In this document: positions 1 through 64,000 of the stretch, piece after piece
How the letters are laid out: every line of letters begins with the position of its first letter
Position numbering within the stretch: the stretch's first letter is position 1
NCBI GenBank assembly: GCA_018000295.1
Contig: JAGNKE010000006.1
Coordinates: forward strand, 62,001 to 126,000
Length of the DNA: 64,000 nucleotides
Source of the DNA: Alphaproteobacteria bacterium
Lineage (GTDB): Bacteria > Pseudomonadota > Alphaproteobacteria > Micavibrionales > Micavibrionaceae
Direction: 5' to 3'
The notes under the pieces: generated by a model
The model's input: only the letters and a program-made list of their open reading frames with translations
Database searches by the model: none
What the model was told of the DNA's origin: nothing
Translations under genes and position numbers: made by a program

Positions 1-638
1 ATACGCCGCCCGATCAGCGCCGCCAGCAACCCGAACAGGAAATACGGCAGCGTATGGATAATCAGGATATGCCCGATATCCTCGGAGACGCAGACGAGCC
101 GCAGGCCGAGATACCCCAGTCCCCCAACGGCCAGCGACACCATGAAGGCCAGCAGATCCGGGTGCGTGGTCTTCCCCTTCATGGAGATCAGAAAAATCGT
201 AAAGGCCGGGATCAGGCCGTACAGCAGCGAACTTTTATAGCAAAAACACCACTGAATCTCCGGCATGACAAAACCGTTCAGCCCGACCCGAAGTCCCAAA
301 AGCAAGACCAGCGCACCAAACAGCGTAAACGGCACGGCCACCATCCAATTCTGCCCGCGCATATCGGGCACACACAACCACATGGCACAAAAAGCCGCAG
401 AAACCGACATCGCCGCCACCAGCGACAGCTCAAACACAAAATCAACAGACTTCATCTGCGTGGCGATATCGAACCGGAATCCTTGCATATAGACCGCGCC
501 GATCACATACAGGAACGCGAAAAGCACCCACGGCCCCACACGCCAGAAGGGATGACGCATTTTGCAGCACGGCTTCAGCTCAGCGCACAGCGAGTCAATC
601 AGCGCATCGGTGTTTTGTTCAGGCTTGTCCTCGCTCAT
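1..638 (-). CDS. DUF1109/NrsF-like membrane anti-sigma factor, 3' end cut by window
   Basis: Reading the minus strand from the ATG at 636-638 gives an open frame of 212 codons that runs off the left edge. The first 30 residues are soluble, with a Cys-Cys pair (LKPCCKM) followed by HPFWRVGPW. After that come repeated hydrophobic helices, about six in the visible part, including GALVLLLGLRVG and FLFGLLAALIG. This layout matches the DUF1109/NrsF family, inner-membrane proteins that bind and silence SigF-type ECF sigma factors in alphaproteobacteria. The ATG overlaps the sigma factor stop (ATGA), so the two are translationally coupled, which supports a sigma/anti-sigma pair. Few residues should be missing, since the family is about 215 aa. 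Family assignment is by topology, Cys pair and context. Confidence 0.72.
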   Translation of the reverse strand, partial: MSEDKPEQNTDALIDSLCAELKPCCKMRHPFWRVGPWVLFAFLYVIGAVYMQGFRFDIATQMKSVDFVFELSLVAAMSVSAAFCAMWLCVPDMRGQNWMVAVPFTLFGALVLLLGLRVGLNGFVMPEIQWCFCYKSSLLYGLIPAFTIFLISMKGKTTHPDLLAFMVSLAVGGLGYLGLRLVCVSEDIGHILIIHTLPYFLFGLLAALIGRR

Positions 639-1198
639 CCCAGTCGGTCCTTCAGTTTGTTCATCGTGCGGTGCGCCGAAACCTTGACCGCCGAAACGCT
701 CATCCCCATCTGTTCCGCCACTTCCTGCGCGCTGTAACCGTGAATTTTGATCAGCTCGAAGACTTTTCGCTGCTTGTCGGGAAGATCGGCCAGCGCCGCC
801 TCAATATCCTTCAATTCGCCCGAAAGCGCCGGATTCGTTACATGTTGGGAGAGAAATTCACCATCTTCAAGCCCCACGGACTTATTCCCCCGGTTCTTGT
901 AATATTTCCGCAGCAAATCGGTGCGCCGGAACTGGATAATCGCCATGAGCCAGGGGCGGAATGGCCGATCCTCGCTATAGGTGGAAAGAGATTTATGCAC
1001 GGAGACCAGAACGTCCTGCACCAGATCCTCGACCCAGTCAGGATTGGCGAGGGTTCCCGCCGCCACGCCCTTGATAAACGGGATGATGTCGCGCAAAAGC
1101 TCAGCGTAAGCTCGCGCATCGCCTTTCTGCGCCCGAACCGCCAAGTCCTTCCAGACCTCGCCGCGGGATATGTCTCTATTGTCATTCGAAAGGGCCAA
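635..1198 (-). CDS. ECF-type RNA polymerase sigma factor (SigF-like)
   Basis: A 187-residue sigma-70 family protein of extracytoplasmic-function type. Region 2 lies at about residues 25-95, with the DLVQDVLVSVH core-binding motif and a PFRPWL stretch typical of -10 recognition. Region 4 lies at about 130-183, with LPDKQRKVFELI and a helix-turn-helix ending VSAVKVSAHR. No extra C-terminal domain is present. The likely start is TTG at 1198, as no in-frame ATG precedes region 2; AAAGG lies about 8 bases upstream. The stop overlaps the start of the DUF1109 membrane protein, its probable anti-sigma factor. In related bacteria such pairs respond to metal or oxidative stress; the signal here is unknown. 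Confidence 0.9.
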   Translation of the reverse strand: MALSNDNRDISRGEVWKDLAVRAQKGDARAYAELLRDIIPFIKGVAAGTLANPDWVEDLVQDVLVSVHKSLSTYSEDRPFRPWLMAIIQFRRTDLLRKYYKNRGNKSVGLEDGEFLSQHVTNPALSGELKDIEAALADLPDKQRKVFELIKIHGYSAQEVAEQMGMSVSAVKVSAHRTMNKLKDRLG

Positions 1199-1237
1199 AA
1201 CGCAGCCTTTCTGTCCGCAAAAGCCTAAAACCGGAAA

Positions 1238-1314
1238 TGGTCGGAGCGGAGGGATTCGAACCCCCGGCCCTCTGTTCCCAAAACAGATGCGCTACCAGGC
1301 TGCGCTACGCTCCG
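1238..1314 (-). tRNA. tRNA-Pro (anticodon TGG)
   Basis: The minus strand folds into a complete cloverleaf. The acceptor arms are CGGAGCG and CGCTCCG with discriminator A and an encoded CCA. The anticodon stem CTGT/ACAG encloses the loop TTTGGGA (anticodon TGG), and the T arm contains GGTTCGAATCC. It is 77 nt including CCA and stands alone between the sigma factor and the DUF192 gene. Confidence 0.97.
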
Positions 1315-1390
1315 ACATCCGGTGAATAGGGGTTTTACACGCTGCGGACGGAATCGGCAAGGCAAAAGGGGTTAAAACGGGCTTTTCTGC

Positions 1391-1912
1391 TCAGGGCGTC
1401 ATGTTGCCGAGGATTTCATGTTTCACGCTGTCCCCGATCATAATCCCGTTTTTCTGCGCCTCTCCGCCATTAATCTCAAGGACAGCCTTAACAGGCGCGA
1501 GCGATGGAATTTGAGTCAGGTCGTGCGGCTTGGTCATCGGGTGAATATGCTTGATCACCCCGTCCGCCCCGATGAAAATCATATCCAGCGGGATCAGGGT
1601 GTTTTTCATCCAGAAATTCACTTCCCGCTCGGGATCGACATAGAAAATCATCCCGTGATTGGCGGGCATCTCCTTACGGAACATCAGCCCCATATTGATC
1701 TCCTCGGGCGTACGGGCAACCTCCGCGGTATAGGTCAGAAACGAACCGTCACTTTTAACGACCTGCAGGGGCGTAGACGGAAGGCTCTGCGGCTTGACCT
1801 CCACCATAAGGCTCAGCGCGATCACGGTAACGAACCCCGCCGCCATCAGAACCAGAAGCCCGTAATTCTTGATAAATTTCAGCATTGCTGACCCCTCGCC
1901 CTCAGACGTCAT
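1391..1912 (-). CDS. DUF192 family exported protein
   Basis: 173 residues. One hydrophobic segment at about residues 14-36 is a signal anchor or signal peptide. It is followed by a DUF192 domain with family motifs: ARTPEEINMGLMFR, GMIFYVD, NFWMKNTLIPLDMIFI, VKAVLEINGG. DUF192 proteins are small secreted or periplasmic beta-rich proteins of unknown function. The start at 1912 overlaps the CBS gene stop (ATGA), so it is the distal gene of a two-gene operon; an internal Met at residue 10 is an alternative start. Function cannot be inferred beyond export. Confidence 0.85.
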   Translation of the reverse strand: MTSEGEGSAMLKFIKNYGLLVLMAAGFVTVIALSLMVEVKPQSLPSTPLQVVKSDGSFLTYTAEVARTPEEINMGLMFRKEMPANHGMIFYVDPEREVNFWMKNTLIPLDMIFIGADGVIKHIHPMTKPHDLTQIPSLAPVKAVLEINGGEAQKNGIMIGDSVKHEILGNMTP

Positions 1913-2370
1913 TCCGCACCATCCTCGGTTTTCTCAAGAAGCTCGAGCATGGACGTATAACTGATCATCCCCAGAAGCCTGTTCTGGTCGTCGATAACCG
2001 CCAGTGGTCCCCCATGATTGGTCAACAGGCTGACCCCCTCCCACAGCGGCTCTTCAGGCCCCACGGTCTGAACCTTCCGGTCCAAGACCTCGGTCACCAT
2101 GAGGGGCTTCACATTGGCTAGGCGCCGGGCCACACCGGGCGCCGCCCCGACCTTGATGTCGATTTTTATTCCATCAGCCATCGCCACCGAAACCGGCACA
2201 AGGTTACGCATCAATCCCTTGAAAGAGAAAAGCCCCAGAAGATGACCCTGCTCGTCAACAACGGGCGCAGAATTCACTTTTCCTTGTTTAAGTTTATTGA
2301 TCGCACTCTCAACATCATCGTCGGGAGATATCCGTAAGGTATTTTTTTCGATCGCAACATGGCACGGCAT
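1909..2370 (-). CDS. CBS-domain pair protein
   Basis: 153 residues made of two consecutive CBS motifs. The first has NKLKQGKVNSAPVVDEQGHLLGLFS; the second has VSLLTNHGGPLAVIDDQNRLLGMIS, about 80 residues later. CBS pairs bind adenine nucleotides or related ligands and act as regulatory modules. No catalytic domain is attached, so this is a stand-alone ligand sensor. It lies 6 bases downstream of the alpha/beta hydrolase at 2377 and overlaps the DUF192 gene by 4 bases, so all three may be co-transcribed. Partner unknown. Confidence 0.85.
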   Translation of the reverse strand: MPCHVAIEKNTLRISPDDDVESAINKLKQGKVNSAPVVDEQGHLLGLFSFKGLMRNLVPVSVAMADGIKIDIKVGAAPGVARRLANVKPLMVTEVLDRKVQTVGPEEPLWEGVSLLTNHGGPLAVIDDQNRLLGMISYTSMLELLEKTEDGAE

Positions 2371-2376
2371 GAGACA

Positions 2377-3243
2377 TTACTCCTGTGAAATCTCCGAGTC
2401 CCCATTATCCAAATCGCCGGAGGGGATGCCAGATAAAAATTCGAGAACATATTTTTGCAAGCCGTTGCGGTGCAGATTATTATGGTCCCCGCCCGGTATT
2501 TTAATATATTTCTTCGGCTCCCCGGCCATTTCAAACAGCTTCTGCCCCTGTTGAAAGGGAATGATCTCATCACGGTCGCCGTTAACCACCAGAAGTGGAG
2601 CGCGGACATCCCTGATTTTTTCGCTGTTCATGAATCGGTCCTTGAGCAGAAAATCAACCGGAACGAAGGGATAATAAAGCCGCCCCAAATCCACGAGGCT
2701 CGTAAACGGAACCTCAAGCACAAGCGCAAAAGGGCTCCGCCCCTCTCTGGAAAGACTTGCGGCAAGCTCAACCGCCACGCCCCCACCGATGGACTCCCCA
2801 TAAAGAACGATGCCTGAAGGCGCAAGCGCCTGCCGATCCTCAAGCCACTTGATGTAAGATAGAGCATCGAGATAAAACCCCTGCTCCGAAATATCACCCG
2901 GATTCCCGCCGAACCCTCGGTATTCCGCCAGTAAAACGCCGTACCCGGCGTCAAGATACTCATTCACCTTTTGCTGCCGTAAAAAGATATTCGCCGCGTT
3001 GCCATGAAAAAAAACGATAACAGGCTTGGACTGCTGCGGCGGAAAATACCACCCCTGCAGATCCAAGCCATCCTGTGTTGTAACATTGGCAATGACTGTA
3101 CCCTCAGGGGCTACCGGACGGGTCTTGTCGGGAAAATAGATCATCTTCCTCTGCATGAAAAAGAGCAAAACGACGAAAAGAACATAGACCGTTACGGCGA
3201 TCTTCGAATAATACCATGCCTTTGAAAGAAAACTCTGCCCCAT
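2377..3243 (-). CDS. Membrane-anchored alpha/beta hydrolase (copy 1)
   Basis: 288 residues. An N-terminal hydrophobic helix (about residues 14-31) is followed by an alpha/beta hydrolase domain of the BEM46/ABHD13 type. Visible motifs are the oxyanion-side FFHGNAAN (about 78-85), EYRGFGGNPG, the nucleophile elbow GESIGG with Ser near 151, the acid in NGDRDEIIP and the catalytic His in GGDHNNLH. Substrates of bacterial members are mostly unknown; thioesterase or lipase activity is possible. A close paralogue of identical length lies immediately upstream (3318-4184), so this is a tandem duplication. Confidence 0.88.
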   Translation of the reverse strand: MGQSFLSKAWYYSKIAVTVYVLFVVLLFFMQRKMIYFPDKTRPVAPEGTVIANVTTQDGLDLQGWYFPPQQSKPVIVFFHGNAANIFLRQQKVNEYLDAGYGVLLAEYRGFGGNPGDISEQGFYLDALSYIKWLEDRQALAPSGIVLYGESIGGGVAVELAASLSREGRSPFALVLEVPFTSLVDLGRLYYPFVPVDFLLKDRFMNSEKIRDVRAPLLVVNGDRDEIIPFQQGQKLFEMAGEPKKYIKIPGGDHNNLHRNGLQKYVLEFLSGIPSGDLDNGDSEISQE

Positions 3244-3317
3244 GAAAATCCTTTCGTCCTAGCCCTTCATCCCTATGCTGTGAGATTTTAAATATCGTCG
3301 AAACAAGCGATAACGAT

Positions 3318-4184
3318 TTACTCCTCTGCAGCCTCTGATCCCTTATTGTCCATGTCACTTGAAGGTATGTTCTCTAAAAAATCGAGAACATACTTCTGCA
3401 ACCCCCTGAAATGAAGTCCGTTATGATCACCCTCGGGAATCATGATATAGGTTTTGGGCTCCTGAGCCAGATCATAAAGGGTCCGACCGTCTGTATAAGG
3501 AATAAACTCGTCCTTCTCCCCGTTAATAACCAGTAAGGGGACTCTAACAGAGACCATCTTCTCAGTATTCATAAAGCGGTCAAGGAGAAGCCAGTCGACA
3601 GGAACATAAAAATGACGGCGCCGCGACATTTGAAGTAGACTCAGAAAAGGCGCCTCAAGAACGACTGCATATGGGTGCATTGACCGCTCGTCATACTGTT
3701 TGGCCATCTCAAGCACAACCCCGCTACCGATGGACTCGCCATACAAAACCATCTCCGAGAATGGAACGTCCTTTTCCTCTATCAACCAATCGATGAAAGC
3801 ATGGGCATCAAGATAAAACCCTGCCTCAGAAGGATGACCCGGATTCCCTCCATATCCTCGGTATTCTGTCAGAAGAACACCATAGCCTTTATCCAGATAG
3901 CGGTTGATTTTAATCATATGATCTTTCATTCCCACGGCATTGCCATGAAAATAAACAATGGTCTGAAGATTATTTCGGGGAGGAAAAAACCAGCCCTGTA
4001 GTTCGAGTGCGTCCTTAGTATGTACAACGGCAATTTCAGCCACCGCAGGTGCCACAGGGCGTTTTTTATCGGGCAAGTAAATCATCTTGCGCTGCATGAA
4101 ATACCATGTCGCGAGAAGACAGAGATAAAAAATGACGGCGACTTTCATCAAGCGTAGGAAACTTTTAAAAAGAAAGGCCCACAT
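3318..4184 (-). CDS. Membrane-anchored alpha/beta hydrolase (copy 2)
   Basis: 288 residues, same architecture as its downstream neighbour: one N-terminal transmembrane helix, the shared MQRKMIY-PDK-RPVAP junction, YFHGNAVG, EYRGYGGNPG, nucleophile elbow GESIGSG, acid loop GEKDEFIPY and EGDHNGLH. All triad elements are present in both copies, so neither looks decayed. The 74-base gap to copy 1 holds no clear terminator, and the MsbA-type gene is 12 bases upstream, so one transcript may carry all of them. Family is secure, substrate unknown. Confidence 0.88.
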   Translation of the reverse strand: MWAFLFKSFLRLMKVAVIFYLCLLATWYFMQRKMIYLPDKKRPVAPAVAEIAVVHTKDALELQGWFFPPRNNLQTIVYFHGNAVGMKDHMIKINRYLDKGYGVLLTEYRGYGGNPGHPSEAGFYLDAHAFIDWLIEEKDVPFSEMVLYGESIGSGVVLEMAKQYDERSMHPYAVVLEAPFLSLLQMSRRRHFYVPVDWLLLDRFMNTEKMVSVRVPLLVINGEKDEFIPYTDGRTLYDLAQEPKTYIMIPEGDHNGLHFRGLQKYVLDFLENIPSSDMDNKGSEAAEE

Positions 4185-4196
4185 ATGGTACGCCCC

Positions 4197-5972
4197 CTAC
4201 CCCTTCATCCCCGTCCGATACATTTTGGCATAAAGCCCTTCCGCTTGCAGCAAACTCTCATGCGTCCCCCGCTCGACGATCTCCCCGCGGTCCAGAACCA
4301 CGATCTGATCCGCCGCCTGAACCGTTGTGAGCCTGTGTGCGATCACAAGAGTCGTCCGCCCCTTCTCCAAGGCCTGCAGCGCCTTCTGCACAAGTTTTTC
4401 CGACTCATTATCGAGCGCGGAGGTCGCTTCATCGAGAAGCAAAATCGGTGCATCCTTCAAAATGGCCCGTGCAATCGCGATCCGCTGACGCTGCCCGCCG
4501 GAGAGCTTGACCCCGTCCTCGCCGACCACAGTCTGGTAGGCGTTCGGAAAGCCGATAATGAACTCATGCGCCGCAGCAGCCTCCGCCGCCGCGAAGATCT
4601 CCTGCTCCGTGGCCTCGGGCTTCCCGTACCGTATATTTTGGTAAACCGTGTCGTTAAAAATGGTGATGTCCTGCGAGACAAGCGCGATATGCCGCCGCAG
4701 ACTGGCAAGCGTCACCTCTCGGCTGTCCGTCCCGTCGATACGGATGCACCCGCCCGAAACATCGTAAAACCGCGGAATGAGATTGATGATCGTGCTTTTC
4801 CCGCCGCCCGATGGCCCGACCAGCGCGGTAACCTTCCCCGGCTTGGCCGTGAAGCTCACCCCGCGCAAAGCCGCCTCACCCTCCCCTTCATAGGTAAAAG
4901 TGACATTTTCGAAAAGGATTTCAGGCGCGGAGACTTTAAGATCGGGCGCATCCAAACGTGAGCCAATCAGGGGCTTGAGGTCCATCATCTCAAACACACG
5001 GTCCGCCGCGCCCAACCCCATCTGGAGATTGCCATTCAGCCGCGCCAGTTTTTTCATCGGCTCATAGGCCAGAGTAAAAGCAGCAAGAAAAGAGGCCAGC
5101 CCGCCCGCCGTCGTCGCCCCCGCCAGAACCTGATACCCGCCATAAACAATAATGAGCGAAAAAATAAGTCCCAGGATGGTCTCATTGACCGGAGTCGTCA
5201 GGTTGCGGATATGAACGGATTTGATATTGAGGTCGCGAACATTGGCAATCGCCCCGCCGATCTTGTCTTTCTCATGCTCCTCCATCCCGTACGCCTTGAC
5301 CATACGTACACCCTGAAAACTCTGGGAGAGCAAATCGGAGAGCGAAGCCATTTGATCCTGAATGGACCCCGACACCCCCCGCAAGCGCTTACCGATCTTG
5401 ACAAGAAAGATGGAAACGAACGGAACCACCAGACACGCGGCCAAAGTAAGTTTCCAGTCCTGATACAGCATCAGCATAAAAAGAAACAAAAGCGTAAACG
5501 CGCTCTTCCCGAACCCCGTCATCGTCTCGACCAGCGCCATCCGCATGACATTGACATCGTTCACCACCCGCGAAATCAACTGCCCGCTGGGATTGGCATG
5601 AAAAAACGCCAGATCGAGTGTAACAAAATGATTAAACAAATCGCGCTGGATGTCCGCCACGATCCCCTGCCCGATCCTGTTCATCGAGAGAGTATGCAGA
5701 TAGGTCGTCACCCCCCGCACAAGAAAAGTGGCAAAAACTCCTAGAGAAACAGGGAGAATAAGTTCCTTCTTTTGCCCGTAGAGAACATCGTCGAGGACAG
5801 GCTGCATGAGCTGCGCCAGAACCGCCGTCATCGCCGCAGAAACTGCCATGAGCAGAAGGGCGACAATCAGCTGTGAGGTATAAGGGTGCACATAGACCGC
5901 CGCGACCTTGCGGGCGGTGTGGGCAGATTTCCCTTTGCTTTCCGGATGATGTGGCGATGCAGCAGGCTTCAT
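4197..5972 (-). CDS. msbA: MsbA-type ABC exporter, fused TMD-NBD
   Basis: 591 residues, the usual length of lipid A flippases. The N-terminal half (about 30-330) holds six transmembrane helices. The C-terminal nucleotide-binding domain shows Walker A GPSGGGKST, Q-loop SQDITIFND, signature LSGGQRQRIAIARA, Walker B ILLLDEATSALD and the H-loop in VIAHRLTTV. It works as an inner-membrane homodimer that flips lipid A core, or exports other lipids or drugs. Half-size exporters are hard to separate by sequence alone, so the lipid A role is the most likely one, not certain. The divergent patatin-like phospholipase begins about 60 bases upstream, consistent with a lipid or envelope setting. Confidence 0.85.
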   Translation of the reverse strand: MKPAASPHHPESKGKSAHTARKVAAVYVHPYTSQLIVALLLMAVSAAMTAVLAQLMQPVLDDVLYGQKKELILPVSLGVFATFLVRGVTTYLHTLSMNRIGQGIVADIQRDLFNHFVTLDLAFFHANPSGQLISRVVNDVNVMRMALVETMTGFGKSAFTLLFLFMLMLYQDWKLTLAACLVVPFVSIFLVKIGKRLRGVSGSIQDQMASLSDLLSQSFQGVRMVKAYGMEEHEKDKIGGAIANVRDLNIKSVHIRNLTTPVNETILGLIFSLIIVYGGYQVLAGATTAGGLASFLAAFTLAYEPMKKLARLNGNLQMGLGAADRVFEMMDLKPLIGSRLDAPDLKVSAPEILFENVTFTYEGEGEAALRGVSFTAKPGKVTALVGPSGGGKSTIINLIPRFYDVSGGCIRIDGTDSREVTLASLRRHIALVSQDITIFNDTVYQNIRYGKPEATEQEIFAAAEAAAAHEFIIGFPNAYQTVVGEDGVKLSGGQRQRIAIARAILKDAPILLLDEATSALDNESEKLVQKALQALEKGRTTLVIAHRLTTVQAADQIVVLDRGEIVERGTHESLLQAEGLYAKMYRTGMKG

Positions 5973-6031
5973 GGTACCTCTGGGCTCTCACCGTATGCTA
6001 TAATGAAAGGTGAGAAAAGCAAATTTCCAGT

Positions 6032-7006
6032 GTGTGTGAGGAAAGGGTTGTACTGAGTGTGACTGAATTTAGCCCGCAGAACGGACAAACAGGAATCGGT
6101 TTGGCGCTGGGCGGCGGTATGGCAAGAGGTTTTGCCCATATCGGCGTACTCAAGGCTTTGAATCGAAATGGAATTTACCCCACATTAATCACCGGCACCT
6201 CCATCGGCGCCGTGGTCGGCTGCTGCTACCTTGCTGGAAAAATGCAGGAGTTGGAGGAATGGGCGCTCTCCCTGACGCGCTATAAAATCCTCGGCTATCT
6301 CGACTTTCGCGTCCGTAGCGCCAGCCTGATCGGCGGCAGCCGCTTAAGAACCATGCTGGAAACGCATTTCAAGGACATGACCTTCGCGGACCTGCCCTAC
6401 CCGCTCATCTGTATCGCCACTGATTTGGCCACCGGCCACGAAATCTGGTTGAGAAAGGGAAATCTTCTCGAAGCCATGATCGCCTCCTTCGCCCTGCCCG
6501 GAGTCTTCCCCCCGGTGAAATACGAAAACCGCTTTCTGGTAGACGGTGCGTTGGTGAACCCCTGCCCCGTCTCCCCATGCCAGGCGATGGGCGCCCGCAT
6601 GACCATCGCGGTGGATTTGAACGCCGACCTGATCGGCAAGGCCACAAAGCCCGGCACTTCATACCAGACCGTCACAGGCTTCGATGTCTTCAACAGCGAC
6701 CATGTCTCACCTGAAAAGACAAAGGATTTGAACGCCTCCTCGATCAGCCGCCGCCTCTTCCGGCGGGAGGAAAACAACCCCAGCCTCTTCGGTGTCATGG
6801 TCTCGGCCCTGAGTATCCTTCAGGACCGCCTCACCCGCTCACGCCTCGCCGGAGAACCGCCGGACGTGCATATCCGCCCCGCTGCCGGACATATTGGCCT
6901 GCTGGAGTTCGAAAAAGCCAAGGAGCTGATCCGGCTTGGCGAGGAATCAGCCGAACGCGCCATTCCAGAAATCATGGCGGCCAAACATCTTTTTCTTCAG
7001 AACTGA
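6032..7006 (+). CDS. Patatin-like phospholipase (RssA/NTE type)
   Basis: About 324 residues from a GTG at 6032; a second in-frame GTG at 6059, just before the conserved domain, is a plausible alternative. The patatin fold carries the oxyanion loop GGGMARGFAHIGVL, the nucleophile motif GTSIGAVVG and the catalytic Asp motif DGALVNPCP, so the Ser-Asp dyad is intact. Such proteins hydrolyse acyl esters of phospholipids or related lipids at the inner membrane. No signal peptide or transmembrane helix is evident. It is divergent from the msbA-type gene and convergent with the unknown gene at 7009, which ends only 2 bases away. Confidence 0.9.
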   Translation: MCEERVVLSVTEFSPQNGQTGIGLALGGGMARGFAHIGVLKALNRNGIYPTLITGTSIGAVVGCCYLAGKMQELEEWALSLTRYKILGYLDFRVRSASLIGGSRLRTMLETHFKDMTFADLPYPLICIATDLATGHEIWLRKGNLLEAMIASFALPGVFPPVKYENRFLVDGALVNPCPVSPCQAMGARMTIAVDLNADLIGKATKPGTSYQTVTGFDVFNSDHVSPEKTKDLNASSISRRLFRREENNPSLFGVMVSALSILQDRLTRSRLAGEPPDVHIRPAAGHIGLLEFEKAKELIRLGEESAERAIPEIMAAKHLFLQN

Positions 7007-7008
7007 TC

Positions 7009-8307
7009 CTAGGCCACCTTCATACCCGCAACCTTGGGCGTGTCAGGATTTTCAGCAGGAGCCCGAACGGACGTCTCAGCAAACACGGCATCGTTGCTGG
7101 CAACCGCCACCTGAGCTTGAGCCGGATCGGCAATGCTGGCGAAAAACTCCGGTGCCGTTACCCCGCCGATGGTCAGCTTCGGCGTGGTGCCATTCTCCAG
7201 ATCGACGCTGGCCAGCGCCCCGGACGGAACCGGCGGCGTAATGCCATCCACCTGCCGCCGGAACGCCTCGATATAGGCCTTCACATGGTCTTCCATATCG
7301 GGTGATACGCCCGGCCCACGAAATTCACCCCGATCAAGCGCCCGCTCGACGGTGCGGATAAAACGGCCGGGATTATACTCCACCATCCGCAGTGCGTTTC
7401 GCTGGCTGCCCAGACCGTGCTCGTTGGAAACGGCATCCAGGATGGCGGCGCCCATATTCCGGGCCGCAAACATATAATCATTCGTAATACCATTGACATT
7501 GCCAGCAATCAGGGCAACCCCCGTCGCATGTGTGGCATCAGCAGAGTGAACGGCACTCAAAACACGATAGTCCATCAAAGCCTGGGCAACATCGTTGTGA
7601 CCGTTGGCTCTCAGCCACTGAAGCGACTGCAAATCAGCGCGGGCCTCCTCAATGATAGTGTCCCTGAGAGCCGGAGCGTTCACGGTATCACGGTTTCCAT
7701 GCTCGCCTTCATGCTCACCGGCCAAGCGGTCCCAGATGGCAGTTGTGCCCGGCACCGCTTTAAGACGTCCGGCTCTGATACCTGAGGTAATGCTGGCTAG
7801 CTCGTTTTTGCTGTCAGCATTTGCGCCCTGAGTATTCACAAGTACAACACTGGCCTGCAGATTTGTGATTTGAAAGCTTGTAGTGCCCGCAGGAGACCTC
7901 AAGGCGTTATCAATAATGCCGTCAAGCTGCGCGTTAGTCATCGATCTGCCGAGATTAGCCAGATGGCCGTTCAGCGCCCCTCGGATAAAATCTCTGTTGG
8001 CTGCGCTGTGCGTGTCTTTAGCATCCAGCCGTCTTGGATCAATCTCAACCGACCCTGGCACATTGACTGACCGCCGCTCGACCGACGGAGAAGAGGTCAG
8101 AGCATTGTCGATGACCGCATCCACCTCAACATCCGAAACAGTGGTCCTGAGACCAGTGAGGCCGAACAAAAGCTCTTCCCGGACATAATCCCTGTTCGCA
8201 GTTCCGTGTATGTCTCGATGATTCAGCTGTTTCGGATCGATGAAAATATAGGCAAAAACATTATTTGCAGCTTGATTAACACCATTAATGAAATCAATAT
8301 CACCCAT
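7009..8307 (-). CDS. Unknown protein with duplicated N-terminal module
   Basis: 432 residues that I do not recognise. The first 150 residues contain two tandem copies of a roughly 60-residue module. Copy 1 runs from IDPKQLNHRDIHGTANRDYV to VDAVIDNALTSSP; copy 2 from IDPRRLDAKDTHSAANRDFI to LDGIIDNALRSP. The rest is mostly alpha-helical and polar, with a small-residue C-terminus ending AGMKVA. No signal peptide, membrane segment or catalytic motif stands out. GGGGG upstream of the ATG at 8307 is a good ribosome site. The 146 bases upstream contain a tandem TGTAAAC repeat near 8350. It could be a secreted effector or structural protein; this is speculation. Confidence 0.8.
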   Translation of the reverse strand: MGDIDFINGVNQAANNVFAYIFIDPKQLNHRDIHGTANRDYVREELLFGLTGLRTTVSDVEVDAVIDNALTSSPSVERRSVNVPGSVEIDPRRLDAKDTHSAANRDFIRGALNGHLANLGRSMTNAQLDGIIDNALRSPAGTTSFQITNLQASVVLVNTQGANADSKNELASITSGIRAGRLKAVPGTTAIWDRLAGEHEGEHGNRDTVNAPALRDTIIEEARADLQSLQWLRANGHNDVAQALMDYRVLSAVHSADATHATGVALIAGNVNGITNDYMFAARNMGAAILDAVSNEHGLGSQRNALRMVEYNPGRFIRTVERALDRGEFRGPGVSPDMEDHVKAYIEAFRRQVDGITPPVPSGALASVDLENGTTPKLTIGGVTAPEFFASIADPAQAQVAVASNDAVFAETSVRAPAENPDTPKVAGMKVA

Positions 8308-8453
8308 TTTATTCCCCCGTATGAAATTAAAAATAAAACTTTCTTATTGCTGTAAACTGTAAACAATCGATCATCCTGAGTCAAATAAGCACAAGCTAAT
8401 AATACGCCAGTATGCAATATGGCGAAAAAAAGGTTGAATAAAATCGAAAATAA

Positions 8454-9401
8454 TTACCGCTTATTCCGCTTCTTGTGCTTGCGGTCCGGCAGCGAACGTC
8501 CCCAGACAAGACTGTCGAGGAGATATTTCGGCCGCACGTTATTATACTGGCGAATCAGGATATCCAGCGCCTTGTCAACATCGCCCAGAGAACGGCAGTT
8601 GCGGAAAGCCGGTTTGTGAATGCCCTGCTTGACAAGGCAGGTATCGATATTCACCAGATGCCCGCCGAGAATATCGTGCGCCATCGTATCGCCGATCATC
8701 ACCGTCTGCCCGGGATAGATATCGTTCTGTTGCAACACGCGAATACAATGCTGGAAAATCGGCTGGTGCGGCTTGCCGATATAATGCACGACCCCGCCGA
8801 AATCCTTGTATCGCGCCGCCAGCGTTCCCGGCCCCATGATATTCTGGCTGCCCATCACACCCAGACTGTCCGGGTTGGCGCAGATCGCCTTGAGTTCGTA
8901 CCGCGCCGCTTCGCGCAACAGCGGCTCGTAATCCTCGACGGTCATGTCAGGAGAGTCCGCGCCGCTGATAAGGATAAAGCTGGCATCCTTGGGGTTTTTC
9001 ACAACCTCGACGTCAAGCCCCTCGACGATCGAACGGTCCCCGCCGCGGCTGATGATCACACACTTTTTGCCGATGCCCTTGAAGTACCCGTCATCCTGAT
9101 CGTGCAACCCCTGCCAGGTGACTTCGCCAGAGGTGATAATCGAATTATAGAGATTGGGCGGAATCCCGAGACTCTCAAGACGCTCCTGGTTCACATCGGC
9201 CCGTTTGCCGGAATTGGAAAGGATGATAACATATTTCTTGCGGCGCTGAAGCTCGCGCAGGCACTCGACCACACCTTCATAAGGAGTTTCCCCGTTATGA
9301 AGCACACCCCACTGGTCGATAATGAAACCGACATAGCTGTCGGAAATATCCGACAGCCCGACACAGAATTTCGTGTTCACGATACTGTTGGTAATCAACA
9401 A
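8454..9401 (-). CDS. HAD superfamily subclass IIA hydrolase (TIGR01459-like)
   Basis: 315 residues. The N-terminal HAD motif I is FIIDQWGVLHNG, motif II is the Ser in VIILSNSGKR, and motif IV is VMIGDTMAHDILGG. The cap region carries ISRGGDRSIVEG and YIGKPHQPIF, as in NagD-like enzymes. The DQWG signature in place of DxDG is typical of the TIGR01459 subgroup. Such enzymes dephosphorylate small phosphometabolites; the substrate of this clade is not established. The C-terminus is basic (RKHKKRNKR). It is a single minus-strand gene flanked by non-coding gaps of about 95 and 146 bases. Confidence 0.87.
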   Translation of the reverse strand: MLITNSIVNTKFCVGLSDISDSYVGFIIDQWGVLHNGETPYEGVVECLRELQRRKKYVIILSNSGKRADVNQERLESLGIPPNLYNSIITSGEVTWQGLHDQDDGYFKGIGKKCVIISRGGDRSIVEGLDVEVVKNPKDASFILISGADSPDMTVEDYEPLLREAARYELKAICANPDSLGVMGSQNIMGPGTLAARYKDFGGVVHYIGKPHQPIFQHCIRVLQQNDIYPGQTVMIGDTMAHDILGGHLVNIDTCLVKQGIHKPAFRNCRSLGDVDKALDILIRQYNNVRPKYLLDSLVWGRSLPDRKHKKRNKR

Positions 9402-9496
9402 GGATTAAACCCTCTTCACCCGGATTATACTGACAGCCGCTGACGCATTATGAGCGGTATCCACAGACTAATCAACAATGATTTATAAAATCTGAA

Positions 9497-11053
9497 TCAG
9501 CCCGAATTCTTAACCTGCAATAAATATTCCTTAAGATCGCGCTTAATTTCAGGGGCAAGAATAAACAAGCCGAGGATATTAGGGAAAGCCATGGACATCA
9601 TGGCCGCATCGGTGAAATTGATCAGGTTACTGAGTTCCGCAGACGTTCCCACCACAGTACACAAAAGGTAAAACACCTTGAAAACCGTTTCTACCCAGTC
9701 CTTCTCCCCGAAAACATAGCGCACACAGACCGCCCCGCAATAATACCACGAGATCATGGTTGAGTAGGCAAACAGAACGACCGTAATGGTCAGAACATAG
9801 GGAAACCACGAGATGCCGTCGGAAAAGGCGCGGGAAGTCAGTTCAACGCCTTCCATTCCGCCACCCTCGGTATAAACACCCGTAATAACGATCACCAGCG
9901 CTGTAATGTTACAGATGATGATGGTGTCGATAAACGGCCCGAGCATAGCTACGATCCCGGTCCCGACCGGGCCGTCCGTATTGGTGGTGGATTGAACGAT
10001 GGCCGCCGACCCCAACCCCGCCTCATTGGAAAACGCGGCCCGTTGCACCCCGATCAGAAGTCCCCCAAGCAAAGCGCCAAATCCTGCCTTCAACGAAAAT
10101 GCGCTGGTGACGATAGTAATAAGAGAAGGGATAAGATTATCGATATGCATCGCAATAATCACAAATCCGGCGATGAAATAAATGATCCCCATCACGGGAA
10201 CGAGCTTCGAGGCCACGGCAGCAATGGACTTAAGACCGCCGATAATCACCGCACCGGTGAAAAAAGCCAGAACCACCCCGAACGCCCATCCGTAGCCGAC
10301 AAACATACTGGCATCACCGCCCGTAGCGACAAGAATCTGCTTATAGGTCTGATTAGCCTGATACATATTCCCGCCGCCGATCGTGCCGATAATACAGCAC
10401 AAGGCGAAAAAGACCGCAAAGAACGTCCCGACGGAAGGCATCCCCCGTGCCTCAAACGCGGCCTTCAGGTAATACATCGGCCCGCCGGATATCCTCGTGG
10501 GATGATCGGGATCGGGGCGTTGACGGTATTTGACCCCCAGCATCACTTCCGCAAATTTCGAGGACATCCCGAAAAAACCCATCAGCGTCATCCAGAACGC
10601 CGCCCCCGGACCGCCTGTGGAAATCGCCACCGCCACCCCTGCGATATTTCCAAGGCCGACCGTACCCGAAAGCGAGGCCATCAAGGCCTGATACTGACTG
10701 ATCTCCCCGTCGCCGGAGACCCGACTCCCCTCCCCGAACAGCATCTTAATCGAACGCCCGAAATAACGGATACTGATGAAACCGAGATAAAAAGTGAAAA
10801 ACACCGCCACCGCCGCCAGCCAGATCAAAATGAACTTGAGTTGCAGACAAGCATCGAACGGCAGAGAGAGATAGGGTTTGAGAACCTGAAGCCCCTTCCA
10901 GGTTTCGGGATAGATATTCATCTCCTCGGCCTTGCATTGCCCGAGATAAATCCCCCAGAAGACGAGATCGGATGAGGTCTCCATCAGCGGCTGGAAAAAC
11001 CCGTCGATGGTTTTGTCTATTCCCGGAGCGGTAGGAGCAAGATCGGCAGACAT
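9497..11053 (-). CDS. Sodium:alanine/glycine symporter, AGCS family
   Basis: 518 residues with about eleven hydrophobic helices. AGCS motifs include GLGNIAGVAVAISTGGPGAAFWM, GGPMYYL and FSNEAGLGSAAI. Members import alanine or glycine with Na+ across the inner membrane. The N-terminal 60 residues before the first helix are longer than usual and include a cytosolic or periplasmic stretch (PGIDKTIDGFFQPLMET). It is a single gene behind its own gap; a strong terminator for the upstream gene lies at 11136-11170. Confidence 0.92.
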   Translation of the reverse strand: MSADLAPTAPGIDKTIDGFFQPLMETSSDLVFWGIYLGQCKAEEMNIYPETWKGLQVLKPYLSLPFDACLQLKFILIWLAAVAVFFTFYLGFISIRYFGRSIKMLFGEGSRVSGDGEISQYQALMASLSGTVGLGNIAGVAVAISTGGPGAAFWMTLMGFFGMSSKFAEVMLGVKYRQRPDPDHPTRISGGPMYYLKAAFEARGMPSVGTFFAVFFALCCIIGTIGGGNMYQANQTYKQILVATGGDASMFVGYGWAFGVVLAFFTGAVIIGGLKSIAAVASKLVPVMGIIYFIAGFVIIAMHIDNLIPSLITIVTSAFSLKAGFGALLGGLLIGVQRAAFSNEAGLGSAAIVQSTTNTDGPVGTGIVAMLGPFIDTIIICNITALVIVITGVYTEGGGMEGVELTSRAFSDGISWFPYVLTITVVLFAYSTMISWYYCGAVCVRYVFGEKDWVETVFKVFYLLCTVVGTSAELSNLINFTDAAMMSMAFPNILGLFILAPEIKRDLKEYLLQVKNSG

Positions 11054-11135
11054 CGGATAAACCCTGTTCGAAAATTATTCTTAAAGACAAGAAGTAAGCA
11101 ATATTATGCTGATAGAAAGAGTAAATCGTTTTAAA

Positions 11136-11170
11136 GGAAAAGAAAACAGGGGTTGTAAAACAACCCCTGT
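11136..11170 (-). terminator. Intrinsic terminator after the 160-aa secreted protein
   Basis: A perfect 11-bp stem, ACAGGGGTTGT with ACAACCCCTGT, closes a 3-base loop at 11146-11170. On the minus strand it is followed by TTTTCTTTTCC. It lies 29 bases past the stop of the gene at 11199-11681 and before the symporter gene, so it separates the two transcription units. Confidence 0.8.
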
Positions 11171-11198
11171 GACAATCGCTCTCAAAGATAGAAAAAGA

Positions 11199-11681
11199 TC
11201 AACTCTCCTTACAAACCGGATGCGAAACCGGATGGGACGGATAGATCGTCGCCGCCCATTTGCGGATGCCGTCACGGTCCATCTTCGTGGCTTTTTCAAT
11301 CCGGGGCGCATAGCTGCGGCAGAAAATATCGGGGCGCATCTCGGCGGCATCGTTGGAAATCTTGTTGGCGAAATCGGTCCGCATCGTGTTCAGCGTCGCC
11401 TCAGGATTCTTGTCGCCGTTCTTCTTGAGGTATTGCATGATGATCTTTTCATAGGTGGCAAACAGATCGGCGTGCTTCTGCGTGAATTTGCGGTGTTCAA
11501 GATAAAGATTATTGCCGTTTGCGCTCGCCATATGCTGGCAGTTCAGGCCGATGACCATCAACTCGCTGTGAATCCGGATGCCCTGCTCCGCCTCGGCCTC
11601 CTGCTTGGAATAACAGGCTTCGGCCCATGAAGGCGCCGTCGTCAGAATGATAATCATCAGAATAGTCGTAAAAAGTCTCAT
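11199..11681 (-). CDS. Secreted hypothetical protein
   Basis: 160 residues. A clear Sec signal peptide (MRLFTTILMIIILTTAPSWA, cleavage after AWA-like SWA) precedes a helical, charged mature domain with four Cys residues (EACYSK, GLNCQHM, IFCRSY, PVCKES) that could form two disulfides in the periplasm. I do not recognise the family. The visible pattern is polar helices such as KFTQKHADLFATYEKIIMQYLKK. It has its own terminator and is probably monocistronic. The next gene upstream is a 2-hydroxyacid dehydrogenase ending 29 bases away. Confidence 0.8.
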   Translation of the reverse strand: MRLFTTILMIIILTTAPSWAEACYSKQEAEAEQGIRIHSELMVIGLNCQHMASANGNNLYLEHRKFTQKHADLFATYEKIIMQYLKKNGDKNPEATLNTMRTDFANKISNDAAEMRPDIFCRSYAPRIEKATKMDRDGIRKWAATIYPSHPVSHPVCKES

Positions 11682-11709
11682 CTCACATCCCTAATATAAA
11701 GTAGTGTTG

Positions 11710-12654
11710 TTACGTCAATACTGGCGTCAGCAGCGGCTTACCCTCGAAGAATGCATTCAAGTTCTCTACTACAAGTCGCCCCATAAGGGAACGGGTTTCG
11801 CGTGTAGCAGACCCCACATGCGGGGATAAAACCACCTGATCCATCTTCAATAAAGCCGAAGGAACATCCGGCTCGTTAGCAAACACATCCAACCCCGCCC
11901 CGGCGATCTCCCCCGCCTCCAGGGCAGCGATCAGATCATCCTCCTTAACCACCGACCCGCGGGCGATATTAATCAAATATCCCTGCGGCCCAATCGCCCG
12001 GAGAACCTCCCGGTCCACCGTATGCCGCGTCTCCGGTCCGCCCGAACAGGCAAGGATCAGAAAATCGCAAGCCTCGGCCAGCGCAGTTAATTTACCATAA
12101 TAGTCGTAGGGTATATCACTTTTCGGGGAACGGCTGCAATATTTTATTTTCATATTATGTGCAGCAGCTCGCCGCGCAATCGCCTGCCCGATTTTCCCCA
12201 TACCGTAAATCCCCGCAACCTTGCCGGAAAGGCTTGTGGACAGCGGAAATCCGCCCTTCATCCACTCGCCTTCCCGCACAAAGCGGTCGCCCGCAATCCC
12301 CCGCCGTGCCACATTCAAAAGCAGCTGCATGGCCAGATCCGCCGTATCGTCGGTCAGAACATCCGGTGTATTCGTCACGGCAATCCCGCGCTCTTTGGCA
12401 GCCTTCAGGTCAATATTGTCATACCCCGCCCCGAACTGCCCGATAATCCTGAGGTTAGGCAACCGCGCCATCAGGTCTCCTTTGACCCCCTCGCAGTCAT
12501 AGGTCGAGAGAATTGCGGAAACCCCGGCCCCCTGCTTCGCCAGAACGTCCTCCCGCTCAGCCTGTTCCCAAAACGGGATGACATTATAAAGTACGCCAAG
12601 CAGCTTCATCTCATCCGGCAGGATGGCCTTAAGGACAAGGACCGTGGGCTTCAT
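11710..12654 (-). CDS. D-isomer-specific 2-hydroxyacid dehydrogenase
   Basis: About 314 residues from the ATG at 12654 (MKPTVLVLK); a longer frame from 12684 adds ten non-conserved residues. The catalytic domain has GAGYDNIDLKAAKERGI and VTNTPDVLTDDTADLA. The NAD(P)-binding domain has GKVAGIYGMGKIGQ. Catalytic Arg (NIARGS), Glu (AGLDVFANEP) and His (SPHVGSAT) are all present. The family reduces 2-ketoacids such as glyoxylate or hydroxypyruvate using NAD(P)H; the exact substrate cannot be read from sequence. It is divergent from miaB, with a shared regulatory gap of about 115 bases. Confidence 0.9.
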   Translation of the reverse strand: MKPTVLVLKAILPDEMKLLGVLYNVIPFWEQAEREDVLAKQGAGVSAILSTYDCEGVKGDLMARLPNLRIIGQFGAGYDNIDLKAAKERGIAVTNTPDVLTDDTADLAMQLLLNVARRGIAGDRFVREGEWMKGGFPLSTSLSGKVAGIYGMGKIGQAIARRAAAHNMKIKYCSRSPKSDIPYDYYGKLTALAEACDFLILACSGGPETRHTVDREVLRAIGPQGYLINIARGSVVKEDDLIAALEAGEIAGAGLDVFANEPDVPSALLKMDQVVLSPHVGSATRETRSLMGRLVVENLNAFFEGKPLLTPVLT

Positions 12655-12770
12655 TTTCGATCTTCTTTCCAGACGCTGCGCCAAATCCCAAAACGCTTGC
12701 GTCCAAGGGCAGGCCTATGGTTTATGACAGTATTGTGAATTTTGTATATGAAGGCCCGCGCAAAAACAAC

Positions 12771-14117
12771 ATGACAAACACGCAAAAGAAAAAGCTGTTT
12801 ATCAAGACCTGGGGCTGTCAGATGAACGTCTACGACAGCAAGCGCATGGCCGACATCCTCTCCCCGCTCGGCTATCAGGAAACGGACGCCCCCGAGCAGG
12901 CGGACATGATGATCCTCAACACCTGCCACATCCGCGAAAAGGCGACCGATAAAGTCTTCTCAGAACTCGGCCGCCTCCGCGAACATAAAGAGGCACGCGA
13001 AAAAAACGGCGGCAAGGTCATGATCGCAGTCGCAGGATGCGTCGCGCAGGCGGAAGGAAACTTCATCCTCGAACGCGCCCCCTACGTCGATATGGTTTTC
13101 GGCCCGCAATCCTATCACGAACTGCCTGAAATGGTCCTGAAGGCCAACGGCAACGAACGCGTGGTGAACACAGATTTCCCCAGCATTTCCAAATTCGACC
13201 TTCTTCCCGACGAACATAAAAGCCAGGGCGTAACCGCCTTCCTTTCTATTCAGGAAGGCTGCGATAAGTTCTGCACATTCTGCGTTGTCCCGTACACACG
13301 CGGCGCGGAATATTCTCGCACCGTCGCTGAAATTCTCCATGAGGCACACAGGCTGGTCGAAAACGGCGCGAAGGAAATCACGCTTCTGGGCCAGAACGTC
13401 AACGCCTTCCATGGCGAAGGGCCGGACGCCAAAACTTGGGGGCTGGGACGTCTGATCCGTTCAGTTGCCGAAATCGAAGGTCTGGAGCGCATCCGCTACA
13501 TGACCTCCCACCCCCGTGACATGGATGACGACCTGATCGCCGCACACAGTGAGGTCGAAAAACTGATGCCCTTCCTGCACCTACCCGTCCAAAGTGGCGC
13601 GGATAAAATCCTGAAGGCGATGAACCGCAAGCATACGGCGGACGAATACCGCGCAATCATCGAAAAACTCCGCATGGCCAGACCGGATATCGCCTTCTCC
13701 TCCGACTTCATCATCGGCTTCCCCGGAGAAACCGAGAAAGATTTCGAAGACTCCCTCCAACTGGCGAAAGATATAGGCTACGCGTCCTGCTATTCCTTTA
13801 AATACAGCGCACGGCCGGGAACCCCGGCAGCCAATATGCAGAACCTCGTCCATGATAAAATCGCCAGCGAACGCCTGAGCCGCTTCCAGCAACTCATAAG
13901 AGACCAGCAACTGGCTTTCAACGAAAGATCAGTCGGAAAAACGATGCCCGTCCTCTTCGACCGCAAGGGAAAGAAAGACGGACAGCTCCTCGGCCGCAGT
14001 CCTTACAACCAGTCGGTTTTTGCAATCGCAAACCACAGGTTGCTGAACCAGATCATCGACGTAAAAATTTCACAGGGTTATGAAAATTCTTTGACCGGAG
14101 AAATCCGCATCATCTAG
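12771..14117 (+). CDS. miaB: tRNA-2-methylthio-N6-dimethylallyladenosine synthase MiaB
   Basis: About 448 residues from the ATG at 12771 (MTNTQKKKLF); an upstream in-frame start adds 18 unlikely residues. The N-terminal MTTase domain binds an auxiliary cluster through Cys in TWGCQMN, NTCHIRE and AGCVAQ. The radical-SAM motif is CDKFCTFC. A TRAM domain closes the protein (about 375-445). MiaB thiomethylates i6A37 in tRNAs reading UNN codons and needs iron-sulfur clusters, such as those the SUF genes at 46-57 kb would supply. In many alphaproteobacteria miaB directly precedes phoH; here a large RTX gene sits between them. Confidence 0.97.
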   Translation: MTNTQKKKLFIKTWGCQMNVYDSKRMADILSPLGYQETDAPEQADMMILNTCHIREKATDKVFSELGRLREHKEAREKNGGKVMIAVAGCVAQAEGNFILERAPYVDMVFGPQSYHELPEMVLKANGNERVVNTDFPSISKFDLLPDEHKSQGVTAFLSIQEGCDKFCTFCVVPYTRGAEYSRTVAEILHEAHRLVENGAKEITLLGQNVNAFHGEGPDAKTWGLGRLIRSVAEIEGLERIRYMTSHPRDMDDDLIAAHSEVEKLMPFLHLPVQSGADKILKAMNRKHTADEYRAIIEKLRMARPDIAFSSDFIIGFPGETEKDFEDSLQLAKDIGYASCYSFKYSARPGTPAANMQNLVHDKIASERLSRFQQLIRDQQLAFNERSVGKTMPVLFDRKGKKDGQLLGRSPYNQSVFAIANHRLLNQIIDVKISQGYENSLTGEIRII

Positions 14118-14197
14118 CAAAGGCGGAAAGCCTACTAAATTCATAGCGTCTTCTGCAAAGAAAATATCTCTTCTCACGAAAATTAATTGTTTGAAAG

Positions 14198-14241
14198 TGA
14201 ATCCGATTCATTGCAATCTTTTTGTCATAGAAATGACAAAA
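14198..14241. promoter_or_regulatory. Two inverted repeats upstream of the RTX gene
   Basis: In the 256-base gap after miaB, TGAATCCGATTCA (14198-14210, 5-bp arms) is followed by TTTTGTCAT-AGAA-ATGACAAAA (14220-14241, 9-bp perfect arms). The second lacks a terminator-like GC stem and looks more like an operator than a terminator. It lies 132 bases before the RTX start. No regulator was matched to it. Confidence 0.4.
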
Positions 14242-14373
14242 GAATGTTTTTTTTATGTCCAAACGAAAGGTCTTTGACTTCTTCGCGCAAGACAGAAAAC
14301 TTTTTTGCTCATTTCTAGCCTATCGGCCCGTCAAGCCCTATCGCAACACAATGCTTATGTAAAGGAATGTACC

Positions 14374-17190
14374 ATGCCCACTATCCCCGAAATCGAAGCC
14401 AACCTTCTCCTCGCCTCTTCCACAGGAAACGCGACGCTGTTTGCCACAACGCTGGCCAGCATCACGACCGCGCAAAAACCGCTGATCACGGTTTATCCGC
14501 AAACCCTGTCGAACCTGACATTCCTGTCCAGCCCCTCTCTTGCTGAAAGCATGACCCGCAACATGATGTCCACGGTTGGAACTTATGTCGATGCCTTCTC
14601 GATCGGCAGTGCCATGGAGCAATACTCGCAAGGCAGCAACTGGGGCGCACTGGACGCAGTGACGGATTATCTCTCGGCAGCCCAGAAAACCACCTTGGGA
14701 ACGACCGCCTCGCCGGGCACGACCCTGCTGAACATCACCTTCAACGACGACCCGTTCACCTCTGCTGACGATTCCGTGATTGCCACCGCCGTAAGGGATC
14801 TGATGACCAAGCTCGGCGCCCAGACCAATGCCTTCGACATCGGCGTGGCGATGGAGCAGTTCTCCCAGAGCAAAAACTGGGGAGCCCTTGATGCAGTCAC
14901 TGACTTCCTGACACCAGGACAGAAAACGACTCTGGGAACGACAGCCTCTCCGGGCAGAACCCTTCTCAACGTCACCTTTAACGATGACCCCTTCACCAAC
15001 GCCGATGATGCGGCCATCGCTGCCGTCGTGCGTGACCTGATGATCAAACTCGGCGCCCAGACCAATGCCTTCGACATCGGCGTGGCGATGGAGCAGTTCT
15101 CTCAGAGCAAAAACTGGGGAGCGCTCGATGCCGTCACCGACTATCTGTCGTCAGCGCAGAAAACGACCTTGGGAACCACAGCCTCTCCGGGAATCACCCT
15201 GCTCAACATCACCTTCAATGATGACCCCTTCACGACGACAGACGATACCATCATTGCCAATGTTGTACGCGATCTGATGTTCAAGCTCGGCGTCCACACC
15301 AACGCCTTTGACATCGGCCAAGCTATGGAGCAATTCTCCCAGAACAAAAACTGGGGAGCGTTGGACGCGGTCACTGATTACCTGTCCGCCGCCCAGAAGA
15401 CCACGCTGGGAACGACGGCCTCCCCGGGGACAACCCTGCTCAACATCACATTTAACGACGATCCATTTACCACGGCGGATGACGTAACAATTGCCGACGC
15501 CGTGCGTAACCTGATGAGCAAACTGGGAGCGCAAACAAACGCCTTCGATATCGCCCTTGCGATGGAGCAGTTCTCCCAGAGCAAAAACTGGGGAGCGTTG
15601 GACGCCGTCACTGATTACCTGACAACAGGACAAAAGACCACGCTCGGTACAACAGCCTCTCCGGGCATCACGCTGCTCAACATCACCTTCAACGATGATC
15701 CTTTCACCACCGCAGACGATGCCACCATCGCCGGTGTCGTCAGGAATCTGATGATCAAGCTCGGCGCACAGACCAACGCCTTCGACATCGGAACCGCTAT
15801 GGAGGAATTCTCTCAGAGCGGTAATTTTGGTGCCTTGGACGCAGTCACCGACTACCTGACCACAGCACAGAAAACGACTCTCGGCACAACCCCTGCTCCG
15901 GGCAACACCCTGCTCAACATCACGTTCAATGACGACCCCTTCACCACGGCAGACGATGCTCTCATCGCCTCCACGGTTCGGGATCTGATGATCAAGCTGG
16001 GGGCACAAACCAACGCCTTTGACATCGGCGTCGCCATGGAGCAGTTCTCTCAGAACCGCAACTTCGGCGCTCTGGACGCGGTCACCGACTACCTGACGAC
16101 GGCTCAGAAAACCACTTTGGGAACAACGCCTTCAGTCGGCAACACCCTGCTGAACATCACCTTCAATGACGATCCGTTTACAACAGCTGATGATGTCCTG
16201 ATCAAGGATACCGTCAGAGATCTGATGTTCAAACTCGGCGCGCAAACCAATGCCTTCGACATTGGCACAGCCATGGACATATATTCCCAGAGCCTCAACT
16301 ACGGCGCACTGGACGCGGTCACCGACTACCTGACCGCCGCTCAGAAGACAACCTTGGGAACAACGCCCGCCCCGGGTCAAACCTTGGTGAACGTCGCCTT
16401 CAACGATGATCCCTTCACGGCTGCGGATAATATTATCGCCTCTAACGCCGCTCGGGATCTTATGGTGAAACTCAACGGACAGGTCAATGAATTCGATCTG
16501 GCCCTGGCCACCGAGGTCTTTGCCGGAAACGGCAATGCCAACGGGGTGGATGCCGTGATCGGCGAGTTAACCTCCACCCAGTTCACCAGCAACCTGCAAA
16601 ATCTGATCGCACCCGCGCTCTCGGCCGCAGGAATCACGCTGGGAACGCAATCCGCGAATACTTACACCGGCACCTCCGCCGCGAATAAGTATCTCGGTTT
16701 GGGCGGCAACGACACTCTCAGCGGTTTGGACGGCAACGACGAACTGTACGGCGATGCGGGAACCGACATTCTTTATGGCGGTAACCACAACGACACCCTG
16801 CATGGCGGATCGAGCAACGACACCCTCAACGGTGATGCCGGCAACGACATCCTCTTCGGTGGGCGGGGCAGCGACACCCTCTACGGCGGCGCGAATGCGG
16901 ATACCTTCGTGTTCGATGCCAACGACCGGGGGTCGGGCTCCGACACGATCAAGGACTTCAGCACCGCTCAGGGCGATAAGATCGACATCTCCGATGTCCT
17001 CGAACAGCATGACGGATCCGAGATACTCAGCCAGTTCGTCCGCCTCACAACCTCGGGGGCCAACACGCTCCTGCAGGTCGATATGGACGGCACGAGCGGT
17101 TCCTTTGGTTTTACGACCGTCGCAACCATCGAGAATGTCATCGGCCTTGACCTGAACACCCTCGTCAATAATGGAACGATCATCGTCTAA
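14374..17190 (+). CDS. Large RTX-type type I secretion substrate with 79-aa repeats
   Basis: 938 residues from the ATG at 14374 (MPTIPEIEAN), chosen because AAGGA lies just upstream; a longer frame begins at 14305. There is no Sec signal. Residues about 71-702 are eight repeats of exactly 79 residues plus a ninth degenerate unit; each carries TNAFDIG, GALDAVTDYL, QKTTLGTT, LLNITFNDDPFT and VRDLMxKLGAQ. Residues about 770-845 hold RTX calcium-binding nonapeptides (GGNDTLSG, GNDILFGG, GSDTLYGG). The C-terminus (DTIKDFSTAQGDKIDIS to NNGTIIV) is a type I secretion target domain. The protein is probably exported by an ABC/MFP/TolC system that is not in this window, then folds in external calcium. 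Adhesin or surface-layer roles are possible; no enzymatic domain is visible. Confidence 0.9.
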   Translation: MPTIPEIEANLLLASSTGNATLFATTLASITTAQKPLITVYPQTLSNLTFLSSPSLAESMTRNMMSTVGTYVDAFSIGSAMEQYSQGSNWGALDAVTDYLSAAQKTTLGTTASPGTTLLNITFNDDPFTSADDSVIATAVRDLMTKLGAQTNAFDIGVAMEQFSQSKNWGALDAVTDFLTPGQKTTLGTTASPGRTLLNVTFNDDPFTNADDAAIAAVVRDLMIKLGAQTNAFDIGVAMEQFSQSKNWGALDAVTDYLSSAQKTTLGTTASPGITLLNITFNDDPFTTTDDTIIANVVRDLMFKLGVHTNAFDIGQAMEQFSQNKNWGALDAVTDYLSAAQKTTLGTTASPGTTLLNITFNDDPFTTADDVTIADAVRNLMSKLGAQTNAFDIALAMEQFSQSKNWGALDAVTDYLTTGQKTTLGTTASPGITLLNITFNDDPFTTADDATIAGVVRNLMIKLGAQTNAFDIGTAMEEFSQSGNFGALDAVTDYLTTAQKTTLGTTPAPGNTLLNITFNDDPFTTADDALIASTVRDLMIKLGAQTNAFDIGVAMEQFSQNRNFGALDAVTDYLTTAQKTTLGTTPSVGNTLLNITFNDDPFTTADDVLIKDTVRDLMFKLGAQTNAFDIGTAMDIYSQSLNYGALDAVTDYLTAAQKTTLGTTPAPGQTLVNVAFNDDPFTAADNIIASNAARDLMVKLNGQVNEFDLALATEVFAGNGNANGVDAVIGELTSTQFTSNLQNLIAPALSAAGITLGTQSANTYTGTSAANKYLGLGGNDTLSGLDGNDELYGDAGTDILYGGNHNDTLHGGSSNDTLNGDAGNDILFGGRGSDTLYGGANADTFVFDANDRGSGSDTIKDFSTAQGDKIDISDVLEQHDGSEILSQFVRLTTSGANTLLQVDMDGTSGSFGFTTVATIENVIGLDLNTLVNNGTIIV
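14584..16479 (+). repeat. Eight 237-bp in-frame tandem repeats
   Basis: Units begin at 14584, 14821, 15058, 15295, 15532, 15769, 16006 and 16243, all exactly 237 bp apart with no indel. A divergent ninth unit starts at 16480. Middle units are the most alike; outer ones diverge, for example SIGSAMEQYS in the first and FDLALATEVFAG in the ninth. DNA divergence between copies is largely at third positions, suggesting old duplication with selection on the protein. Confidence 0.92.
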
Positions 17191-17208
17191 TCCATTGAAA
17201 TCCTTAAA

Positions 17209-17236
17209 AGACCCGGAGTATTCCGGGTCTTTTTTT
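17209..17236 (+). terminator. Intrinsic terminator after the RTX gene
   Basis: Stem AGACCCGGA / TCCGGGTCT with a 4-base loop, followed by six further T residues. It begins 18 bases after the RTX stop codon and isolates this gene from phoH. Confidence 0.9.
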
Positions 17237-17311
17237 GCTTTTTAATGTTTTTATTTGCGAATTTGGACTAAAATATGCTTTATAAGCCCTCTTGAAAGTG
17301 AAGGAGAATAC

Positions 17312-18274
17312 TTGCCCCAGGAACTATTTTTAGAATTTAAAAACAACAACTTACTGCCGTTTCTCTTCGGCGAGCACAACACACACCTCTCCCACCTCGA
17401 AAAAGTGCTGAATATCTCGATTTCGGACAGAGGAAACACCCTGCGGCTGGCGGGTGAAAGCATTCCGGTCAGGCAGGCGCAGAACATCCTCAACACCCTC
17501 TACAGAAAGCTTGAAAACAAAGACATAGCTGAAGTCAGCCCCGCGGATATCGACGCGCAGCTCCGCTTCATCAACGATCCTTCAAAGGACTCGAACGGCT
17601 TGGCAGGCGAAGACAAGCGCGACAGCCTGACCATCCGCACCAAAAAGAAAACGATCGCGGCGCGCACACCGAATCAGATGGCCTACCTGGAACAAATCCG
17701 CCAGAAAGAAATGGTCTTCGGCCTCGGCCCAGCCGGAACGGGAAAAACCTATCTGGCCGTCGCCGCGGGCGTAGATATGTTCCTGCAGGGTCGCGTTGAA
17801 CGCCTTGTGTTTTGCCGACCCGCTGTCGAAGCGGGAGAAAATCTCGGCTTTCTCCCCGGCGACATGAAGGAAAAAATCGACCCCTACCTTCGCCCTGTCT
17901 ATGACGCCCTGCACGATATGCTGCCGTTCGACTTTCTGGTCAAGCGTATGGAAACAGGCGATATCGAGATCGCACCTCTGGCCTTCATGCGTGGCCGCAC
18001 TCTCGCCCATTCCTTTGTAATTCTGGACGAAGCCCAGAACGCGACCACCATGCAGGTGAAAATGTTCCTGACCCGCATGGGCGAAGCCTCCCGCATGGTG
18101 ATTACCGGCGACCCGAAGCAAAGTGACCTGCCCGCGCACGTGAAATCCGGCCTGAACGAAGCCGTTGAACTTCTCTCCGGCATCGAAGAAATCGGTTTCA
18201 CGCACTTTGAACTCAAGGACGTGATCCGCCATCCCCTTGTCGGAAAAATCCTCAAGGCCTACGATAAACAATAA
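17312..18274 (+). CDS. PhoH-family ATPase
   Basis: About 320 residues from a TTG at 17312, preferred because AAGGAG ends 5 bases upstream; an earlier TTG at 17255 lacks a ribosome site and would overlap promoter space. A KH-like N-terminal region (about 1-100) precedes the PhoH P-loop domain: Walker A GPAGTGKTYLA, Walker B VILDEAQNAT and TGDPKQSDLP. PhoH-like (YbeZ) proteins bind ATP and RNA and work with YbeY in ribosome and RNA maturation. The ybeY gene follows 12 bases later, and corC and lnt come next, an order conserved in alphaproteobacteria. Confidence 0.93.
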   Translation: MPQELFLEFKNNNLLPFLFGEHNTHLSHLEKVLNISISDRGNTLRLAGESIPVRQAQNILNTLYRKLENKDIAEVSPADIDAQLRFINDPSKDSNGLAGEDKRDSLTIRTKKKTIAARTPNQMAYLEQIRQKEMVFGLGPAGTGKTYLAVAAGVDMFLQGRVERLVFCRPAVEAGENLGFLPGDMKEKIDPYLRPVYDALHDMLPFDFLVKRMETGDIEIAPLAFMRGRTLAHSFVILDEAQNATTMQVKMFLTRMGEASRMVITGDPKQSDLPAHVKSGLNEAVELLSGIEEIGFTHFELKDVIRHPLVGKILKAYDKQ

Positions 18275-18286
18275 TCATGTAACGCC

Positions 18287-18802
18287 ATGCACATCGACAT
18301 TACGATTGAAGAAGGCGCTTGGCACGCCGAACTTCCCGACATTGAATCTCTGACGCAAAAGATCCTGGAAAAAGCCCGTCAGCACCCGGATATTTCCGCA
18401 AACCTGAACGGACACGCCAACAGCGAAGTCAGCATCACACTATCCGGCGATGAATTCGTAAGGAACCTGAACAGGGAATATCGCGGAAAAAATAAACCCA
18501 CGAACGTCTTGTCTTTTCCTTTAACGGAAGACGGCGATTTCAGCACGGACATAGGTCTGCTCAGCCTCGGTGACATTATTATGGCCTATGAAACGGTGAA
18601 GCAGGAATCGCAGGAGCAAAAAAAAAATTTCCGCGACCACTATGCCCATCTTCTGATTCACGGCTTTCTGCACCTGCTGCATTATGACCATGAAGAAAAT
18701 GACGAGGCGGAAAATATGGAAAGACTGGAAGCGGAAATCCTCGGCACGTTGAAGATTTCCAACCCTTATGAAAAAACTGACGAAACAGAAGCGATAATGT
18801 GA
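18287..18802 (+). CDS. ybeY: Endoribonuclease YbeY, rRNA maturation factor
   Basis: 171 residues. The zinc site HGFLHLLHYDHE (three His) is intact, preceded by the conserved LNREYRGKNKPTNVLSFP segment and LGDIIMAYE. YbeY is a single-strand-specific endoribonuclease involved in 16S rRNA 3' processing and 70S quality control. It lies between phoH and corC, and its stop is 4 bases before corC, so these are one transcript. Confidence 0.96.
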   Translation: MHIDITIEEGAWHAELPDIESLTQKILEKARQHPDISANLNGHANSEVSITLSGDEFVRNLNREYRGKNKPTNVLSFPLTEDGDFSTDIGLLSLGDIIMAYETVKQESQEQKKNFRDHYAHLLIHGFLHLLHYDHEENDEAENMERLEAEILGTLKISNPYEKTDETEAIM

Positions 18803-18806
18803 TAAC

Positions 18807-19772
18807 ATGCATAAAATGACGAAAATGAACCAAGACCCTGAATCTCCCCAGACTGAGCTTCAACAACCGGGCAGCGAGAGTACCGAACAGAACAGGCCGG
18901 AACAGACCGGCAGCGGAATTCTGCACGTAGTCAGAACCATGCTGATGGGTAAACCCGACACAACCCTGCGCGAAACCATCGAGGAATACATTGAAGAAGA
19001 CAAGACGGAGGCCGCCGAGACGCCCTCAGTCTCCGATCACGAAAAGCAGCTTCTCGGCAACATCCTGAAATTACGCGACCTCACGGCTTTTGACGTGATG
19101 ATCCCCAGGACCGACATCGTAGCCATAAGCAAGGACACGACCGAAGAGGAACTGCTCGACATCCTCGCCAAAAACTTGCACAGCCGCCTGCCTGTCTATA
19201 AGGAAAGCCTCGATAATGTCATCGGCTCAATCCACGTAAAGGATATAATTTCCGTTCTGGCGACAGGAAAAAAAATTGATATCCCGGCCTTGATCCGCGA
19301 TATCCCGGTTGTGTCTCCGTCCATGAAGGTTCTCGACCTGCTTCTTCAAATGAGGATGACCGGAAAACACATGGTTCTCGTGATAGACGAATTCGGTGGC
19401 GTGGACGGCCTGATCGCCATCGGCGACGTCATCGAAGCCGTCGTCGGAGAGATCGACGACGAGCACGACCCCGAAGAGGAGCCGGAAGTGCAGATAAGGC
19501 CCGACGGCACGGTCATCGCCGATGCCCGTCTGGAACTGGAAGATTTTGAGGAGCGTTTCGGTATAGAACTGAGTGCCGAGGAAAAGGAAGAAAACGACAC
19601 ACTCGGCGGCCTGATCTTCACCATGGCCGGACAGGTTCCGGTCAGGGGCGAAATCCTCAAGCATGAATCCGGCCTGATCTTCGAGATCATTGAGGCCGAT
19701 ACCCGCCGCGTCAAAAGCGTCAGCGTCAAGAACTTGCCGAAATCCGCGCTCCTGCAAGCCGCAGCGGACTAA
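18807..19772 (+). CDS. corC: CorC/TlyC-like CBS and transporter-associated domain protein
   Basis: 321 residues. A variable acidic N-terminus (about 1-75) is followed by the conserved DVMIPRTDIVAIS at the start of a CBS pair (about 90-210) and a C-terminal CorC_HlyC domain (about 225-310: DGTVIADARLELEDFEERFG, TLGGLIFTMAGQVP). There are no transmembrane helices, so this is the soluble CorC type linked to magnesium/cobalt efflux or, in the same operons, to envelope functions. Placement between ybeY and lnt matches the family. Confidence 0.9.
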   Translation: MHKMTKMNQDPESPQTELQQPGSESTEQNRPEQTGSGILHVVRTMLMGKPDTTLRETIEEYIEEDKTEAAETPSVSDHEKQLLGNILKLRDLTAFDVMIPRTDIVAISKDTTEEELLDILAKNLHSRLPVYKESLDNVIGSIHVKDIISVLATGKKIDIPALIRDIPVVSPSMKVLDLLLQMRMTGKHMVLVIDEFGGVDGLIAIGDVIEAVVGEIDDEHDPEEEPEVQIRPDGTVIADARLELEDFEERFGIELSAEEKEENDTLGGLIFTMAGQVPVRGEILKHESGLIFEIIEADTRRVKSVSVKNLPKSALLQAAAD

Positions 19773-19789
19773 TCTTTCGGAGTTGGCCC

Positions 19790-21352
19790 ATGACATCTCC
19801 GGGTCACAAAAAAAAATCGGATAAGATTGTCGGCGCGGCAATCGCTTTTGCTCTGGGCGGCCTTTCGGTTTTAGCGATGGCGCCTTACGAATGGCCCATC
19901 GTTTTATTTTTCACGCTCAGCAGCCTTTACGTCCTTCTCTCCTCGGGATCAGAAGGAAAAGTAGCATTCCTGTACGGCTGGTCCTTCGGCTTCGGATATT
20001 TTGTGTTCGGTCTATCCTGGATCGGCAACGCCCTTCTGGTCGAGGGCAACGAATACGCATGGGCTTACCCGCTCGCTTTGACAGTCTTGCCCGCGCTGCT
20101 GGGCTTTTTCCCCGCCTTTGCCGTTTATCTTTGGCGCAAGCTTTACGATCCCTTCACGCTTCCGGGCTTTCTCGGGTTTACGGCAAGCCTCTCGCTCTTC
20201 GAATGGCTGCGGGGAAATATCCTGACCGGATTTCCCTGGAATCTCTTCGGCTATACGTGGGCGGGCTTCCTTCCGGTCGCCCAGATAGCCTCCTTCTCGG
20301 ATGTTTATTGTCTGACCGCCCTGACCATCCTCTGGGCCTCGGCGGCAGGGTTCATGTTCATTTATAAGGCTGGCACAGCAAAAAAAATGTCCGTCGCCGG
20401 AGTTCTAATTCTGACTTTTGTCGCCAGCCTCCTTTTTGGCTTGAACAGACTCAAAACACCCCCGATCAACCGCGACGATATATCGTTTGTTCTCGTCCAA
20501 CCTAATATCAGCCAGTCGGAAAAATGGACCGCCGACCTTCTGCCCCAGCATTTTAATACCCATCTGGATTTAACGGAGAGCGAAGGATTAACCGCGCCCA
20601 AAAGCATCAAGACGACCTATGTAATCTGGCCGGAAACAGCGATCCCCCTGCCCTTTACTGCCCACCCCGACGCCAAAGGCATGATCGCACAAGCGCTTCA
20701 ATATTACCCGGAAACGGCGTTCCTTCTCTCCGGGGCAGTGACCCGCAGCCTTGACGAAAAAGGCTACCATAACAGCCTCGTGGCCTATAACAGGGACGGA
20801 GAAATTGTCCAGACCTTCAACAAATTCCACCTCGTCCCCTTCGGCGAATATATGCCACTGCAGGAGATTCTCCCCCTCTCCCCGGTAGTGGGCTTCAGCG
20901 GCTTTAAAAGCGGACCCGGCCCGCAAACGCTTTCGGTTTCCGAGGGCTTCTCCTTCAGTCCCTTGGTCTGCTACGAAATCATTTTTCCCAACCACGTACT
21001 GGCAAACGGCGAAGCAAGACCTGACGCCATCATCAATGTGACGAACGATAGCTGGTACGGCATCAGCGCCGGCCCCTACCAGCATTTCGCGCAGGCCCGG
21101 TTCCGTGCGATAGAGGAAGGCATTCCGGTAATAAGAGTCGCGAACTCCGGCTTCACCGGCGTAATAGATCCCCATGGAAAAATAATATCAAGAACAGAAC
21201 TTTATGAGAAAAAAACGCTGCGAATCAACCTGCCGCAAAGTCTTAAGAAAAAAAATTACATCTCATACTTAAGTATTGGTATGATACTTCTAACCCTGAT
21301 TATTTCTTATTTTCTGAAAGTCATGACCAATCGTTGTACAAATCATGATTGA
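19790..21352 (+). CDS. lnt: Apolipoprotein N-acyltransferase Lnt
   Basis: 520 residues. About seven N-terminal membrane helices precede a periplasmic carbon-nitrogen hydrolase domain with the catalytic triad: Glu in WPETAIPLPF, Lys in FNKFHLVPFGEY, Cys in PLVCYEIIFP. A final helix lies near the C-terminus (about 490-510). Lnt adds the third acyl chain to the N-terminal Cys of lipoproteins in the inner membrane. The SOUL-domain lipoprotein at 31306 would be one client. Confidence 0.95.
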   Translation: MTSPGHKKKSDKIVGAAIAFALGGLSVLAMAPYEWPIVLFFTLSSLYVLLSSGSEGKVAFLYGWSFGFGYFVFGLSWIGNALLVEGNEYAWAYPLALTVLPALLGFFPAFAVYLWRKLYDPFTLPGFLGFTASLSLFEWLRGNILTGFPWNLFGYTWAGFLPVAQIASFSDVYCLTALTILWASAAGFMFIYKAGTAKKMSVAGVLILTFVASLLFGLNRLKTPPINRDDISFVLVQPNISQSEKWTADLLPQHFNTHLDLTESEGLTAPKSIKTTYVIWPETAIPLPFTAHPDAKGMIAQALQYYPETAFLLSGAVTRSLDEKGYHNSLVAYNRDGEIVQTFNKFHLVPFGEYMPLQEILPLSPVVGFSGFKSGPGPQTLSVSEGFSFSPLVCYEIIFPNHVLANGEARPDAIINVTNDSWYGISAGPYQHFAQARFRAIEEGIPVIRVANSGFTGVIDPHGKIISRTELYEKKTLRINLPQSLKKKNYISYLSIGMILLTLIISYFLKVMTNRCTNHD

Positions 21353-21376
21353 GTATTTTTTTTTAGATATACTCAA
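21349..21376. repeat. Inverted repeat overlapping the lnt stop codon
   Basis: TTGAGTAT (21349-21356) and ATACTCAA (21369-21376) form an 8-bp perfect inverted repeat around a T-rich 12-base loop. The stem is AT-rich and not followed by a T run, so it is a weak terminator candidate at best. Confidence 0.4.
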
Positions 21377-21464
21377 GATTTGTTGCATACGTGTGTAGTC
21401 ATACTGTATCTAGGGTCTTAGGAATTTAAGTCCAGATGAACAGTTCTTATCAACCGATAGAGTA

Positions 21465-21470
21465 TATAAT
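21465..21470 (+). promoter_or_regulatory. Possible -10 element for the Xre gene
   Basis: A perfect TATAAT lies 25 bases before the Xre-family ATG. No good -35 element is visible at 16-18 bases upstream, so this rests on the -10 alone. Confidence 0.3.
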
Positions 21471-21495
21471 CTATTAAGGTCAAACGAATTTGAAT

Positions 21496-21957
21496 ATGAA
21501 AAATCAAAAAACAAGAAAAACAAAAGGAGTTCCTGATAACGTCGATAGGTTCGTAGGCCAGCGTTTAAAATCGCGCCGCATCCTTTTGTCAATGAGCCAG
21601 GAAAAACTCGCCGAAAGCGTCGGCATCACCTTTCAGCAGGTCCAGAAATACGAGCGCGGTACAAACCGCATCAGCTCAAGCCGGCTTCTGAAATTCAGCA
21701 AAGTCCTGCAGGTTCCCGTTGGTTTTTTCTTCGAGGGTGCCGAGGATACTATAGGTTATGAAACCCAAGGTAAAAAGACTGGATTTTCTGACAGCAACCA
21801 AGAGCCTTTGGATGACTCAATGCCGGCAGACGTCTTTGTTCGCAAGGAATCATTGATACTTCTGAGGAGCTACTACGCCGTTTCCGACCCGGAAATGCGC
21901 AAAACATTCCTCAAAATACTCAAATCCATGGCAAAAAGCCAAAGCGAAAAAACATAG
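21496..21957 (+). CDS. Xre-family helix-turn-helix regulator
   Basis: About 153 residues from the ATG at 21496; a TTG at 21490 with AAGG upstream is an alternative start. The N-terminal HTH (about 15-75) reads [18 protein letters not shown] with recognition helix [17 protein letters not shown], followed by the dimer-type helix [20 protein letters not shown]. The C-terminal 70 residues are helical. Genes of this type commonly precede metK in alphaproteobacteria; what they control is not well established. It is a DNA-binding repressor or activator by fold. Confidence 0.9.
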
Positions 21958-21971
21958 CCCTGAACACGATT

Positions 21972-22042
21972 AAGCTTGTATTTCCAGCCCCGCATGGATT
22001 AGGGTGCTTGTCAATTTTTGTTAAGAATCTTATCAAGACAAG
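21972..22042 (+). promoter_or_regulatory. Structured 5' leader of metK with competing stems
   Basis: AAGC (21972-21975) can pair with GCTT (22006-22009), enclosing CCC/GGG. CTTGTC (22007-22012) can instead pair with GACAAG (22037-22042). The two pairings share bases 22007-22009 and so exclude each other. This resembles a switch upstream of a SAM synthetase gene, but I could not match it to a known SAM riboswitch consensus. Confidence 0.3.
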
Positions 22043-22067
22043 TTTCACAAAAGGAAGAGAAACGACG

Positions 22068-23300
22068 ATGTCAAAAGCAGGAACAGCCACCATGAAGAAA
22101 AACGCTGCCAACCCGGCCGCCGAGCCTGATAGGCTTAAGGATTACCTATTCACAAGCGAATCCGTCTCTGAAGGTCACCCGGACAAGGTCTGCGACCGCA
22201 TCTCCGATGCGGTTCTCGACCACTACTTGACCCATGACCCCCACTCCCGCGTCGCTTGCGAAACGCTTGTAACGACAGACACGGTGGTCATCGCCGGGGA
22301 AACCCGCGGCCCCGACAGCATTACGAAAGACGACATCGAAGCCGTCGCTCGTAAGGCCATCCGCGAAATCGGCTATGAGCAGGAGGGCTTCAACTGGAAG
22401 ACCGTGAATGTTCAGGTCAAGCTGCACAAACAGTCCGCAGACATCGCGCAGGGTGTAGACTCTGCCGCAACCAAGGACGAAGGCGCGGGCGACCAGGGAA
22501 TTATGTTCGGCTACGCTTGCCGCGAAACCGACGCGCTGATGCCTGCAACGCTGCACTACTCCCATGCGATCCTGCGTTCCCTCGCCGAGGCCCGCCATTC
22601 TGGCGCTTCCCCCGAACTGGAGCCGGATGCAAAATCGCAGGTGACCCTCGAATACCGCAACGACAAACCCGTCCGCGCCACCTCGATCGTTGTCTCGACG
22701 CAGCACAAGGATGGCCTGACACAAGCACAGATGAAGGAAATCGTTCGGCCTCACGTTCTGGCCGTTCTGCCAGATGAAAGCTGGATGTGCCCGGAGGAGG
22801 AATTCTACGTCAACCCGACCGGACGCTTCGTCATTGGCGGCCCCGTCGGCGATTGCGGCCTGACCGGACGCAAGATCATCGTGGACACTTACGGCGGCGC
22901 GGCCCCCCACGGCGGCGGCGCATTCTCCGGTAAAGATCCCACGAAGGTTGACCGTTCCGCAGCTTACGCAGCCCGCTATCTGGCGAAGAACATCGTCGCA
23001 GCAGGTTATGCCGAAGTCTGCACGATCCAGCTCTCTTACGCGATCGGCGTATCCAAGCCTCTGTCAACCTATCTCTTCACCCATGGAACGGGCACAGCCC
23101 CCGAGTCTGTGATCATCAGCGCCCTGCAAAAGCTGGTCGATCTCAGCCCCCGCGGCATCCGCGAGCATCTGAAGCTCAACCGCCCGATCTACGCCAGAAC
23201 ATCGGCCTACGGCCACTTCGGCCGCGAGCCCGAGCCCGATGGCGGCTTCTCTTGGGAAAAACTGGACCTCGTCAAAGACCTGCAAAAGATCATTGGCTAG
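22068..23300 (+). CDS. metK: S-adenosylmethionine synthetase
   Basis: About 410 residues from the ATG at 22068, which has GGAAGAG upstream; a TTG frame from 22008 would consume the leader. MetK motifs are [20 protein letters not shown], the ATP-binding [12 protein letters not shown] and the [16 protein letters not shown] loop. It makes SAM from methionine and ATP, feeding MiaB, TrmB and other methyltransferases. It is about 20 residues longer than E. coli MetK, partly from the N-terminal extension before [11 protein letters not shown] terminator follows 28 bases after the stop, inside trmB. Confidence 0.97.
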
Positions 23301-24051
23301 TTCAGAACACAACGAACCTGAATCCAGAGACTCCGCCCCACAAAGGCGGAGTCTTTTTGGCAGGCGTATCGGCAGACCTCTGAGCGCCCAAAAAAAGGAA
23401 GCACTGGAACGCTGGCTGCCTGTTCTATCTATCCCGCATGAAAAACTCAGCTCTCCGGGAACGCTCCAACCATCCTCCCTTTTCAACAGGAATTTTTCTT
23501 CTGTCTGGTTTGAAATCGGCTTCGGCTATGGCGAACACCTAAGCGCCCTGGCAAGAAAAAATCCACAGACAGCTTTTTTAGGTGCCGAACCCTTCCTCAA
23601 CGGCATGGCCGCCTTATTATCGGACATAGACGCCGCACCCATGGACAACGTCCGCGTCCTGATGGATGACGCCCTGATTCTGGCCCGCGCTCTGGCGGAT
23701 GATACCCTCGATGGAATTTATATCCTCAACCCCGATCCCTGGCACAAGACCCGCCACCAAAAGCGCCGGATCGTGAACCGTAAAAATCTGGATATTTTCC
23801 ACCGCATACTCAAGCCCAGCGGTCTTGTGGTCATGACCAGCGATGTCGAACCCATGGCCGAATGGATGGTCACACAGGCCAGCCTGCATCCCGGATTTGA
23901 ATGGACGGCAAGTAAATCAGAAGATTGGCAGGTACCCCCTGAGGATTGGATCAAGACCCGCTACGAGACCAAAGGCGCTAAAAACGCCAAAAAAATGTCC
24001 TATCTCTTTTTCCGCAAAAAAGACGAAACCCCTCAAAAACCTCTTGCCTAG
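23293..24051 (+). CDS. trmB: tRNA (guanine-N7-)-methyltransferase TrmB
   Basis: About 252 residues if translation begins at the TTG at 23293, inside the metK stop region; no ATG or GTG lies upstream of the conserved start. The family N-terminal motif [11 protein letters not shown] is present. The SAM fold follows: [19 protein letters not shown], and the signature [14 protein letters not shown]. It methylates G46 of tRNA. The unusual point is that codons for [12 protein letters not shown] coincide with a strong intrinsic terminator (23328-23358), so much of the metK read-through may stop before trmB is made. A longer frame reaches back to 23239 inside metK. Confidence 0.9.
23328..23358 (+). 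terminator. Intrinsic terminator of metK inside trmB coding sequence
   Basis: A perfect 10-bp stem AGACTCCGCC / GGCGGAGTCT with a 7-base loop, followed by TTTT (five T counting the stem end). It is 28 bases beyond the metK stop yet inside the open frame that encodes the conserved N-terminus of TrmB. Confidence 0.8.
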
Positions 24052-24100
24052 TGTTGCCGAAAAGCCTATATTCCCCGTAAATTCCGGTCTGATAAAGGAC

Positions 24101-24130
24101 GGTGGGCTCATAAAGAGACCCGCCTTTTTT
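24101..24130 (+). terminator. Terminator or attenuator before rimP
   Basis: GGTGGGCTC (24101-24109) pairs with GAG-A-CCCGCC (24115-24124), with one bulged A and one G-U pair, followed by six T. It lies 28 bases before rimP and 50 after the trmB stop, so it may end trmB or attenuate the rimP-nusA-infB operon. Confidence 0.65.
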
Positions 24131-24157
24131 AGTTCCGAAACGAAGCACTGACGAAGA

Positions 24158-24655
24158 ATGAAAAGAACACCCTTGGAACAAAAACTCACACAGTTGATAC
24201 AGCCGGTCATCGAAGACCTCGGCTTTCAGCTGGTGTTGGCCAGCGTCATCGGCGAAGGCGCAACGAGGACCGTGCAGGTTCTGGCGCAGGATCCCGGAAC
24301 CCGCAATCTCGGTGTCGAGGATGCGGCAACGATTAGCCGTTCGCTCTCCGCCCTTCTCGACGTCGAAGACCCGATCGAGGGAAAATACAGGCTGGAGGTC
24401 GGCTCCCCCGGCATCGACCGCCCGCTGGTCAGACCCGAGGATTTCGAGCACTACGCAGGCTACGAGGCGAAACTGGAAATCGCTACGCCTCTGGAAAACG
24501 GGCAGCGCCGTTTCCGCGGAGTGCTGAAAGGATTGCAGGATAAAAGCGTCCTGGTCGAAACCGACCGCGGACAGGTGGAACTCCCCTTGTCGGAACTGAC
24601 AAAGGCGAAATTGGTACTGACGGATAAACTGATTAAAGCTGCGGCTCAAATGTAG
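24158..24655 (+). CDS. rimP: Ribosome maturation factor RimP
   Basis: 165 residues with the RimP layout: an N-terminal domain (about 10-90) containing TVQVLAQDP and the conserved YRLEVGSPGIDRPLVRPEDF, then an SH3-like C-terminal domain (RRFRGVLKGLQDKSVLVETDRGQVELP). RimP assists 30S subunit assembly. It is the first gene of the rimP-nusA-infB-rbfA-truB-rpsO run, with nusA 10 bases downstream. Confidence 0.95.
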   Translation: MKRTPLEQKLTQLIQPVIEDLGFQLVLASVIGEGATRTVQVLAQDPGTRNLGVEDAATISRSLSALLDVEDPIEGKYRLEVGSPGIDRPLVRPEDFEHYAGYEAKLEIATPLENGQRRFRGVLKGLQDKSVLVETDRGQVELPLSELTKAKLVLTDKLIKAAAQM

Positions 24656-24665
24656 GAGAAAAAAC

Positions 24666-26198
24666 ATGGAACTGTTGCAGGTTGCGGACACGGTAGCACG
24701 CGAAAAAAATATCGACCGGGAAATCGTCATCAAGGCGATGGAGGAAGCGATCCAGAAGGCCGGACGCTCGAAATACGGCTACGAACAGGACATCCGCGCC
24801 GAGATCGACCGCCGGACGGGCATGATCAACCTCAAGCGTTTCCGCGAGGTTCTGGACATAGCCGCAATCATGGAGAACGAAGTCTCCCAGTTGACCCTGG
24901 CCGAGGCCCGCAAGATTAAGCCGGACGCCCAACCCGGCGAGTTTCTGATTGACGATCTGCCCCCGCTCGATTTCGGCCGCATCGCCGCTCAGACCGCCAA
25001 ACAGGTCATTATGCAGAAAGTCCGCGAGGCCGAACGTTCCCGCCAGTACGAGGAATTCAAGGACCGCGTCGGCGAGATCGTCAACGGCATCGTCAAGCGC
25101 GTCGAATACGGGAACGTTATTGTAGACATTCAGGGCCGCGCCGAAGGCCTCCTGCGCCGCGATGAGGGCATTCCCCGTGAGTCGCTGAACACAGGCGACC
25201 GTATCCGCGCTATTATCTACGAAGTCCGCGAGGAACCCAGAGGCCCGCAGATTTTCCTCTCCCGCAGCCATCCAGAATTTATGGCCAAGCTGTTCATGCA
25301 GGAAGTGCCCGAAATCTACGATGGAATCATCGAGATCAGACGCGTTGCCCGCGATCCGGGTAGCCGCGCCAAAATCGCCGTCATCTCACGCGACAGCTCG
25401 ATCGACCCGGTCGGCGCGTGCGTCGGTATGCGCGGTAGCCGTGTGCAGGCCGTCGTCGGCGAACTCCACGGCGAAAAAATTGACATTATTCCTTGGTCAG
25501 ACGATATCGCCTCCTTCGTCGTAAGCGCCCTTCAACCTGCAACGGTCACCAAGGTCGTCCTCGACGAAGAAAAAAACCGCATGGACGTGGTCGTCCCTGA
25601 CGAACAACTGAGCTTGGCAATCGGCCGCCGCGGCCAGAACGTCCGCCTGGCGTCCATGCTGACCGGCTGGGATATCGACATCATGACCGAGGCCGAGGAA
25701 TCCCAGCGCCGCACCGACGAATTCAAGACCCGCTCCGCCCTCTTCATTGAGGCGCTGGACGTGGATGACGTCATCGCCCACTTGCTGGTCGCCGAAGGTT
25801 TTACCAAGCTTGAGGAAATCGCCGAAACCCCCATCGACGAATTGAACGAGATCGAGGGCTTCGAGGTTGAAATTTCAACCGAACTACAGAACCGCGCAAG
25901 AAGCTGGCTCCAGAAACAGGCAGAAGAACTTAAGGTCAAACAGTCCGAACTCGGGATTGCCGACAACCTTATGGACGCAGAAGGCCTGCTGCCCAATCAG
26001 ATCGTTCGTCTGGGAGAAAAGGGAATCAAGACTCTTGACGATCTTGCCGACCTCGCCGGAGACGAACTGGTTGAGCTTCTCGGCGCGGATTCGATCACTG
26101 TCACGGATGCGAACGCGGCAATCATGAAAGCCCGCGAACACTGGTTTGCAGACGAAAACAAGGCGCAGGAAGAAAGCGCACAGGAAACTGCGGACTGA
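24666..26198 (+). CDS. nusA: Transcription termination/antitermination factor NusA
   Basis: 510 residues. The N-terminal RNA polymerase-binding domain (about 1-125) is followed by S1 (about 135-200: VKRVEYGNVIVDIQGRAEGLLRR), KH1 and KH2 (RDPGSRAKIAVIS, GACVGMRGSRVQAV, IGRRGQNVRLAS), and two acidic C-terminal repeats (about 365-490: TPIDELNEIEGFE, EKGIKTLDDLADLAGDELVELL). NusA modulates pausing, termination and antitermination. GGAGAAAAAAC precedes the ATG. Confidence 0.97.
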   Translation: MELLQVADTVAREKNIDREIVIKAMEEAIQKAGRSKYGYEQDIRAEIDRRTGMINLKRFREVLDIAAIMENEVSQLTLAEARKIKPDAQPGEFLIDDLPPLDFGRIAAQTAKQVIMQKVREAERSRQYEEFKDRVGEIVNGIVKRVEYGNVIVDIQGRAEGLLRRDEGIPRESLNTGDRIRAIIYEVREEPRGPQIFLSRSHPEFMAKLFMQEVPEIYDGIIEIRRVARDPGSRAKIAVISRDSSIDPVGACVGMRGSRVQAVVGELHGEKIDIIPWSDDIASFVVSALQPATVTKVVLDEEKNRMDVVVPDEQLSLAIGRRGQNVRLASMLTGWDIDIMTEAEESQRRTDEFKTRSALFIEALDVDDVIAHLLVAEGFTKLEEIAETPIDELNEIEGFEVEISTELQNRARSWLQKQAEELKVKQSELGIADNLMDAEGLLPNQIVRLGEKGIKTLDDLADLAGDELVELLGADSITVTDANAAIMKAREHWFADENKAQEESAQETAD

Positions 26199-26213
26199 CG
26201 GCTATTTTCTCGC

Positions 26214-26263
26214 TCTGGTTTGCGGAATAATTGTATTCCGCAGGCCGAGTGGTGTATACCAGA
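26214..26263 (+). promoter_or_regulatory. Hairpin in the nusA-infB spacer
   Basis: The inner stem TGCGGAATA / TATTCCGCA (26221-26242) is a perfect 9 bp with a 4-base loop. An outer stem TCTGGT (26214-26219) / ACCAGA (26258-26263) can enclose it. No T run follows, so it is not a typical terminator. It occupies the position where ylxR normally lies in related genomes; it may be a processing site or a translational control element for infB. Confidence 0.45.
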
Positions 26264-26285
26264 AGCCTGAGATTTAGGAAAAAAA

Positions 26286-28769
26286 ATGACGGAACCGACT
26301 AAAAAAGACAACGAAGGCAAAGAGGAAAAGGAAGGGAAAACCCTGAGTCTTTCAGGAAAAACTCTGAGTCTTGGCAAGGCAAGCGCCCCCCCGCCACGGA
26401 CAAGTATGACGTCCGGTGGACGCGGTGCGCCCTCGGTGGCCGTCGAAGTACGCCGCAAGCGCAAAAATCCTGCAGACGAAAAATCTGCGTCTGAAAAGAA
26501 AGAGCCCCTTCAACTCACCGATGAGGAAAGAGAATCCCGGGCAAGAGCCTTGCAGCAGGCGCTCTCCGGTGAAGGAAAAAAGAAGGAACTGCCCAAGCGG
26601 CGCGTGACGACCCTTGAGGATGTCAAGGCACAGGCAGCCGAAGTAAAAAGAGAAGAATCCGAAAAGACGCCCTCAAAAACTGCGAAAACAGATAAACCGG
26701 ACCTCGTTATTGAACCGGGCATCGGCGACGATGCCAAAAAAGCCCCCGACGTCAAAAAATACAAAAAGGGGATGGATGAGGAGTCCGAGGAAAGCTTCCG
26801 TGACAAGCTCAAGAAGGCCCAGGCCAAGCCCAACGCCAACAAGGTCGTGGACGATCGCCGCCGGGGCAGGCTGACCGTAAACCAAGCGCTGAACGAGGAT
26901 TTCGAGCGCGACCGCGGGCCTAGTCTCGCCGCCCAAAGACGCGCACGGGAAAAAGCTCGCCTTGCCGCCCAGCCCTTCCAGGCGCCTCAACAAAAAACCT
27001 CCAAGGAGATCATTCTTCCTGAAACGATTACCGTTCAGGAACTGGCGATCCGCATGGCTGAACCCGGTGGAGAAGTTGTCAAAGCGCTCATGAAACTCGG
27101 CGTAATGGCGACAATCACACAGACCATAGACGCAGATACGGCTGAACTGATTATCGGCGAATTCGGCCACAAAACAAAACGCGTGACCGACGCCGATGTT
27201 GAAATCGGACTGGGTGGACAGGAAGACCTTGATGAGCACAGGCAGCCCCGGCCTCCGGTCGTCACGATCATGGGCCACGTCGATCACGGCAAAACCTCCT
27301 TGCTCGACGCCCTGCGCTCGACCGATGTAGTTTCAGGAGAAGCCGGAGGGATTACCCAGCATATCGGTGCCTATCAGGTGCAGATGTCATCCGGAGAAAA
27401 AATTACCTTTCTGGATACCCCCGGCCACGCCGCCTTCACCGAGATGCGCGCCCGCGGCGCGAACGTCACAGATATCGTTGTAATCGTGGTCGCCGCGAAC
27501 GACAGCATCATGCCCCAGACGATTGAGGCGATCAGCCACGCCAAGGCCGCGAATGTTCCGATTATTATTGCGATCAATAAAGTCGATCTGCCGGACGCAA
27601 AACCTCAGAAGGTCAAGCAGGATCTCCTCCAACACGAGATTATCGTCGAAGAGCTGTCCGGAGAAGTGCAGTGTATCGAGGTATCCGCCAAGAAAAAAAT
27701 GAATTTGGATAAGCTTGAGGAGGCCATTCTGGTCCAGGCTGAAATCCTTGAATTAAAGGCGAACGCAAACCGTGATGCCGAGGGGTTCGTGATCGAATCG
27801 AAGCTTGAAAAGGGCCGTGGGCCGGTCGCAACGGTTCTGGTCCAGAAGGGCACGCTCAAGGTCGGGGACATTTTCGTGGCCGGGGCGACGATAGGAAAAG
27901 TCCGCGCCATGATCGACGACAAGGGGCAGAATATTTCAACAGCGGCCCCCGGTCAGCCCGTAGAAGTCATCGGCTCCGAATCCGCACCCGTGGCGGGCGA
28001 CTCCTTCTATGTCGTCAAGGACGAATCCCGCGCTCGCGAAATCGCAAGCTACCGCCAGAGAAAGATCAAGGAATCCCAGGCCGCCCTCGCCGTCAAGAGC
28101 CGGACGACCATGGAGGATATCCTCCAGCAGAAACAGGCAGGGGACAAGACCCGCCTGCCCGTCCTGATCAAGGCCGATGTCCACGGCTCGGTCGAGGCTA
28201 TCGCCGGATCCCTCAGGAAGGTTGTCGAGGAGAACAAGGATATCGAAGTCCAGATCCTGCACTCCGGCGTCGGCGGTATCACCGAGTCCGATGTCATACT
28301 GGCCAAGGCCTCCAAGGGCGTGATTATCGGATTTAACGTCCGCGCCAACGTCCAGGCCCGCAATCTGGCCCAGCGCGAGGGCGTTGATATCCGCTACTAC
28401 AACATTATTTACAATGTCGTCGATGACGCAAAGGCGATCCTGTCGGGAATGCTCTCCCCGCACATCCGCGAAAACTACCTCGGTCAGGCGCTCATCAAAC
28501 AGGTCTTCAACATCACGAAAGTAGGGAAGGTCGCCGGCTGTGTGGTCAGCATCGGCAACGTCAAGCGCGGCGCGAAGGTCCGCCTCCTGCGCGACGATGT
28601 GGTGATCCATGAGGGAATGCTCAAAACCCTCAAACGCTTCCAGGACGAAGTCAAGGATGTCAGGGAAGGCACGGAATGCGGCATGGCCTTCGAAAGCTAC
28701 GACGACATCAAGGAAGGCGATGTCATCGAATGCTATGAACTGGTTGAGGAAGAGCGCACCCTGGCGTAA
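26286..28769 (+). CDS. infB: Translation initiation factor IF-2
   Basis: 827 residues. A long charged, low-complexity N-terminus (about 1-245) has an IF2 assembly-like segment, [16 protein letters not shown]2_N is at about 240-290. The GTPase domain has [39 protein letters not shown] and VSAKK. Domains II to IV follow, with [11 protein letters not shown] in domain III. IF-2 places fMet-tRNA on the ribosome. The start ATG at 26286 follows GGAAAAAAA; internal starts giving shorter isoforms are known in this family and cannot be excluded. Confidence 0.97.
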
Positions 28770-28806
28770 CAGCCTCCGCGCTGCAAAACAGAGTAGGATT
28801 CCAGCC

Positions 28807-29196
28807 ATGAAGCACCGCACCTCCGAGCCATCGCAGCGCCAACTCCGTGTCGGTGAGCAAATCCGCCACATCCTGAGCGAAACCCTCCAGCGCGGACATT
28901 TCCAAAGCGAAATCCTGATCGAGGAAGCCGGACTTGTGACCATCACCGAGGTCCGCCCGAGCCCGGACCTTAAACACGCACGGGCTTACGTAATGACCTT
29001 GGGCGGCAAACAGGTCGAAGCCATTCTTGAGGCGCTGAATGACGAAGCCCGGGTGTTTCAGAAGGATATAGGGCGTCAGTCAAATCTGAAATTCACACCA
29101 AAAATTCGTTTTGTAACCGACGACTCCTTCGATCAGGCGCAAAGGATCGAGGAACTATTGCGCGGCACCCCCTCTGAAAAAAAATCCGGAGACTGA
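28807..29196 (+). CDS. rbfA: Ribosome-binding factor A
   Basis: 129 residues from the ATG at 28807. The KH-like RbfA fold is recognised by RQLRVGEQIRHILSETLQRG, VTITEVRPSPDLKHARAYV and RQSNLKFTPKIRFVTDDSFD. A longer frame starting inside infB (28609) is an artefact. RbfA binds the 30S subunit near helix 1 of 16S rRNA in late assembly. It lies 37 bases after infB and 3 bases before truB. Confidence 0.96.
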   Translation: MKHRTSEPSQRQLRVGEQIRHILSETLQRGHFQSEILIEEAGLVTITEVRPSPDLKHARAYVMTLGGKQVEAILEALNDEARVFQKDIGRQSNLKFTPKIRFVTDDSFDQAQRIEELLRGTPSEKKSGD

Positions 29197-29199
29197 CCC

Positions 29200-30135
29200 G
29201 TGGCCCGCAAGAAAAGAGGCGAGCCGGTCAGCGGATGGATCAACCTCGACAAACCTGCAGGATTGACCTCGACCCAGGCCATCGGTCGTATCCGCCGCGT
29301 GTTCAATCCGCAGAAAATCGGCCACGCCGGAACGCTTGATCCGTTGGCCACCGGAATTCTGCCTATCGCCATGGGTGAGGCCACCAAAACCATCCCCTTC
29401 ATTCAGGACGCCTTAAAGACCTACAGCTTCACCGCCGCCTGGGGCGAACAGCGCGACACAGACGACGCCGAAGGACAAATCGTTGCCACAGGGGCAAACA
29501 GGCCCACTCAGCACGACATCCTGGACGTTCTGCAGGACTTTATCGGCGACATCCTCCAGACACCCCCCGCCTACTCCGCTATCAAGATCGACGGCCAGCG
29601 CGCCTACGATCTCGCCCGCAGCGGCGAAACCCCGGAGATGAAACCGCGGGAGGTCTATATCGAAAGCCTCGAATTGACAGCCGCCCGGACGGATGAGGCC
29701 GATTTCCGCATGGTTTGCGGCAAGGGCACCTACGTCCGCTCCCTCGTCCGCGATATGGCCCTTGAACTGGGTACCTTCGGCTATGTGAAATCCCTGCGGC
29801 GGGACGCCGTCGGACCCCTCACCCTAGAGAACGCAATTTCTCTGGACTTTCTGGAAAAGATGGACTACGGTGCGGCCCTTAATGAGGCTTTGCTGCCCCT
29901 TCAGGCGGTGCTGGACGACATCCCGGCCCTGCCCGTAAAACAGGAGGAAGCGGCAAAACTCAGAAGCGGGCAGGTTCTGCTCTTCATCTCGAAACCCGAT
30001 TTTTCCCGCCTGACGCGGGAGGGGCTGGGTGGACAGGAAGACAGGGAGGCTCTAGCGGTTTTAAACGGCGCCCCCGTGGCGCTCATTGAAAACCGCGGAC
30101 CGGAAATCCGGCCCGTACGTGTATTCAACCTTTAA
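29200..30135 (+). CDS. truB: tRNA pseudouridine-55 synthase TruB
   Basis: 311 residues from a GTG at 29200. The signature [23 protein letters not shown] contains the catalytic Asp; [22 protein letters not shown] and [16 protein letters not shown] are further conserved blocks. It makes the psi55 of the T loop. There is a 3-base gap from rbfA, so the genes are translationally coupled. Confidence 0.96.
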
Positions 30136-30152
30136 AAATATCGGAGGCAACG

Positions 30153-30437
30153 ATGTCGAGTAATGCTGCAAGTGCAACCGCCATGTCCAAGGCGGAACTC
30201 ATCAAGAAATACCAAACCGGGAAGGACGATACCGGCTCCCCCGAAGTCCAGGTCGCCGTGCTGACCCAGCGCATCAACGAGCTGTCCGAGCACATGAACC
30301 GCCACCCGAAGGACATCCACAGCCGCCGCGGCCTGCTCTTCATGGTCGCCAAGCGCAGAAAGCTTCTGGATTACCTGAAGTCCAAGGACGAGGACCGCTA
30401 CAAAAAGCTGATCGACGGTCTGAACATCCGCCGCTGA
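30153..30437 (+). CDS. rpsO: 30S ribosomal protein S15
   Basis: 94 residues. The S15 core is intact: [35 protein letters not shown] and [15 protein letters not shown] box 6 bases upstream of the ATG at 30153 supports this start, which gives a short non-conserved prefix (SSNAASATA) compared with the usual 89 residues. S15 binds 16S rRNA helices 20-22. It ends the operon; pnp is not adjacent but 2.5 kb downstream. Confidence 0.97.
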
Positions 30438-30462
30438 TAATAACGGCAGAACCACAGAATCC

Positions 30463-30487
30463 AAAAGGCGGCCCAAGCCGCCTTTTT
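30463..30487 (+). terminator. Intrinsic terminator after rpsO
   Basis: AAGGCGGC / GCCGCCTT stem (8 bp, extendable by A-T pairs) with loop CCAA, followed by TTT. It lies 26 bases beyond the rpsO stop and ends the rimP-rpsO operon. Confidence 0.9.
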
Positions 30488-30512
30488 CTCTTGATTGGCC
30501 TAAGCAATCCTA

Positions 30513-30584
30513 CATCGTATGGGTTTCAAAGAAATATCCTCGGTCATCCTGACCGACACTCACAGGACCGGAGGGCATACGATG
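30513..30584. repeat. Nested inverted repeats downstream of rpsO
   Basis: CATCGTATG (30513-30521) and CATACGATG (30576-30584) are perfect inverse copies. Between them CGGTCA-TCC-TGACCG (30541-30555) forms its own 6-bp hairpin, and GGGCATACGATGCCC (30573-30587) is itself partly palindromic. No coding frame or T run accompanies it. It could be a structured small RNA, a processing signal or a palindromic repeat; the rest of this gap holds nothing else I can name. Confidence 0.4.
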
Positions 30585-30625
30585 CCCTTTAGACACCCCA
30601 CGCTCCCCAAAAAATATTTGTTGAA

Positions 30626-31066
30626 TTAAAGACCCGCCTTCATTTCAGCATCAACAGTATCCCGCCATTTCGAAGGAGGGACAGAATTCAACGCCATACT
30701 GCTTTGCGTAATGAAAGTCCCCGAGGGCGGGTTTCCGGCTCCAAGATCATGCATCGCCTGCCCGATCAGGTAACGGGCAACGTTTTTGGAATCATCCGGT
30801 TTGAGAGCTGCATCCGTATTGGCCCCGGCCTTATATCCTGCCCCGTGTAGTGCCCCGAAAAGAATCAGGCACTGCCGCTTGGAATGAAAATACTGCCCAA
30901 GCCTGCCGATTTCCGCATACTCGTTCAGCGCCCTCAGCACGTCCTTCTCGCCACCCTGTATGGTCTCGGCTATACCACCAACGATGGCGTCCTGCCGGGA
31001 GAGAATCTCCTCCGTCCCGGCCTCGTCATCGGGCTGCGCGAAAGTGAAAAGCTTCGTTAGTGTCAT
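30626..31066 (-). CDS. Hypothetical protein between rpsO and pnp
   Basis: 146 residues, soluble and unrecognised. Visible features are an acidic N-terminus (FAQPDDEAGTEEI), a helical middle (VLRALNEYAEIGRLGQYFHSKRQ) and a Ser/Pro-rich C-terminus. Base use resembles its neighbours, and the frame is open from the ATG at 31066 with no overlap, so it is likely real. It is transcribed against the flanking housekeeping genes. No function can be stated. Confidence 0.6.
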   Translation of the reverse strand: MTLTKLFTFAQPDDEAGTEEILSRQDAIVGGIAETIQGGEKDVLRALNEYAEIGRLGQYFHSKRQCLILFGALHGAGYKAGANTDAALKPDDSKNVARYLIGQAMHDLGAGNPPSGTFITQSSMALNSVPPSKWRDTVDAEMKAGL

Positions 31067-31305
31067 GCTTGAAAATAGGAAAATTTAACGCTTATGTCAA
31101 ATATTCCTGTTCTAAACGCCCTAAAGAATCAGCACCCGCCAATTTTACAAATTGTCTGAAATACTGAAAAAAAATTCACTTATCGTATAGAATTTCTTTA
31201 TCATAGACCTACGCAAAACCCGATAGATCAGTAGATCCAGATACACAAGGTGAATTTTGCAATAAGTGACAGAACCGGAAAGCAAATAAATAAAAAATGA
31301 CACAT

Positions 31306-31926
31306 ATGAAAAAATTTCTGTCCCTTCTGATGATCCTGCCCCTAGGAGCGTGCAGTATGTTCGGCCATAACGCGGGTGTGAAAGAACCGCCCTATAAATT
31401 ACTGCAACAGGAGAAACCTTTCGAGGTGCGGGAATACCCTTCCATCGTCATGGCAACAACCATGAGCGAGGGCGGTTTCGGGAATTCTCAGAACGACTCG
31501 TTCCAAAGGCTCTTTGGTTACATTTCAGGAAAAAACGAAGCACGCACGGAAATCACCATGACAGCCCCCGTATTGATGAAGCCTGAACCCGTTGAAATCC
31601 CCATGACCGCCCCCGTTCTTATGCAGAATCAGGGGCAAGGATGGTCGATGTCCTTTGTTCTGCCCGTCGAATACAGGCTCGACAACGCTCCCAAACCCTT
31701 AGACTCTAAGGTTTATCTTGAAGAAAAAAAGAACGTGAAATTCGCCGTGGTTAAATTCAGCGGCCTTTTCAGCGAAAGCAATTTCAAACAGAATATGCAA
31801 AAACTTGAAGAATGGATGAAAAAGCAAAACCTCACCGCCAACGGACCGGCTTTAAGGGCAGGCTACAACCCGCCTTGGACCATCCCGGCTCTAAAGCGCA
31901 ACGAAATCCTTGTTCCGGTGAAGTAA
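31306..31926 (+). CDS. SOUL heme-binding family lipoprotein
   Basis: About 206 residues from the Met at 31306 (an ATG at 31297 adds three). The signal peptide MKKFLSLLMILPLGACSM carries a lipobox (LGAC), so Lnt-dependent lipid attachment is expected; the Ser after Cys predicts outer-membrane sorting. The mature part is a SOUL domain: YKLLQQEKPFEVREYPS, EITMTAPVLM twice (about 85-115), WSMSFVLP and a C-terminal AGYNPPWT near the end. SOUL proteins can bind heme; the physiological role in bacteria is uncertain. The 230-base upstream gap holds an AAAATTCAC / GTGAATTTT inverted repeat (31171-31179 and 31250-31258). Confidence 0.88.
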   Translation: MKKFLSLLMILPLGACSMFGHNAGVKEPPYKLLQQEKPFEVREYPSIVMATTMSEGGFGNSQNDSFQRLFGYISGKNEARTEITMTAPVLMKPEPVEIPMTAPVLMQNQGQGWSMSFVLPVEYRLDNAPKPLDSKVYLEEKKNVKFAVVKFSGLFSESNFKQNMQKLEEWMKKQNLTANGPALRAGYNPPWTIPALKRNEILVPVK

Positions 31927-31945
31927 CCCCTGAGCCGGGAAGAAC

Positions 31946-32569
31946 CTAATTCAAAAAATACCGATCCTTGATAATCCCGCTCTCTAGCTCGAACACCAGC
32001 GGCACCCCCGTCGGAAACTCGGCATCGTTGATGCTTTCCGGCGTCTCGGCGCCGAGGATAATCAGCATCGCCCGCAGGGAGTTTCCATGCGCAACGACCA
32101 GGATGTTCCGCCGCGCCAGCACCAGCGGCTTGATCTTCGCTTCATAATAGGGCCGCACCCGGTTCTCCACCACATCCTGAAGGCACTCGCCCCCGGGCGG
32201 TCGGACGTCATAGGACCGCCGCCAGATATGAACCTGCTCCTCGCCGTATTTCTTGCGGGTCTCATCCTTATCCAGCCCGGTCAGGTCGCCGTAATCCCGC
32301 TCGCGCAGATCGTCATGCGCGATCATGGTCTTGAGTAACTCCGCCTGCCCGGCATTCTCGAGCGCCAGCCGTGCCGTATTATTGGCCCGTTTCAGCGTGC
32401 TTGTAAAAACCTGATCGAAGCGGATGCCCGCCGCCTTGATCTTCCGTCCCGCCTCGGCAGCTTCGGCCCGCCCCTCATCGGTCAGGTCGATATCCTTGAA
32501 GCCCGTAAAACGGTTCTGGAGGTTCCAATCGCTCTGCCCGTGGCGGAGAAGGACAAGGGTGCTTTTCAT
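31946..32569 (-). CDS. gpmA: 2,3-bisphosphoglycerate-dependent phosphoglycerate mutase
   Basis: 207 residues, the short alphaproteobacterial form. The phosphohistidine motif is LLRHGQSDWN, the 2,3-BPG loop NRFTGFKDIDLT, the acid ERDYGDLTG and the second His in VVAHGNSLRA. It interconverts 3- and 2-phosphoglycerate in glycolysis. It is convergent with the SOUL gene, 19 bases apart, and divergent from pnp across a 328-base gap. Confidence 0.93.
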   Translation of the reverse strand: MKSTLVLLRHGQSDWNLQNRFTGFKDIDLTDEGRAEAAEAGRKIKAAGIRFDQVFTSTLKRANNTARLALENAGQAELLKTMIAHDDLRERDYGDLTGLDKDETRKKYGEEQVHIWRRSYDVRPPGGECLQDVVENRVRPYYEAKIKPLVLARRNILVVAHGNSLRAMLIILGAETPESINDAEFPTGVPLVFELESGIIKDRYFLN

Positions 32570-32692
32570 AAGGGCTCCTTAGTAGCTGTAAAACAAACGT
32601 GGGCACTTATAAAAGCTTTTGCCATAAGGATCAATCCGCTGGACAAAAAAAGCTGAATTCACGCCTTTTTCCCTGAAAAAACAAAGAAATCT

Positions 32693-32721
32693 TTGACTTT
32701 TCCCCCACGGAGTGGCATAGC
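32693..32721 (+). promoter_or_regulatory. Candidate pnp promoter
   Basis: TTGACT (32693-32698), a 17-base spacer and CATAGC (32716-32721). The -35 is good and the -10 weak. It lies about 175 bases before the pnp ATG, in the 328-base gap between gpmA and pnp, and would give a long structured leader. Confidence 0.4.
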
Positions 32722-32771
32722 TGTCACGGTTTGCAAAGCCCGAAAGGGCGCGAGGCTCACGGTTGACCATT

Positions 32772-32863
32772 AAGGGCGGATACGCTCCGCCTTTCATAGT
32801 CCACCGAAGCCCCCACCCCGAAAGCTTTGAATCATCACCGCGCCTGTTCCGTATGGGAACGGG
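32772..32863 (+). promoter_or_regulatory. Two hairpins in the pnp 5' leader
   Basis: AAGGGCGGA / TCCGCCTTT with a 5-base loop (32772-32794, one G-U pair), and CCTGTTCC / GGAACGGG with a 5-base loop (32843-32863). Neither has a T run. In other bacteria pnp mRNA leaders form stems cut by RNase III for autoregulation; here that role is inferred from position only. Confidence 0.45.
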
Positions 32864-32897
32864 CCACATATGACTATGAAAAAGGAAAACATACAGA

Positions 32898-35045
32898 ATG
32901 TTTAACGTATACAGAAAAGAAATCGATTTCGCCGGAAAAACCCTGACACTGGAATCCGGAAAATTTGCGCGGCAGGCCGATGGCTCTGTCCTCGCCAGCA
33001 TGGGCGACACCGTCGTCCTGTGTTGCGTCACCGCCAGCAAAACCGTCAAGGAAGGGCAGGATTTCTTCCCCCTCTCCGTCCACTATCAGGAAAAAACTTT
33101 CGCCGCCGGAAAAATACCGGGCGGCTTTTTTAAGCGCGAAGCCCGGCCGAGCGAAAAGGAAACTTTGACCTCACGCCTGATCGACCGCCCGATCCGCCCC
33201 CTCTTCCCGAAAAACTTCCTCAACGAAGTGCAGGTAGTGGCAACCGTAATATCCCACGATCTTGAAAACGACCCCGATATGGTCGCCATGATCGGCTGCT
33301 CGGCGGCGCTCACAATCTCCGGCATCCCCTTCTTTGGCCCCATCGGCGGCGCCCGCGTCTGCTACACCAACGGCCAGTATGTCGTCAACCCGACCATGCA
33401 GGAAGTCAAAGACAGCGACCTTGATCTCGTCGTCGCCGGAACGCAGGAAGGCGTTCTGATGGTCGAATCCGAGGCCAATGAACTCCCCGAAGACATTATG
33501 CTCGGCGCCGTCATGGAAGGCTGGAGAGCGTTCCAGCCCGTCATCAACGGCATTATCGGCTTTGCCGAAATGTGCGCCAAAGACCCATGGGATGTCCCCG
33601 AAACTCCGGCTCCGATCCAGAAGCTGGAAAGTTCCCTGAAAAGCAAATACGCCAAGGATGTCGCGAAAGCTTACGGCATCCTGAACAAGCTCGAACGCCG
33701 CAATGCAGTCGACGCCGTGCGCCAGGCCGCCATCGAAGCCTTCACAGACGAGGCAAACGGAATCGACGCCAACGTCATCACGGCCAAATTCAAGTCTCTG
33801 GAAGCCGACGTCGTCCGCGGCCAGATCCTGAAAACCGGCAGCCGCATCGACGGACGCGACACCAAAACCGTCCGCCCGATCGTCGCTGAAGTCGGCATTC
33901 TCCCAAGAACGCACGGCTCCGCCCTCTTCACCCGCGGAGAGACGCAGGCATTGGTCGTGGCCACGCTGGGCACCGGACAGGATGAGCAGATCATCGACGC
34001 GCTCGAAGGCGAATACAAGGAACGCTTTATGCTGCATTACAACTTCCCGCCCTACTCGGTCGGCGAATGCGGCCGCATGGGCGCACCGGGCCGCCGCGAA
34101 ATCGGCCACGGAAAACTGGCATGGAGAGCGATACACCCGCTCTTGCCCGATCCTGAAGCTTTCCCCTATACGATGCGCGTGGTCTCCGAGATCACCGAAT
34201 CCAACGGCTCCTCCTCGATGGCAACAGTCTGCGGAACCTCTCTCGCGTTGATGGATGCCGGAGCACCCCTGAAACAACCCATCGCCGGGATTGCTATGGG
34301 CCTCATTAAGGAAGACTCCGAATTCGCCGTCCTCTCCGACATTCTCGGCGATGAAGACCATCTCGGCGATATGGACTTCAAGGTTGCCGGAACCAAAAAC
34401 GGCATCACCGCCCTGCAGATGGACATCAAGATCACCTCGATCACCGAGGAAATCATGAAAATCGCCCTGGCGCAGGCAAAAGATGGCCGGATTCACATCC
34501 TTGCGGAAATGAACAAGGCGCTGGAGCAATCCCGCGGCGAACTCAGCCAGTACGCCCCGCAGATCGTCCAGATCAAAATCCCGACCGACAAGATCCGCGA
34601 AGTCATCGGCACGGGCGGCAAGGTGATCCGCGAGATCATCGAGCTGACCGGAACCAAGATCGACATTGAGGATGACGGCTCGATCAAGGTCGCCGCCGCC
34701 AATGGCGAAGCCATTGAAAAGGCCATCAGGCTGATCCGCAACATCACCGATGAACCCGAAATCGGCAAAATTTACGATGGTAAGGTCGTCAAGACCGTGG
34801 ACTTCGGTGCGTTTGTTAATTTCATGGGCGCAAAGGACGGCCTCGTTCACATCTCTGAACTCGCCGACCGCCGCGTGGAGCAAACCACGGATGTCGTCAA
34901 GGAAGGCGATCTGGTCAAAGTCCTCCTGATCGGCGTCGATGACCGCGGCAAGGTCAAGCTCTCTATGAAGCGCGTGAATCAGGAAACCGGCGAGGAAATC
35001 CCCTACGAGGACAAACCCAAGAAAAGAAGAGAAGCCAACGGCTGA
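32898..35045 (+). CDS. pnp: Polyribonucleotide nucleotidyltransferase (PNPase)
   Basis: 715 residues, full length. Two RNase PH-like domains (about 10-215 and 310-545; [27 protein letters not shown] and EFPYT-like [22 protein letters not shown]) flank an alpha-helical linker. KH follows ([20 protein letters not shown]), then S1 ([20 protein letters not shown]). It degrades RNA phosphorolytically from the 3' end and can join a degradosome. AAAGGAAAAC precedes the ATG. The usual rpsO-pnp adjacency is broken by three genes. Confidence 0.98.
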
Positions 35046-35071
35046 TCTTCGCTTTTCTGCGAAAGAACAAG

Positions 35072-35098
35072 AAAAGGAGGCCTAGGCCTCCTTTTTTT
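35072..35098. terminator. Bidirectional terminator after pnp
   Basis: The palindrome AAAGGAGGCCTAGGCCTCCTTT is flanked by A residues on the left and T residues on the right. It can end pnp rightward and, with the A run read as T, the minus-strand gene at 35132 leftward. Confidence 0.88.
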
Positions 35099-35131
35099 AA
35101 TAGACGTAAAAAGACTGGAACAATTAGCGGC

Positions 35132-35722
35132 CTAAAGTTTTTGAATGATCCCATTCGAAACTTGACCATATCTGGCACCAATATCGCTCTGAACCTCAAT
35201 CCCGCGATTATAAGAAGCCTCAAGCGGCTTCGGAGCGTTGCCCCCGTCCATCTCCACAAGAAAACGGGCAATCCCCATGGCCAGATACGACTCCGTGCCA
35301 GCAGCTTTTGCCGCCTCGACATAGGCCTCGGCAGGAAGCGCTGGGGACTGGTTCACGGTTTGACCGACCTGACTGATAGCAGCCAGTGCCTCGTTGCGGG
35401 TCAAACCGTCTTGCTGTGCCGAATGAATGGCCATTTTAAGCAGGGCTTCGACCCGTTCGCCCTGCGAGGGGTTCAGCGCGAAATGCTGATCGCAGAATTT
35501 CTCGATCGCCGCATCGACCTGCTGATGCCCCTTGCCATCGGCCTTGGCGGCTTTGACCAGATCATCAACGAGCGCGATCACAGGCTTGGCCGATGGCCCC
35601 TGGGCCGGAGGCGTAACAGGCGGAGCAGTTCTTACAACCGCGGGACCGCCCGCGCCGTCCTCGGCGCTCTCCTGCGCCTGTAAAGCCGCTACACTTTTAA
35701 GATAGTTAATGCCGTCCGCCAT
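35132..35722 (-). CDS. Hypothetical Ala/Gln-rich helical protein
   Basis: 196 residues, unrecognised. The N-terminus (MADGINYLKSVAALQAQES) is followed by a Pro-rich linker (APPVTPPAQGPSAKP, about 33-47) and a helical domain with ALLKMAIHSAQQDGLTRNEA and EAYVEAAKAAGTESYLAMGIARFL. No signal peptide or transmembrane segment. It shares with the unknown genes at 7009 and 30626 a soluble, low-Cys, Ala-rich character but no clear sequence match. Function unknown. Confidence 0.75.
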   Translation of the reverse strand: MADGINYLKSVAALQAQESAEDGAGGPAVVRTAPPVTPPAQGPSAKPVIALVDDLVKAAKADGKGHQQVDAAIEKFCDQHFALNPSQGERVEALLKMAIHSAQQDGLTRNEALAAISQVGQTVNQSPALPAEAYVEAAKAAGTESYLAMGIARFLVEMDGGNAPKPLEASYNRGIEVQSDIGARYGQVSNGIIQKL

Positions 35723-35882
35723 TGCTCAGCCCCTTATGTTTGTAATTATATTGCCCAAAATAGCACAGACAGGAGGAATATTTCAAACTCCAAACCAAAC
35801 ATTAACAAAAATTAACGATTTTTCTGGACAGAAAGCGAAATAAACACAATATATGAAGTATAATAGAAAAATGGGGATAATT

Positions 35883-36350
35883 ATGGCGATCTCGAAAGCA
35901 CGTCTTGGATTCCGGATTTTTCTGGGAATCACACTGGTTTTCAGCTTGGCGTTCTTCGCCACAACCGTCTATCTATACGCAGGAATCCGCCAGAAAGCGA
36001 TCAAGGTCGCGGACGTAGCCCCCACCCTCTTCCAGATCGACATTCTCCAGCATCAGGCCATGGCCCTCTTCAGCGGTAACGACGGAAAGCTCAAGATTGC
36101 AAAGTCCCTCTATCAGAAAGGTTTTTTTGACCCCGTCTACGCAAAGGCCGGCAGGGAAATGATAGAGGAACTGGCTGAGAGCGGCCACCCCGCCTCTCAG
36201 ATGACTCTGGCCGACATTATCCTGTACAGGCCCGGCCAGAACTTGGAAGCGCGGACCCTGGCCCACGATTACTATAAAAAATCGGCCCTGCAGGGTTACG
36301 GCCCCGCACAAGAGCGCTTGGCCCTCCTGGAAAAAGCGGATACCATATAA
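35883..36350 (+). CDS. Single-pass membrane protein with Sel1/TPR-like tail
   Basis: About 155 residues from the ATG at 35883, favoured over ATGs at 35853 and 35871 because GGGG lies 8 bases before it. One transmembrane helix (about 10-35: FRIFLGITLVFSLAFFATTVYLY) is followed by helical repeats. These include AESGHPASQMTLADIIL and a Sel1-like ending ALQGYGPAQERLALLEKA. Likely a membrane-bound protein-interaction scaffold. The next membrane protein starts 46 bases downstream on the same strand. Confidence 0.75.
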   Translation: MAISKARLGFRIFLGITLVFSLAFFATTVYLYAGIRQKAIKVADVAPTLFQIDILQHQAMALFSGNDGKLKIAKSLYQKGFFDPVYAKAGREMIEELAESGHPASQMTLADIILYRPGQNLEARTLAHDYYKKSALQGYGPAQERLALLEKADTI

Positions 36351-36395
36351 ACACGGGCAAAAAAATGCCCTTGAGCCAAGGGGGCGTTGCCGCGT

Positions 36396-37010
36396 ATGCG
36401 GGCTTTACCGAAAAACCACATCTACAATCTGTTCTTCGAAAAAGAATCCCAGTACCTGATGGTGTTCAGGAACAATCGGACCTACAGCATCATGCTGGGC
36501 CTGACCCTCTGCGGCTTGATCTGGGGATTTTATCTGCTCATTATTTTCCCTCTGCCCGACACCGTTATTTACAAAAGCGCACTCTCCAGCGGCTTCCTTC
36601 TCATGGGCGGAGTGGCCCTGCTCGCCCTGTTTTCTTTCCTCGGCGCCCATGAAACCCTCACGCTGCGACAGATCAACCGCTCGATGATCTATGAATGTCA
36701 TTCCGTCGGCGGCAGCAAGGGGTGGAAAAAGCGCTTTGAGGATTTCCAGATCCTCTTGATCTACAAAGACTTGGAATTCGATATGCTCGGAAGACGCCTG
36801 AACAAAAAAAGCATCTGGCACTTCGAACTGATCGGCAAGGACGAGATCACGCGTATTCCCCTCCACCCCTCCTCCCTGAAACCCTTTTACGCCTGGCAGG
36901 AGGACGAAGCCTTGGCCTTCGCCCAAAAAATCGCGCACTTTATGGGCATCCCTGTCGAAAAGGCGCAGCAGCAGGAAATTGTAACGGAAATCCATGATCA
37001 AACTTCCTAA
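36396..37010 (+). CDS. Two-helix membrane protein of unknown function
   Basis: About 204 residues from the ATG at 36396, with AAGGGGG upstream; a TTG at 36387 is possible. Two transmembrane helices (about 30-52 and 63-85) precede a cytosolic beta-rich domain with KGWKKRFEDFQILLIYKDLEFD and KSIWHFELIGKDEITRIPLHP, which resembles photosynthesis-complex-assembly-like or PH-like domains only loosely. Its 3' end overlaps the phosphodiesterase gene by 17 bases, so the two are co-translated. Function unknown. Confidence 0.75.
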   Translation: MRALPKNHIYNLFFEKESQYLMVFRNNRTYSIMLGLTLCGLIWGFYLLIIFPLPDTVIYKSALSSGFLLMGGVALLALFSFLGAHETLTLRQINRSMIYECHSVGGSKGWKKRFEDFQILLIYKDLEFDMLGRRLNKKSIWHFELIGKDEITRIPLHPSSLKPFYAWQEDEALAFAQKIAHFMGIPVEKAQQQEIVTEIHDQTS

Positions 37011-37737
37011 AATTATCGGCCATCGCGGGGTCGCCGCCTACGCGCCGGAAAACACGCTGGAGGGAATCCACACCGCCGCGGACATGGGCGTGGAATGGGT
37101 GGAACTGGACGTCAAACTGACAAAGGACCAAGTACCCATAATTTTCCATGATGACACGCTCGACCGCACCACAAACGGCTCCGGCCCGGTCGCGGAAAGA
37201 ACGCTCGATGATTTGCGCGAACTCGAATGCGGCAGCTGGTTCTCGGACTCCTTCGCTGGAATCAGTATCCCCACGCTGGAGGAAGCACTCGACGTCCTGC
37301 TGGAGCGCGAACTGGGCCTTAATCTCGAAATCAAAGCCTGCCCTGGTCGCGATCGTGAAACCGCCGAAGCGGCGCTGGACATTCTCTCCCAGATCTGGGA
37401 CGACCACGAGCGCCTACTCGTCTCCTCCTTCTCGCTGCTCAGCCTCGAAACCGCGCTCGAACTGGCGCAGGACTGGCCCCGTGGCCTCCTGATCGGCGAG
37501 GAATGGCTAGAAAATTGGGCGGAACTGGCCGATTTTCTTCAGGTCTCCACCATCAACGTCAACGCGAAGACCATCACCCGCGAGGAAATCGACGCAGTCA
37601 TGGACAAAGGTCTCCCCGTTCTCGCCTACACGGTGAATGACGTGGAGGAAGCCCGCCGCCTCCTGCGCTGGGGCGTCGATGGCGTCTTCTCCGACGCGCC
37701 GGACATCATCAGGGATGTCCTCTTTTCCAGACACTAG
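36994..37737 (+). CDS. ugpQ: Glycerophosphodiester phosphodiesterase
   Basis: 247 residues forming a GDPD TIM barrel. Motifs: IGHRGVAAYAPENT (metal and general acid His), VEWVELDVKLTKDQVPIIFHDDTLDRTT (metal Glu/Asp and second His), LNLEIKAC, and NVNAKTITREEID / GVDGVFSDAPD near the end. It cleaves glycerophosphodiesters to glycerol-3-phosphate plus alcohol. No signal peptide, so cytosolic as in UgpQ rather than GlpQ. It precedes two acyltransferase genes. Confidence 0.93.
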   Translation: MIKLPKIIGHRGVAAYAPENTLEGIHTAADMGVEWVELDVKLTKDQVPIIFHDDTLDRTTNGSGPVAERTLDDLRELECGSWFSDSFAGISIPTLEEALDVLLERELGLNLEIKACPGRDRETAEAALDILSQIWDDHERLLVSSFSLLSLETALELAQDWPRGLLIGEEWLENWAELADFLQVSTINVNAKTITREEIDAVMDKGLPVLAYTVNDVEEARRLLRWGVDGVFSDAPDIIRDVLFSRH

Positions 37738-37764
37738 GAACGTAAGCGAGAGGAATAACGGCAC

Positions 37765-38886
37765 GTGCTGACTCGGACGGAGAAAAAGTTTCCGAAGGAT
37801 ATAGTAGGGCTGACGTCCCTGAGATTCTACGCGGTCTTCTACGTCATCCTGTTCCATTATCATTTTCTCTTCAGCCCCGCCGTCGATCTGATCTTATCCA
37901 AGGGCTACCTCGCCGTAGACTTTTTCTTCATCCTCAGCGGATTCATCCTCGCACACTGTTATCTCAGCACCCTAGAAAACAAAACATTCACCTATAGGCA
38001 CTTTTTAATAAAACGGATTGCCCGCATCTACCCTGTCCATCTCTTTACGCTCGCCCTGATGCTGGTGATCTTTGGCATCAACGCCGTGCTGAACGGTCCG
38101 CCCCCTGAAGATGCTCCAAACGCAAGCAACCTCGCTCAGAATATCATTCTTGTGCATTCCTGGGGTCTGGCCGCTGACCTCTCCTTTAATCGCTATTCAT
38201 GGACCATCAGCGCCGAATTTTTTGCCTATCTATTATTCCCGTTCTTGATGTCAGTTTTCATTAGTCTCCGAAGACCTGAACTTTCGCTCCTGCTTTCTTT
38301 TACGCTTTATGGCGCACTATGGCTGGTCAGCGAACACCTCTGGAACCAGCCGCTGAGCAAAATGTCCGTCTTCGGCCTGCCCAGAATACTCCCCGAATTT
38401 ATGATCGGCATCGGCCTCTATCTATTCTCTCTAAGATATAGTTTGAAATGGTGCAGACAGGTCTTCATGGGCGGATGTGTCGTCGCGCTCTTTTGCGGAC
38501 TGCTTCTTGAAATCGGAGACTGGATCGCTGTACCTCTTTTCGCGTTGATGATATACGCGACCGCTGAGCAGTCGAGAACAGGGCAGAAAAATTTCCTCTT
38601 CGAAAATTCCTCAGTCTATCTCGGTGAAATCTCCTACAGCCTGTACATGATCCAGTATCCGTTCATGTTTATCGTCTTCGATACAATTCTCGAACGAGGC
38701 TTGGGACTTGAGGAAAACTCAAAAATCTGGGGCTATATCTGGGCCGCCGCGCCCCTCATTATGGTGCTTTTGGCCATGGCTATGCACAAATATATCGAAA
38801 GCCCTTGCAGGCATTGGCTTGTAAGGCGCATATCCCCCTCCGGCACGGAGCAAAAGGCAACGGGTGATGCTGCAAAGAGCCGATAA
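37765..38886 (+). CDS. Acyltransferase 3 family membrane protein (copy 1)
   Basis: 373 residues from a GTG at 37765, with about ten transmembrane helices. The family motif is at the N-terminus: LTSLRFYAVFYVILFHYHF (catalytic His), then DFFFILSGFILAHCYL, FLIKRIARIYPVH, and the SWTISAEFFAYLLFP block. Such proteins move acetyl, succinyl or other acyl groups onto cell-surface glycans or lipids at the inner membrane. The end overlaps the second acyltransferase by 23 bases, a tandem pair. Confidence 0.92.
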   Translation: MLTRTEKKFPKDIVGLTSLRFYAVFYVILFHYHFLFSPAVDLILSKGYLAVDFFFILSGFILAHCYLSTLENKTFTYRHFLIKRIARIYPVHLFTLALMLVIFGINAVLNGPPPEDAPNASNLAQNIILVHSWGLAADLSFNRYSWTISAEFFAYLLFPFLMSVFISLRRPELSLLLSFTLYGALWLVSEHLWNQPLSKMSVFGLPRILPEFMIGIGLYLFSLRYSLKWCRQVFMGGCVVALFCGLLLEIGDWIAVPLFALMIYATAEQSRTGQKNFLFENSSVYLGEISYSLYMIQYPFMFIVFDTILERGLGLEENSKIWGYIWAAAPLIMVLLAMAMHKYIESPCRHWLVRRISPSGTEQKATGDAAKSR

Positions 38887-39952
38887 AAAATACCCGGAAA
38901 TCCTTCCGGTCCTGACTTCGCTACGCTTCTGGGCGGCCTATGCCGTAGCCTTCCACCATTGCTGCATGATTATCATCGAAAACGCCGCCCCGGATCTGGC
39001 GGAGAGCGTTCCCATCATTTCAAAACTCTACCTCGGCGTGGATTTCTTTTTTATCCTGAGCGGCTTTGTCCTCACTCATGTCTATCTGGAAAAACTAAAG
39101 AACGGCACGCTTTCGATAAGAAATTTTTACATCCGGCGGATCGCCAGAATATACCCTGCCTATCTTCTGGCCTTTACCATCGCGCTGACTCAGCTTTACG
39201 GTTTCTATCTTGCAGGAGTCACCCCTGCACCCGAACCCCCTCTGACTACGCAATCCTTATTCGTCTACCTTATGTGCTTTCATGCGTGGTGGGATTTTGG
39301 GTTGATTTCCATCAACGGCCCGTCCTGGTCGATCAGCGCCGAATGGTTCGCCTACCTTCTCTTCCCTGTCCTGCTCGTAATCATGAGCCGCCTGTCGTTG
39401 AGAATGAACGCCCTGTTGGCCCTTCTGGCTATCGCCGCCTGCTGGTCAGCGGCAACGTTTTTACTTGGCAAACCGCTAACCCGCCTGGATTTTGACTACG
39501 GCATCCTGCGGATCGTCCCGGAATTCATTGGCGGGATATGGCTCTATCTACTGGGAAAAGAATACGAAGTACGCGCATACAGCCGCTGGTCATTTTTTGC
39601 CGTATCCGGTCTTCTGCTGGTTCTTCTGGGCACTCTTAGCCCCGATTTCTGGATCGTCCTGACCTTCGGGGTGATTATACTTTTAGGAGCCGAGCAAGCC
39701 CGCCAAAACTATGACTGGCCTCTGTCCTCGGATAAAGCAGCGTACCTGGGCGAAATATCCTATTCCGTCTACCTTCTCCACATCCCGATGCTAGAGATAA
39801 CACTCTCTCTGATGAAGCTTCTGCCCCTCTCCGACGAAACGGAAATGGCTCTGCTCTTTCTGGCCTTGCTGCTGGTGCTTCCGGCAGCGATGCTCAGCTA
39901 CGCGCTGATCGAAACCCCGGCACGGAAATACATCAATAAAAAATTCGGATGA
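38864..39952 (+). CDS. Acyltransferase 3 family membrane protein (copy 2)
   Basis: About 362 residues from GTG 38864 or ATG 38867. Same layout as its upstream neighbour: LTSLRFWAAYAVAFHHC, DFFFILSGFVLTHVYL, YIRRIARIYPAY, SWSISAEWFAYLLFP, and a C-terminal ALIETPARKYI. Key motifs are kept in both copies, but similarity outside them is modest, so they probably act on different acceptors. No glycosyltransferase or glycan locus is nearby in the window. Confidence 0.92.
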   Translation: MMLQRADKKYPEILPVLTSLRFWAAYAVAFHHCCMIIIENAAPDLAESVPIISKLYLGVDFFFILSGFVLTHVYLEKLKNGTLSIRNFYIRRIARIYPAYLLAFTIALTQLYGFYLAGVTPAPEPPLTTQSLFVYLMCFHAWWDFGLISINGPSWSISAEWFAYLLFPVLLVIMSRLSLRMNALLALLAIAACWSAATFLLGKPLTRLDFDYGILRIVPEFIGGIWLYLLGKEYEVRAYSRWSFFAVSGLLLVLLGTLSPDFWIVLTFGVIILLGAEQARQNYDWPLSSDKAAYLGEISYSVYLLHIPMLEITLSLMKLLPLSDETEMALLFLALLLVLPAAMLSYALIETPARKYINKKFG

Positions 39953-39982
39953 ATAGAGTGACGGCAATGATCAGCCCGGTTT

Positions 39983-40954
39983 CTAAGGCTCTTCAATTAA
40001 CCATTGATCAAAGTTTTCAGGCTCACCGTAGCTTTTAGAACCTTGGCTGCTGTTTTGGATTTGAGCCTCAGGGAGGCCTGTTAACGTCTTATTAAACTTT
40101 GCGTACTCAGCACCCCCGATAATCGCGATATATAAAATCATAATCGACATCAGATTAAGCCGCGGCGTAATAAGAACAAACGGCCAGACAAAAATACTCC
40201 GCCGGGGGATTTTTTTCCTCGTCTCCTCGCCATGCAAAGATAAAAGCCTGCGGACCGTCCATGGATAATCGGAGATAAGCTCATGGTAAGACATCCAGAA
40301 ACCTCTCATGGCCTGTGCTTGCATGACGAGGGCATCGATGTTAAGCGTTTTCCAGCGTTTTACCCCGACAACGAGAGCGGCCATTCCGCGCACGGCATCA
40401 TCTTTAGAGGCGCAGCAATACAAACCATAATTATCACAGGTCCGCTCCCGCGCTCGTGAATAGGCAGCGCCGATCAGAGGAAGAAAACTGACCGGAGCGA
40501 AATAAGGCATCCATAGCAAATGCTTTCTGCTGATATGTCCGAGTTCATGCCCCATATAAAACTTGATCGCCTCTGGATGATCATCCATGGCATCGACGAT
40601 ATTGGAATAAAGCACGACATAATGGGTACGGAGAAATTTCGTTGCAAACGCATTCAGTATCCCGTTCCCGTTAATAATGACCAAGACGGGCTCTTTTTTC
40701 ATCTTCAGCTTACGGCAACATTCCGAATAATGTTCATACAAGTCAGGATACTGCACCTTGGAAACAATCGCTCCGGCCCCGCGTAGATAGGAGATGAAAC
40801 CTGACTGAATAAGTGTTGTGAGTAGATACATCACAGGTATAACCGCTAGGAAAACACCTTTTGTGACGAAAATAAGGATACCCCAGACAGCAGTAGCAAG
40901 AACGAGCAAAATAATTAAAAGCAGTCTTTCCTTAGGGTCGATAAGGTTGCCCAT
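39983..40954 (-). CDS. M48-family membrane zinc metallopeptidase
   Basis: 323 residues. Two N-terminal transmembrane helices (about 10-50) precede the metal site GHELGHISRKH (HExxH form) and the third-ligand segment RARERTCDNYG, as in HtpX-like peptidases. Another hydrophobic segment lies near the C-terminus (LMSIMILYIAIIGG). The active site is complete. HtpX homologues degrade misfolded membrane proteins. This one ends its transcript 10 bases downstream of fabI on the same strand, so may be read from the fab operon. Confidence 0.87.
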   Translation of the reverse strand: MGNLIDPKERLLLIILLVLATAVWGILIFVTKGVFLAVIPVMYLLTTLIQSGFISYLRGAGAIVSKVQYPDLYEHYSECCRKLKMKKEPVLVIINGNGILNAFATKFLRTHYVVLYSNIVDAMDDHPEAIKFYMGHELGHISRKHLLWMPYFAPVSFLPLIGAAYSRARERTCDNYGLYCCASKDDAVRGMAALVVGVKRWKTLNIDALVMQAQAMRGFWMSYHELISDYPWTVRRLLSLHGEETRKKIPRRSIFVWPFVLITPRLNLMSIMILYIAIIGGAEYAKFNKTLTGLPEAQIQNSSQGSKSYGEPENFDQWLIEEP

Positions 40955-40964
40955 TTACCTCCCC

Positions 40965-41786
40965 CTACCCCGCCAGATCCTTCAACTGCTCATGCAGCGG
41001 CATCCCCACGGCATTGAACCCACAATCCACATAATGCACTTCGCCAGTCACGGCGTTCGAAAGATCGGAGAGCAGATAAAGCGCAGTCCCGCCGAGATCC
41101 TGCAAATCCACAGGCTTCCGCAGCGGCGCAGTCACGATGTTGTATTTATAGGTTTTGCGCGCACTGCCGATGACCGCTCCGGCCAGAGTCCGCATCGGTC
41201 CCGCGGAAATGGCGTTCACACGGATGCTCTTGTGCTGATCCGTCGGCGGACCAAGGTCAGCTGCCAGATACCGTACCGAAGCCTCAAGCGCCGCCTTCGC
41301 CACGCCCATGACGTTATAATTGGGCATGACTTTCATCGACCCGTAATACGTAAGAGTCACCGCCGACCCGCCTTCGCTCATCATATCCTTCGCCCGCCGC
41401 ATGATGGAGGTGAAGGAATAACAGGAGATATGCATGGTCTGCAGGAAATTGTTGAGCGTGGTATCCACATAATGCCCCTGCAACTCCTCCTTGTTGGAAT
41501 AGGCGATGGCATGAATCAGGAAATCCATCGTGCCCCATTCTTTCTTGAGCGTGGCAAAAACCCGGTCGAGATCCTCTTCCTTCTGCACATCGCAATCAAT
41601 CAGGATTTTCGCGCCGATACTCTCGGCCAAGGGCTTCACTCGCTTCCCAAACGCATCCCCCTGATAGGTAAACGCCATCTCGGCCCCGGCCTGATGCAGC
41701 GCTTCGGCCATACCCCAAGCGATGGAATGGTCATTGGCCACACCCATGACCAGACCCTTCTTACCCTTCATCAAATCCTTGACCAT
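40965..41786 (-). CDS. fabI: Enoyl-[acyl-carrier-protein] reductase FabI
   Basis: 273 residues. NAD-binding MGVANDHSIAWGMAEAL, and the FabI active site Tyr-x6-Lys in NYNVMGVAKAALEASVRYLA. It reduces trans-2-enoyl-ACP with NADH and is the target of triclosan-like compounds in other bacteria. It follows fabB by 9 bases in the fabA-fabB-fabI operon, the usual alphaproteobacterial arrangement. Confidence 0.96.
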   Translation of the reverse strand: MVKDLMKGKKGLVMGVANDHSIAWGMAEALHQAGAEMAFTYQGDAFGKRVKPLAESIGAKILIDCDVQKEEDLDRVFATLKKEWGTMDFLIHAIAYSNKEELQGHYVDTTLNNFLQTMHISCYSFTSIMRRAKDMMSEGGSAVTLTYYGSMKVMPNYNVMGVAKAALEASVRYLAADLGPPTDQHKSIRVNAISAGPMRTLAGAVIGSARKTYKYNIVTAPLRKPVDLQDLGGTALYLLSDLSNAVTGEVHYVDCGFNAVGMPLHEQLKDLAG

Positions 41787-41795
41787 CGCCGCTCC

Positions 41796-43040
41796 TTACC
41801 CTTCAAAACGGCTGAACGCCAGAGTGCAATTCGTACCGCCAAACCCGAAACTGTTGGAGATCAATGTCTGGTGCCGGACATCGTCGATCCGCTTCTGCGC
41901 GATCGGCAACCCCTTCGCCCCCTCGTCCAGAGTCTCGATATTGATGCTCGGCGCGATAAAATTATGCCCAAGCATCAGAAGACAATAAATCGCCTCCTGC
42001 ACCCCCGTCGCCCCCAGCGAATGTCCGGTCATGGACTTAGTCGCGCTGATCGCGGGAACATCCTGATTCCGCTTTTTGAAAACCTCGCGGATAGCATCCA
42101 ACTCCGTGATATCGCCGACGGGCGTCGAAGTTCCGTGCGTGTTGATATAGGTAACCGGAGCGCGCTCACAAACGGTGGACAGCGCCTGCTCCATGCAGCG
42201 CACGGCGCCCTCCCCGCTCGGCGACACCATATCCTGCCCATCGGACGTCGCTCCATAACCAGAGACCTCGGCATAAATCTTCGCTCCGCGGGCCTTGGCA
42301 TGAGCCAGTTCCTCCAGCACGATCACGCCGCCCCCGCCCGCAATAACGAAACCGTCGCGGTTGGCATCATAGGCGCGGGCCGCCTTTTCCGGCGTGGCGT
42401 TATACTTCGACGACATCGCCCCCATCGCATCGAACAGCACGGACAAAGTCCAGTCCAGTTCTTCCCCGCCGCCTGCGAACATGACATCTTGCTTGCCGAG
42501 CAATATCTGCTCCGCCGCGTTGCCGATGCAATGCGCTGACGTCGAACAAGCCGAGGATATGGAATAATTGACACCCTTGATCTTGAAATTTGTAGCAATC
42601 GTCGCGGAGTTTGTCGAACTCATGCATTTGGGAACGGCAAACGGCCCCACGCGCTTTGGACCCTTTTCACGGGCGATATCGGCCGCGGCGACCTGCGACC
42701 GCGTCGAAGGCCCGCCTGATCCCATGACGATCCCCGTGCGCGGATGGCTGACGTCCCCCGGCTCCAGACCAGAGTCCCTGACCGCCTGCTCCATCGCCAA
42801 ATGGTTGTAAGCTGCCCCATCGCCCATGAAGCGGAAAAGGCGCTTGTCGATGTGATCTTCCAGAACGATGTCGGGCCGCCCGTGAATCTGGCTGCGGAAA
42901 CCCATGGCCGCATATTCAGGCGCCGCTACGATCCCCGACCGTCCGGCTTTAAGGGATTCCAGCACGGCCTCCACCGAATTCCCGATGCAGGAAACAATCC
43001 CCATGCCTGTGACGACCACGCGCCGCCCTGAACCTGTCAT
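41796..43040 (-). CDS. fabB: 3-oxoacyl-ACP synthase I
   Basis: 414 residues. The KAS triad is present: Cys in [12 protein letters not shown], His in [11 protein letters not shown], His in [12 protein letters not shown]. FabB extends cis-3-decenoyl-ACP and is needed for unsaturated fatty acids; the assignment as FabB rather than FabF rests on pairing with fabA. GTGVS-like [11 protein letters not shown] and the [13 protein letters not shown] end block are conserved. Confidence 0.95.
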
Positions 43041-43080
43041 AACAACGTCCCTAAGTGTATGTGTCTATCCCACTGGAATA

Positions 43081-43602
43081 TCAGATCGCCCGGGGATTTT
43101 CAAACAGCCCGACCTTGAGATCCTTGGCCTCATAAATCGCCTGGCCGTCCCCGTACATCGTGCCGTCCCCGGTGCCAAGCACAAGCCGTCCCTTCAGAAC
43201 GCGCTTGATATTAACAACATACTTCACGAGCTTCGTTTCCGGCAGAACCTGCCCGGTGAGCTTCAATTCCCCGAGTCCCAGCGCCCGGCCCGATCCCGGC
43301 GAACCCGTCCACCCGAGATAAAACCCGAGCAGCTGCCAGAGCGCATCAAGCCCAAGGCATCCCGGCATCACCGGATCGCTTTCAAAATGACACTCGAAAA
43401 ACCAGAGGCTGGGCGTAATGTCGAGTTCAGCCTCAATCACACCCTTGCCGTACGTTCCCCCTTCGGTCGAAACATTCGTGATCCGGTCGAACATCAGCAT
43501 GGGAGGAAGCGGAAGCCGTGCATTGCCGGGACCGAACAGGCGCCCGTGCCCGCACTCAAGAATATCCTCGTAGGAATAACTGCCTTTGGGGACGAAGCTC
43601 AT
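43081..43602 (-). CDS. fabA: 3-hydroxydecanoyl-ACP dehydratase/isomerase
   Basis: About 173 residues from the ATG at 43602, chosen because AAGGAAG lies just upstream and the length equals E. coli FabA; frames from 43629 or 43662 add non-conserved residues. Family blocks: [49 protein letters not shown] with the catalytic His and Asp. It dehydrates and isomerises C10 intermediates, the entry into unsaturated fatty acids. Confidence 0.95.
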
Positions 43603-43718
43603 GACTTCCTTAAAATAATTAATTGTCATCAGCTTTATACGAAGCTTTATCCCATGCGGCAAGCCCCGATCTTACCAAGCCCGCAAAAGCGCAAAATTAT
43701 TGCCCGCAGCAACAAAGA

Positions 43719-44693
43719 TCAATAGGAGACCATGTCAAAATCAAGACAAACGTGCTTATACGTCTCGGTAATCGCCGACATGGCCAGCGGTTTGGCAATC
43801 GCCGGCTCGATTTCCGGCAACTCCCCGCCCGAAGCGACCGCGATCATCCGTCCGGCCGCCTTGGCGCAGGCGACAGCCTGATCGAACGGGTGGGTCATCT
43901 GGATCGTGCGGAAAAAACGCAGACAGCGCGGCTCCATCTCACGGATCAGAGAAACGGGGGCATTAACGGGAAGATCGTTCGCGGGAAGACCGAAACGCCA
44001 GTTGCTTCCCGCAGGCACGCCGTGCCGCACGGCCTCCTGCGTCATCACATGAACGATCTGGTCGAGATTTTCAGGCAAATCGGAGCCATAGAAATAGGTA
44101 AAACTGCCTGAATTCCCCGAAATCGCCAGACGTCGTCCGGCCACACCGCTCAGGGCTGAAATACAATCGCCCAAAGTCCAGCCGTGTCGCTGCACCATGC
44201 GCTCGATCACGACATCACAAAGCTCCTGCGCGGAAATCTCGAAGGCCATTGCCCGTTTTGTACTTTCAACCAGAAGGCGGAAGGATTCCTCACGGGGAAA
44301 ACCCATATCCTCCCAGCCGATCAGGATGTTCTGATACAACATATGGAGAAGTTCGTTGAACTCATGGTGACAATCCATCCAGTCCTCGAAAAAGAGGCGC
44401 GCAGCCATACGCCCGCGCTCGGTTTCCTGATCGATGATATGAGAGGGCGGCAGCGCATACGGCGCCAGCGGCCCTGGCGCGGGATCACAATTCAGAAGCG
44501 CCGCAAGCTTTTTAAAACTCGCCGTCATCGCTTGATCGGCTTCATCAAAGACGAAATAATTTTCGACAAGAACGCCGGCCATAAGCTGAATGACCTTCAT
44601 ACCGTCGACACCCCGCTCATGATCCGACGCGAGCTGGATCAAAGCGGAGTAGAATCGTGCGCCCATGTCGGGCTTGTTCGTAAGCGCAAACAT
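43719..44693 (-). CDS. Hypothetical 324-residue protein upstream of fabA
   Basis: Unrecognised soluble protein. Its first 250 residues are helical: FYSALIQLASDHERGVDGM, RMAARLFFEDWMDCHHEFNELLH, and a helix-turn-helix-like stretch HGWTLGDCISALSGVAGRR. Then comes a mixed region with NSGSFTYFYGSDLPENLDQIVH. No membrane segment or signal peptide. It is on the same strand as fabA, 57 bases upstream of the longest fabA frame, so it could be co-transcribed. In many related genomes an Irr/Fur-type regulator sits here; this protein does not look like one. Confidence 0.7.
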   Translation of the reverse strand: MFALTNKPDMGARFYSALIQLASDHERGVDGMKVIQLMAGVLVENYFVFDEADQAMTASFKKLAALLNCDPAPGPLAPYALPPSHIIDQETERGRMAARLFFEDWMDCHHEFNELLHMLYQNILIGWEDMGFPREESFRLLVESTKRAMAFEISAQELCDVVIERMVQRHGWTLGDCISALSGVAGRRLAISGNSGSFTYFYGSDLPENLDQIVHVMTQEAVRHGVPAGSNWRFGLPANDLPVNAPVSLIREMEPRCLRFFRTIQMTHPFDQAVACAKAAGRMIAVASGGELPEIEPAIAKPLAMSAITETYKHVCLDFDMVSY

Positions 44694-44778
44694 ATTTCCG
44701 GTGAACCTTGAACGGGGTTATGAAAAGGTTGGAAAGTTAACGAAAGGAAGGACGTAGTGGTCAACTACGGTATTGATT

Positions 44779-45336
44779 CTAATCAAATAATTCGTGCTCG
44801 TAAATACCCCAGAGATATTTTCTCGCAATCCACCCCTGATATCCCGAGATTTCTATAGCGCACCAATGAGCCTGACATTCTTCAACATTCACAAGAACAA
44901 AAGGCTCTAACTTCATGGTTACATTGGTAATTTCATCGTCCTTTGGGTCGGGAGCTTCGTATACGAGAACGTTCTCCCGGCCCTCAATCATGGCCGTCCG
45001 CGCCCCCGATAATAAGGTGTGGTACACCCACCCCTCCTGACCCTCATGGTCCCGGATCTTGCGCCAGTTCTCGAATTCCAGAACGATCTCTACGGGCAGC
45101 CCCTGCCGCGAATAGGTCCAGCGGATCGGATATTTTTGACCCGGTCCGGCCCGCACATGAACCTCTTCCGCGCCCAGTGACACAAAGCGCGGCAGCGGCA
45201 GGGTAGTCGAGCGGAAAGGAACCTTGACCTCGGGAGAAACCGCAGGCGGCTGCGCTCCGGCCACCAAAGGCAGGGCCAGCAGGAAAGCCGCAAAAAACAG
45301 CGGAAAAACAACAAAAATGCGATTTTTAGACACCAT
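44779..45336 (-). CDS. Secreted SH3-domain protein
   Basis: 185 residues. Sec signal peptide (about 1-28: FPLFFAAFLLALPLVAGAQ) followed by two bacterial SH3-like segments: VHVRAGPGQKYPIRWTY to EGWVYHTLL, and a second degenerate one ending CAIEISGYQGWIARKYLWG. This form (SH3_4, formerly DUF1058) is common in alphaproteobacteria and is thought to bind cell-wall material in the periplasm. It is divergent from dusA with only 29 bases between the starts. Confidence 0.87.
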   Translation of the reverse strand: MVSKNRIFVVFPLFFAAFLLALPLVAGAQPPAVSPEVKVPFRSTTLPLPRFVSLGAEEVHVRAGPGQKYPIRWTYSRQGLPVEIVLEFENWRKIRDHEGQEGWVYHTLLSGARTAMIEGRENVLVYEAPDPKDDEITNVTMKLEPFVLVNVEECQAHWCAIEISGYQGWIARKYLWGIYEHELFD

Positions 45337-45365
45337 CGGACAGCAGATATGCTAAGGAAATCCCC

Positions 45366-46382
45366 ATGAACACCGCCAATGTAACAGAAACTGTGGAAAA
45401 GTCCAAAACCGTCTCCATCGCGCCCATGATGGACTGGACGGACCGCCATTTCCGTTATTTTGCGCGTATGATCTCCCCCAATATCCGCCTTTACACCGAA
45501 ATGGTGACGACCGGCGCTCTCCTGCACGGCGACCGCGAACGCTTCCTGCGCTTCAGTGAACTGGAACACCCGATCGCCCTTCAACTCGGCGGCTCCGACC
45601 CCGCCGATCTGGCCGTCTGCGCGAAAATGGGGGAGGATTTCGGCTACGACGAAATCAACCTGAACTGCGGCTGCCCCTCCGACCGCGTGCAGAAGGGCCG
45701 TTTCGGCGCCTGCCTGATGGCCGAACCGCAACTTGTGGCCGAATGCGTGGCCGCCATGCAAAACGCTGTGAATATCCCCGTCACCGTCAAATGCCGCATC
45801 GGCATCGATAACAACGATGGCGAAGAATTTCTGAACACCTTTATAGAGGTCATCAAACAAACGGGATGCAAAACTTTCATCATCCATGCCCGCAAGGCTT
45901 GGCTGTCGGGCCTCTCGCCGAAGGAAAACCGGACCAAGCCGCCCATCAATTACGCCCGCGTGGCGAAAATGAAAGCGCGCCACCCGGAACTGAACATCGT
46001 TATCAACGGCGAAATCCAGTCCGCCGAGGAAGCGCAGCAACATCTAGAAGTCTTCGATGGCGTCATGATCGGCCGCGAAGCCTATCAGAACCCCTATCTC
46101 CTCCTGACCGAAATCGAACAGACCATTTTCGGCAACGATAACCCGCGAACCCGCGAGGACATCGCCCGCGCCATGATCCCCTATAGTAAGGAGCAGGCGG
46201 AAAAATACGCAACACCCGTAAAATCCATCACCCGCCACATGATCAACCTCTACCAGCATATCCCCGGCGCCAGATTATGGCGGCAGGCGCTCAGCACCCT
46301 GCCCCATCAAACCGGCGCGGATGAAACGGTAATAGAAAAAGCGTTGGAATCTCTGGAACGCGTGGCCAAAAAAGCGGCCTGA
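45366..46382 (+). CDS. dusA: tRNA-dihydrouridine(20/20a) synthase DusA
   Basis: 338 residues. The FMN TIM-barrel shows the N-terminal SIAPMMDWTDRHFRYFAR, the Cys general acid in NLNCGCPSDRVQ, TVKCRIGIDNND, the DusA-specific HARKAWLSGLSPKENR and NGEIQSAEEA. It reduces U20/U20a in the tRNA D loop. It converges on sufA, 2 bases apart. Confidence 0.95.
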   Translation: MNTANVTETVEKSKTVSIAPMMDWTDRHFRYFARMISPNIRLYTEMVTTGALLHGDRERFLRFSELEHPIALQLGGSDPADLAVCAKMGEDFGYDEINLNCGCPSDRVQKGRFGACLMAEPQLVAECVAAMQNAVNIPVTVKCRIGIDNNDGEEFLNTFIEVIKQTGCKTFIIHARKAWLSGLSPKENRTKPPINYARVAKMKARHPELNIVINGEIQSAEEAQQHLEVFDGVMIGREAYQNPYLLLTEIEQTIFGNDNPRTREDIARAMIPYSKEQAEKYATPVKSITRHMINLYQHIPGARLWRQALSTLPHQTGADETVIEKALESLERVAKKAA

Positions 46383-46384
46383 AA

Positions 46385-46756
46385 TCAGGTCGTCCGGCTT
46401 TTCTCTGGTTGCTCCCGCGAAACCTGAAAACTCTCGCCGCAGCCACAGCGCCCCGTCTCGTTCGGATTGCTGAAATCAAACTTCGAATTTCCAAGCTCAT
46501 CCGTGACATAATCGACAACCATCCCGAACAGCATCCACGAATGCATCCGCGGGATATAAAGCCTGACCCCGACCTGCTCGACGACATCGTCGCCCGACAG
46601 CGTATCACCGGGTTTGACATACTCCATATGATAGCTGTGCCCGGAGCACCCCGTGCTCTTGATGCTCAGCCGCACCCCCGGCGACCCCTCCGGCGCCTTG
46701 TCCAGCAAAGCGCCGATCTGCGCCGCAGCCTGTTCTGTCATCTTGATCGGGTTCAT
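46385..46756 (-). CDS. sufA: Iron-sulfur assembly scaffold/carrier SufA (HesB/IscA type)
   Basis: About 123 residues from the ATG at 46756 with GAGAG upstream; a GTG at 46771 is possible. An A-type carrier with the three conserved cysteines: STGCSGHSYHMEY and the C-terminal GRCGCGESF. It receives clusters from SufBCD and hands them to apoproteins such as MiaB. It is the last gene of the SUF operon. Confidence 0.93.
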   Translation of the reverse strand: MNPIKMTEQAAAQIGALLDKAPEGSPGVRLSIKSTGCSGHSYHMEYVKPGDTLSGDDVVEQVGVRLYIPRMHSWMLFGMVVDYVTDELGNSKFDFSNPNETGRCGCGESFQVSREQPEKSRTT

Positions 46757-46772
46757 ACGCGTCTCTCTCACC

Positions 46773-47189
46773 CTAGTAAAACATATTGAGCTGCATTTTT
46801 GCCGTTTCAGCCATCTTCGAGGGATCCCAAGGCGGATCCCACACCATATCGACGGTCACACCGCCAACACCCTCTATGGGCAGTATAGCAGATCGCACCC
46901 ATCCCGGCATCTCCTGCGCCACCGGGCAGCCGGGGGAGGTCAAAGTCATCCGCACGCCGATATCCGATAAACCGTCTTTTTCCGGCTCGATATCAATGAC
47001 ATAGATCAACCCCAGCTCATAGATATTGACCGGAATTTCGGGATCGTAAATCTCCCGCAACGCCGCATGAATCTTAGGCCAAAGCTTATGCTCACGTGGC
47101 GCCTCCACGTGCGCCGGCTCCGTGAGTTCGTCATAGACGCTCTCGGCGGGCGCACTATTCGCGGCAGAATCTGATGCGTTCTGAACCAT
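46773..47189 (-). CDS. sufT: SUF-associated DUF59 protein SufT
   Basis: 138 residues from the ATG at 47189; an upstream extension to 47387 overlaps the neighbouring gene in another frame and is spurious. The DUF59/MIP18 domain shows LREIYDPEIPVNIYELGLIY and VRMTLTSPGCPVAQEMP with the reactive Cys, then VDMVWDPPWDPSKM. SufT helps mature Fe-S proteins under high demand. It lies between sufA and the 190-residue gene. Confidence 0.93.
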   Translation of the reverse strand: MVQNASDSAANSAPAESVYDELTEPAHVEAPREHKLWPKIHAALREIYDPEIPVNIYELGLIYVIDIEPEKDGLSDIGVRMTLTSPGCPVAQEMPGWVRSAILPIEGVGGVTVDMVWDPPWDPSKMAETAKMQLNMFY

Positions 47190-47197
47190 AACCGTCT

Positions 47198-47770
47198 TTA
47201 CTCGATACACTTTTTCATCAAATCCATCCCCAGCGCCTTTTTGCGCGCTTCCTGCTCGGCAGCAGTCATAACCTTGGCTTTCCCGCCCGCCCCCTCGATC
47301 CACAACGAAACGTGCTCCTTGACCGAATAGGCGTACATACACTTGCAGTTGAACTTCATCCCTGTAGTAACATTCGTCTCCGCACAAACTTTAATGACAG
47401 CCGGCTTCAAAAATTTCTCAAAACACGGCTTGCCCTTGGAATAGTACTCCTTGCGCCGTTCTGCGTCGCCCTGCACGGAAAGATCCAACGTCATATGCGC
47501 CTTGGCCATGCAGCCGCAAAACCCGGTAACATTCAGGCCCATCCGCTTGACCTCGTCGCTCTTGCTGGCCTCTGCCACGCACTCGGCCTTGAAAGCCTCC
47601 ACCTGCTTGGCCGTCATTTTTTCCGACTGCTTCTCCCGCAGGATTTCACGCATCTCCTCATGGCTCTGATAAGGCCTTTTCGCAGAGGAATCCATATCGT
47701 TCTGCATCACAATCATCACGGCCCCGAAACTCGCCGCCAGCAGAACAATCAGCAAAATGATCCGGCTCAT
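47198..47770 (-). CDS. Hypothetical secreted/anchored Cys-containing protein in the SUF operon
   Basis: 190 residues. An N-terminal hydrophobic segment (MSRIILLIVLLAASFGAVMIV) acts as signal peptide or anchor. The mature part is helical, with Cys pairs ECVAEAS, GFCGCMAKAH, KPCFEKF, KVCAET, FNCKCMY and a final KKCIE. This spacing suggests disulfides in the periplasm rather than a metal site. Not recognised. It is 51 bases after sufS and 8 before sufT, so it shares their transcript. Confidence 0.75.
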   Translation of the reverse strand: MSRIILLIVLLAASFGAVMIVMQNDMDSSAKRPYQSHEEMREILREKQSEKMTAKQVEAFKAECVAEASKSDEVKRMGLNVTGFCGCMAKAHMTLDLSVQGDAERRKEYYSKGKPCFEKFLKPAVIKVCAETNVTTGMKFNCKCMYAYSVKEHVSLWIEGAGGKAKVMTAAEQEARKKALGMDLMKKCIE

Positions 47771-47821
47771 TCCACTCTCTCCCTGACCAAGCCTAACATT
47801 CCCGGAGCCTGATCTCCACCC

Positions 47822-49054
47822 CTACCCGAACAGGGACCGCACTTTATGCAGCCCCGCGATCAGCGCGTCAATATCCCCCCCGTCCGTATAAAGCCCGAAC
47901 GACGCCCGCGCCGTAGCCTCGACGCCCAGAACCTCCATCAGCGGCATACAGCAATGATGCCCCGTCCGCACCGCCACCCCGCACTGGTCCAGCACCATGC
48001 CGATATCGCTCGGGTGCGCGCCGTCCATCGTAAAGCTCAAAATTCCGGCCTTATGCGTAACATCCTCCGGCCCATAAAGCTTCAGCCCCGGCACCTTGCG
48101 GATCTCCGATGTGGCGTAATCCAGAAGCCTCCGCTCATGCGCCGCGATTTGATCCATCCCGATCGCCGAAACGTAATCGATAGCCGCGCCCAGCCCGATG
48201 ACCTCGACAATCGCGGGCGTCCCCGCCTCGAACCGCGCCGGCGGCTCCTTGTACGTCGTGCCCGAAAACCGCACCCGCTCGATCATATCCCCCCCGCCCT
48301 GATACGGCGGCATGGCGAGCAGGTTTTCATATTTCCCGTACAAAACCCCGACCCCCGTCGGCCCATAAAGCTTGTGCCCGGTGAACACGAAGAAATCCGC
48401 ATCCATCGCCCGCACGTCAATCGCCTGATGGACCGCGCTCTGCGACCCATCCACCAGAATTTTAATGGCGGGGTCAAACGCCCGCGCCGTCTTGATGATT
48501 GTCTCGACCGGATTCACCGTCCCCAGAGCGTTGGAGATATGCACCACGCCAATAAGTTTTGTTTTCTTGGACAGCAGCTGTTCAAACGCCGGAAGGTCCA
48601 GCCGCCCGTCTTGCGTAATCGGAATGACCTTGATCGTGCAGCCGACCTGTCCGCAAAGCAACTGCCACGGCACGATATTCGCGTGATGCTCCATCGCACT
48701 CAGGATGATCTCGTCCCCCGCCGTAAGGTGCAAACGCCCCCAGCTCTGCGCGACCAGGTTGATCCCCTCCGTCGAATTGCGCGTGAAGATAATTTCATCC
48801 GCGCTCCCCGCACCGATGAACCGCGCCACGCGCCCGCGCACCTCCTCGAACGACGCCGTCAGACTCTGCGAAAGCTCATAAAGCCCGCGGTGGATATTCG
48901 CATACCCGCCTTCCATGACGGCCTGCATCGCCTCAATAACGACGCGCGGCTTCTGCGCGCTCGCCCCGCTATCGAGAAACACGAGCGGCTTTCCGTGCAT
49001 CCTCGTCTCAAAAATCGCGAAATCCTTGCGCCACGATGAAGGAAGCTGTGTCAT
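47822..49054 (-). CDS. sufS: Cysteine desulfurase SufS
   Basis: 410 residues, PLP fold type I. The Schiff-base Lys lies in FVFTGHKLYGPTGVGVLYG, the PLP contacts in SAMEHHANIVPWQ and VDGSQSAVH, and the catalytic Cys in RTGHHCCMPLM near the C-terminus. It takes sulfur from cysteine for SufBCD. No sufE is seen in the window. The start overlaps the DUF559 gene stop by 4 bases. Confidence 0.96.
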   Translation of the reverse strand: MTQLPSSWRKDFAIFETRMHGKPLVFLDSGASAQKPRVVIEAMQAVMEGGYANIHRGLYELSQSLTASFEEVRGRVARFIGAGSADEIIFTRNSTEGINLVAQSWGRLHLTAGDEIILSAMEHHANIVPWQLLCGQVGCTIKVIPITQDGRLDLPAFEQLLSKKTKLIGVVHISNALGTVNPVETIIKTARAFDPAIKILVDGSQSAVHQAIDVRAMDADFFVFTGHKLYGPTGVGVLYGKYENLLAMPPYQGGGDMIERVRFSGTTYKEPPARFEAGTPAIVEVIGLGAAIDYVSAIGMDQIAAHERRLLDYATSEIRKVPGLKLYGPEDVTHKAGILSFTMDGAHPSDIGMVLDQCGVAVRTGHHCCMPLMEVLGVEATARASFGLYTDGGDIDALIAGLHKVRSLFG

Positions 49055-49671
49055 CTTTGCAAAACCTCCCTGATCCGCTCCAAAACTCCTTCGGTGTTAT
49101 TTAAAACGTCATGATTCCAGAACCTCAAGACACGATAGCCCTGCCCTTCAAGAAATGCCGTCCTGATCATATCGTTTGAGTTTTCATTATGTTGTCCGCC
49201 ATCTGCCTCGATAATAAGCTTTGCCGAAAAACAGTAAAAATCAACAACATAAGAACCAACGGGATATTGTCGCCGAAATCTCACACCGAGTTGATCCGCA
49301 CGGATCAAAGCCCAGAGCTTCTTCTCAGCCTCAGTTGGATCTTTCCTTAATTTTCTCGCAACAGGCGTCAATCGACGCTTGCGGTTGTTATTTCTCTTTT
49401 TTGGGAGATCGACTACCCCCTCTCCCTGGGATTGCATCCCTCCCCTCTCACCCGCCTTCAGGGATGGCACATTTCCCCTCTCACCCGCCTGCGGGGATGG
49501 CACATTTCCCCTCTCACCCGCCTTCAGGGATGGCACATTTCCCCTCTCACCCGCCTGCGGGGATGGCACATTTCCCCTCTCACCCGCCTTCAGGGATGGC
49601 ACATTTCCCCTCTCACCCGCCTGCGGGGGAGAGGGGTTAGGGGAGAGGGGGCGTTGAATATTCTCGCTCAC
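49051..49671 (-). CDS. DUF559 endonuclease-like protein with repeat-expanded N-terminus
   Basis: 206 residues from a GTG at 49671 that overlaps the upstream stop. Residues about 8-78 are an 11-residue tandem repeat (GERGNVPSLKA alternating with GERGNVPSPQA). Residues about 95-205 are a DUF559 domain of the Vsr/PD-(D/E)XK-like fold: ARKLRKDPTEAEKKLW, FRRQYPVGSYVVDFYCFSAKLIIEADGGQH, GYRVLRFWNHDVL. DUF559 genes are often associated with intergenic repeats in alphaproteobacteria; the enzyme's role is unknown. The repeat portion is likely inserted sequence. Confidence 0.85.
   Translation of the reverse strand: MSENIQRPLSPNPSPPQAGERGNVPSLKAGERGNVPSPQAGERGNVPSLKAGERGNVPSPQAGERGNVPSLKAGERGGMQSQGEGVVDLPKKRNNNRKRRLTPVARKLRKDPTEAEKKLWALIRADQLGVRFRRQYPVGSYVVDFYCFSAKLIIEADGGQHNENSNDMIRTAFLEGQGYRVLRFWNHDVLNNTEGVLERIREVLQR
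49442..49630. repeat. 33-bp tandem repeats, two alternating variants
   Basis: Units of the form CTCTCACCCGCC + TTCAGGGAT or TGCGGGGAT + GGCACATTTCCC recur every 33 bp, starting near 49446, 49479, 49512, 49545 and 49578, with a sixth partial unit at 49611 that runs into GGGGGAGAGGGG. The two variants alternate strictly, giving a 66-bp higher-order repeat. There are no spacers between units, so it is not a CRISPR. The flanking CCCTCTC/GAGAGGG sequences form an inverted repeat like common intergenic palindromes. Confidence 0.93.
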
Positions 49672-50300
49672 ACCGCCCCGCTTTCAGGAGTCTGCTGCTG
49701 CGCCACCTGCCACCATTTCAGGCACTGTTCGTAAACCCGCTGCTTCTCCTCTTCAGATTTAAAAAACCGGGCAGGAATAACAAATGCTGATAAAGACGAA
49801 ACAAAAATATGTAGGTTCCCTTCAGTAATATCTACCTTTTCTATCCCATTCCATAAATATTCTGCATAGTGATATTGAGAACTGGAACTAACTTTACTCT
49901 CATTAATCCGCATTGTAGTAAGCGCAAAAGGTACAAGATTACGGCCAGAAGCATACCTTTTTTTTGTAGTTGATCTTATGCAGGCCTTAAAAAAAGTTAG
50001 GCGCGGAAAAAAATAAAAAAGAGAAGTTATTATAAATAAAATGAAGAAAAGGCCCGGAGAAAAAACGGTTGTAAGTATATCGTATAATACCTGAGGGAAA
50101 GTCGTTTTTCCGCTCAAAAAAAAGATGCCGTGCATGATAACTGCCGCTAAGCCTGCACCATATAGACCTAGTAAGAAATTAAAAAATAAAGCAGAAAAAA
50201 AATTTCTTCTCTTTTTGAAATCATAATTAACAGACGTAGAAAAATCAGTGTAATCATCCACAGTCAGCTGAACCTCAATCTCAATCACCCCCCCGCTCAC
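49668..50300 (-). CDS. YcxB-like membrane protein (copy 1)
   Basis: 210 residues from a GTG at 50300. The N-terminal strand (VIEIEVQLTVDDYTDF) is followed by two transmembrane helices (about 35-65 and 75-100), then a cytosolic YcxB-type domain: INESKVSSSSQYHYAEYLWNGIEKV, IFVSSLSAFVIPARFF, ending in a Trp/Gln-rich helix. YcxB family function is unknown. A paralogue of similar length lies 91 bases upstream. Confidence 0.8.
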   Translation of the reverse strand: MSGGVIEIEVQLTVDDYTDFSTSVNYDFKKRRNFFSALFFNFLLGLYGAGLAAVIMHGIFFLSGKTTFPQVLYDILTTVFSPGLFFILFIITSLFYFFPRLTFFKACIRSTTKKRYASGRNLVPFALTTMRINESKVSSSSQYHYAEYLWNGIEKVDITEGNLHIFVSSLSAFVIPARFFKSEEEKQRVYEQCLKWWQVAQQQTPESGAV

Positions 50301-50391
50301 GCCGCACCCCCGCCAAACATAAAGTCTCCGCGACCACCAAGCCCCCGCTCGCGTTGTGATCGTCGTGCCCGCTGTGTTTCAGAAAAAATCG

Positions 50392-50958
50392 TCACGCCGC
50401 CTCACTCTCAGCAGTCTTCTCCCGCGCCGCGTTAAAATACTGTAGACATTTCTGATAAAATTCCTCGAACGCTGCCTCATCCGCAAACGCCCGCTTGGGA
50501 ATAATTAAAGCGCTCATAGTTGAAAGATATATGAAGGCATAATTATCTGCCCTTTTGACTTTTTCAATCCCGGACCACTCAAGCTTGTATACTGAGTACT
50601 TGCTAGTTTCCTCTATATAATCTCGACTAAAAAAATATTTACGCGGCGAAAAAAGCAGTATGTTTTCTCCCCAAGAAAGCAATTTTTTTATTGTAAGACG
50701 CGTGGACTTTATCCGAATAAATCCTATAAAAATAAAAAATAAAAAGACGCAAGAAAAAGCTATTACAAAAGGCTTACCGCGATCTGGTGTGACGGCAAAT
50801 GATCCAATTAACAATAATGAGACTACAGCCAAACCTCTCAGTTGAGATGCAATAGCCCCTAAACTATCACTTTCCTGCCCCATAAATGTGAACAAATTAA
50901 ACGCCACCAGATCATCAACCGTAAGCTGAAACTCTACTTCAACCGCATCGCCAGCCAT
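50392..50958 (-). CDS. YcxB-like membrane protein (copy 2)
   Basis: 188 residues. Same plan as copy 1: VEVEFQLTVDDLVAFN, two transmembrane helices (about 38-58 and 65-85), SKYSVYKLEWSGIEKV, IYLSTMSALIIPKRAF and the C-terminal helix FNAAREKTAESEAA. Its start overlaps the sufD 3' end by 25 bases. The AT content is higher than in sufD, as in copy 1, which hints at separate acquisition. No link to iron-sulfur assembly is known. Confidence 0.8.
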   Translation of the reverse strand: MAGDAVEVEFQLTVDDLVAFNLFTFMGQESDSLGAIASQLRGLAVVSLLLIGSFAVTPDRGKPFVIAFSCVFLFFIFIGFIRIKSTRLTIKKLLSWGENILLFSPRKYFFSRDYIEETSKYSVYKLEWSGIEKVKRADNYAFIYLSTMSALIIPKRAFADEAAFEEFYQKCLQYFNAAREKTAESEAA

Positions 50959-51905
50959 GCTTCCGCCTTCCCCCGCGCTTCCTCGCGCGCGCCGTCATGA
51001 GGAATTTTCTCCAGCACCTCGTCCACGAACGCCTGCACCAGAAGCCGCCGCGCCGCCGCCGCGCTCAGCCCCCGCGACCGGAGATAAAACAGCGGTTCCT
51101 CATCCAGTGGCCCGGTCGTCGCCCCGTGCGAACACTTCACGTCATCCGCATAAATCTCCAACTCCGGCTTCGTGTCCATCTCCGCCGTCGGCGAGAGCAG
51201 CAAGGCGTTGGAGAGCTGATACCCGTCCGTCTTCTGCGCCGCCTGATGCACATGGACCTTGCCCTGAAACACCCCCCGCGCCGTATCGTCCAAAAGAGAA
51301 CGGTAGAATTGATAGGACGTGCAATTCGGCGCCGCGTGCTCGATCAAAATCGTCGTATCCCCGTGCTGCGCCCCGCCGAGCAAATTCAGCCCGTTCAACC
51401 GGCAATCCGCGTTCGGCCCGTTAATGACCGCATGAATCTCGTGCCGCGTCAACTTCCCGCCCATATTCAGCGAAAAACAATCGTAAGCCGCATCCCGCTC
51501 CAGCGTCACCCGCACAAGGTTCGTCTGCACGGCCTCCAGACTGTCCTCCTGCAAACGGATATGATGAAACCGCGCATTCTTGCCCACGCTGATCTCGGTG
51601 ACCATATTTTTCCAGTACGCGCCCTGCCCCGTATGCCGCTCAATGAGGGTCAGCTCAGCGCCCTCCTCCACAGTGACTCGCAAAATCGGCTGCTGATGCG
51701 CCCCGGCCGCGCCCATCCACACAATATCCTCGACTTGTCCACCATTCTGCCCACGGCTCCTGTGGATAACTCTCTCCTCCACCGCCTGCGGCCGCACGGC
51801 CAAAAGTTCGGAAGACAAAGCCCGCACCAAGTTCGTGTACTTCCACTCCTCCTGCTTGGGGGTGGGCAGCGTTTGTGAATCAAGGGCTTTCAGAACCCCT
51901 ACCAT
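50934..51905 (-). CDS. sufD: SUF scaffold subunit SufD
   Basis: 323 residues, shorter than E. coli SufD (423); the N-terminal helical part is reduced. The beta-helix core ends with the conserved VKCSHGATTGPLDEEPLFYLRSRG, whose His is required in SufD, and VQAFVDEVLEKIP. It forms the SufBC2D complex. The start overlaps the 204-residue gene by 7 bases. Confidence 0.93.
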   Translation of the reverse strand: MVGVLKALDSQTLPTPKQEEWKYTNLVRALSSELLAVRPQAVEERVIHRSRGQNGGQVEDIVWMGAAGAHQQPILRVTVEEGAELTLIERHTGQGAYWKNMVTEISVGKNARFHHIRLQEDSLEAVQTNLVRVTLERDAAYDCFSLNMGGKLTRHEIHAVINGPNADCRLNGLNLLGGAQHGDTTILIEHAAPNCTSYQFYRSLLDDTARGVFQGKVHVHQAAQKTDGYQLSNALLLSPTAEMDTKPELEIYADDVKCSHGATTGPLDEEPLFYLRSRGLSAAAARRLLVQAFVDEVLEKIPHDGAREEARGKAEAWLAMRLK

Positions 51906-52513
51906 AAGCTCTTCATCTCCGCCTTAAGGGGCGCCATCCGCGAACACCCGGCCAAAACCTCCAGAGCAAGGATAAAAAAATGCCAGACATCCCCGGTCAT
52001 CTCGCCATTAAGCTTAACCATCTTCGAAACAGCAAGCGCACAAGCCAGAACTCGCCCCTCGCCCTTAAGATTGTTATTATCAAGAATATAGTCGATTTGC
52101 GAACGGTGTCGAAAAGCGCAATTTGGGGGCCATTCGGCGGGATACATCTCCCGCGGAATCGAAAGCGGCGGAAAAGAGGAACTGTCCCGGATCGCCGCAT
52201 CCGTACGTTCTAGGATTTCCACCATATCGGGAAGCCTTTCGAAGGGAAGGCCGGAGGCCACGGCACCGGCCCCGATAATAATGTTAAGGGTGTCGCGCTC
52301 GCGCCGGTAAAGAACATCCTCGACCTTCTCGTCAAAAACCCAGATGGTTTTGGAGTCGATCCGCCCCGAGGGAATGATTTGGCGAACAAGCTGTTCTCCA
52401 GCGACCGCCGCCAAAGCCGCCGTAATAGTTTCAAGGGGATTAGGCTCCGAAACCGCGAAATGTGCGCTGATGATGGCAAAAATTTCTTCAGAGGCTTTAT
52501 CCAGAATGGGCAT
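51899..52513 (-). CDS. Hypothetical protein between sufC and sufD
   Basis: 204 residues, soluble, unrecognised. Blocks include IVRQI-like EQLVRQIIPSGRIDSKTIWVF, DTLNIIIGAGAVASGLPFERLPDMV and a C-terminal helix EVLAGCSRMAPLKAEMK. No membrane segment or clear metal motif. It fills the 630 bases between sufC and sufD, 21 bases after sufC, so it is co-transcribed with core SUF genes. A role in the complex is possible but unsupported. Confidence 0.7.
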   Translation of the reverse strand: MPILDKASEEIFAIISAHFAVSEPNPLETITAALAAVAGEQLVRQIIPSGRIDSKTIWVFDEKVEDVLYRRERDTLNIIIGAGAVASGLPFERLPDMVEILERTDAAIRDSSSFPPLSIPREMYPAEWPPNCAFRHRSQIDYILDNNNLKGEGRVLACALAVSKMVKLNGEMTGDVWHFFILALEVLAGCSRMAPLKAEMKSLW

Positions 52514-52534
52514 GATTTGTCCTTGAATGAAAGG

Positions 52535-53296
52535 TTACGCGCAGGCTTTGACAAATTCTTTGTAGCCCTGTTTTTCAAGCTCCAGAGCCACGTCAGCCCC
52601 ACCGGTCTTGACAATCCGGCCATCAGCCATGACATGCACCACATCCGGCTTGATATAATCCAGCAACCGCTGATAATGCGTGATGATCAGGAAAGCGCGG
52701 TCCGGGCTATGCAGGCGGTTGACCCCCTCCGCTACGATCTTGAGCGCGTCGATATCCAGACCGGAATCCGTTTCATCGAGAATACAGAATTTCGGCTCCA
52801 GCAAGGCCATTTGCAGAATCTCGTTACGCTTTTTCTCCCCGCCGGAAAACCCGGCATTGACCGCCCGCTTCATCATCTCGTCGGAAATCCCGAGATCCTT
52901 GCACTTGGCTTTCATCAGCTTAAGAAGGGAAAGCGCATCAAGTTCCTCCTGCCCCCGCTGCTTGCGAACGGCGTTGATCGAAGTCTTCAGGAAGATGCTC
53001 ATATTGACGCCCGGAATTTCAACCGGATACTGGAACGCCAGAAAAACCCCCGCCGCCGCTCGCTCCTCAGGTTCAAGCTCCAGAATATTCTGCCCGTTGA
53101 GAGTGACAGTCCCACCCGTGACCTCATACCCCTCACGTCCTGCAAGAACATAGGACAGTGTGGATTTCCCGGACCCGTTCGGCCCCATGATCGCGTGAAC
53201 TTCGCCCGCCTTGATGGACAGGCTGAGACCCTTGAGGATTTCCCGGGGACCCGAGTCCGTTTGAACGCACGCTTGAAGGCCTTTAATATCAATCAC
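52535..53296 (-). CDS. sufC: SUF ATPase SufC
   Basis: 253 residues, ABC-type ATPase without membrane domain. Walker A GPNGSGKST, signature GFSGGEKKRNEI, Walker B FCILDETDSGLDID and the H-loop in IITHYQRLL are intact. It drives SufBC2D. The start overlaps the 150-residue membrane gene by 8 bases. Confidence 0.97.
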   Translation of the reverse strand: MIDIKGLQACVQTDSGPREILKGLSLSIKAGEVHAIMGPNGSGKSTLSYVLAGREGYEVTGGTVTLNGQNILELEPEERAAAGVFLAFQYPVEIPGVNMSIFLKTSINAVRKQRGQEELDALSLLKLMKAKCKDLGISDEMMKRAVNAGFSGGEKKRNEILQMALLEPKFCILDETDSGLDIDALKIVAEGVNRLHSPDRAFLIITHYQRLLDYIKPDVVHVMADGRIVKTGGADVALELEKQGYKEFVKACA

Positions 53297-53741
53297 TCTC
53301 AGTATTCCCGTCTTGCTCGGTTTCGTAGTAATTCTCTTTTATATAATCGAAAAGACGCCACGGCAGATTGAAAATGGAAAAAGACAGCGTCAAAAAACCG
53401 ACGATGAACAAACCACTGACCACCGCTGAAACAATCAGGCTGTAGACAGAAAAAAAAGTGTATCCATCCTCAAGCTGCCCATAATTGAAAATCATCTGAT
53501 AAAGCACGTGCGACGTCATGTAATTGAAAAACGTATCCAAACTATGATCTTTGCAGCTCAACAGTAACGTTTCAGAATCTATATGACACCACTGGTAAAC
53601 AAAGAAAGTATTGACGAAAAGAAGGATAAAAACCCCGATCGAAATCACAAGAAAGACTTTTTGTTTGTAATAATCGACGGAGTCCGCAAAAAGCTGTTTG
53701 CCAAAACCGGTAAAACCCTTAATGAAAGCACTTTTGTTCAT
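53289..53741 (-). CDS. Hypothetical multi-pass membrane protein
   Basis: 150 residues with two or three transmembrane helices (about 28-48: VFLVISIGVFILLFVNTFFVY; about 100-125: SLIVSAVVSGLFIVGFLTLSF). Cys residues lie in the loop WCHIDSETLLLSCKDH. Unrecognised. It overlaps sufC and the next gene by 8 and 4 bases, showing tight coupling in the operon. Confidence 0.7.
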   Translation of the reverse strand: MNKSAFIKGFTGFGKQLFADSVDYYKQKVFLVISIGVFILLFVNTFFVYQWCHIDSETLLLSCKDHSLDTFFNYMTSHVLYQMIFNYGQLEDGYTFFSVYSLIVSAVVSGLFIVGFLTLSFSIFNLPWRLFDYIKENYYETEQDGNTESD

Positions 53742-54112
53742 GGCGGAGGATCCGGCCTTTCAACGTCAGTGCTTTCGTCGGCGGGCTTAGAAAGCGGCAT
53801 AGACATCACGTCTTTCTGTCCGTCACTAACTTTCCCGACATCCGTCGTTTCTGATGGCAGATCCTGATCCTTCGGGATAAACTCCGGCACCGGATGCATC
53901 TGTGGAAACGGCTCATCCTCACCCTGCTGCTCGGCAACCAAAGCTTGAAAATCAGCATCCCCTGCAGGCGCCTGCTCCTGCCGCGCACTATAAATCATCG
54001 TCCCAGCCAGCACGATTCCATACAGGATCAGCGCCGCGCTGACCCCGACCACAACGCGGTAAAAAAACCTCTCCAAACGCATACTGTTATTATCGTTCAC
54101 AGGCCTTTCCAT
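53738..54112 (-). CDS. Hypothetical single-pass membrane protein, acidic tail
   Basis: 124 residues. One transmembrane helix (about 13-38: YRVVVGVSAALILYGIVLAG) and an acidic, Pro-rich C-terminal domain (EQQGEDEPFPQMHPVPEFIPKDQD is a sample split here as EQQGEDEPFP and VPEFIPKDQD). No conserved motif known to me. It overlaps phhB by 16 bases and the downstream gene by 4. Probably a periplasmic or cytosolic tail on a membrane anchor. Confidence 0.65.
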   Translation of the reverse strand: MERPVNDNNSMRLERFFYRVVVGVSAALILYGIVLAGTMIYSARQEQAPAGDADFQALVAEQQGEDEPFPQMHPVPEFIPKDQDLPSETTDVGKVSDGQKDVMSMPLSKPADESTDVERPDPPP

Positions 54113-54393
54113 TCTGAAATCTTCTCGGCCAGCGAAAGATCCCGTTGCGTCACCTGGTTGCCCGCCTCATGGGTGGTGAGGGTCAGCCGGACGCGGTTAT
54201 AGAGGTTTTCGATCTTCGCATGATGGTCCGCCTCATCTGAAAGCCGGGCCACGACAGCAAGAAAGGAAAAAGCCTCCGTAAAATCCACAAAGGTAAAATT
54301 AGCCGAAATTGCCCCGTCCGCATAGCTCCATGCGGGATTCTTCGCAACCCAGTCCACTAAAATGTTGTTTTCTATGGATTTTATACGACTCAT
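54097..54393 (-). CDS. phhB: Pterin-4-alpha-carbinolamine dehydratase
   Basis: 98 residues. The PCD/DCoH fold shows FVDFTEAFSFLAVVARLSDEADHHAKIENLYNRV-type blocks: EADHHAKIENL (catalytic His pair region), RLTLTTHEAGNQVTQRDLSLA. It dehydrates the carbinolamine formed by aromatic amino-acid hydroxylases and can act on pterin cofactors. The usual partner phhA is not in the window. Overlap with neighbours places it inside the SUF transcript. Confidence 0.88.
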   Translation of the reverse strand: MSRIKSIENNILVDWVAKNPAWSYADGAISANFTFVDFTEAFSFLAVVARLSDEADHHAKIENLYNRVRLTLTTHEAGNQVTQRDLSLAEKISEWKGL

Positions 54394-54659
54394 GCCGCTT
54401 TTCTCTTATTCCCGAGAGCATTGTAAATGCCCATAAGACTGACCAGCAGCCAGCTGAATTCCATCACAAACCCGCCCAGATCGCCCCAGTCGAAATGATA
54501 AACCAGCGAAACCATAATCATAAACGCGCCCAGCGCATTCAAACCAAAAAACCGGACGCTCTTGGAATCGATCCTGTCCCCGGCCATCAGCCAGTACATA
54601 AAGGTCGTCAGACAGGCGCCTGTAACACCCATAACCGCCATCAAAAATTCCATCATCAC
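54390..54659 (-). CDS. Small membrane protein, CBU_0592-like
   Basis: 89 residues with three transmembrane helices (about 2-24, 34-55, 60-80). LTTFMYWLMAGDRIDSKS and FFGLNALGAFMIMVSLVYHFDWGDLGGFVMEFSWLLVSLMG resemble CBU_0592-type proteins, whose function is unknown. Overlaps phhB by 4 bases and the next gene by 4. Confidence 0.65.
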   Translation of the reverse strand: MMMEFLMAVMGVTGACLTTFMYWLMAGDRIDSKSVRFFGLNALGAFMIMVSLVYHFDWGDLGGFVMEFSWLLVSLMGIYNALGNKRKAA

Positions 54660-54988
54660 CCCACGCTCCCCTGCTGTAAAACCCAGCTAAGTGCAAAACT
54701 CGAAAAAAGTCCAAAAACCAGCAAAATAATCGGCGAAGTGATCATATACTTAATATGCTCCGCTCGATACTTGTCAGGATTGACCCAAACACACAGAATC
54801 CCATAAAAAGAAAGCAGAATAGAAATGCCGAATAGAGCGCCCACGTAAATACGAATGACAAAAGATTCAATGTCACCGGAATAATAGGACACGCCGATGC
54901 TTCCAAGAATTAAAACCCAGGGCACAATGCAAAGCGCCCAGACCAAGAACCACCCAAGAGAAAACATGACTTGATCCCCGATAGACAT
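54656..54988 (-). CDS. Small hydrophobic protein between sufB and the CBU_0592-like gene
   Basis: 110 residues from the ATG at 54988; a longer frame into sufB is an artefact. Three transmembrane helices (about 8-35, 45-65, 80-105: LGWFLVWALCIVPWVLILGSI, YVGALFGISILLSFYGILCVW, PIILLVFGLFSSFALSWVLQ). Unrecognised. One base separates its start from the sufB stop. Confidence 0.65.
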   Translation of the reverse strand: MSIGDQVMFSLGWFLVWALCIVPWVLILGSIGVSYYSGDIESFVIRIYVGALFGISILLSFYGILCVWVNPDKYRAEHIKYMITSPIILLVFGLFSSFALSWVLQQGSVG

Positions 54989-54989
54989 A

Positions 54990-56465
54990 TCACCCCACGC
55001 TCCCCTCAAGGCTGATCCCCACCAGCTTCTGCGCCTCCACCGCGAACTCCATCGGCAGGTGCTGCATGACCTCCCGCGCAAACCCGTTGACGATGAGCGC
55101 AATCGCCTCCTCTTCCCCAATCCCGCGCTGCAGGCAATAGAAAAGCTGATCCTCCGAAATCTTCGACGTCGTCGCCTCATGCTCCAGCTTGGCGGTGCGG
55201 TTACGGCTCTCGATATACGGAACCGTATGCGCCCCGCACTGATCGCCGATGAGGAGACTATCACAGGCCGTGAAATTCCGCGCCCCGTCCGCCCCCGGCA
55301 TGATCTTGACGATCCCGCGGTAGGTATTGTTGCTCCGCCCCGCGCTGATCCCCTTCGAGATAATGCGCGACTTGGTATTCTTGCCCAGATGGATCATCTT
55401 GGTCCCGGTATCGGCCTGCTGCCGCCCGTTGGTGATCGCTACCGAATAAAACTCGCCGGAGGAATTGTCACCCTTCAGAATACACGACGGATATTTCCAC
55501 GTAATCGCCGACCCCGTCTCCACCTGCGTCCACGCGATTTTCGAATTCCGCCCCTCGCACAGCCCGCGCTTGGTCACGAAATTGTAAATCCCCCCCGCGC
55601 CCGTCTCGATATCGCCGGGGTACCAGTTCTGCACCGTCGAATATTTGATCTCCGCATCGTCATGCGCGACCAGTTCGACCACCGCCGCATGAAGCTGCCG
55701 CTCATCCCGCATCGGCGCGGTGCAGCCTTCAAGGTAGGAAACATACGACCCCTTATCCGCGATAATCAGCGTCCGCTCAAACTGCCCGGTATTCAGCTCA
55801 TTGATCCGGAAATAGGTCGAAAGCTCCATAGGGCACCGCACCCCCGGCGGGATATAGACAAAACTCCCATCCGTAAACACCGCCGTATTCAAACACGCGT
55901 GCTTGTTATCCGAATAGGGCACAACCGAATTCATATATTTTTTGACCAGTTCAGGATGCTCTCGCACCGCCTCGGAAATCGAACAGAAAATCACCCCGTG
56001 CCGCTTCAACTCATCCTTGAACGTGGTCGCAACGGAAACAGAGTCAAACACCGCATCGACGGCCACGGGCGCCCGTCCCTTAACCCCGGCCAATATCTCC
56101 TGCTCCCGCAAAGGGATTCCCAGCTTCTTATAAGTCTCCAGCAACTTCGGGTCCACCTCGTCCAGCGACTTCGGCCCATCCTCAAAGGATTTCGGCGCGG
56201 AATAATAATACGCGTCCTGATAATCGAGTTCCGGAAACTCCAGCTTCGCCCATTTCGGCTCCTTCATCCGCTGCCAGTGCGCGAACGCTTTCAAACGCCG
56301 CTCCAAAAGCCACTCCGGCTCTTTCTTCTTCGCGGAAATGAACCGGACGATCTCCTCACTCAGCCCCTTGGGCGCTTTATCGCTCTCAATATCCGTGACG
56401 AACCCCGCCGAATATTTTCCGGCCATGTCCTTGACGGTGGCGATGGTCTCTTCAGTGGCCCCCAT
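54990..56465 (-). CDS. sufB: SUF scaffold subunit SufB
   Basis: About 491 residues from the ATG at 56465, whose first bases overlap the regulator stop; a frame from 56486 adds seven residues. Conserved blocks: [72 protein letters not shown] (cluster Cys), [22 protein letters not shown]. It is the scaffold on which clusters are built with SufC and SufD. First structural gene after the regulator. Confidence 0.96.
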
Positions 56466-56910
56466 AGGCCGCTCCCTTCTCTTCAACCGTAATCGTTTTT
56501 CGGGTATTGGGCCGCATCATATCCGTCAGCATGACCCCCTCCAGCGCCGACCGCAAGGCCTGATTGACGGAATCCCACCGCCCGCGCACAGCGCAACACG
56601 CCCCCAGCGCACAATCCGGCTCCAACCCGTCCACACAGGCCGTCAGGGCGATCGGCCCCTCGATGGCCTCGATAATTTCAACCACACTCACCTCACGCGC
56701 AGGCCGCAAAAGCCTGTATCCGCCCGCCGCGCCGCGCACCGAAACCACAAGCCCCGCCCGCAAAAGCATCTTGAGAACCTTGGCCACAGTCGGCTCGGAT
56801 ATATTCGTCTGCTCGGCAATCAAGGCCGCGCTCAACAGCCCATCACCAGTCCGCGCCATATCGGCCAGCACCACCACCGCATAATCCGCAAGCTTTGAAA
56901 TTCTGAACAT
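56452..56910 (-). CDS. Rrf2-family SUF regulator
   Basis: 152 residues. The winged helix (about 1-80) has [25 protein letters not shown]-like [21 protein letters not shown] and [11 protein letters not shown]. Three or four Cys ([16 protein letters not shown], about 95-113) can hold an Fe-S cluster, matching the SUF-regulator subgroup (TIGR02944). It likely senses cluster status and autoregulates the operon. Upstream, CTAATTTTGTGCTAAATTA (56937-56955) contains imperfect TTAG/CTAA half-sites that could be its operator, a weak inference. Confidence 0.9.
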
Positions 56911-57004
56911 ACAAATGCTCTAATAACGATCTAGGACTAATTTTGTGCTAAATTACACCTTTGCCCTTGAGATTCAAGATAATTTTTAGTTTTTTTCTTG
57001 CCTC

Positions 57005-57163
57005 TTGAAACAGAGCAGAAGACCTCGAATTGCAAAAAACGCAAGATTTCATATCAAAAAGAGCTTTTTGCGAATGGTGGAGCTTTCGGGTGAGGTGTCG
57101 AACCGTTTGTTTGAGGTTTTTGAGGAATGGGAACATATTGTAAGAAAATCCTACACTTATTAG
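57005..57163 (+). pseudogene. Possible small ORF or gene remnant in the gap before the NRPS operon
   Basis: A plus-strand frame of 52 codons from a TTG at 57005 (ATG at 57074). Its end reads VELSGEVSNRLFEVFEEWEHIV, split here as VELSGEVSNRL and FEVFEEWEHIV, which has protein-like amphipathic character. No ribosome site is seen and no start is convincing. It could be the 3' remnant of a lost gene at the island edge, or chance. The rest of the gap (56911-57167) contains only the regulator's upstream region and AT-rich sequence. A minus-strand frame at 56948-57136 is less plausible. Confidence 0.25.
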
Positions 57164-57167
57164 AAGT

Positions 57168-60140
57168 CTAGGGCCCTAAAATTTCCTTGATACACATTGC
57201 GAGTTGTCTTGACGTTGGGTTTTTAATGATTTTGTCAAGATTAGCAGAGGCCAAAAATGTGTCGTGTAGATGTTCCGGCAGTAATATTTTTGAGGCTTGT
57301 AGAGTTAGAATAACAAAATTCAGGGAATCGCAGCCAAGGTCGAAAAAGGATACATCTGGGTTAATCGTTTTATTTGGGACTTTAAGGACATCGCAAACGA
57401 TTGCGCACACTTTTTGGATGATTTCGTCTTCATCAATGTTGTTGGTTTCAGAATGTGTGCCAACGGATGCAGGTAACATGGAGCCAAGAAGCTTTTCATC
57501 CGCCTTACCATTTATCGTTAATGGAATGCTTTCAACGTGTATGAACATGGCAGGACGCATATAGGCAGGAAAAAGTCTGCTGGCTTCCGTTTTTAGAAAA
57601 TCATCGTCTAACGGGACAGTGGACGTATAAAATGCCGCCATAAAGCTATTATTGCCATCGCCCGCCGTGATTGCGACGCAATCTTTAATATTTTCTATTT
57701 TTTTTATCGTGTTTTCAACTTCGCCGAGCTCAATGCGATAGCCGCGTATTTTCATTTGGCGGTCGATACGCCCCAAGTAGTAAAGTCTTCCATCTTTTTC
57801 CCATGTCGCCAGATCCCCCGTGCGGTACGCTATGGTATCTGTTTCTGGTAGACGCACAAACTTTTCCTTATTGAGTTCCGGTGCGCGATAATAACCGTTG
57901 GCTAGGCAATCGCCAGAGATATAAATCTCTGCGGCTATTCCATAGGGTGCAGGTTTTCCCTCGTCATCAAGGAGATGGATCCTCGTATTGGCAGCGGGTA
58001 CTCCAAGGGGTACAGAAATATTTGTATCTCTATCAGGGTTAAATTCATGCACCATACAGCCAACAGTCGCTTCGGTTGGGCCATATTCATTAAATATTTT
58101 TGCCCGACCGCCGCAATCTTCGTAAATGGCCTTTGCCAATGCGGTAGAAAGATTTTCTCCTCCCACGATAAGGCGGCGAAGGGGAATTTTCTCTGTTCCT
58201 GCTTCCTTAAGAATTTTAAGGTGAGACGGTGTCAATTTAAGACAATTCACCCGTTTATCATGAACCATTGTATGAATTGTATCTAACCGGAGTCCCTGCG
58301 GAAAAATATCTATGGCTCCGCCTGTTGTTAATGGCAAAAAAATGGAGGTCAGAGTAAGATCAAACGCGAAGGACGTAAACAATCCAAAAATTGATTGTTC
58401 ATCAAGGCTGTCAAGATAGTGATGTTTTGCCCAACTTAGATAATTCACAAGGCTACGATGACAGACCTCAACGCCTTTTGGTTTCCCAGTCGAACCGGAT
58501 GTGTAAATGATATAGGCGATATCCTCTGCGCATGTTTCCGGTATGGGAAGGCCGTATTGAGCATTGGCCGTCACATTTTCGGGATGAATTTTTTTAACTC
58601 TTTCAAAGGCGGAAAATAGAGAAAAATCCTCAGTAAAAATATAGTCGGCCTCGCTGTCTTTTAAGATGGTTTCTATTCTTTCAGGCGGATTTTCGGGATC
58701 TATGGGTACGAAAACACCGCCTGCTTTTAATATAGCTAAAAAGCAAGCGGGCACCAAAAGGGAATGGGACATACAGATTGCAACCCGATCACCTTTTTTT
58801 AGTCCGTGATGAAGCAGCTCTTGCGCGAGGGCATTAGACCGGATTTCTAATTCTGCGTAGGTAAGTGTTTGTTCTTTTTCAAATATAGCAATGGCATCCG
58901 GCGTTTTTGCAGCCTGACTTTCAAACAAATCATGGACAGTGCGATTGCGGGGATATGAGGTTTCAGTTTTGTTCCAGTCTTGAGGTATGGAAGGCGTTTC
59001 GTGTAATGCGTTTTCAATGTCCTGCAAAATTCTTTTAGGATCGCCGTTTCTATCAGGACTTTTCAGGCTTGAAGCGCATACTCTGAGGATGCCCCCGCTT
59101 TCGGTACTAACAATAGTGAGAGGCATGGCTGGCATATTGAGGGGCAAGAAAAAAGCCGAGGAGGCCTTAAAATCTGGACATGATAACGGTATCAAATCCA
59201 CCTGTCCGATATGTGAAATGGTGGCAGAAAAGGGAAATTTTTTGCGCTTTAAGCATACTTTATGTATGCAAGCCAGAGCAAAGGGAGGGAGTAATGCATA
59301 TATACGATCAAGAGAAGACATTGCACTCTCCTGATTTTCTTGCAGGGCTTTGATAATATTCGCGTATATATGCTCCCATTGCTCACCAGCACACACATCA
59401 ATTATTAACGGTGAAGTCATGTTTGCGGTCGCGCGGATATGCGGTAATTTTCTGCGCAGATCAACGGGGATCATAAATCTTAGGGCTTGGTGCCCTTGTA
59501 AATGTGCGCGTTCCATAAGACAGGCCGCGGTCTTGGCAACAAAACTAGTGTGCCCTCCGGCAAAGGAGGCTTCGCTCCAGACAAAACCGCTATTCAGGAA
59601 AGCATTGCCTCCCGCGGGGGCGTAAGAAAAAGGCGTGCTTATGCGAGAATTTTCATGACCAAGAGAAAGAAGAAGTTCTTGATCTGTCATTGTTGAATTT
59701 GTTCCGAGGGGTTCTTCCTTGCGAAGCACTCGAAAGGTCTCTTCGGCCCAAAATTGTATGCCTTTTGCATCCATGACAGCATGTGATGCGCGAAAGATAA
59801 TTCGTTGGCCACAAACATAAACTTCTGCGGTGGGGCCTTTTTTTATATCCATCGGTTTTAAAGACAAAAGATCGCTTATGTTCTGAAAATCGTTTTCCTC
59901 AAGTATATGTACGGGGGGATTTTTTTTGCTATCGAACCATTTTCCTTTTTGATAAACAAGGCGGCATCCGGGGTTTTTGTCTGCAACATGGTTTAGCGCA
60001 TCTTGTAATGTATTTACTTTTACTTTCCCTTCTCCTTCGATAACCATATGCAGGCAGAAAGGCGGGAATAATTTTGCAATATTCAGGTAAAGATGTTCGC
60101 TAAAAGATACATTGCGATAAAAAGTCATTTGCTCTTTCAT
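57168..60140 (-). CDS. Single-module NRPS: condensation-like, adenylation (Asn-type code), carrier
   Basis: 990 residues. Residues about 1-390 are a condensation/acyltransferase-like domain; its active motif reads SHAVMDAKG (His120, Asp124) in place of HHxxxDG. Residues about 400-885 are an adenylation domain: YTSGSTGKPKG (546-556), NEYGPTEATVG, YRTGDLATW, GRIDRQMKIRGYRIELGEVE, NGKADEK with Lys879. Aligning by eye to GrsA positions 235-331 gives D594, L595, T598, K635, I658, G660, E685, V693, G694, closest to published asparagine codes (DLTKLGEVG). The carrier domain (about 905-985) has LGCDSLN with phosphopantetheine Ser939. There is no thioesterase or epimerase. Base composition is AT-rich compared with the SUF genes. 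Confidence 0.9.
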   Translation of the reverse strand: MKEQMTFYRNVSFSEHLYLNIAKLFPPFCLHMVIEGEGKVKVNTLQDALNHVADKNPGCRLVYQKGKWFDSKKNPPVHILEENDFQNISDLLSLKPMDIKKGPTAEVYVCGQRIIFRASHAVMDAKGIQFWAEETFRVLRKEEPLGTNSTMTDQELLLSLGHENSRISTPFSYAPAGGNAFLNSGFVWSEASFAGGHTSFVAKTAACLMERAHLQGHQALRFMIPVDLRRKLPHIRATANMTSPLIIDVCAGEQWEHIYANIIKALQENQESAMSSLDRIYALLPPFALACIHKVCLKRKKFPFSATISHIGQVDLIPLSCPDFKASSAFFLPLNMPAMPLTIVSTESGGILRVCASSLKSPDRNGDPKRILQDIENALHETPSIPQDWNKTETSYPRNRTVHDLFESQAAKTPDAIAIFEKEQTLTYAELEIRSNALAQELLHHGLKKGDRVAICMSHSLLVPACFLAILKAGGVFVPIDPENPPERIETILKDSEADYIFTEDFSLFSAFERVKKIHPENVTANAQYGLPIPETCAEDIAYIIYTSGSTGKPKGVEVCHRSLVNYLSWAKHHYLDSLDEQSIFGLFTSFAFDLTLTSIFLPLTTGGAIDIFPQGLRLDTIHTMVHDKRVNCLKLTPSHLKILKEAGTEKIPLRRLIVGGENLSTALAKAIYEDCGGRAKIFNEYGPTEATVGCMVHEFNPDRDTNISVPLGVPAANTRIHLLDDEGKPAPYGIAAEIYISGDCLANGYYRAPELNKEKFVRLPETDTIAYRTGDLATWEKDGRLYYLGRIDRQMKIRGYRIELGEVENTIKKIENIKDCVAITAGDGNNSFMAAFYTSTVPLDDDFLKTEASRLFPAYMRPAMFIHVESIPLTINGKADEKLLGSMLPASVGTHSETNNIDEDEIIQKVCAIVCDVLKVPNKTINPDVSFFDLGCDSLNFVILTLQASKILLPEHLHDTFLASANLDKIIKNPTSRQLAMCIKEILGP

Positions 60141-61285
60141 GGTTTATGCCCGTCCCACTCAAGGCCGAAATTATAGATCTCTGCTACAGTTTTATTATTT
60201 TTTCCGGCAATTTTCAGAAGTTCTACAGAAGCAACTATTTGCGAGATAAACGGCAGAGGGTCGCGCCAGTCAAACAAGACGTCCCGTGCACGCCAAAATC
60301 GTTTTGTAAATTCTTTCAAGCGCCCTTTTCGGAATTCGTCGGCGGCACATAAGAAAAATACAGCCAGTCCGGCCATGCGCGGAGGGGATGTCGCGCCGTC
60401 ATAAAAAGTTGTTTCATTTCCTAAAAAAACCGTTCCCCAGTCCTGGAAGTTTTCCATTAAATGTATACCGGCGGTTGCTCGGGGATTACATTCAATTACA
60501 TACAGTTTTTTGGTATTATCTTCTATGATGTCGAAGGCAACTTGCCCTGTAAAAGAGTTTTTAAGTCCAAAGGCACGCGTAAAATCAAGTATGGCGAGGT
60601 GGTGAACCGGTTCGAAGTAAATACCGCTTCCTTTGCCGATACGATAAAGCGGGTTATAGCACGCATGCGCAAGCAATTTTCCGTTATTAAAAACGCTGTA
60701 GGTACAAAATTCTGTGCCGGAAATTAGCTTTTGTACAATGAGAGGATTTGACTCTTCGATTGAAAGCAACGTGGCCTGTTCCCAAGATGGGGAAAGCACT
60801 GTACGAAAGGAGCCCCGTGAAAATTCAGGCTTTATTATGCAATTACCTAATTCATTAAGGGCATGCAAAAGTGATGAAGGATCTTTTACATACCTGCTTT
60901 TAGGTATTTCTGCACCGCACCCCTCAACCAGAGAACGATAATGCCATTTGCTGTGCAAGGTTTCTAATTGAGTTGCTGTTCCACAAAAAAGTCGTGCGGT
61001 TTTTTCAATATCTTCCTTGATGCGCGAAAGGAAAAATATTTCTTCGTTAACAGGAATAACAAGGTCAATGCCTCTTTCCCTAATCGTTTTTATTACGGTC
61101 TGATAAAAGCCTTGAAGATCAAGGGCAGGAGCCGGAAGTTTTATATAGTCATCCGCATATTTTGAAAATCGCGTAAAGGGATAGTCGAGGCTATCTGCGA
61201 CGATAACTTCAATATTTTGCATTTTGAGTGCTTTTGCAATCGCACGCGCCATTGGTAATCGCGCTCCCGTGATAAGTGCCCTCAT
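60137..61285 (-). CDS. ATP-grasp ligase, biosynthetic type
   Basis: About 382 residues from the ATG at 61285, which overlaps the upstream stop (ATGA); a frame from 61372 is longer but starts inside the neighbour. A Rossmann-like pre-ATP-grasp domain (MRALITGARLPMARAIAKAL) is followed by VIPVNEEIFFLS, the nucleotide-binding IIKPEFSRGSFRT and LIVQKLISGTEFCTYSVF, then the metal-binding VIECNPRATAGIHL. It resembles CarB-like carboxylate-amine ligases and may join an acid to an amine with ATP. It overlaps the NRPS gene by 4 bases, so both probably act on the same product. Confidence 0.88.
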   Translation of the reverse strand: MRALITGARLPMARAIAKALKMQNIEVIVADSLDYPFTRFSKYADDYIKLPAPALDLQGFYQTVIKTIRERGIDLVIPVNEEIFFLSRIKEDIEKTARLFCGTATQLETLHSKWHYRSLVEGCGAEIPKSRYVKDPSSLLHALNELGNCIIKPEFSRGSFRTVLSPSWEQATLLSIEESNPLIVQKLISGTEFCTYSVFNNGKLLAHACYNPLYRIGKGSGIYFEPVHHLAILDFTRAFGLKNSFTGQVAFDIIEDNTKKLYVIECNPRATAGIHLMENFQDWGTVFLGNETTFYDGATSPPRMAGLAVFFLCAADEFRKGRLKEFTKRFWRARDVLFDWRDPLPFISQIVASVELLKIAGKNNKTVAEIYNFGLEWDGHKP

Positions 61286-62583
61286 GAGAATGCACTCCTC
61301 CGGATACGTCTTTGTTTCTGTAGTAAAGATTCCATCTTGAGGCTGTCTCGAATAAAAGAAGGTGGGATGCATCCCTGATCAATGAAAGCCTTGTTGAGGT
61401 TCAGGATCAGTTTCCCCCAATCTGTTGCGGAAAGGAAGTCCTGAACTTCGATACGGATCGTGCCGACCGATTCTTGTACTATTCTGTAATCGGAGATACT
61501 CGGAGAAGATCGAATAACCAATTGCCGAAGCTGGTCGGGAAAAATAGGGATCTGTTTTTCGTTATTGTGATTTTGACCGTATAACAAATCGTCCATACGC
61601 CCTTCAATTTGCGTGATCACTGTCGAAACCCGTCCACATGGGCATGGACGTTCGTCCAGAACAAGAATGTCATCAAGTTTATATCGAACTATGGGCTGTG
61701 TGGTGCGGGAAAAATCTGTGATGACGGGAGAAAATCTCCCTGTGGTGCGATCAATCCATTCTTTCTCAACAAGAAGATATTCTTCATTTAAATGGATGTT
61801 GTTATGCTCGCATGTATATCCCAGAAACCCTTCGGTACATTGATATATTTGATGAACCGGTTGTGCGAAGACATCCGATATGGTTTTAGCATCCAGAGGA
61901 TCAAGTACTTCAGCAACGGACGTAATACGCCGAGGATGAATGTTTATTTTTCCTTGTTTTTGCATTTGTGCAATCAGACACAGAACGCGGGCGGGTGCAA
62001 TAATTTGGGTTGGTTGCATATCATTCAGGGCTGAAAGATGTCCGTCAAATGGCTGCGTCAGGTCAAAAAAACGAAATGACAGCCGCCCACGTTTGTGAAC
62101 ACTGTCATAGAGATTACTGCCGGCGCGAAGGAAAAATGCAAGTTTGTGATTGCCAAGGATCGACGTATCCAGTGCGCGGGCAAGCACGACACCAGCCCAG
62201 CGGGCGCGTTCCTTATCACTAACGGCAAACAGTCCACGGTTGCCGCTTGTGCCTGAAGAAAGACCTATGGTAATTCCATTGATTTTCTTGCTGAAATCTC
62301 GTGTGTCTTCTGCTTCAAGCGCAAGATGCATTGCGTCCTGCAACTTTATGCCACATGTGTTGATGTCATCAAAATGCGTCATCATAAGTGCTTTGTTCAT
62401 TACAGGAAAATCAGAAAAGATTTTTTTCATATAGGGCTGGTAAAAAGGTGACTTGCTTAAGCAGGATCGGCGAAAATTTTCTAGTTTTCGCTGTTGGTAA
62501 TTGTACAACGCAGATTTGCTTTTGAACCGCAGGCCGTAGCGGGTACGCAAATAGTTTTGTACGAAAATTGTTGCATTTCTCAT
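61282..62583 (-). CDS. Adenylate-forming enzyme, PaaK/CapK (F390 synthetase-like) family
   Basis: 433 residues. P-loop-like GLSSGTSGNRGLF (about 110-122), YQCTEGFLGYTC, the RYKLDDILVLDERPCPCGR block with Cys residues typical of PaaK/CapK relatives, and IEGRMDDLL. It matches the TIGR02304-type putative adenylate-forming enzymes. It probably activates a carboxylic acid as acyl-AMP and passes it to CoA or a carrier protein, perhaps as substrate for the NRPS condensation-like domain. Overlaps the MBL gene by 4 bases. Confidence 0.85.
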   Translation of the reverse strand: MRNATIFVQNYLRTRYGLRFKSKSALYNYQQRKLENFRRSCLSKSPFYQPYMKKIFSDFPVMNKALMMTHFDDINTCGIKLQDAMHLALEAEDTRDFSKKINGITIGLSSGTSGNRGLFAVSDKERARWAGVVLARALDTSILGNHKLAFFLRAGSNLYDSVHKRGRLSFRFFDLTQPFDGHLSALNDMQPTQIIAPARVLCLIAQMQKQGKINIHPRRITSVAEVLDPLDAKTISDVFAQPVHQIYQCTEGFLGYTCEHNNIHLNEEYLLVEKEWIDRTTGRFSPVITDFSRTTQPIVRYKLDDILVLDERPCPCGRVSTVITQIEGRMDDLLYGQNHNNEKQIPIFPDQLRQLVIRSSPSISDYRIVQESVGTIRIEVQDFLSATDWGKLILNLNKAFIDQGCIPPSFIRDSLKMESLLQKQRRIRRSAFS

Positions 62584-63410
62584 TGAGGGCCTTCGATTTC
62601 TTGGGTTATCTCATTGCAATGCGAAGGAATAAGCCTTATATCGCTGCGCGTTAGACTAAGCCGGTGCAATTTAATAAGCGTTTGTTTATATTCTGCGGGG
62701 TCGTGCAGCAGTGCCATAACGATAGAAGGTGGAAGAATAAATTTCCTGTAGGATTCTGAACGCCAGCAAGAGTCCGCTATAAGCATGATGTCATTATTTT
62801 GCAAATAAAGCCCGTATTGGCCAACCGCATGCCCGGGTAGTGAAACACCAATAAGAGTGCCATCTCCAAAGAGGTCATGCCCTTCATTAAAGCCTGTCAA
62901 TTTCTCATGTAGTGCGTAACGGGGAGCATCTTCTATGAAGCGTAAGCGGCTGACCATATCGGCAGGTAACAAAGAAGAGATATAACCTTGTCGGAATGCT
63001 TTCCAGCCTTGCAGCTTATGAAGTTTCTCCCATGCTTCTCGGGCGCAAATAAAATTGGCAGTGGGAAAATCCTTAAGACCTGCAATGTGGTCGGGATGAA
63101 AATGAGAGATGATGATATGTTTTACATCTTCAGTTTTGTGCCCGCGTTTTAAAAGCTGAGAAGGCAGGTATTCATCTGCACGGATAATAGAAGGCAAAAC
63201 GCGGTTATATATGCGCAATGCCCAATCGTCTGTTTCCTGTTGTATGCGTGGAGCGTAGCCGGTATCGAAGAGTATCAGCCCGTGTATGGGGTGCTCTATA
63301 AGGCCTAAGTGTGCAGGAAATTCTTTTGGGCTAAAAGATTTTGTACGTAATGCTGACCATTCGGGATGTTTGCAGCATCCACATGTTAAAAGGCAGAATT
63401 TCAGTTGCAT
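62580..63410 (-). CDS. MBL-fold metallohydrolase
   Basis: About 276 residues from the Met at 63410 (MQLKFCLLTCGCCKHPEW); a frame from 63428 adds six. The metal motif is SHFHPDHIAGL, followed by SLPGHAVGQYGL, LIADSCWRS and the final IPSHCNE, giving a complete dinuclear site. Homologues include lactonases and thioesterases. In an NRPS cluster without a thioesterase, it could release or edit the product; this is inference. A Cys-rich N-terminus (TCGCCKH) is unusual. Confidence 0.88.
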   Translation of the reverse strand: MQLKFCLLTCGCCKHPEWSALRTKSFSPKEFPAHLGLIEHPIHGLILFDTGYAPRIQQETDDWALRIYNRVLPSIIRADEYLPSQLLKRGHKTEDVKHIIISHFHPDHIAGLKDFPTANFICAREAWEKLHKLQGWKAFRQGYISSLLPADMVSRLRFIEDAPRYALHEKLTGFNEGHDLFGDGTLIGVSLPGHAVGQYGLYLQNNDIMLIADSCWRSESYRKFILPPSIVMALLHDPAEYKQTLIKLHRLSLTRSDIRLIPSHCNEITQEIEGPQ

Positions 63411-64000
63411 GTATGCTCCTTCCACCATGAAGAAAAGCGTGTGAGACCTTCATCCATGCTTATTTGGGGTGTATAGCCAAGGCCAATTCTTGCGGCGTTG
63501 ATGTCCAATGTCTGGCTATTAGCGAGAAGAGCAGCTGTGTAGCAGGTAAGCATGGGTTCGGTGTTGTGTTTTTTGCCGGAATGCTCAAGCATTTTCGCGC
63601 ATGAATTAAGCAAGGTATAGGGAACATGCAGGATGCGAGGCGAGATGCCGAGTTTCAAAAACAGGGTATCGACAAGCCGGTGCACATGCCAAGGATCACC
63701 ATTTGTAATATTGTATATTTTTCTTGTATTCATTGCGCTCGTTTCAAGTGCAAGCCTGAGCGCGTGTGCCACGTTTTCAACATATGTCATGTCTACAAGG
63801 GCCACACCTCTTCGTGGTATGGGAAGAATTTTTTTACTTCCGGCGTGAATGATTTTTGGTAAAACTACGGAATCGTGCGGGCCAAATATGCCGCGCGGGC
63901 GAATGATAACCGTTTCCAGTCCGCGTAATGCAGCTTTTTGCACTTCCAGTTCGGCTTCGTATTTTGTTGATGCGTAATGATTGGCAAAAGGACTCGCGAC
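63401..64000 (-). CDS. NAD-dependent epimerase/3beta-HSD-like SDR, 5' end cut by window
   Basis: 200 codons of the C-terminal two-thirds; the start is beyond the right edge. The catalytic Tyr-Lys pair is seen in HYASTKYEAE, followed by VIIRPRGIFGPHD, VDMTYVENVAHAL and YNITNGDPWHVHRLVD, as in extended SDR enzymes. It would reduce, oxidise or epimerise a pathway intermediate with NAD(P). The stop overlaps the MBL start by 10 bases. The operon likely continues upstream outside the window. Confidence 0.88.
   Translation of the reverse strand, partial: VASPFANHYASTKYEAELEVQKAALRGLETVIIRPRGIFGPHDSVVLPKIIHAGSKKILPIPRRGVALVDMTYVENVAHALRLALETSAMNTRKIYNITNGDPWHVHRLVDTLFLKLGISPRILHVPYTLLNSCAKMLEHSGKKHNTEPMLTCYTAALLANSQTLDINAARIGLGYTPQISMDEGLTRFSSWWKEHTCN

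Follow-up and report, generated by a model that had tools for sequence, protein, structure and literature searches.

A predicted asparagine-loading peptide synthetase at the end of an operon with a widespread, probably lipid-making core

At one edge of the window, as we call the whole 64,000-nucleotide stretch of DNA analysed here, lies most of a seven-gene operon, which runs a further 2 kb along the same contig (C21) and is encoded throughout on the reverse strand. Its last gene encodes a nonribosomal peptide synthetase (NRPS) of C-A-PCP architecture without a thioesterase (57168–60140, 990 aa). Reading upstream, it is preceded by an ATP-grasp ligase (60137–61285, 382 aa), a TIGR02304 adenylate-forming enzyme resembling PaaK and F390 synthetase (61282–62583, 433 aa), a lactonase-like hydrolase of the MBL fold (62580–63410) and an extended, OleD-like SDR that occupies 63401–64000 in the window and continues to 64393 (330 aa when complete). 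The leading genes, a KSIII (64390–65403) and a TetR regulator (65416–66009), lie beyond the window. Neighbouring genes within it overlap by 4, 4, 4 and 10 bases; SDR and KSIII overlap by 4, and a 12-base gap separates KSIII from TetR. For the ATP-grasp gene, which has another ATG at 61372, the most likely start is 61285 because an ATGA (4-base) overlap with the TIGR02304 gene results, and if the MBL gene starts at its first ATG, upstream at 63428, its overlap with the SDR gene is 28 rather than 10 bases. The preliminary description of this DNA had placed the five overlapping genes correctly, in a transcript entering from the right, and its gene identities are borne out by Pfam and NCBIfam profiles and by folds; the extent of five genes did not hold, as the sequence to the right of 64000 adds KSIII and TetR.

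A TetR-type palindrome (TTGAACT-A-AGTTCAA, 66040–66054), likewise beyond the window, is common to the operon and to a divergent gene for an LplT-like MFS transporter on the forward strand (66100–67383), and it overlaps the best −10; the arrangement fits TetR control of the operon. At the left boundary stands a short sequence (57065–57147, forward strand) that recurs on C42 and C30 of the same genome and on C4 of a sister genome. The GC content of the operon is 43–46%, against mostly 49–61% otherwise, the operon is absent from the same site in two sister genomes, and no TIGR02304 protein over the cut-off was found in 57 relatives. In these respects it looks foreign, as a horizontally acquired operon would.

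Upstream of the NRPS, the catalytic residues of KSIII, SDR and MBL protein are intact. KSIII is of the PRK07204 type, retains its catalytic C121, H264 and N294, and has as its closest solved structures MxnB (E 1.8e-61) and CorB (6.8e-59) of myxopyronin and corallopyronin biosynthesis, ketosynthases that join two acyl chains; the pyrone-type polyketide synthase of those pathways, however, has no counterpart in the operon. A plain housekeeping FabH is disfavoured here, since MxnB and CorB outscore FabH and the gene is bound into the operon. The SDR conserves S112, Y140 and K144, and its best NCBIfam match is the 2-alkyl-3-oxoalkanoate reductase OleD at 198.6 bits, which is below the cut-off of 580 and compares with 209 for a Rhodococcus LstD-like protein. 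All metal ligands of the MBL protein are kept (H109, H111, D113, H114, H200, D219 and H270, numbered from the ATG at 63428). The adenylate-forming enzyme scores 468.6 bits against TIGR02304 (cut-off 251.9), it has invariant motifs in A1, and phenylacetate-CoA ligases are its nearest solved structures. The ATP-grasp ligase belongs to Pfam ATP-grasp_3, and its AlphaFold model (pLDDT 93.1, pTM 0.91) adopts a PurK/PylC/RizA-like ATP-grasp fold.

In the NRPS, the A domain (AMP-binding; TIGR01733 392.9 bits against a cut-off of 317.4) carries the ten-residue specificity code DLTKIGEVGK, which we take from the tyrocidine and bacitracin A domains to denote Asn. The match is exact and the domain is predicted to activate asparagine, as had been proposed. 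The PCP is recognised by PF00550 (36.1 bits, motif LGCDSL), and the roughly 40 aa that remain after it agree with the earlier statement that a thioesterase is lacking. PCP activation is not assured, because the sole PPTase detected in the genome is of the AcpS type by length (136-aa frame). For the N-terminal domain, earlier called a C domain, Pfam gave no match at a threshold as lenient as E 5, and a PDB sequence search with its profile found nothing; its fold was therefore predicted. The resulting model is weak (pLDDT 55), but nearly all its matches in Foldseek and VIA-align are C domains or their relatives (best Z 16.5, rmsd 9.8, 252 aligned), which points to a predicted condensation fold. 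The motif SHAVMDA stands in place of HHxxxDG and, as SHxxxDA, retains the His and the Asp. The top Foldseek matches are to RzmA's fatty-acyl starter C domain, a ranking among C domains that means little because the model is of low confidence.

Which of these genes belong together? The five genes of the window, grouped in the preliminary description, are not supported as a conserved set: among about 91 loci, the present one alone has both ATP-grasp and NRPS. The conserved unit is instead KSIII-SDR-MBL-TIGR02304, which at the present locus adjoins on one strand in core order and is complete and syntenic in 75 of the 79 testable loci, across several phyla, confirming a co-occurrence beyond chance. 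The remark that TIGR02304 enzymes neighbour MBL and SDR genes was thus correct but understated, and the adenylate-forming enzyme, once cast as partner of the NRPS, belongs to this core. An ATP-grasp gene accompanies the core at 43 of these 79 loci, and other NRPS-type genes among the roughly 91 amount to two full copies and one stand-alone C protein. Elsewhere the core is accompanied by PAP2, a fatty acid hydroxylase, fatty acid desaturases, Aas/LplT, a 3-ketosphinganine-reductase-like SDR or a sulfotransferase, all predicted lipid genes. In many other loci the position of the NRPS is filled by an unrelated acyltransferase-like protein (GNAT in the deposited records); that this is a hidden condensation domain was rejected, as it gave no HMM or hhalign match. 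We know of no TIGR02304 operon whose product has been established, nor of any described gene set containing all genes of the present operon. Our literature search found no described function for the core; a 2009 ladderane paper mentions F390 synthetase, but for a different cluster.

Among known systems, the closest parallel for the NRPS is offered by lipstatin-type clusters. There, too, one operon combines a KASIII with an SDR resembling OleD, an adenylate-forming enzyme and a free-standing C-A-PCP NRPS that lacks a thioesterase. LstE of the Streptomyces toxytricini lst operon is said to attach an amino acid to a hydroxyl group of the lipid; as an enzyme of this kind, the NRPS of Rhodococcus sp. 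H-CA8f (L118) served for comparison, and the present NRPS is homologous to it from end to end (33% identity over 981 aa). Next to the Rhodococcus gene lie a pair of KASIII genes and genes for an OleC-like ligase, an OleD-like SDR and a formyltransferase, together a lipstatin gene set. LstA and LstB form an adjacent KASIII pair (PMC12141560), whereas the present operon has a single KSIII of the PRK07204 type, which shares 23% identity with the LstA-like protein; LstB and an adjoining second KSIII are lacking. PaaK-type TIGR02304 replaces OleC/LstC, with no BLAST match to the LstC-like protein, MBL and ATP-grasp are added, and the Rhodococcus code is DMALIGSIVK rather than the Asn code. No formyltransferase was found in the operon or adjoining it on the contig. 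Membership of the lipstatin family fails because KSIII type, ligase and formyltransferase differ. OleABCD, too, unites a KSIII-superfamily enzyme, an OleD-like reductase, an adenylate-forming enzyme and a hydrolase in one operon, but there the hydrolase OleB is of the alpha/beta type rather than MBL, the ligase is OleC rather than PaaK-like, and by PDB scores the present KSIII is nearer to FabH and MxnB than to OleA.

Two further comparisons concern what follows the core. In Escherichia coli LF82, between narI and tyrT, KSIII, SDR, MBL and TIGR02304 stand in the same order, but PAP2, a fatty acid hydroxylase and a desaturase come next, without ATP-grasp or NRPS. A C-A-PCP NRPS whose code is of the Asn type also comes after the core, and directly so, in Noviherbaspirillum humi (L047; DLTKVGEVGK) and in an uncultured proteobacterium (L094; the exact DLTKIGEVGK). 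These enzymes are 35–36% identical to the present one and have the same kind of C domain; their loci differ in lacking ATP-grasp and in having PAP2 downstream, with a desaturase also in L094.

What might the operon make? It probably builds a fatty-acid-derived compound and then attaches asparagine. More specifically, we favour, at a probability of about 0.5, an acquired, TetR-controlled lipid pathway in which the Asn-loading NRPS hangs asparagine on a lipid made by the core, in the manner of lipstatin. Starting from the observed gene content, synteny, folds, residues, code, NRPS homology and signs of foreign origin, we infer the reactions and their order as follows. KSIII would couple an acyl chain with a second acyl or malonyl unit, and the OleD-like SDR would reduce the beta-keto group. 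The PaaK-like enzyme would adenylate the resulting acid, converting it to a CoA or ester, or to a beta-lactone as OleC does, and the lactonase-like MBL protein might hydrolyse a thioester or lactone intermediate. In the variable head-group step, the NRPS would load L-Asn onto its PCP, and the C domain would transfer Asn, or acyl-Asn, between this carrier and the lipid, the most probable linkage being an ester with a hydroxyl group of the lipid; since such a transfer would itself release the product, no thioesterase would be needed. The ATP-grasp enzyme may then attach an acid or amino acid via an amide bond, perhaps at the free amine of Asn, a link that is weak because the other loci with an NRPS lack ATP-grasp. 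Transport of the product may fall to the LplT-like protein. The scheme first proposed (acid activation, condensation, amide formation and release by the MBL protein) is supported in part: it missed KSIII, which lies outside the window then available, and release is unlikely as the main role of an MBL protein that occurs in nearly all loci, most of them without an NRPS. For the core itself, we consider it an even bet that it constitutes an unrecognised lipid natural-product pathway paralleling OleABCD, with another ligase and hydrolase and with head-group modules that can be exchanged for one another (PAP2/hydroxylase/desaturase; ATP-grasp with an acyltransferase; a sulfotransferase; an Asn-loading NRPS).

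Asparagine could also be acylated on its nitrogen: a starter-type C domain would join Asn-PCP to a fatty acyl thioester made by KSIII and SDR, the MBL protein or another hydrolase would free N-acyl-Asn, and ATP-grasp would ligate further. The RzmA matches and the GNAT-annotated protein at the NRPS position elsewhere fit such a route, but the ranking comes from a low-confidence model, the nearest annotated relatives belong to a lipstatin-type cluster whose NRPS would esterify a lipid hydroxyl, a dedicated hydrolase is missing and the MBL gene is equally present where the NRPS is absent; we regard this route as unlikely, albeit with an appreciable chance. Rather doubtful is a true beta-lactone pathway. 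TIGR02304 would then act as a beta-lactone synthetase of the PaaK type, and the product would be a beta-lactone that bears Asn and inhibits esterases or lipases, akin to esterastin, which itself carries Asn. KSIII does occur alongside an SDR resembling OleD, an adenylate-forming enzyme and an NRPS of the lipstatin type, and oleACD without oleB yields beta-lactones (PMC7064751). Yet an OleC homologue is absent, TIGR02304 is closest to CoA ligases, KSIII is not of the LstA type, and a lactonase-like protein from the same operon would endanger a beta-lactone, unless it serves self-protection or editing.

That few loci have an NRPS, that here it stands last, and that the E. coli version does without it would suit an island with two unrelated functions, in which the core makes a membrane lipid and a separate Asn-derived molecule comes from the NRPS, added recently as the tail gene. 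We find this improbable: the NRPS translationally overlaps ATP-grasp, and because in two further proteobacteria NRPSs with the same kind of C domain and near-identical Asn codes come straight after the core, the association is either old or repeatedly made.

Reading the locus as an Asn-loading, lipstatin-type NRPS on a core that is widespread in bacteria replaces a vague “unknown NRPS operon” with something testable. The core is found in 672 of 5,426 complete E. coli genomes (~12%), at least 80% of its length being present in 671 of the 672, and because it stands in Nissle, CFT073, LF82 and ST131, its product can be searched for at once in a tractable organism. Core-bearing E. coli include both gut and urinary strains.

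The five genes that the preliminary description had placed at the right edge of the window are all present, and all run leftward: an NRPS (57168-60140), an ATP-grasp ligase (60137-61285), a PaaK/F390-synthetase-like adenylate-forming enzyme of the TIGR02304 family (61282-62583), a lactonase-like MBL hydrolase (62580-63410) and an SDR (63401-64000 in the window). The window corresponds to C21:62001-126000 of a contig that extends to 130113; past the window edge, in window numbering, the full SDR gene reaches 64393 (330 aa). Ahead of it in the transcript lie the leftward genes for a KSIII ketosynthase (64390-65403; 4-base overlap) and, 12 bases from the latter, a TetR regulator (65416-66009). 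Divergent from the operon, its start 90 bases away, is a gene for an LplT-like MFS transporter (66100-67383). The TetR-MFS gap contains the palindrome TTGAACT-A-AGTTCAA (66040-66054), in contact with the -10 box of the leftward promoter match that scores highest. Two further matches in other parts of the region reach the same score (10/12) and, because promoter-like matches over the whole region show no excess above shuffled sequence, the palindrome-overlapped box is only suggestive of the operon promoter. Elsewhere in the source genome, a 1226-aa frame at C10:18201 is, judging from its length, probably the genome's own full-length Aas-like protein, so that the operon-side MFS would be an extra copy.

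The KSIII-SDR-MBL-TIGR02304 core is widespread, and its NRPS-bearing form is new. TIGR02304 exceeded the threshold in none of the 57 nearest relatives tested, with weak sub-threshold matches in two. Wider searches and a scan of named genomes yielded 90 loci, including the best-scoring 80 of 569 confirmed relatives from named genomes, and the following proportions therefore describe that sample: KSIII, SDR and MBL genes adjoin TIGR02304 on the same strand in 75 of the 79 loci with enough upstream sequence to judge, and an ATP-grasp gene is present in 43 of 79. By record titles, core loci occur in Proteobacteria, Bacillota, Elusimicrobia, an Ardenticatenales bacterium and others. No paper within the literature searched names this core under the terms used; papers beyond that scope could do so.

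The accessory genes of the core loci constitute a lipid setting. Enterobacterales and Burkholderiales carry PAP2, fatty acid hydroxylase and fatty acid desaturases; Bacillota and others have ATP-grasp and an acyltransferase-like protein (labelled GNAT in deposited records), accompanied by a 3-ketosphinganine-reductase-like SDR or a Rieske oxygenase; Paracoccus and Ketogulonicigenium have a sulfotransferase, and Aas/LplT form a further set. On the Paracoccus and Ketogulonicigenium plasmids (L109, L112), the core stands with a divergent TetR gene and the sulfotransferase, apparently as another head-group variant. A glycosyltransferase-like gene (MRIITVLDSYPPDLNGGAYFTHRLA...) adjoins the core in three loci from Legionellaceae and a gammaproteobacterium (L072, L090, L075), and in L072 and L090 the core has no other recognised accessory neighbour. 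In E. coli LF82, a seven-gene form (KSIII-SDR-MBL-TIGR02304-PAP2-fatty acid hydroxylase-desaturase) lies between narI and tyrT (L107:11905-18786). Of 5,426 complete E. coli genomes, 672 contain this form, 671 of them over at least 80% of the query length, and its carriers include Nissle, CFT073 and an ST131 strain; we know of no described product.

In Noviherbaspirillum (L047; ten-residue A-domain code DLTKVGEVGK) and an uncultured proteobacterium (L094; DLTKIGEVGK), the core has an NRPS after it; Pelomonas (L067) has a stand-alone C domain and then a desaturase. ATP-grasp and NRPS occur together in no collected locus except that of the window. Here, the A domain, the sole one in the source genome to exceed the curated cut-off, reads DLTKIGEVGK, the code by which tyrocidine and bacitracin synthetases select Asn. 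The PCP keeps its serine (LGCDSL), and no thioesterase follows it. Residues 1-385 matched zero Pfam families, even at E 5. An AlphaFold model of the C domain from four sequences was weak (pLDDT 55, pTM 0.53); with it, Foldseek consistently returned condensation domains and their relatives (RzmA starter C, SrfA-C, PapA5), and VIA-align gave Z up to 16.5 (rmsd 9.8, 252 residues aligned). SHxxxDA stands in place of HHxxxDG, with His and Asp retained. The only phosphopantetheinyl transferase found in this one-NRPS genome is of AcpS size (G000:C29:71230-71517, outside the window); holo-PCP formation would thus require broad activity from an enzyme that is AcpS-type by length.

When plasmids were searched with the C-domain protein, only actinobacterial NRPSs were returned. 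On a plasmid of Rhodococcus sp. H-CA8f (L118:7001-17806), the NRPS is accompanied by KASIII and another KASIII-like protein, by an OleC-like ligase that scores 535.7 bits to olefin beta-lactone synthetase, and by an OleD-like SDR, a formyltransferase and MMPL, which makes up a complete gene set of the lipstatin type. Over 981 aa, the window NRPS shares 33% identity with the Rhodococcus NRPS (E 1.8e-159), the C domain being equally close to proteobacterial copies; the Rhodococcus A-domain code is DMALIGSIVK. Lipstatin carries its amino acid esterified to a lipid hydroxyl, and a C-A-PCP protein handing its amino acid to a lipid in this manner would explain the missing thioesterase. LstA and LstB are an adjacent KASIII pair (PMC12141560). 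Several features of the window operon speak against assigning it fully to lipstatin: it lacks both LstB and a formyltransferase, its KSIII, of the PRK07204 type, shares only 23% identity with the LstA-like protein, and BLAST shows no homology of its ligase to OleC. A beta-lactone is therefore just one possibility. Of three Streptomyces NRPSs of the Rhodococcus kind whose surroundings were read, two have type I PKS and TauD oxygenase genes alongside and carry Asn-type codes. This arrangement of lipstatin-type C-A-PCP NRPSs, as on Streptomyces plasmids (L119, L120), suggests trans-acting (hydroxy-)Asn capping of polyketides.

The KSIII triad (C121/H264/N294), SDR residues S112/Y140/K144 and all of the MBL metal site show conservation. 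For the ATP-grasp ligase, a good model (pLDDT 93.1) matches the folds of PurK, PylC and amino-acid ligases, a fold from which the substrate is not readable. From sequence, synteny, residues and folds, we infer a pathway in which KSIII, SDR, TIGR02304 and MBL would build a core lipid, the NRPS would transfer Asn and the ATP-grasp ligase would form a further amide, with the product transported by the MFS protein and the operon repressed by TetR.

The GC content of the operon is 43-46%; the 17 kb adjoining it lie mostly at 49-61%, with lower values in a few 1-kb windows. Two same-genus sister genomes, with SufB 95-97% identical, lack the operon and MFS gene next to iscR-suf, as far as these stretches were read; for L122, one of the two, DNA homology ends at ~56978, 190 bases short of the NRPS gene end. 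Further copies of a short sequence at 57065-57147 are present in other parts of the source genome and in a sister genome. Horizontal acquisition of the operon would fit this picture.

The window holds other repeats. At 49441-49628, a 33-base unit recurs 5.5 times (66-base unit, 2.8 copies, 100%) within a DUF559-like reading frame, encoding PSPQAGERGN/PSLKAGERGN. A tandem array of 7.7 copies of a 237-base unit (14602-16418) is followed by 27-base repeats at 16775-16893 with an RTX-like look (GGxGNDTLYG type).
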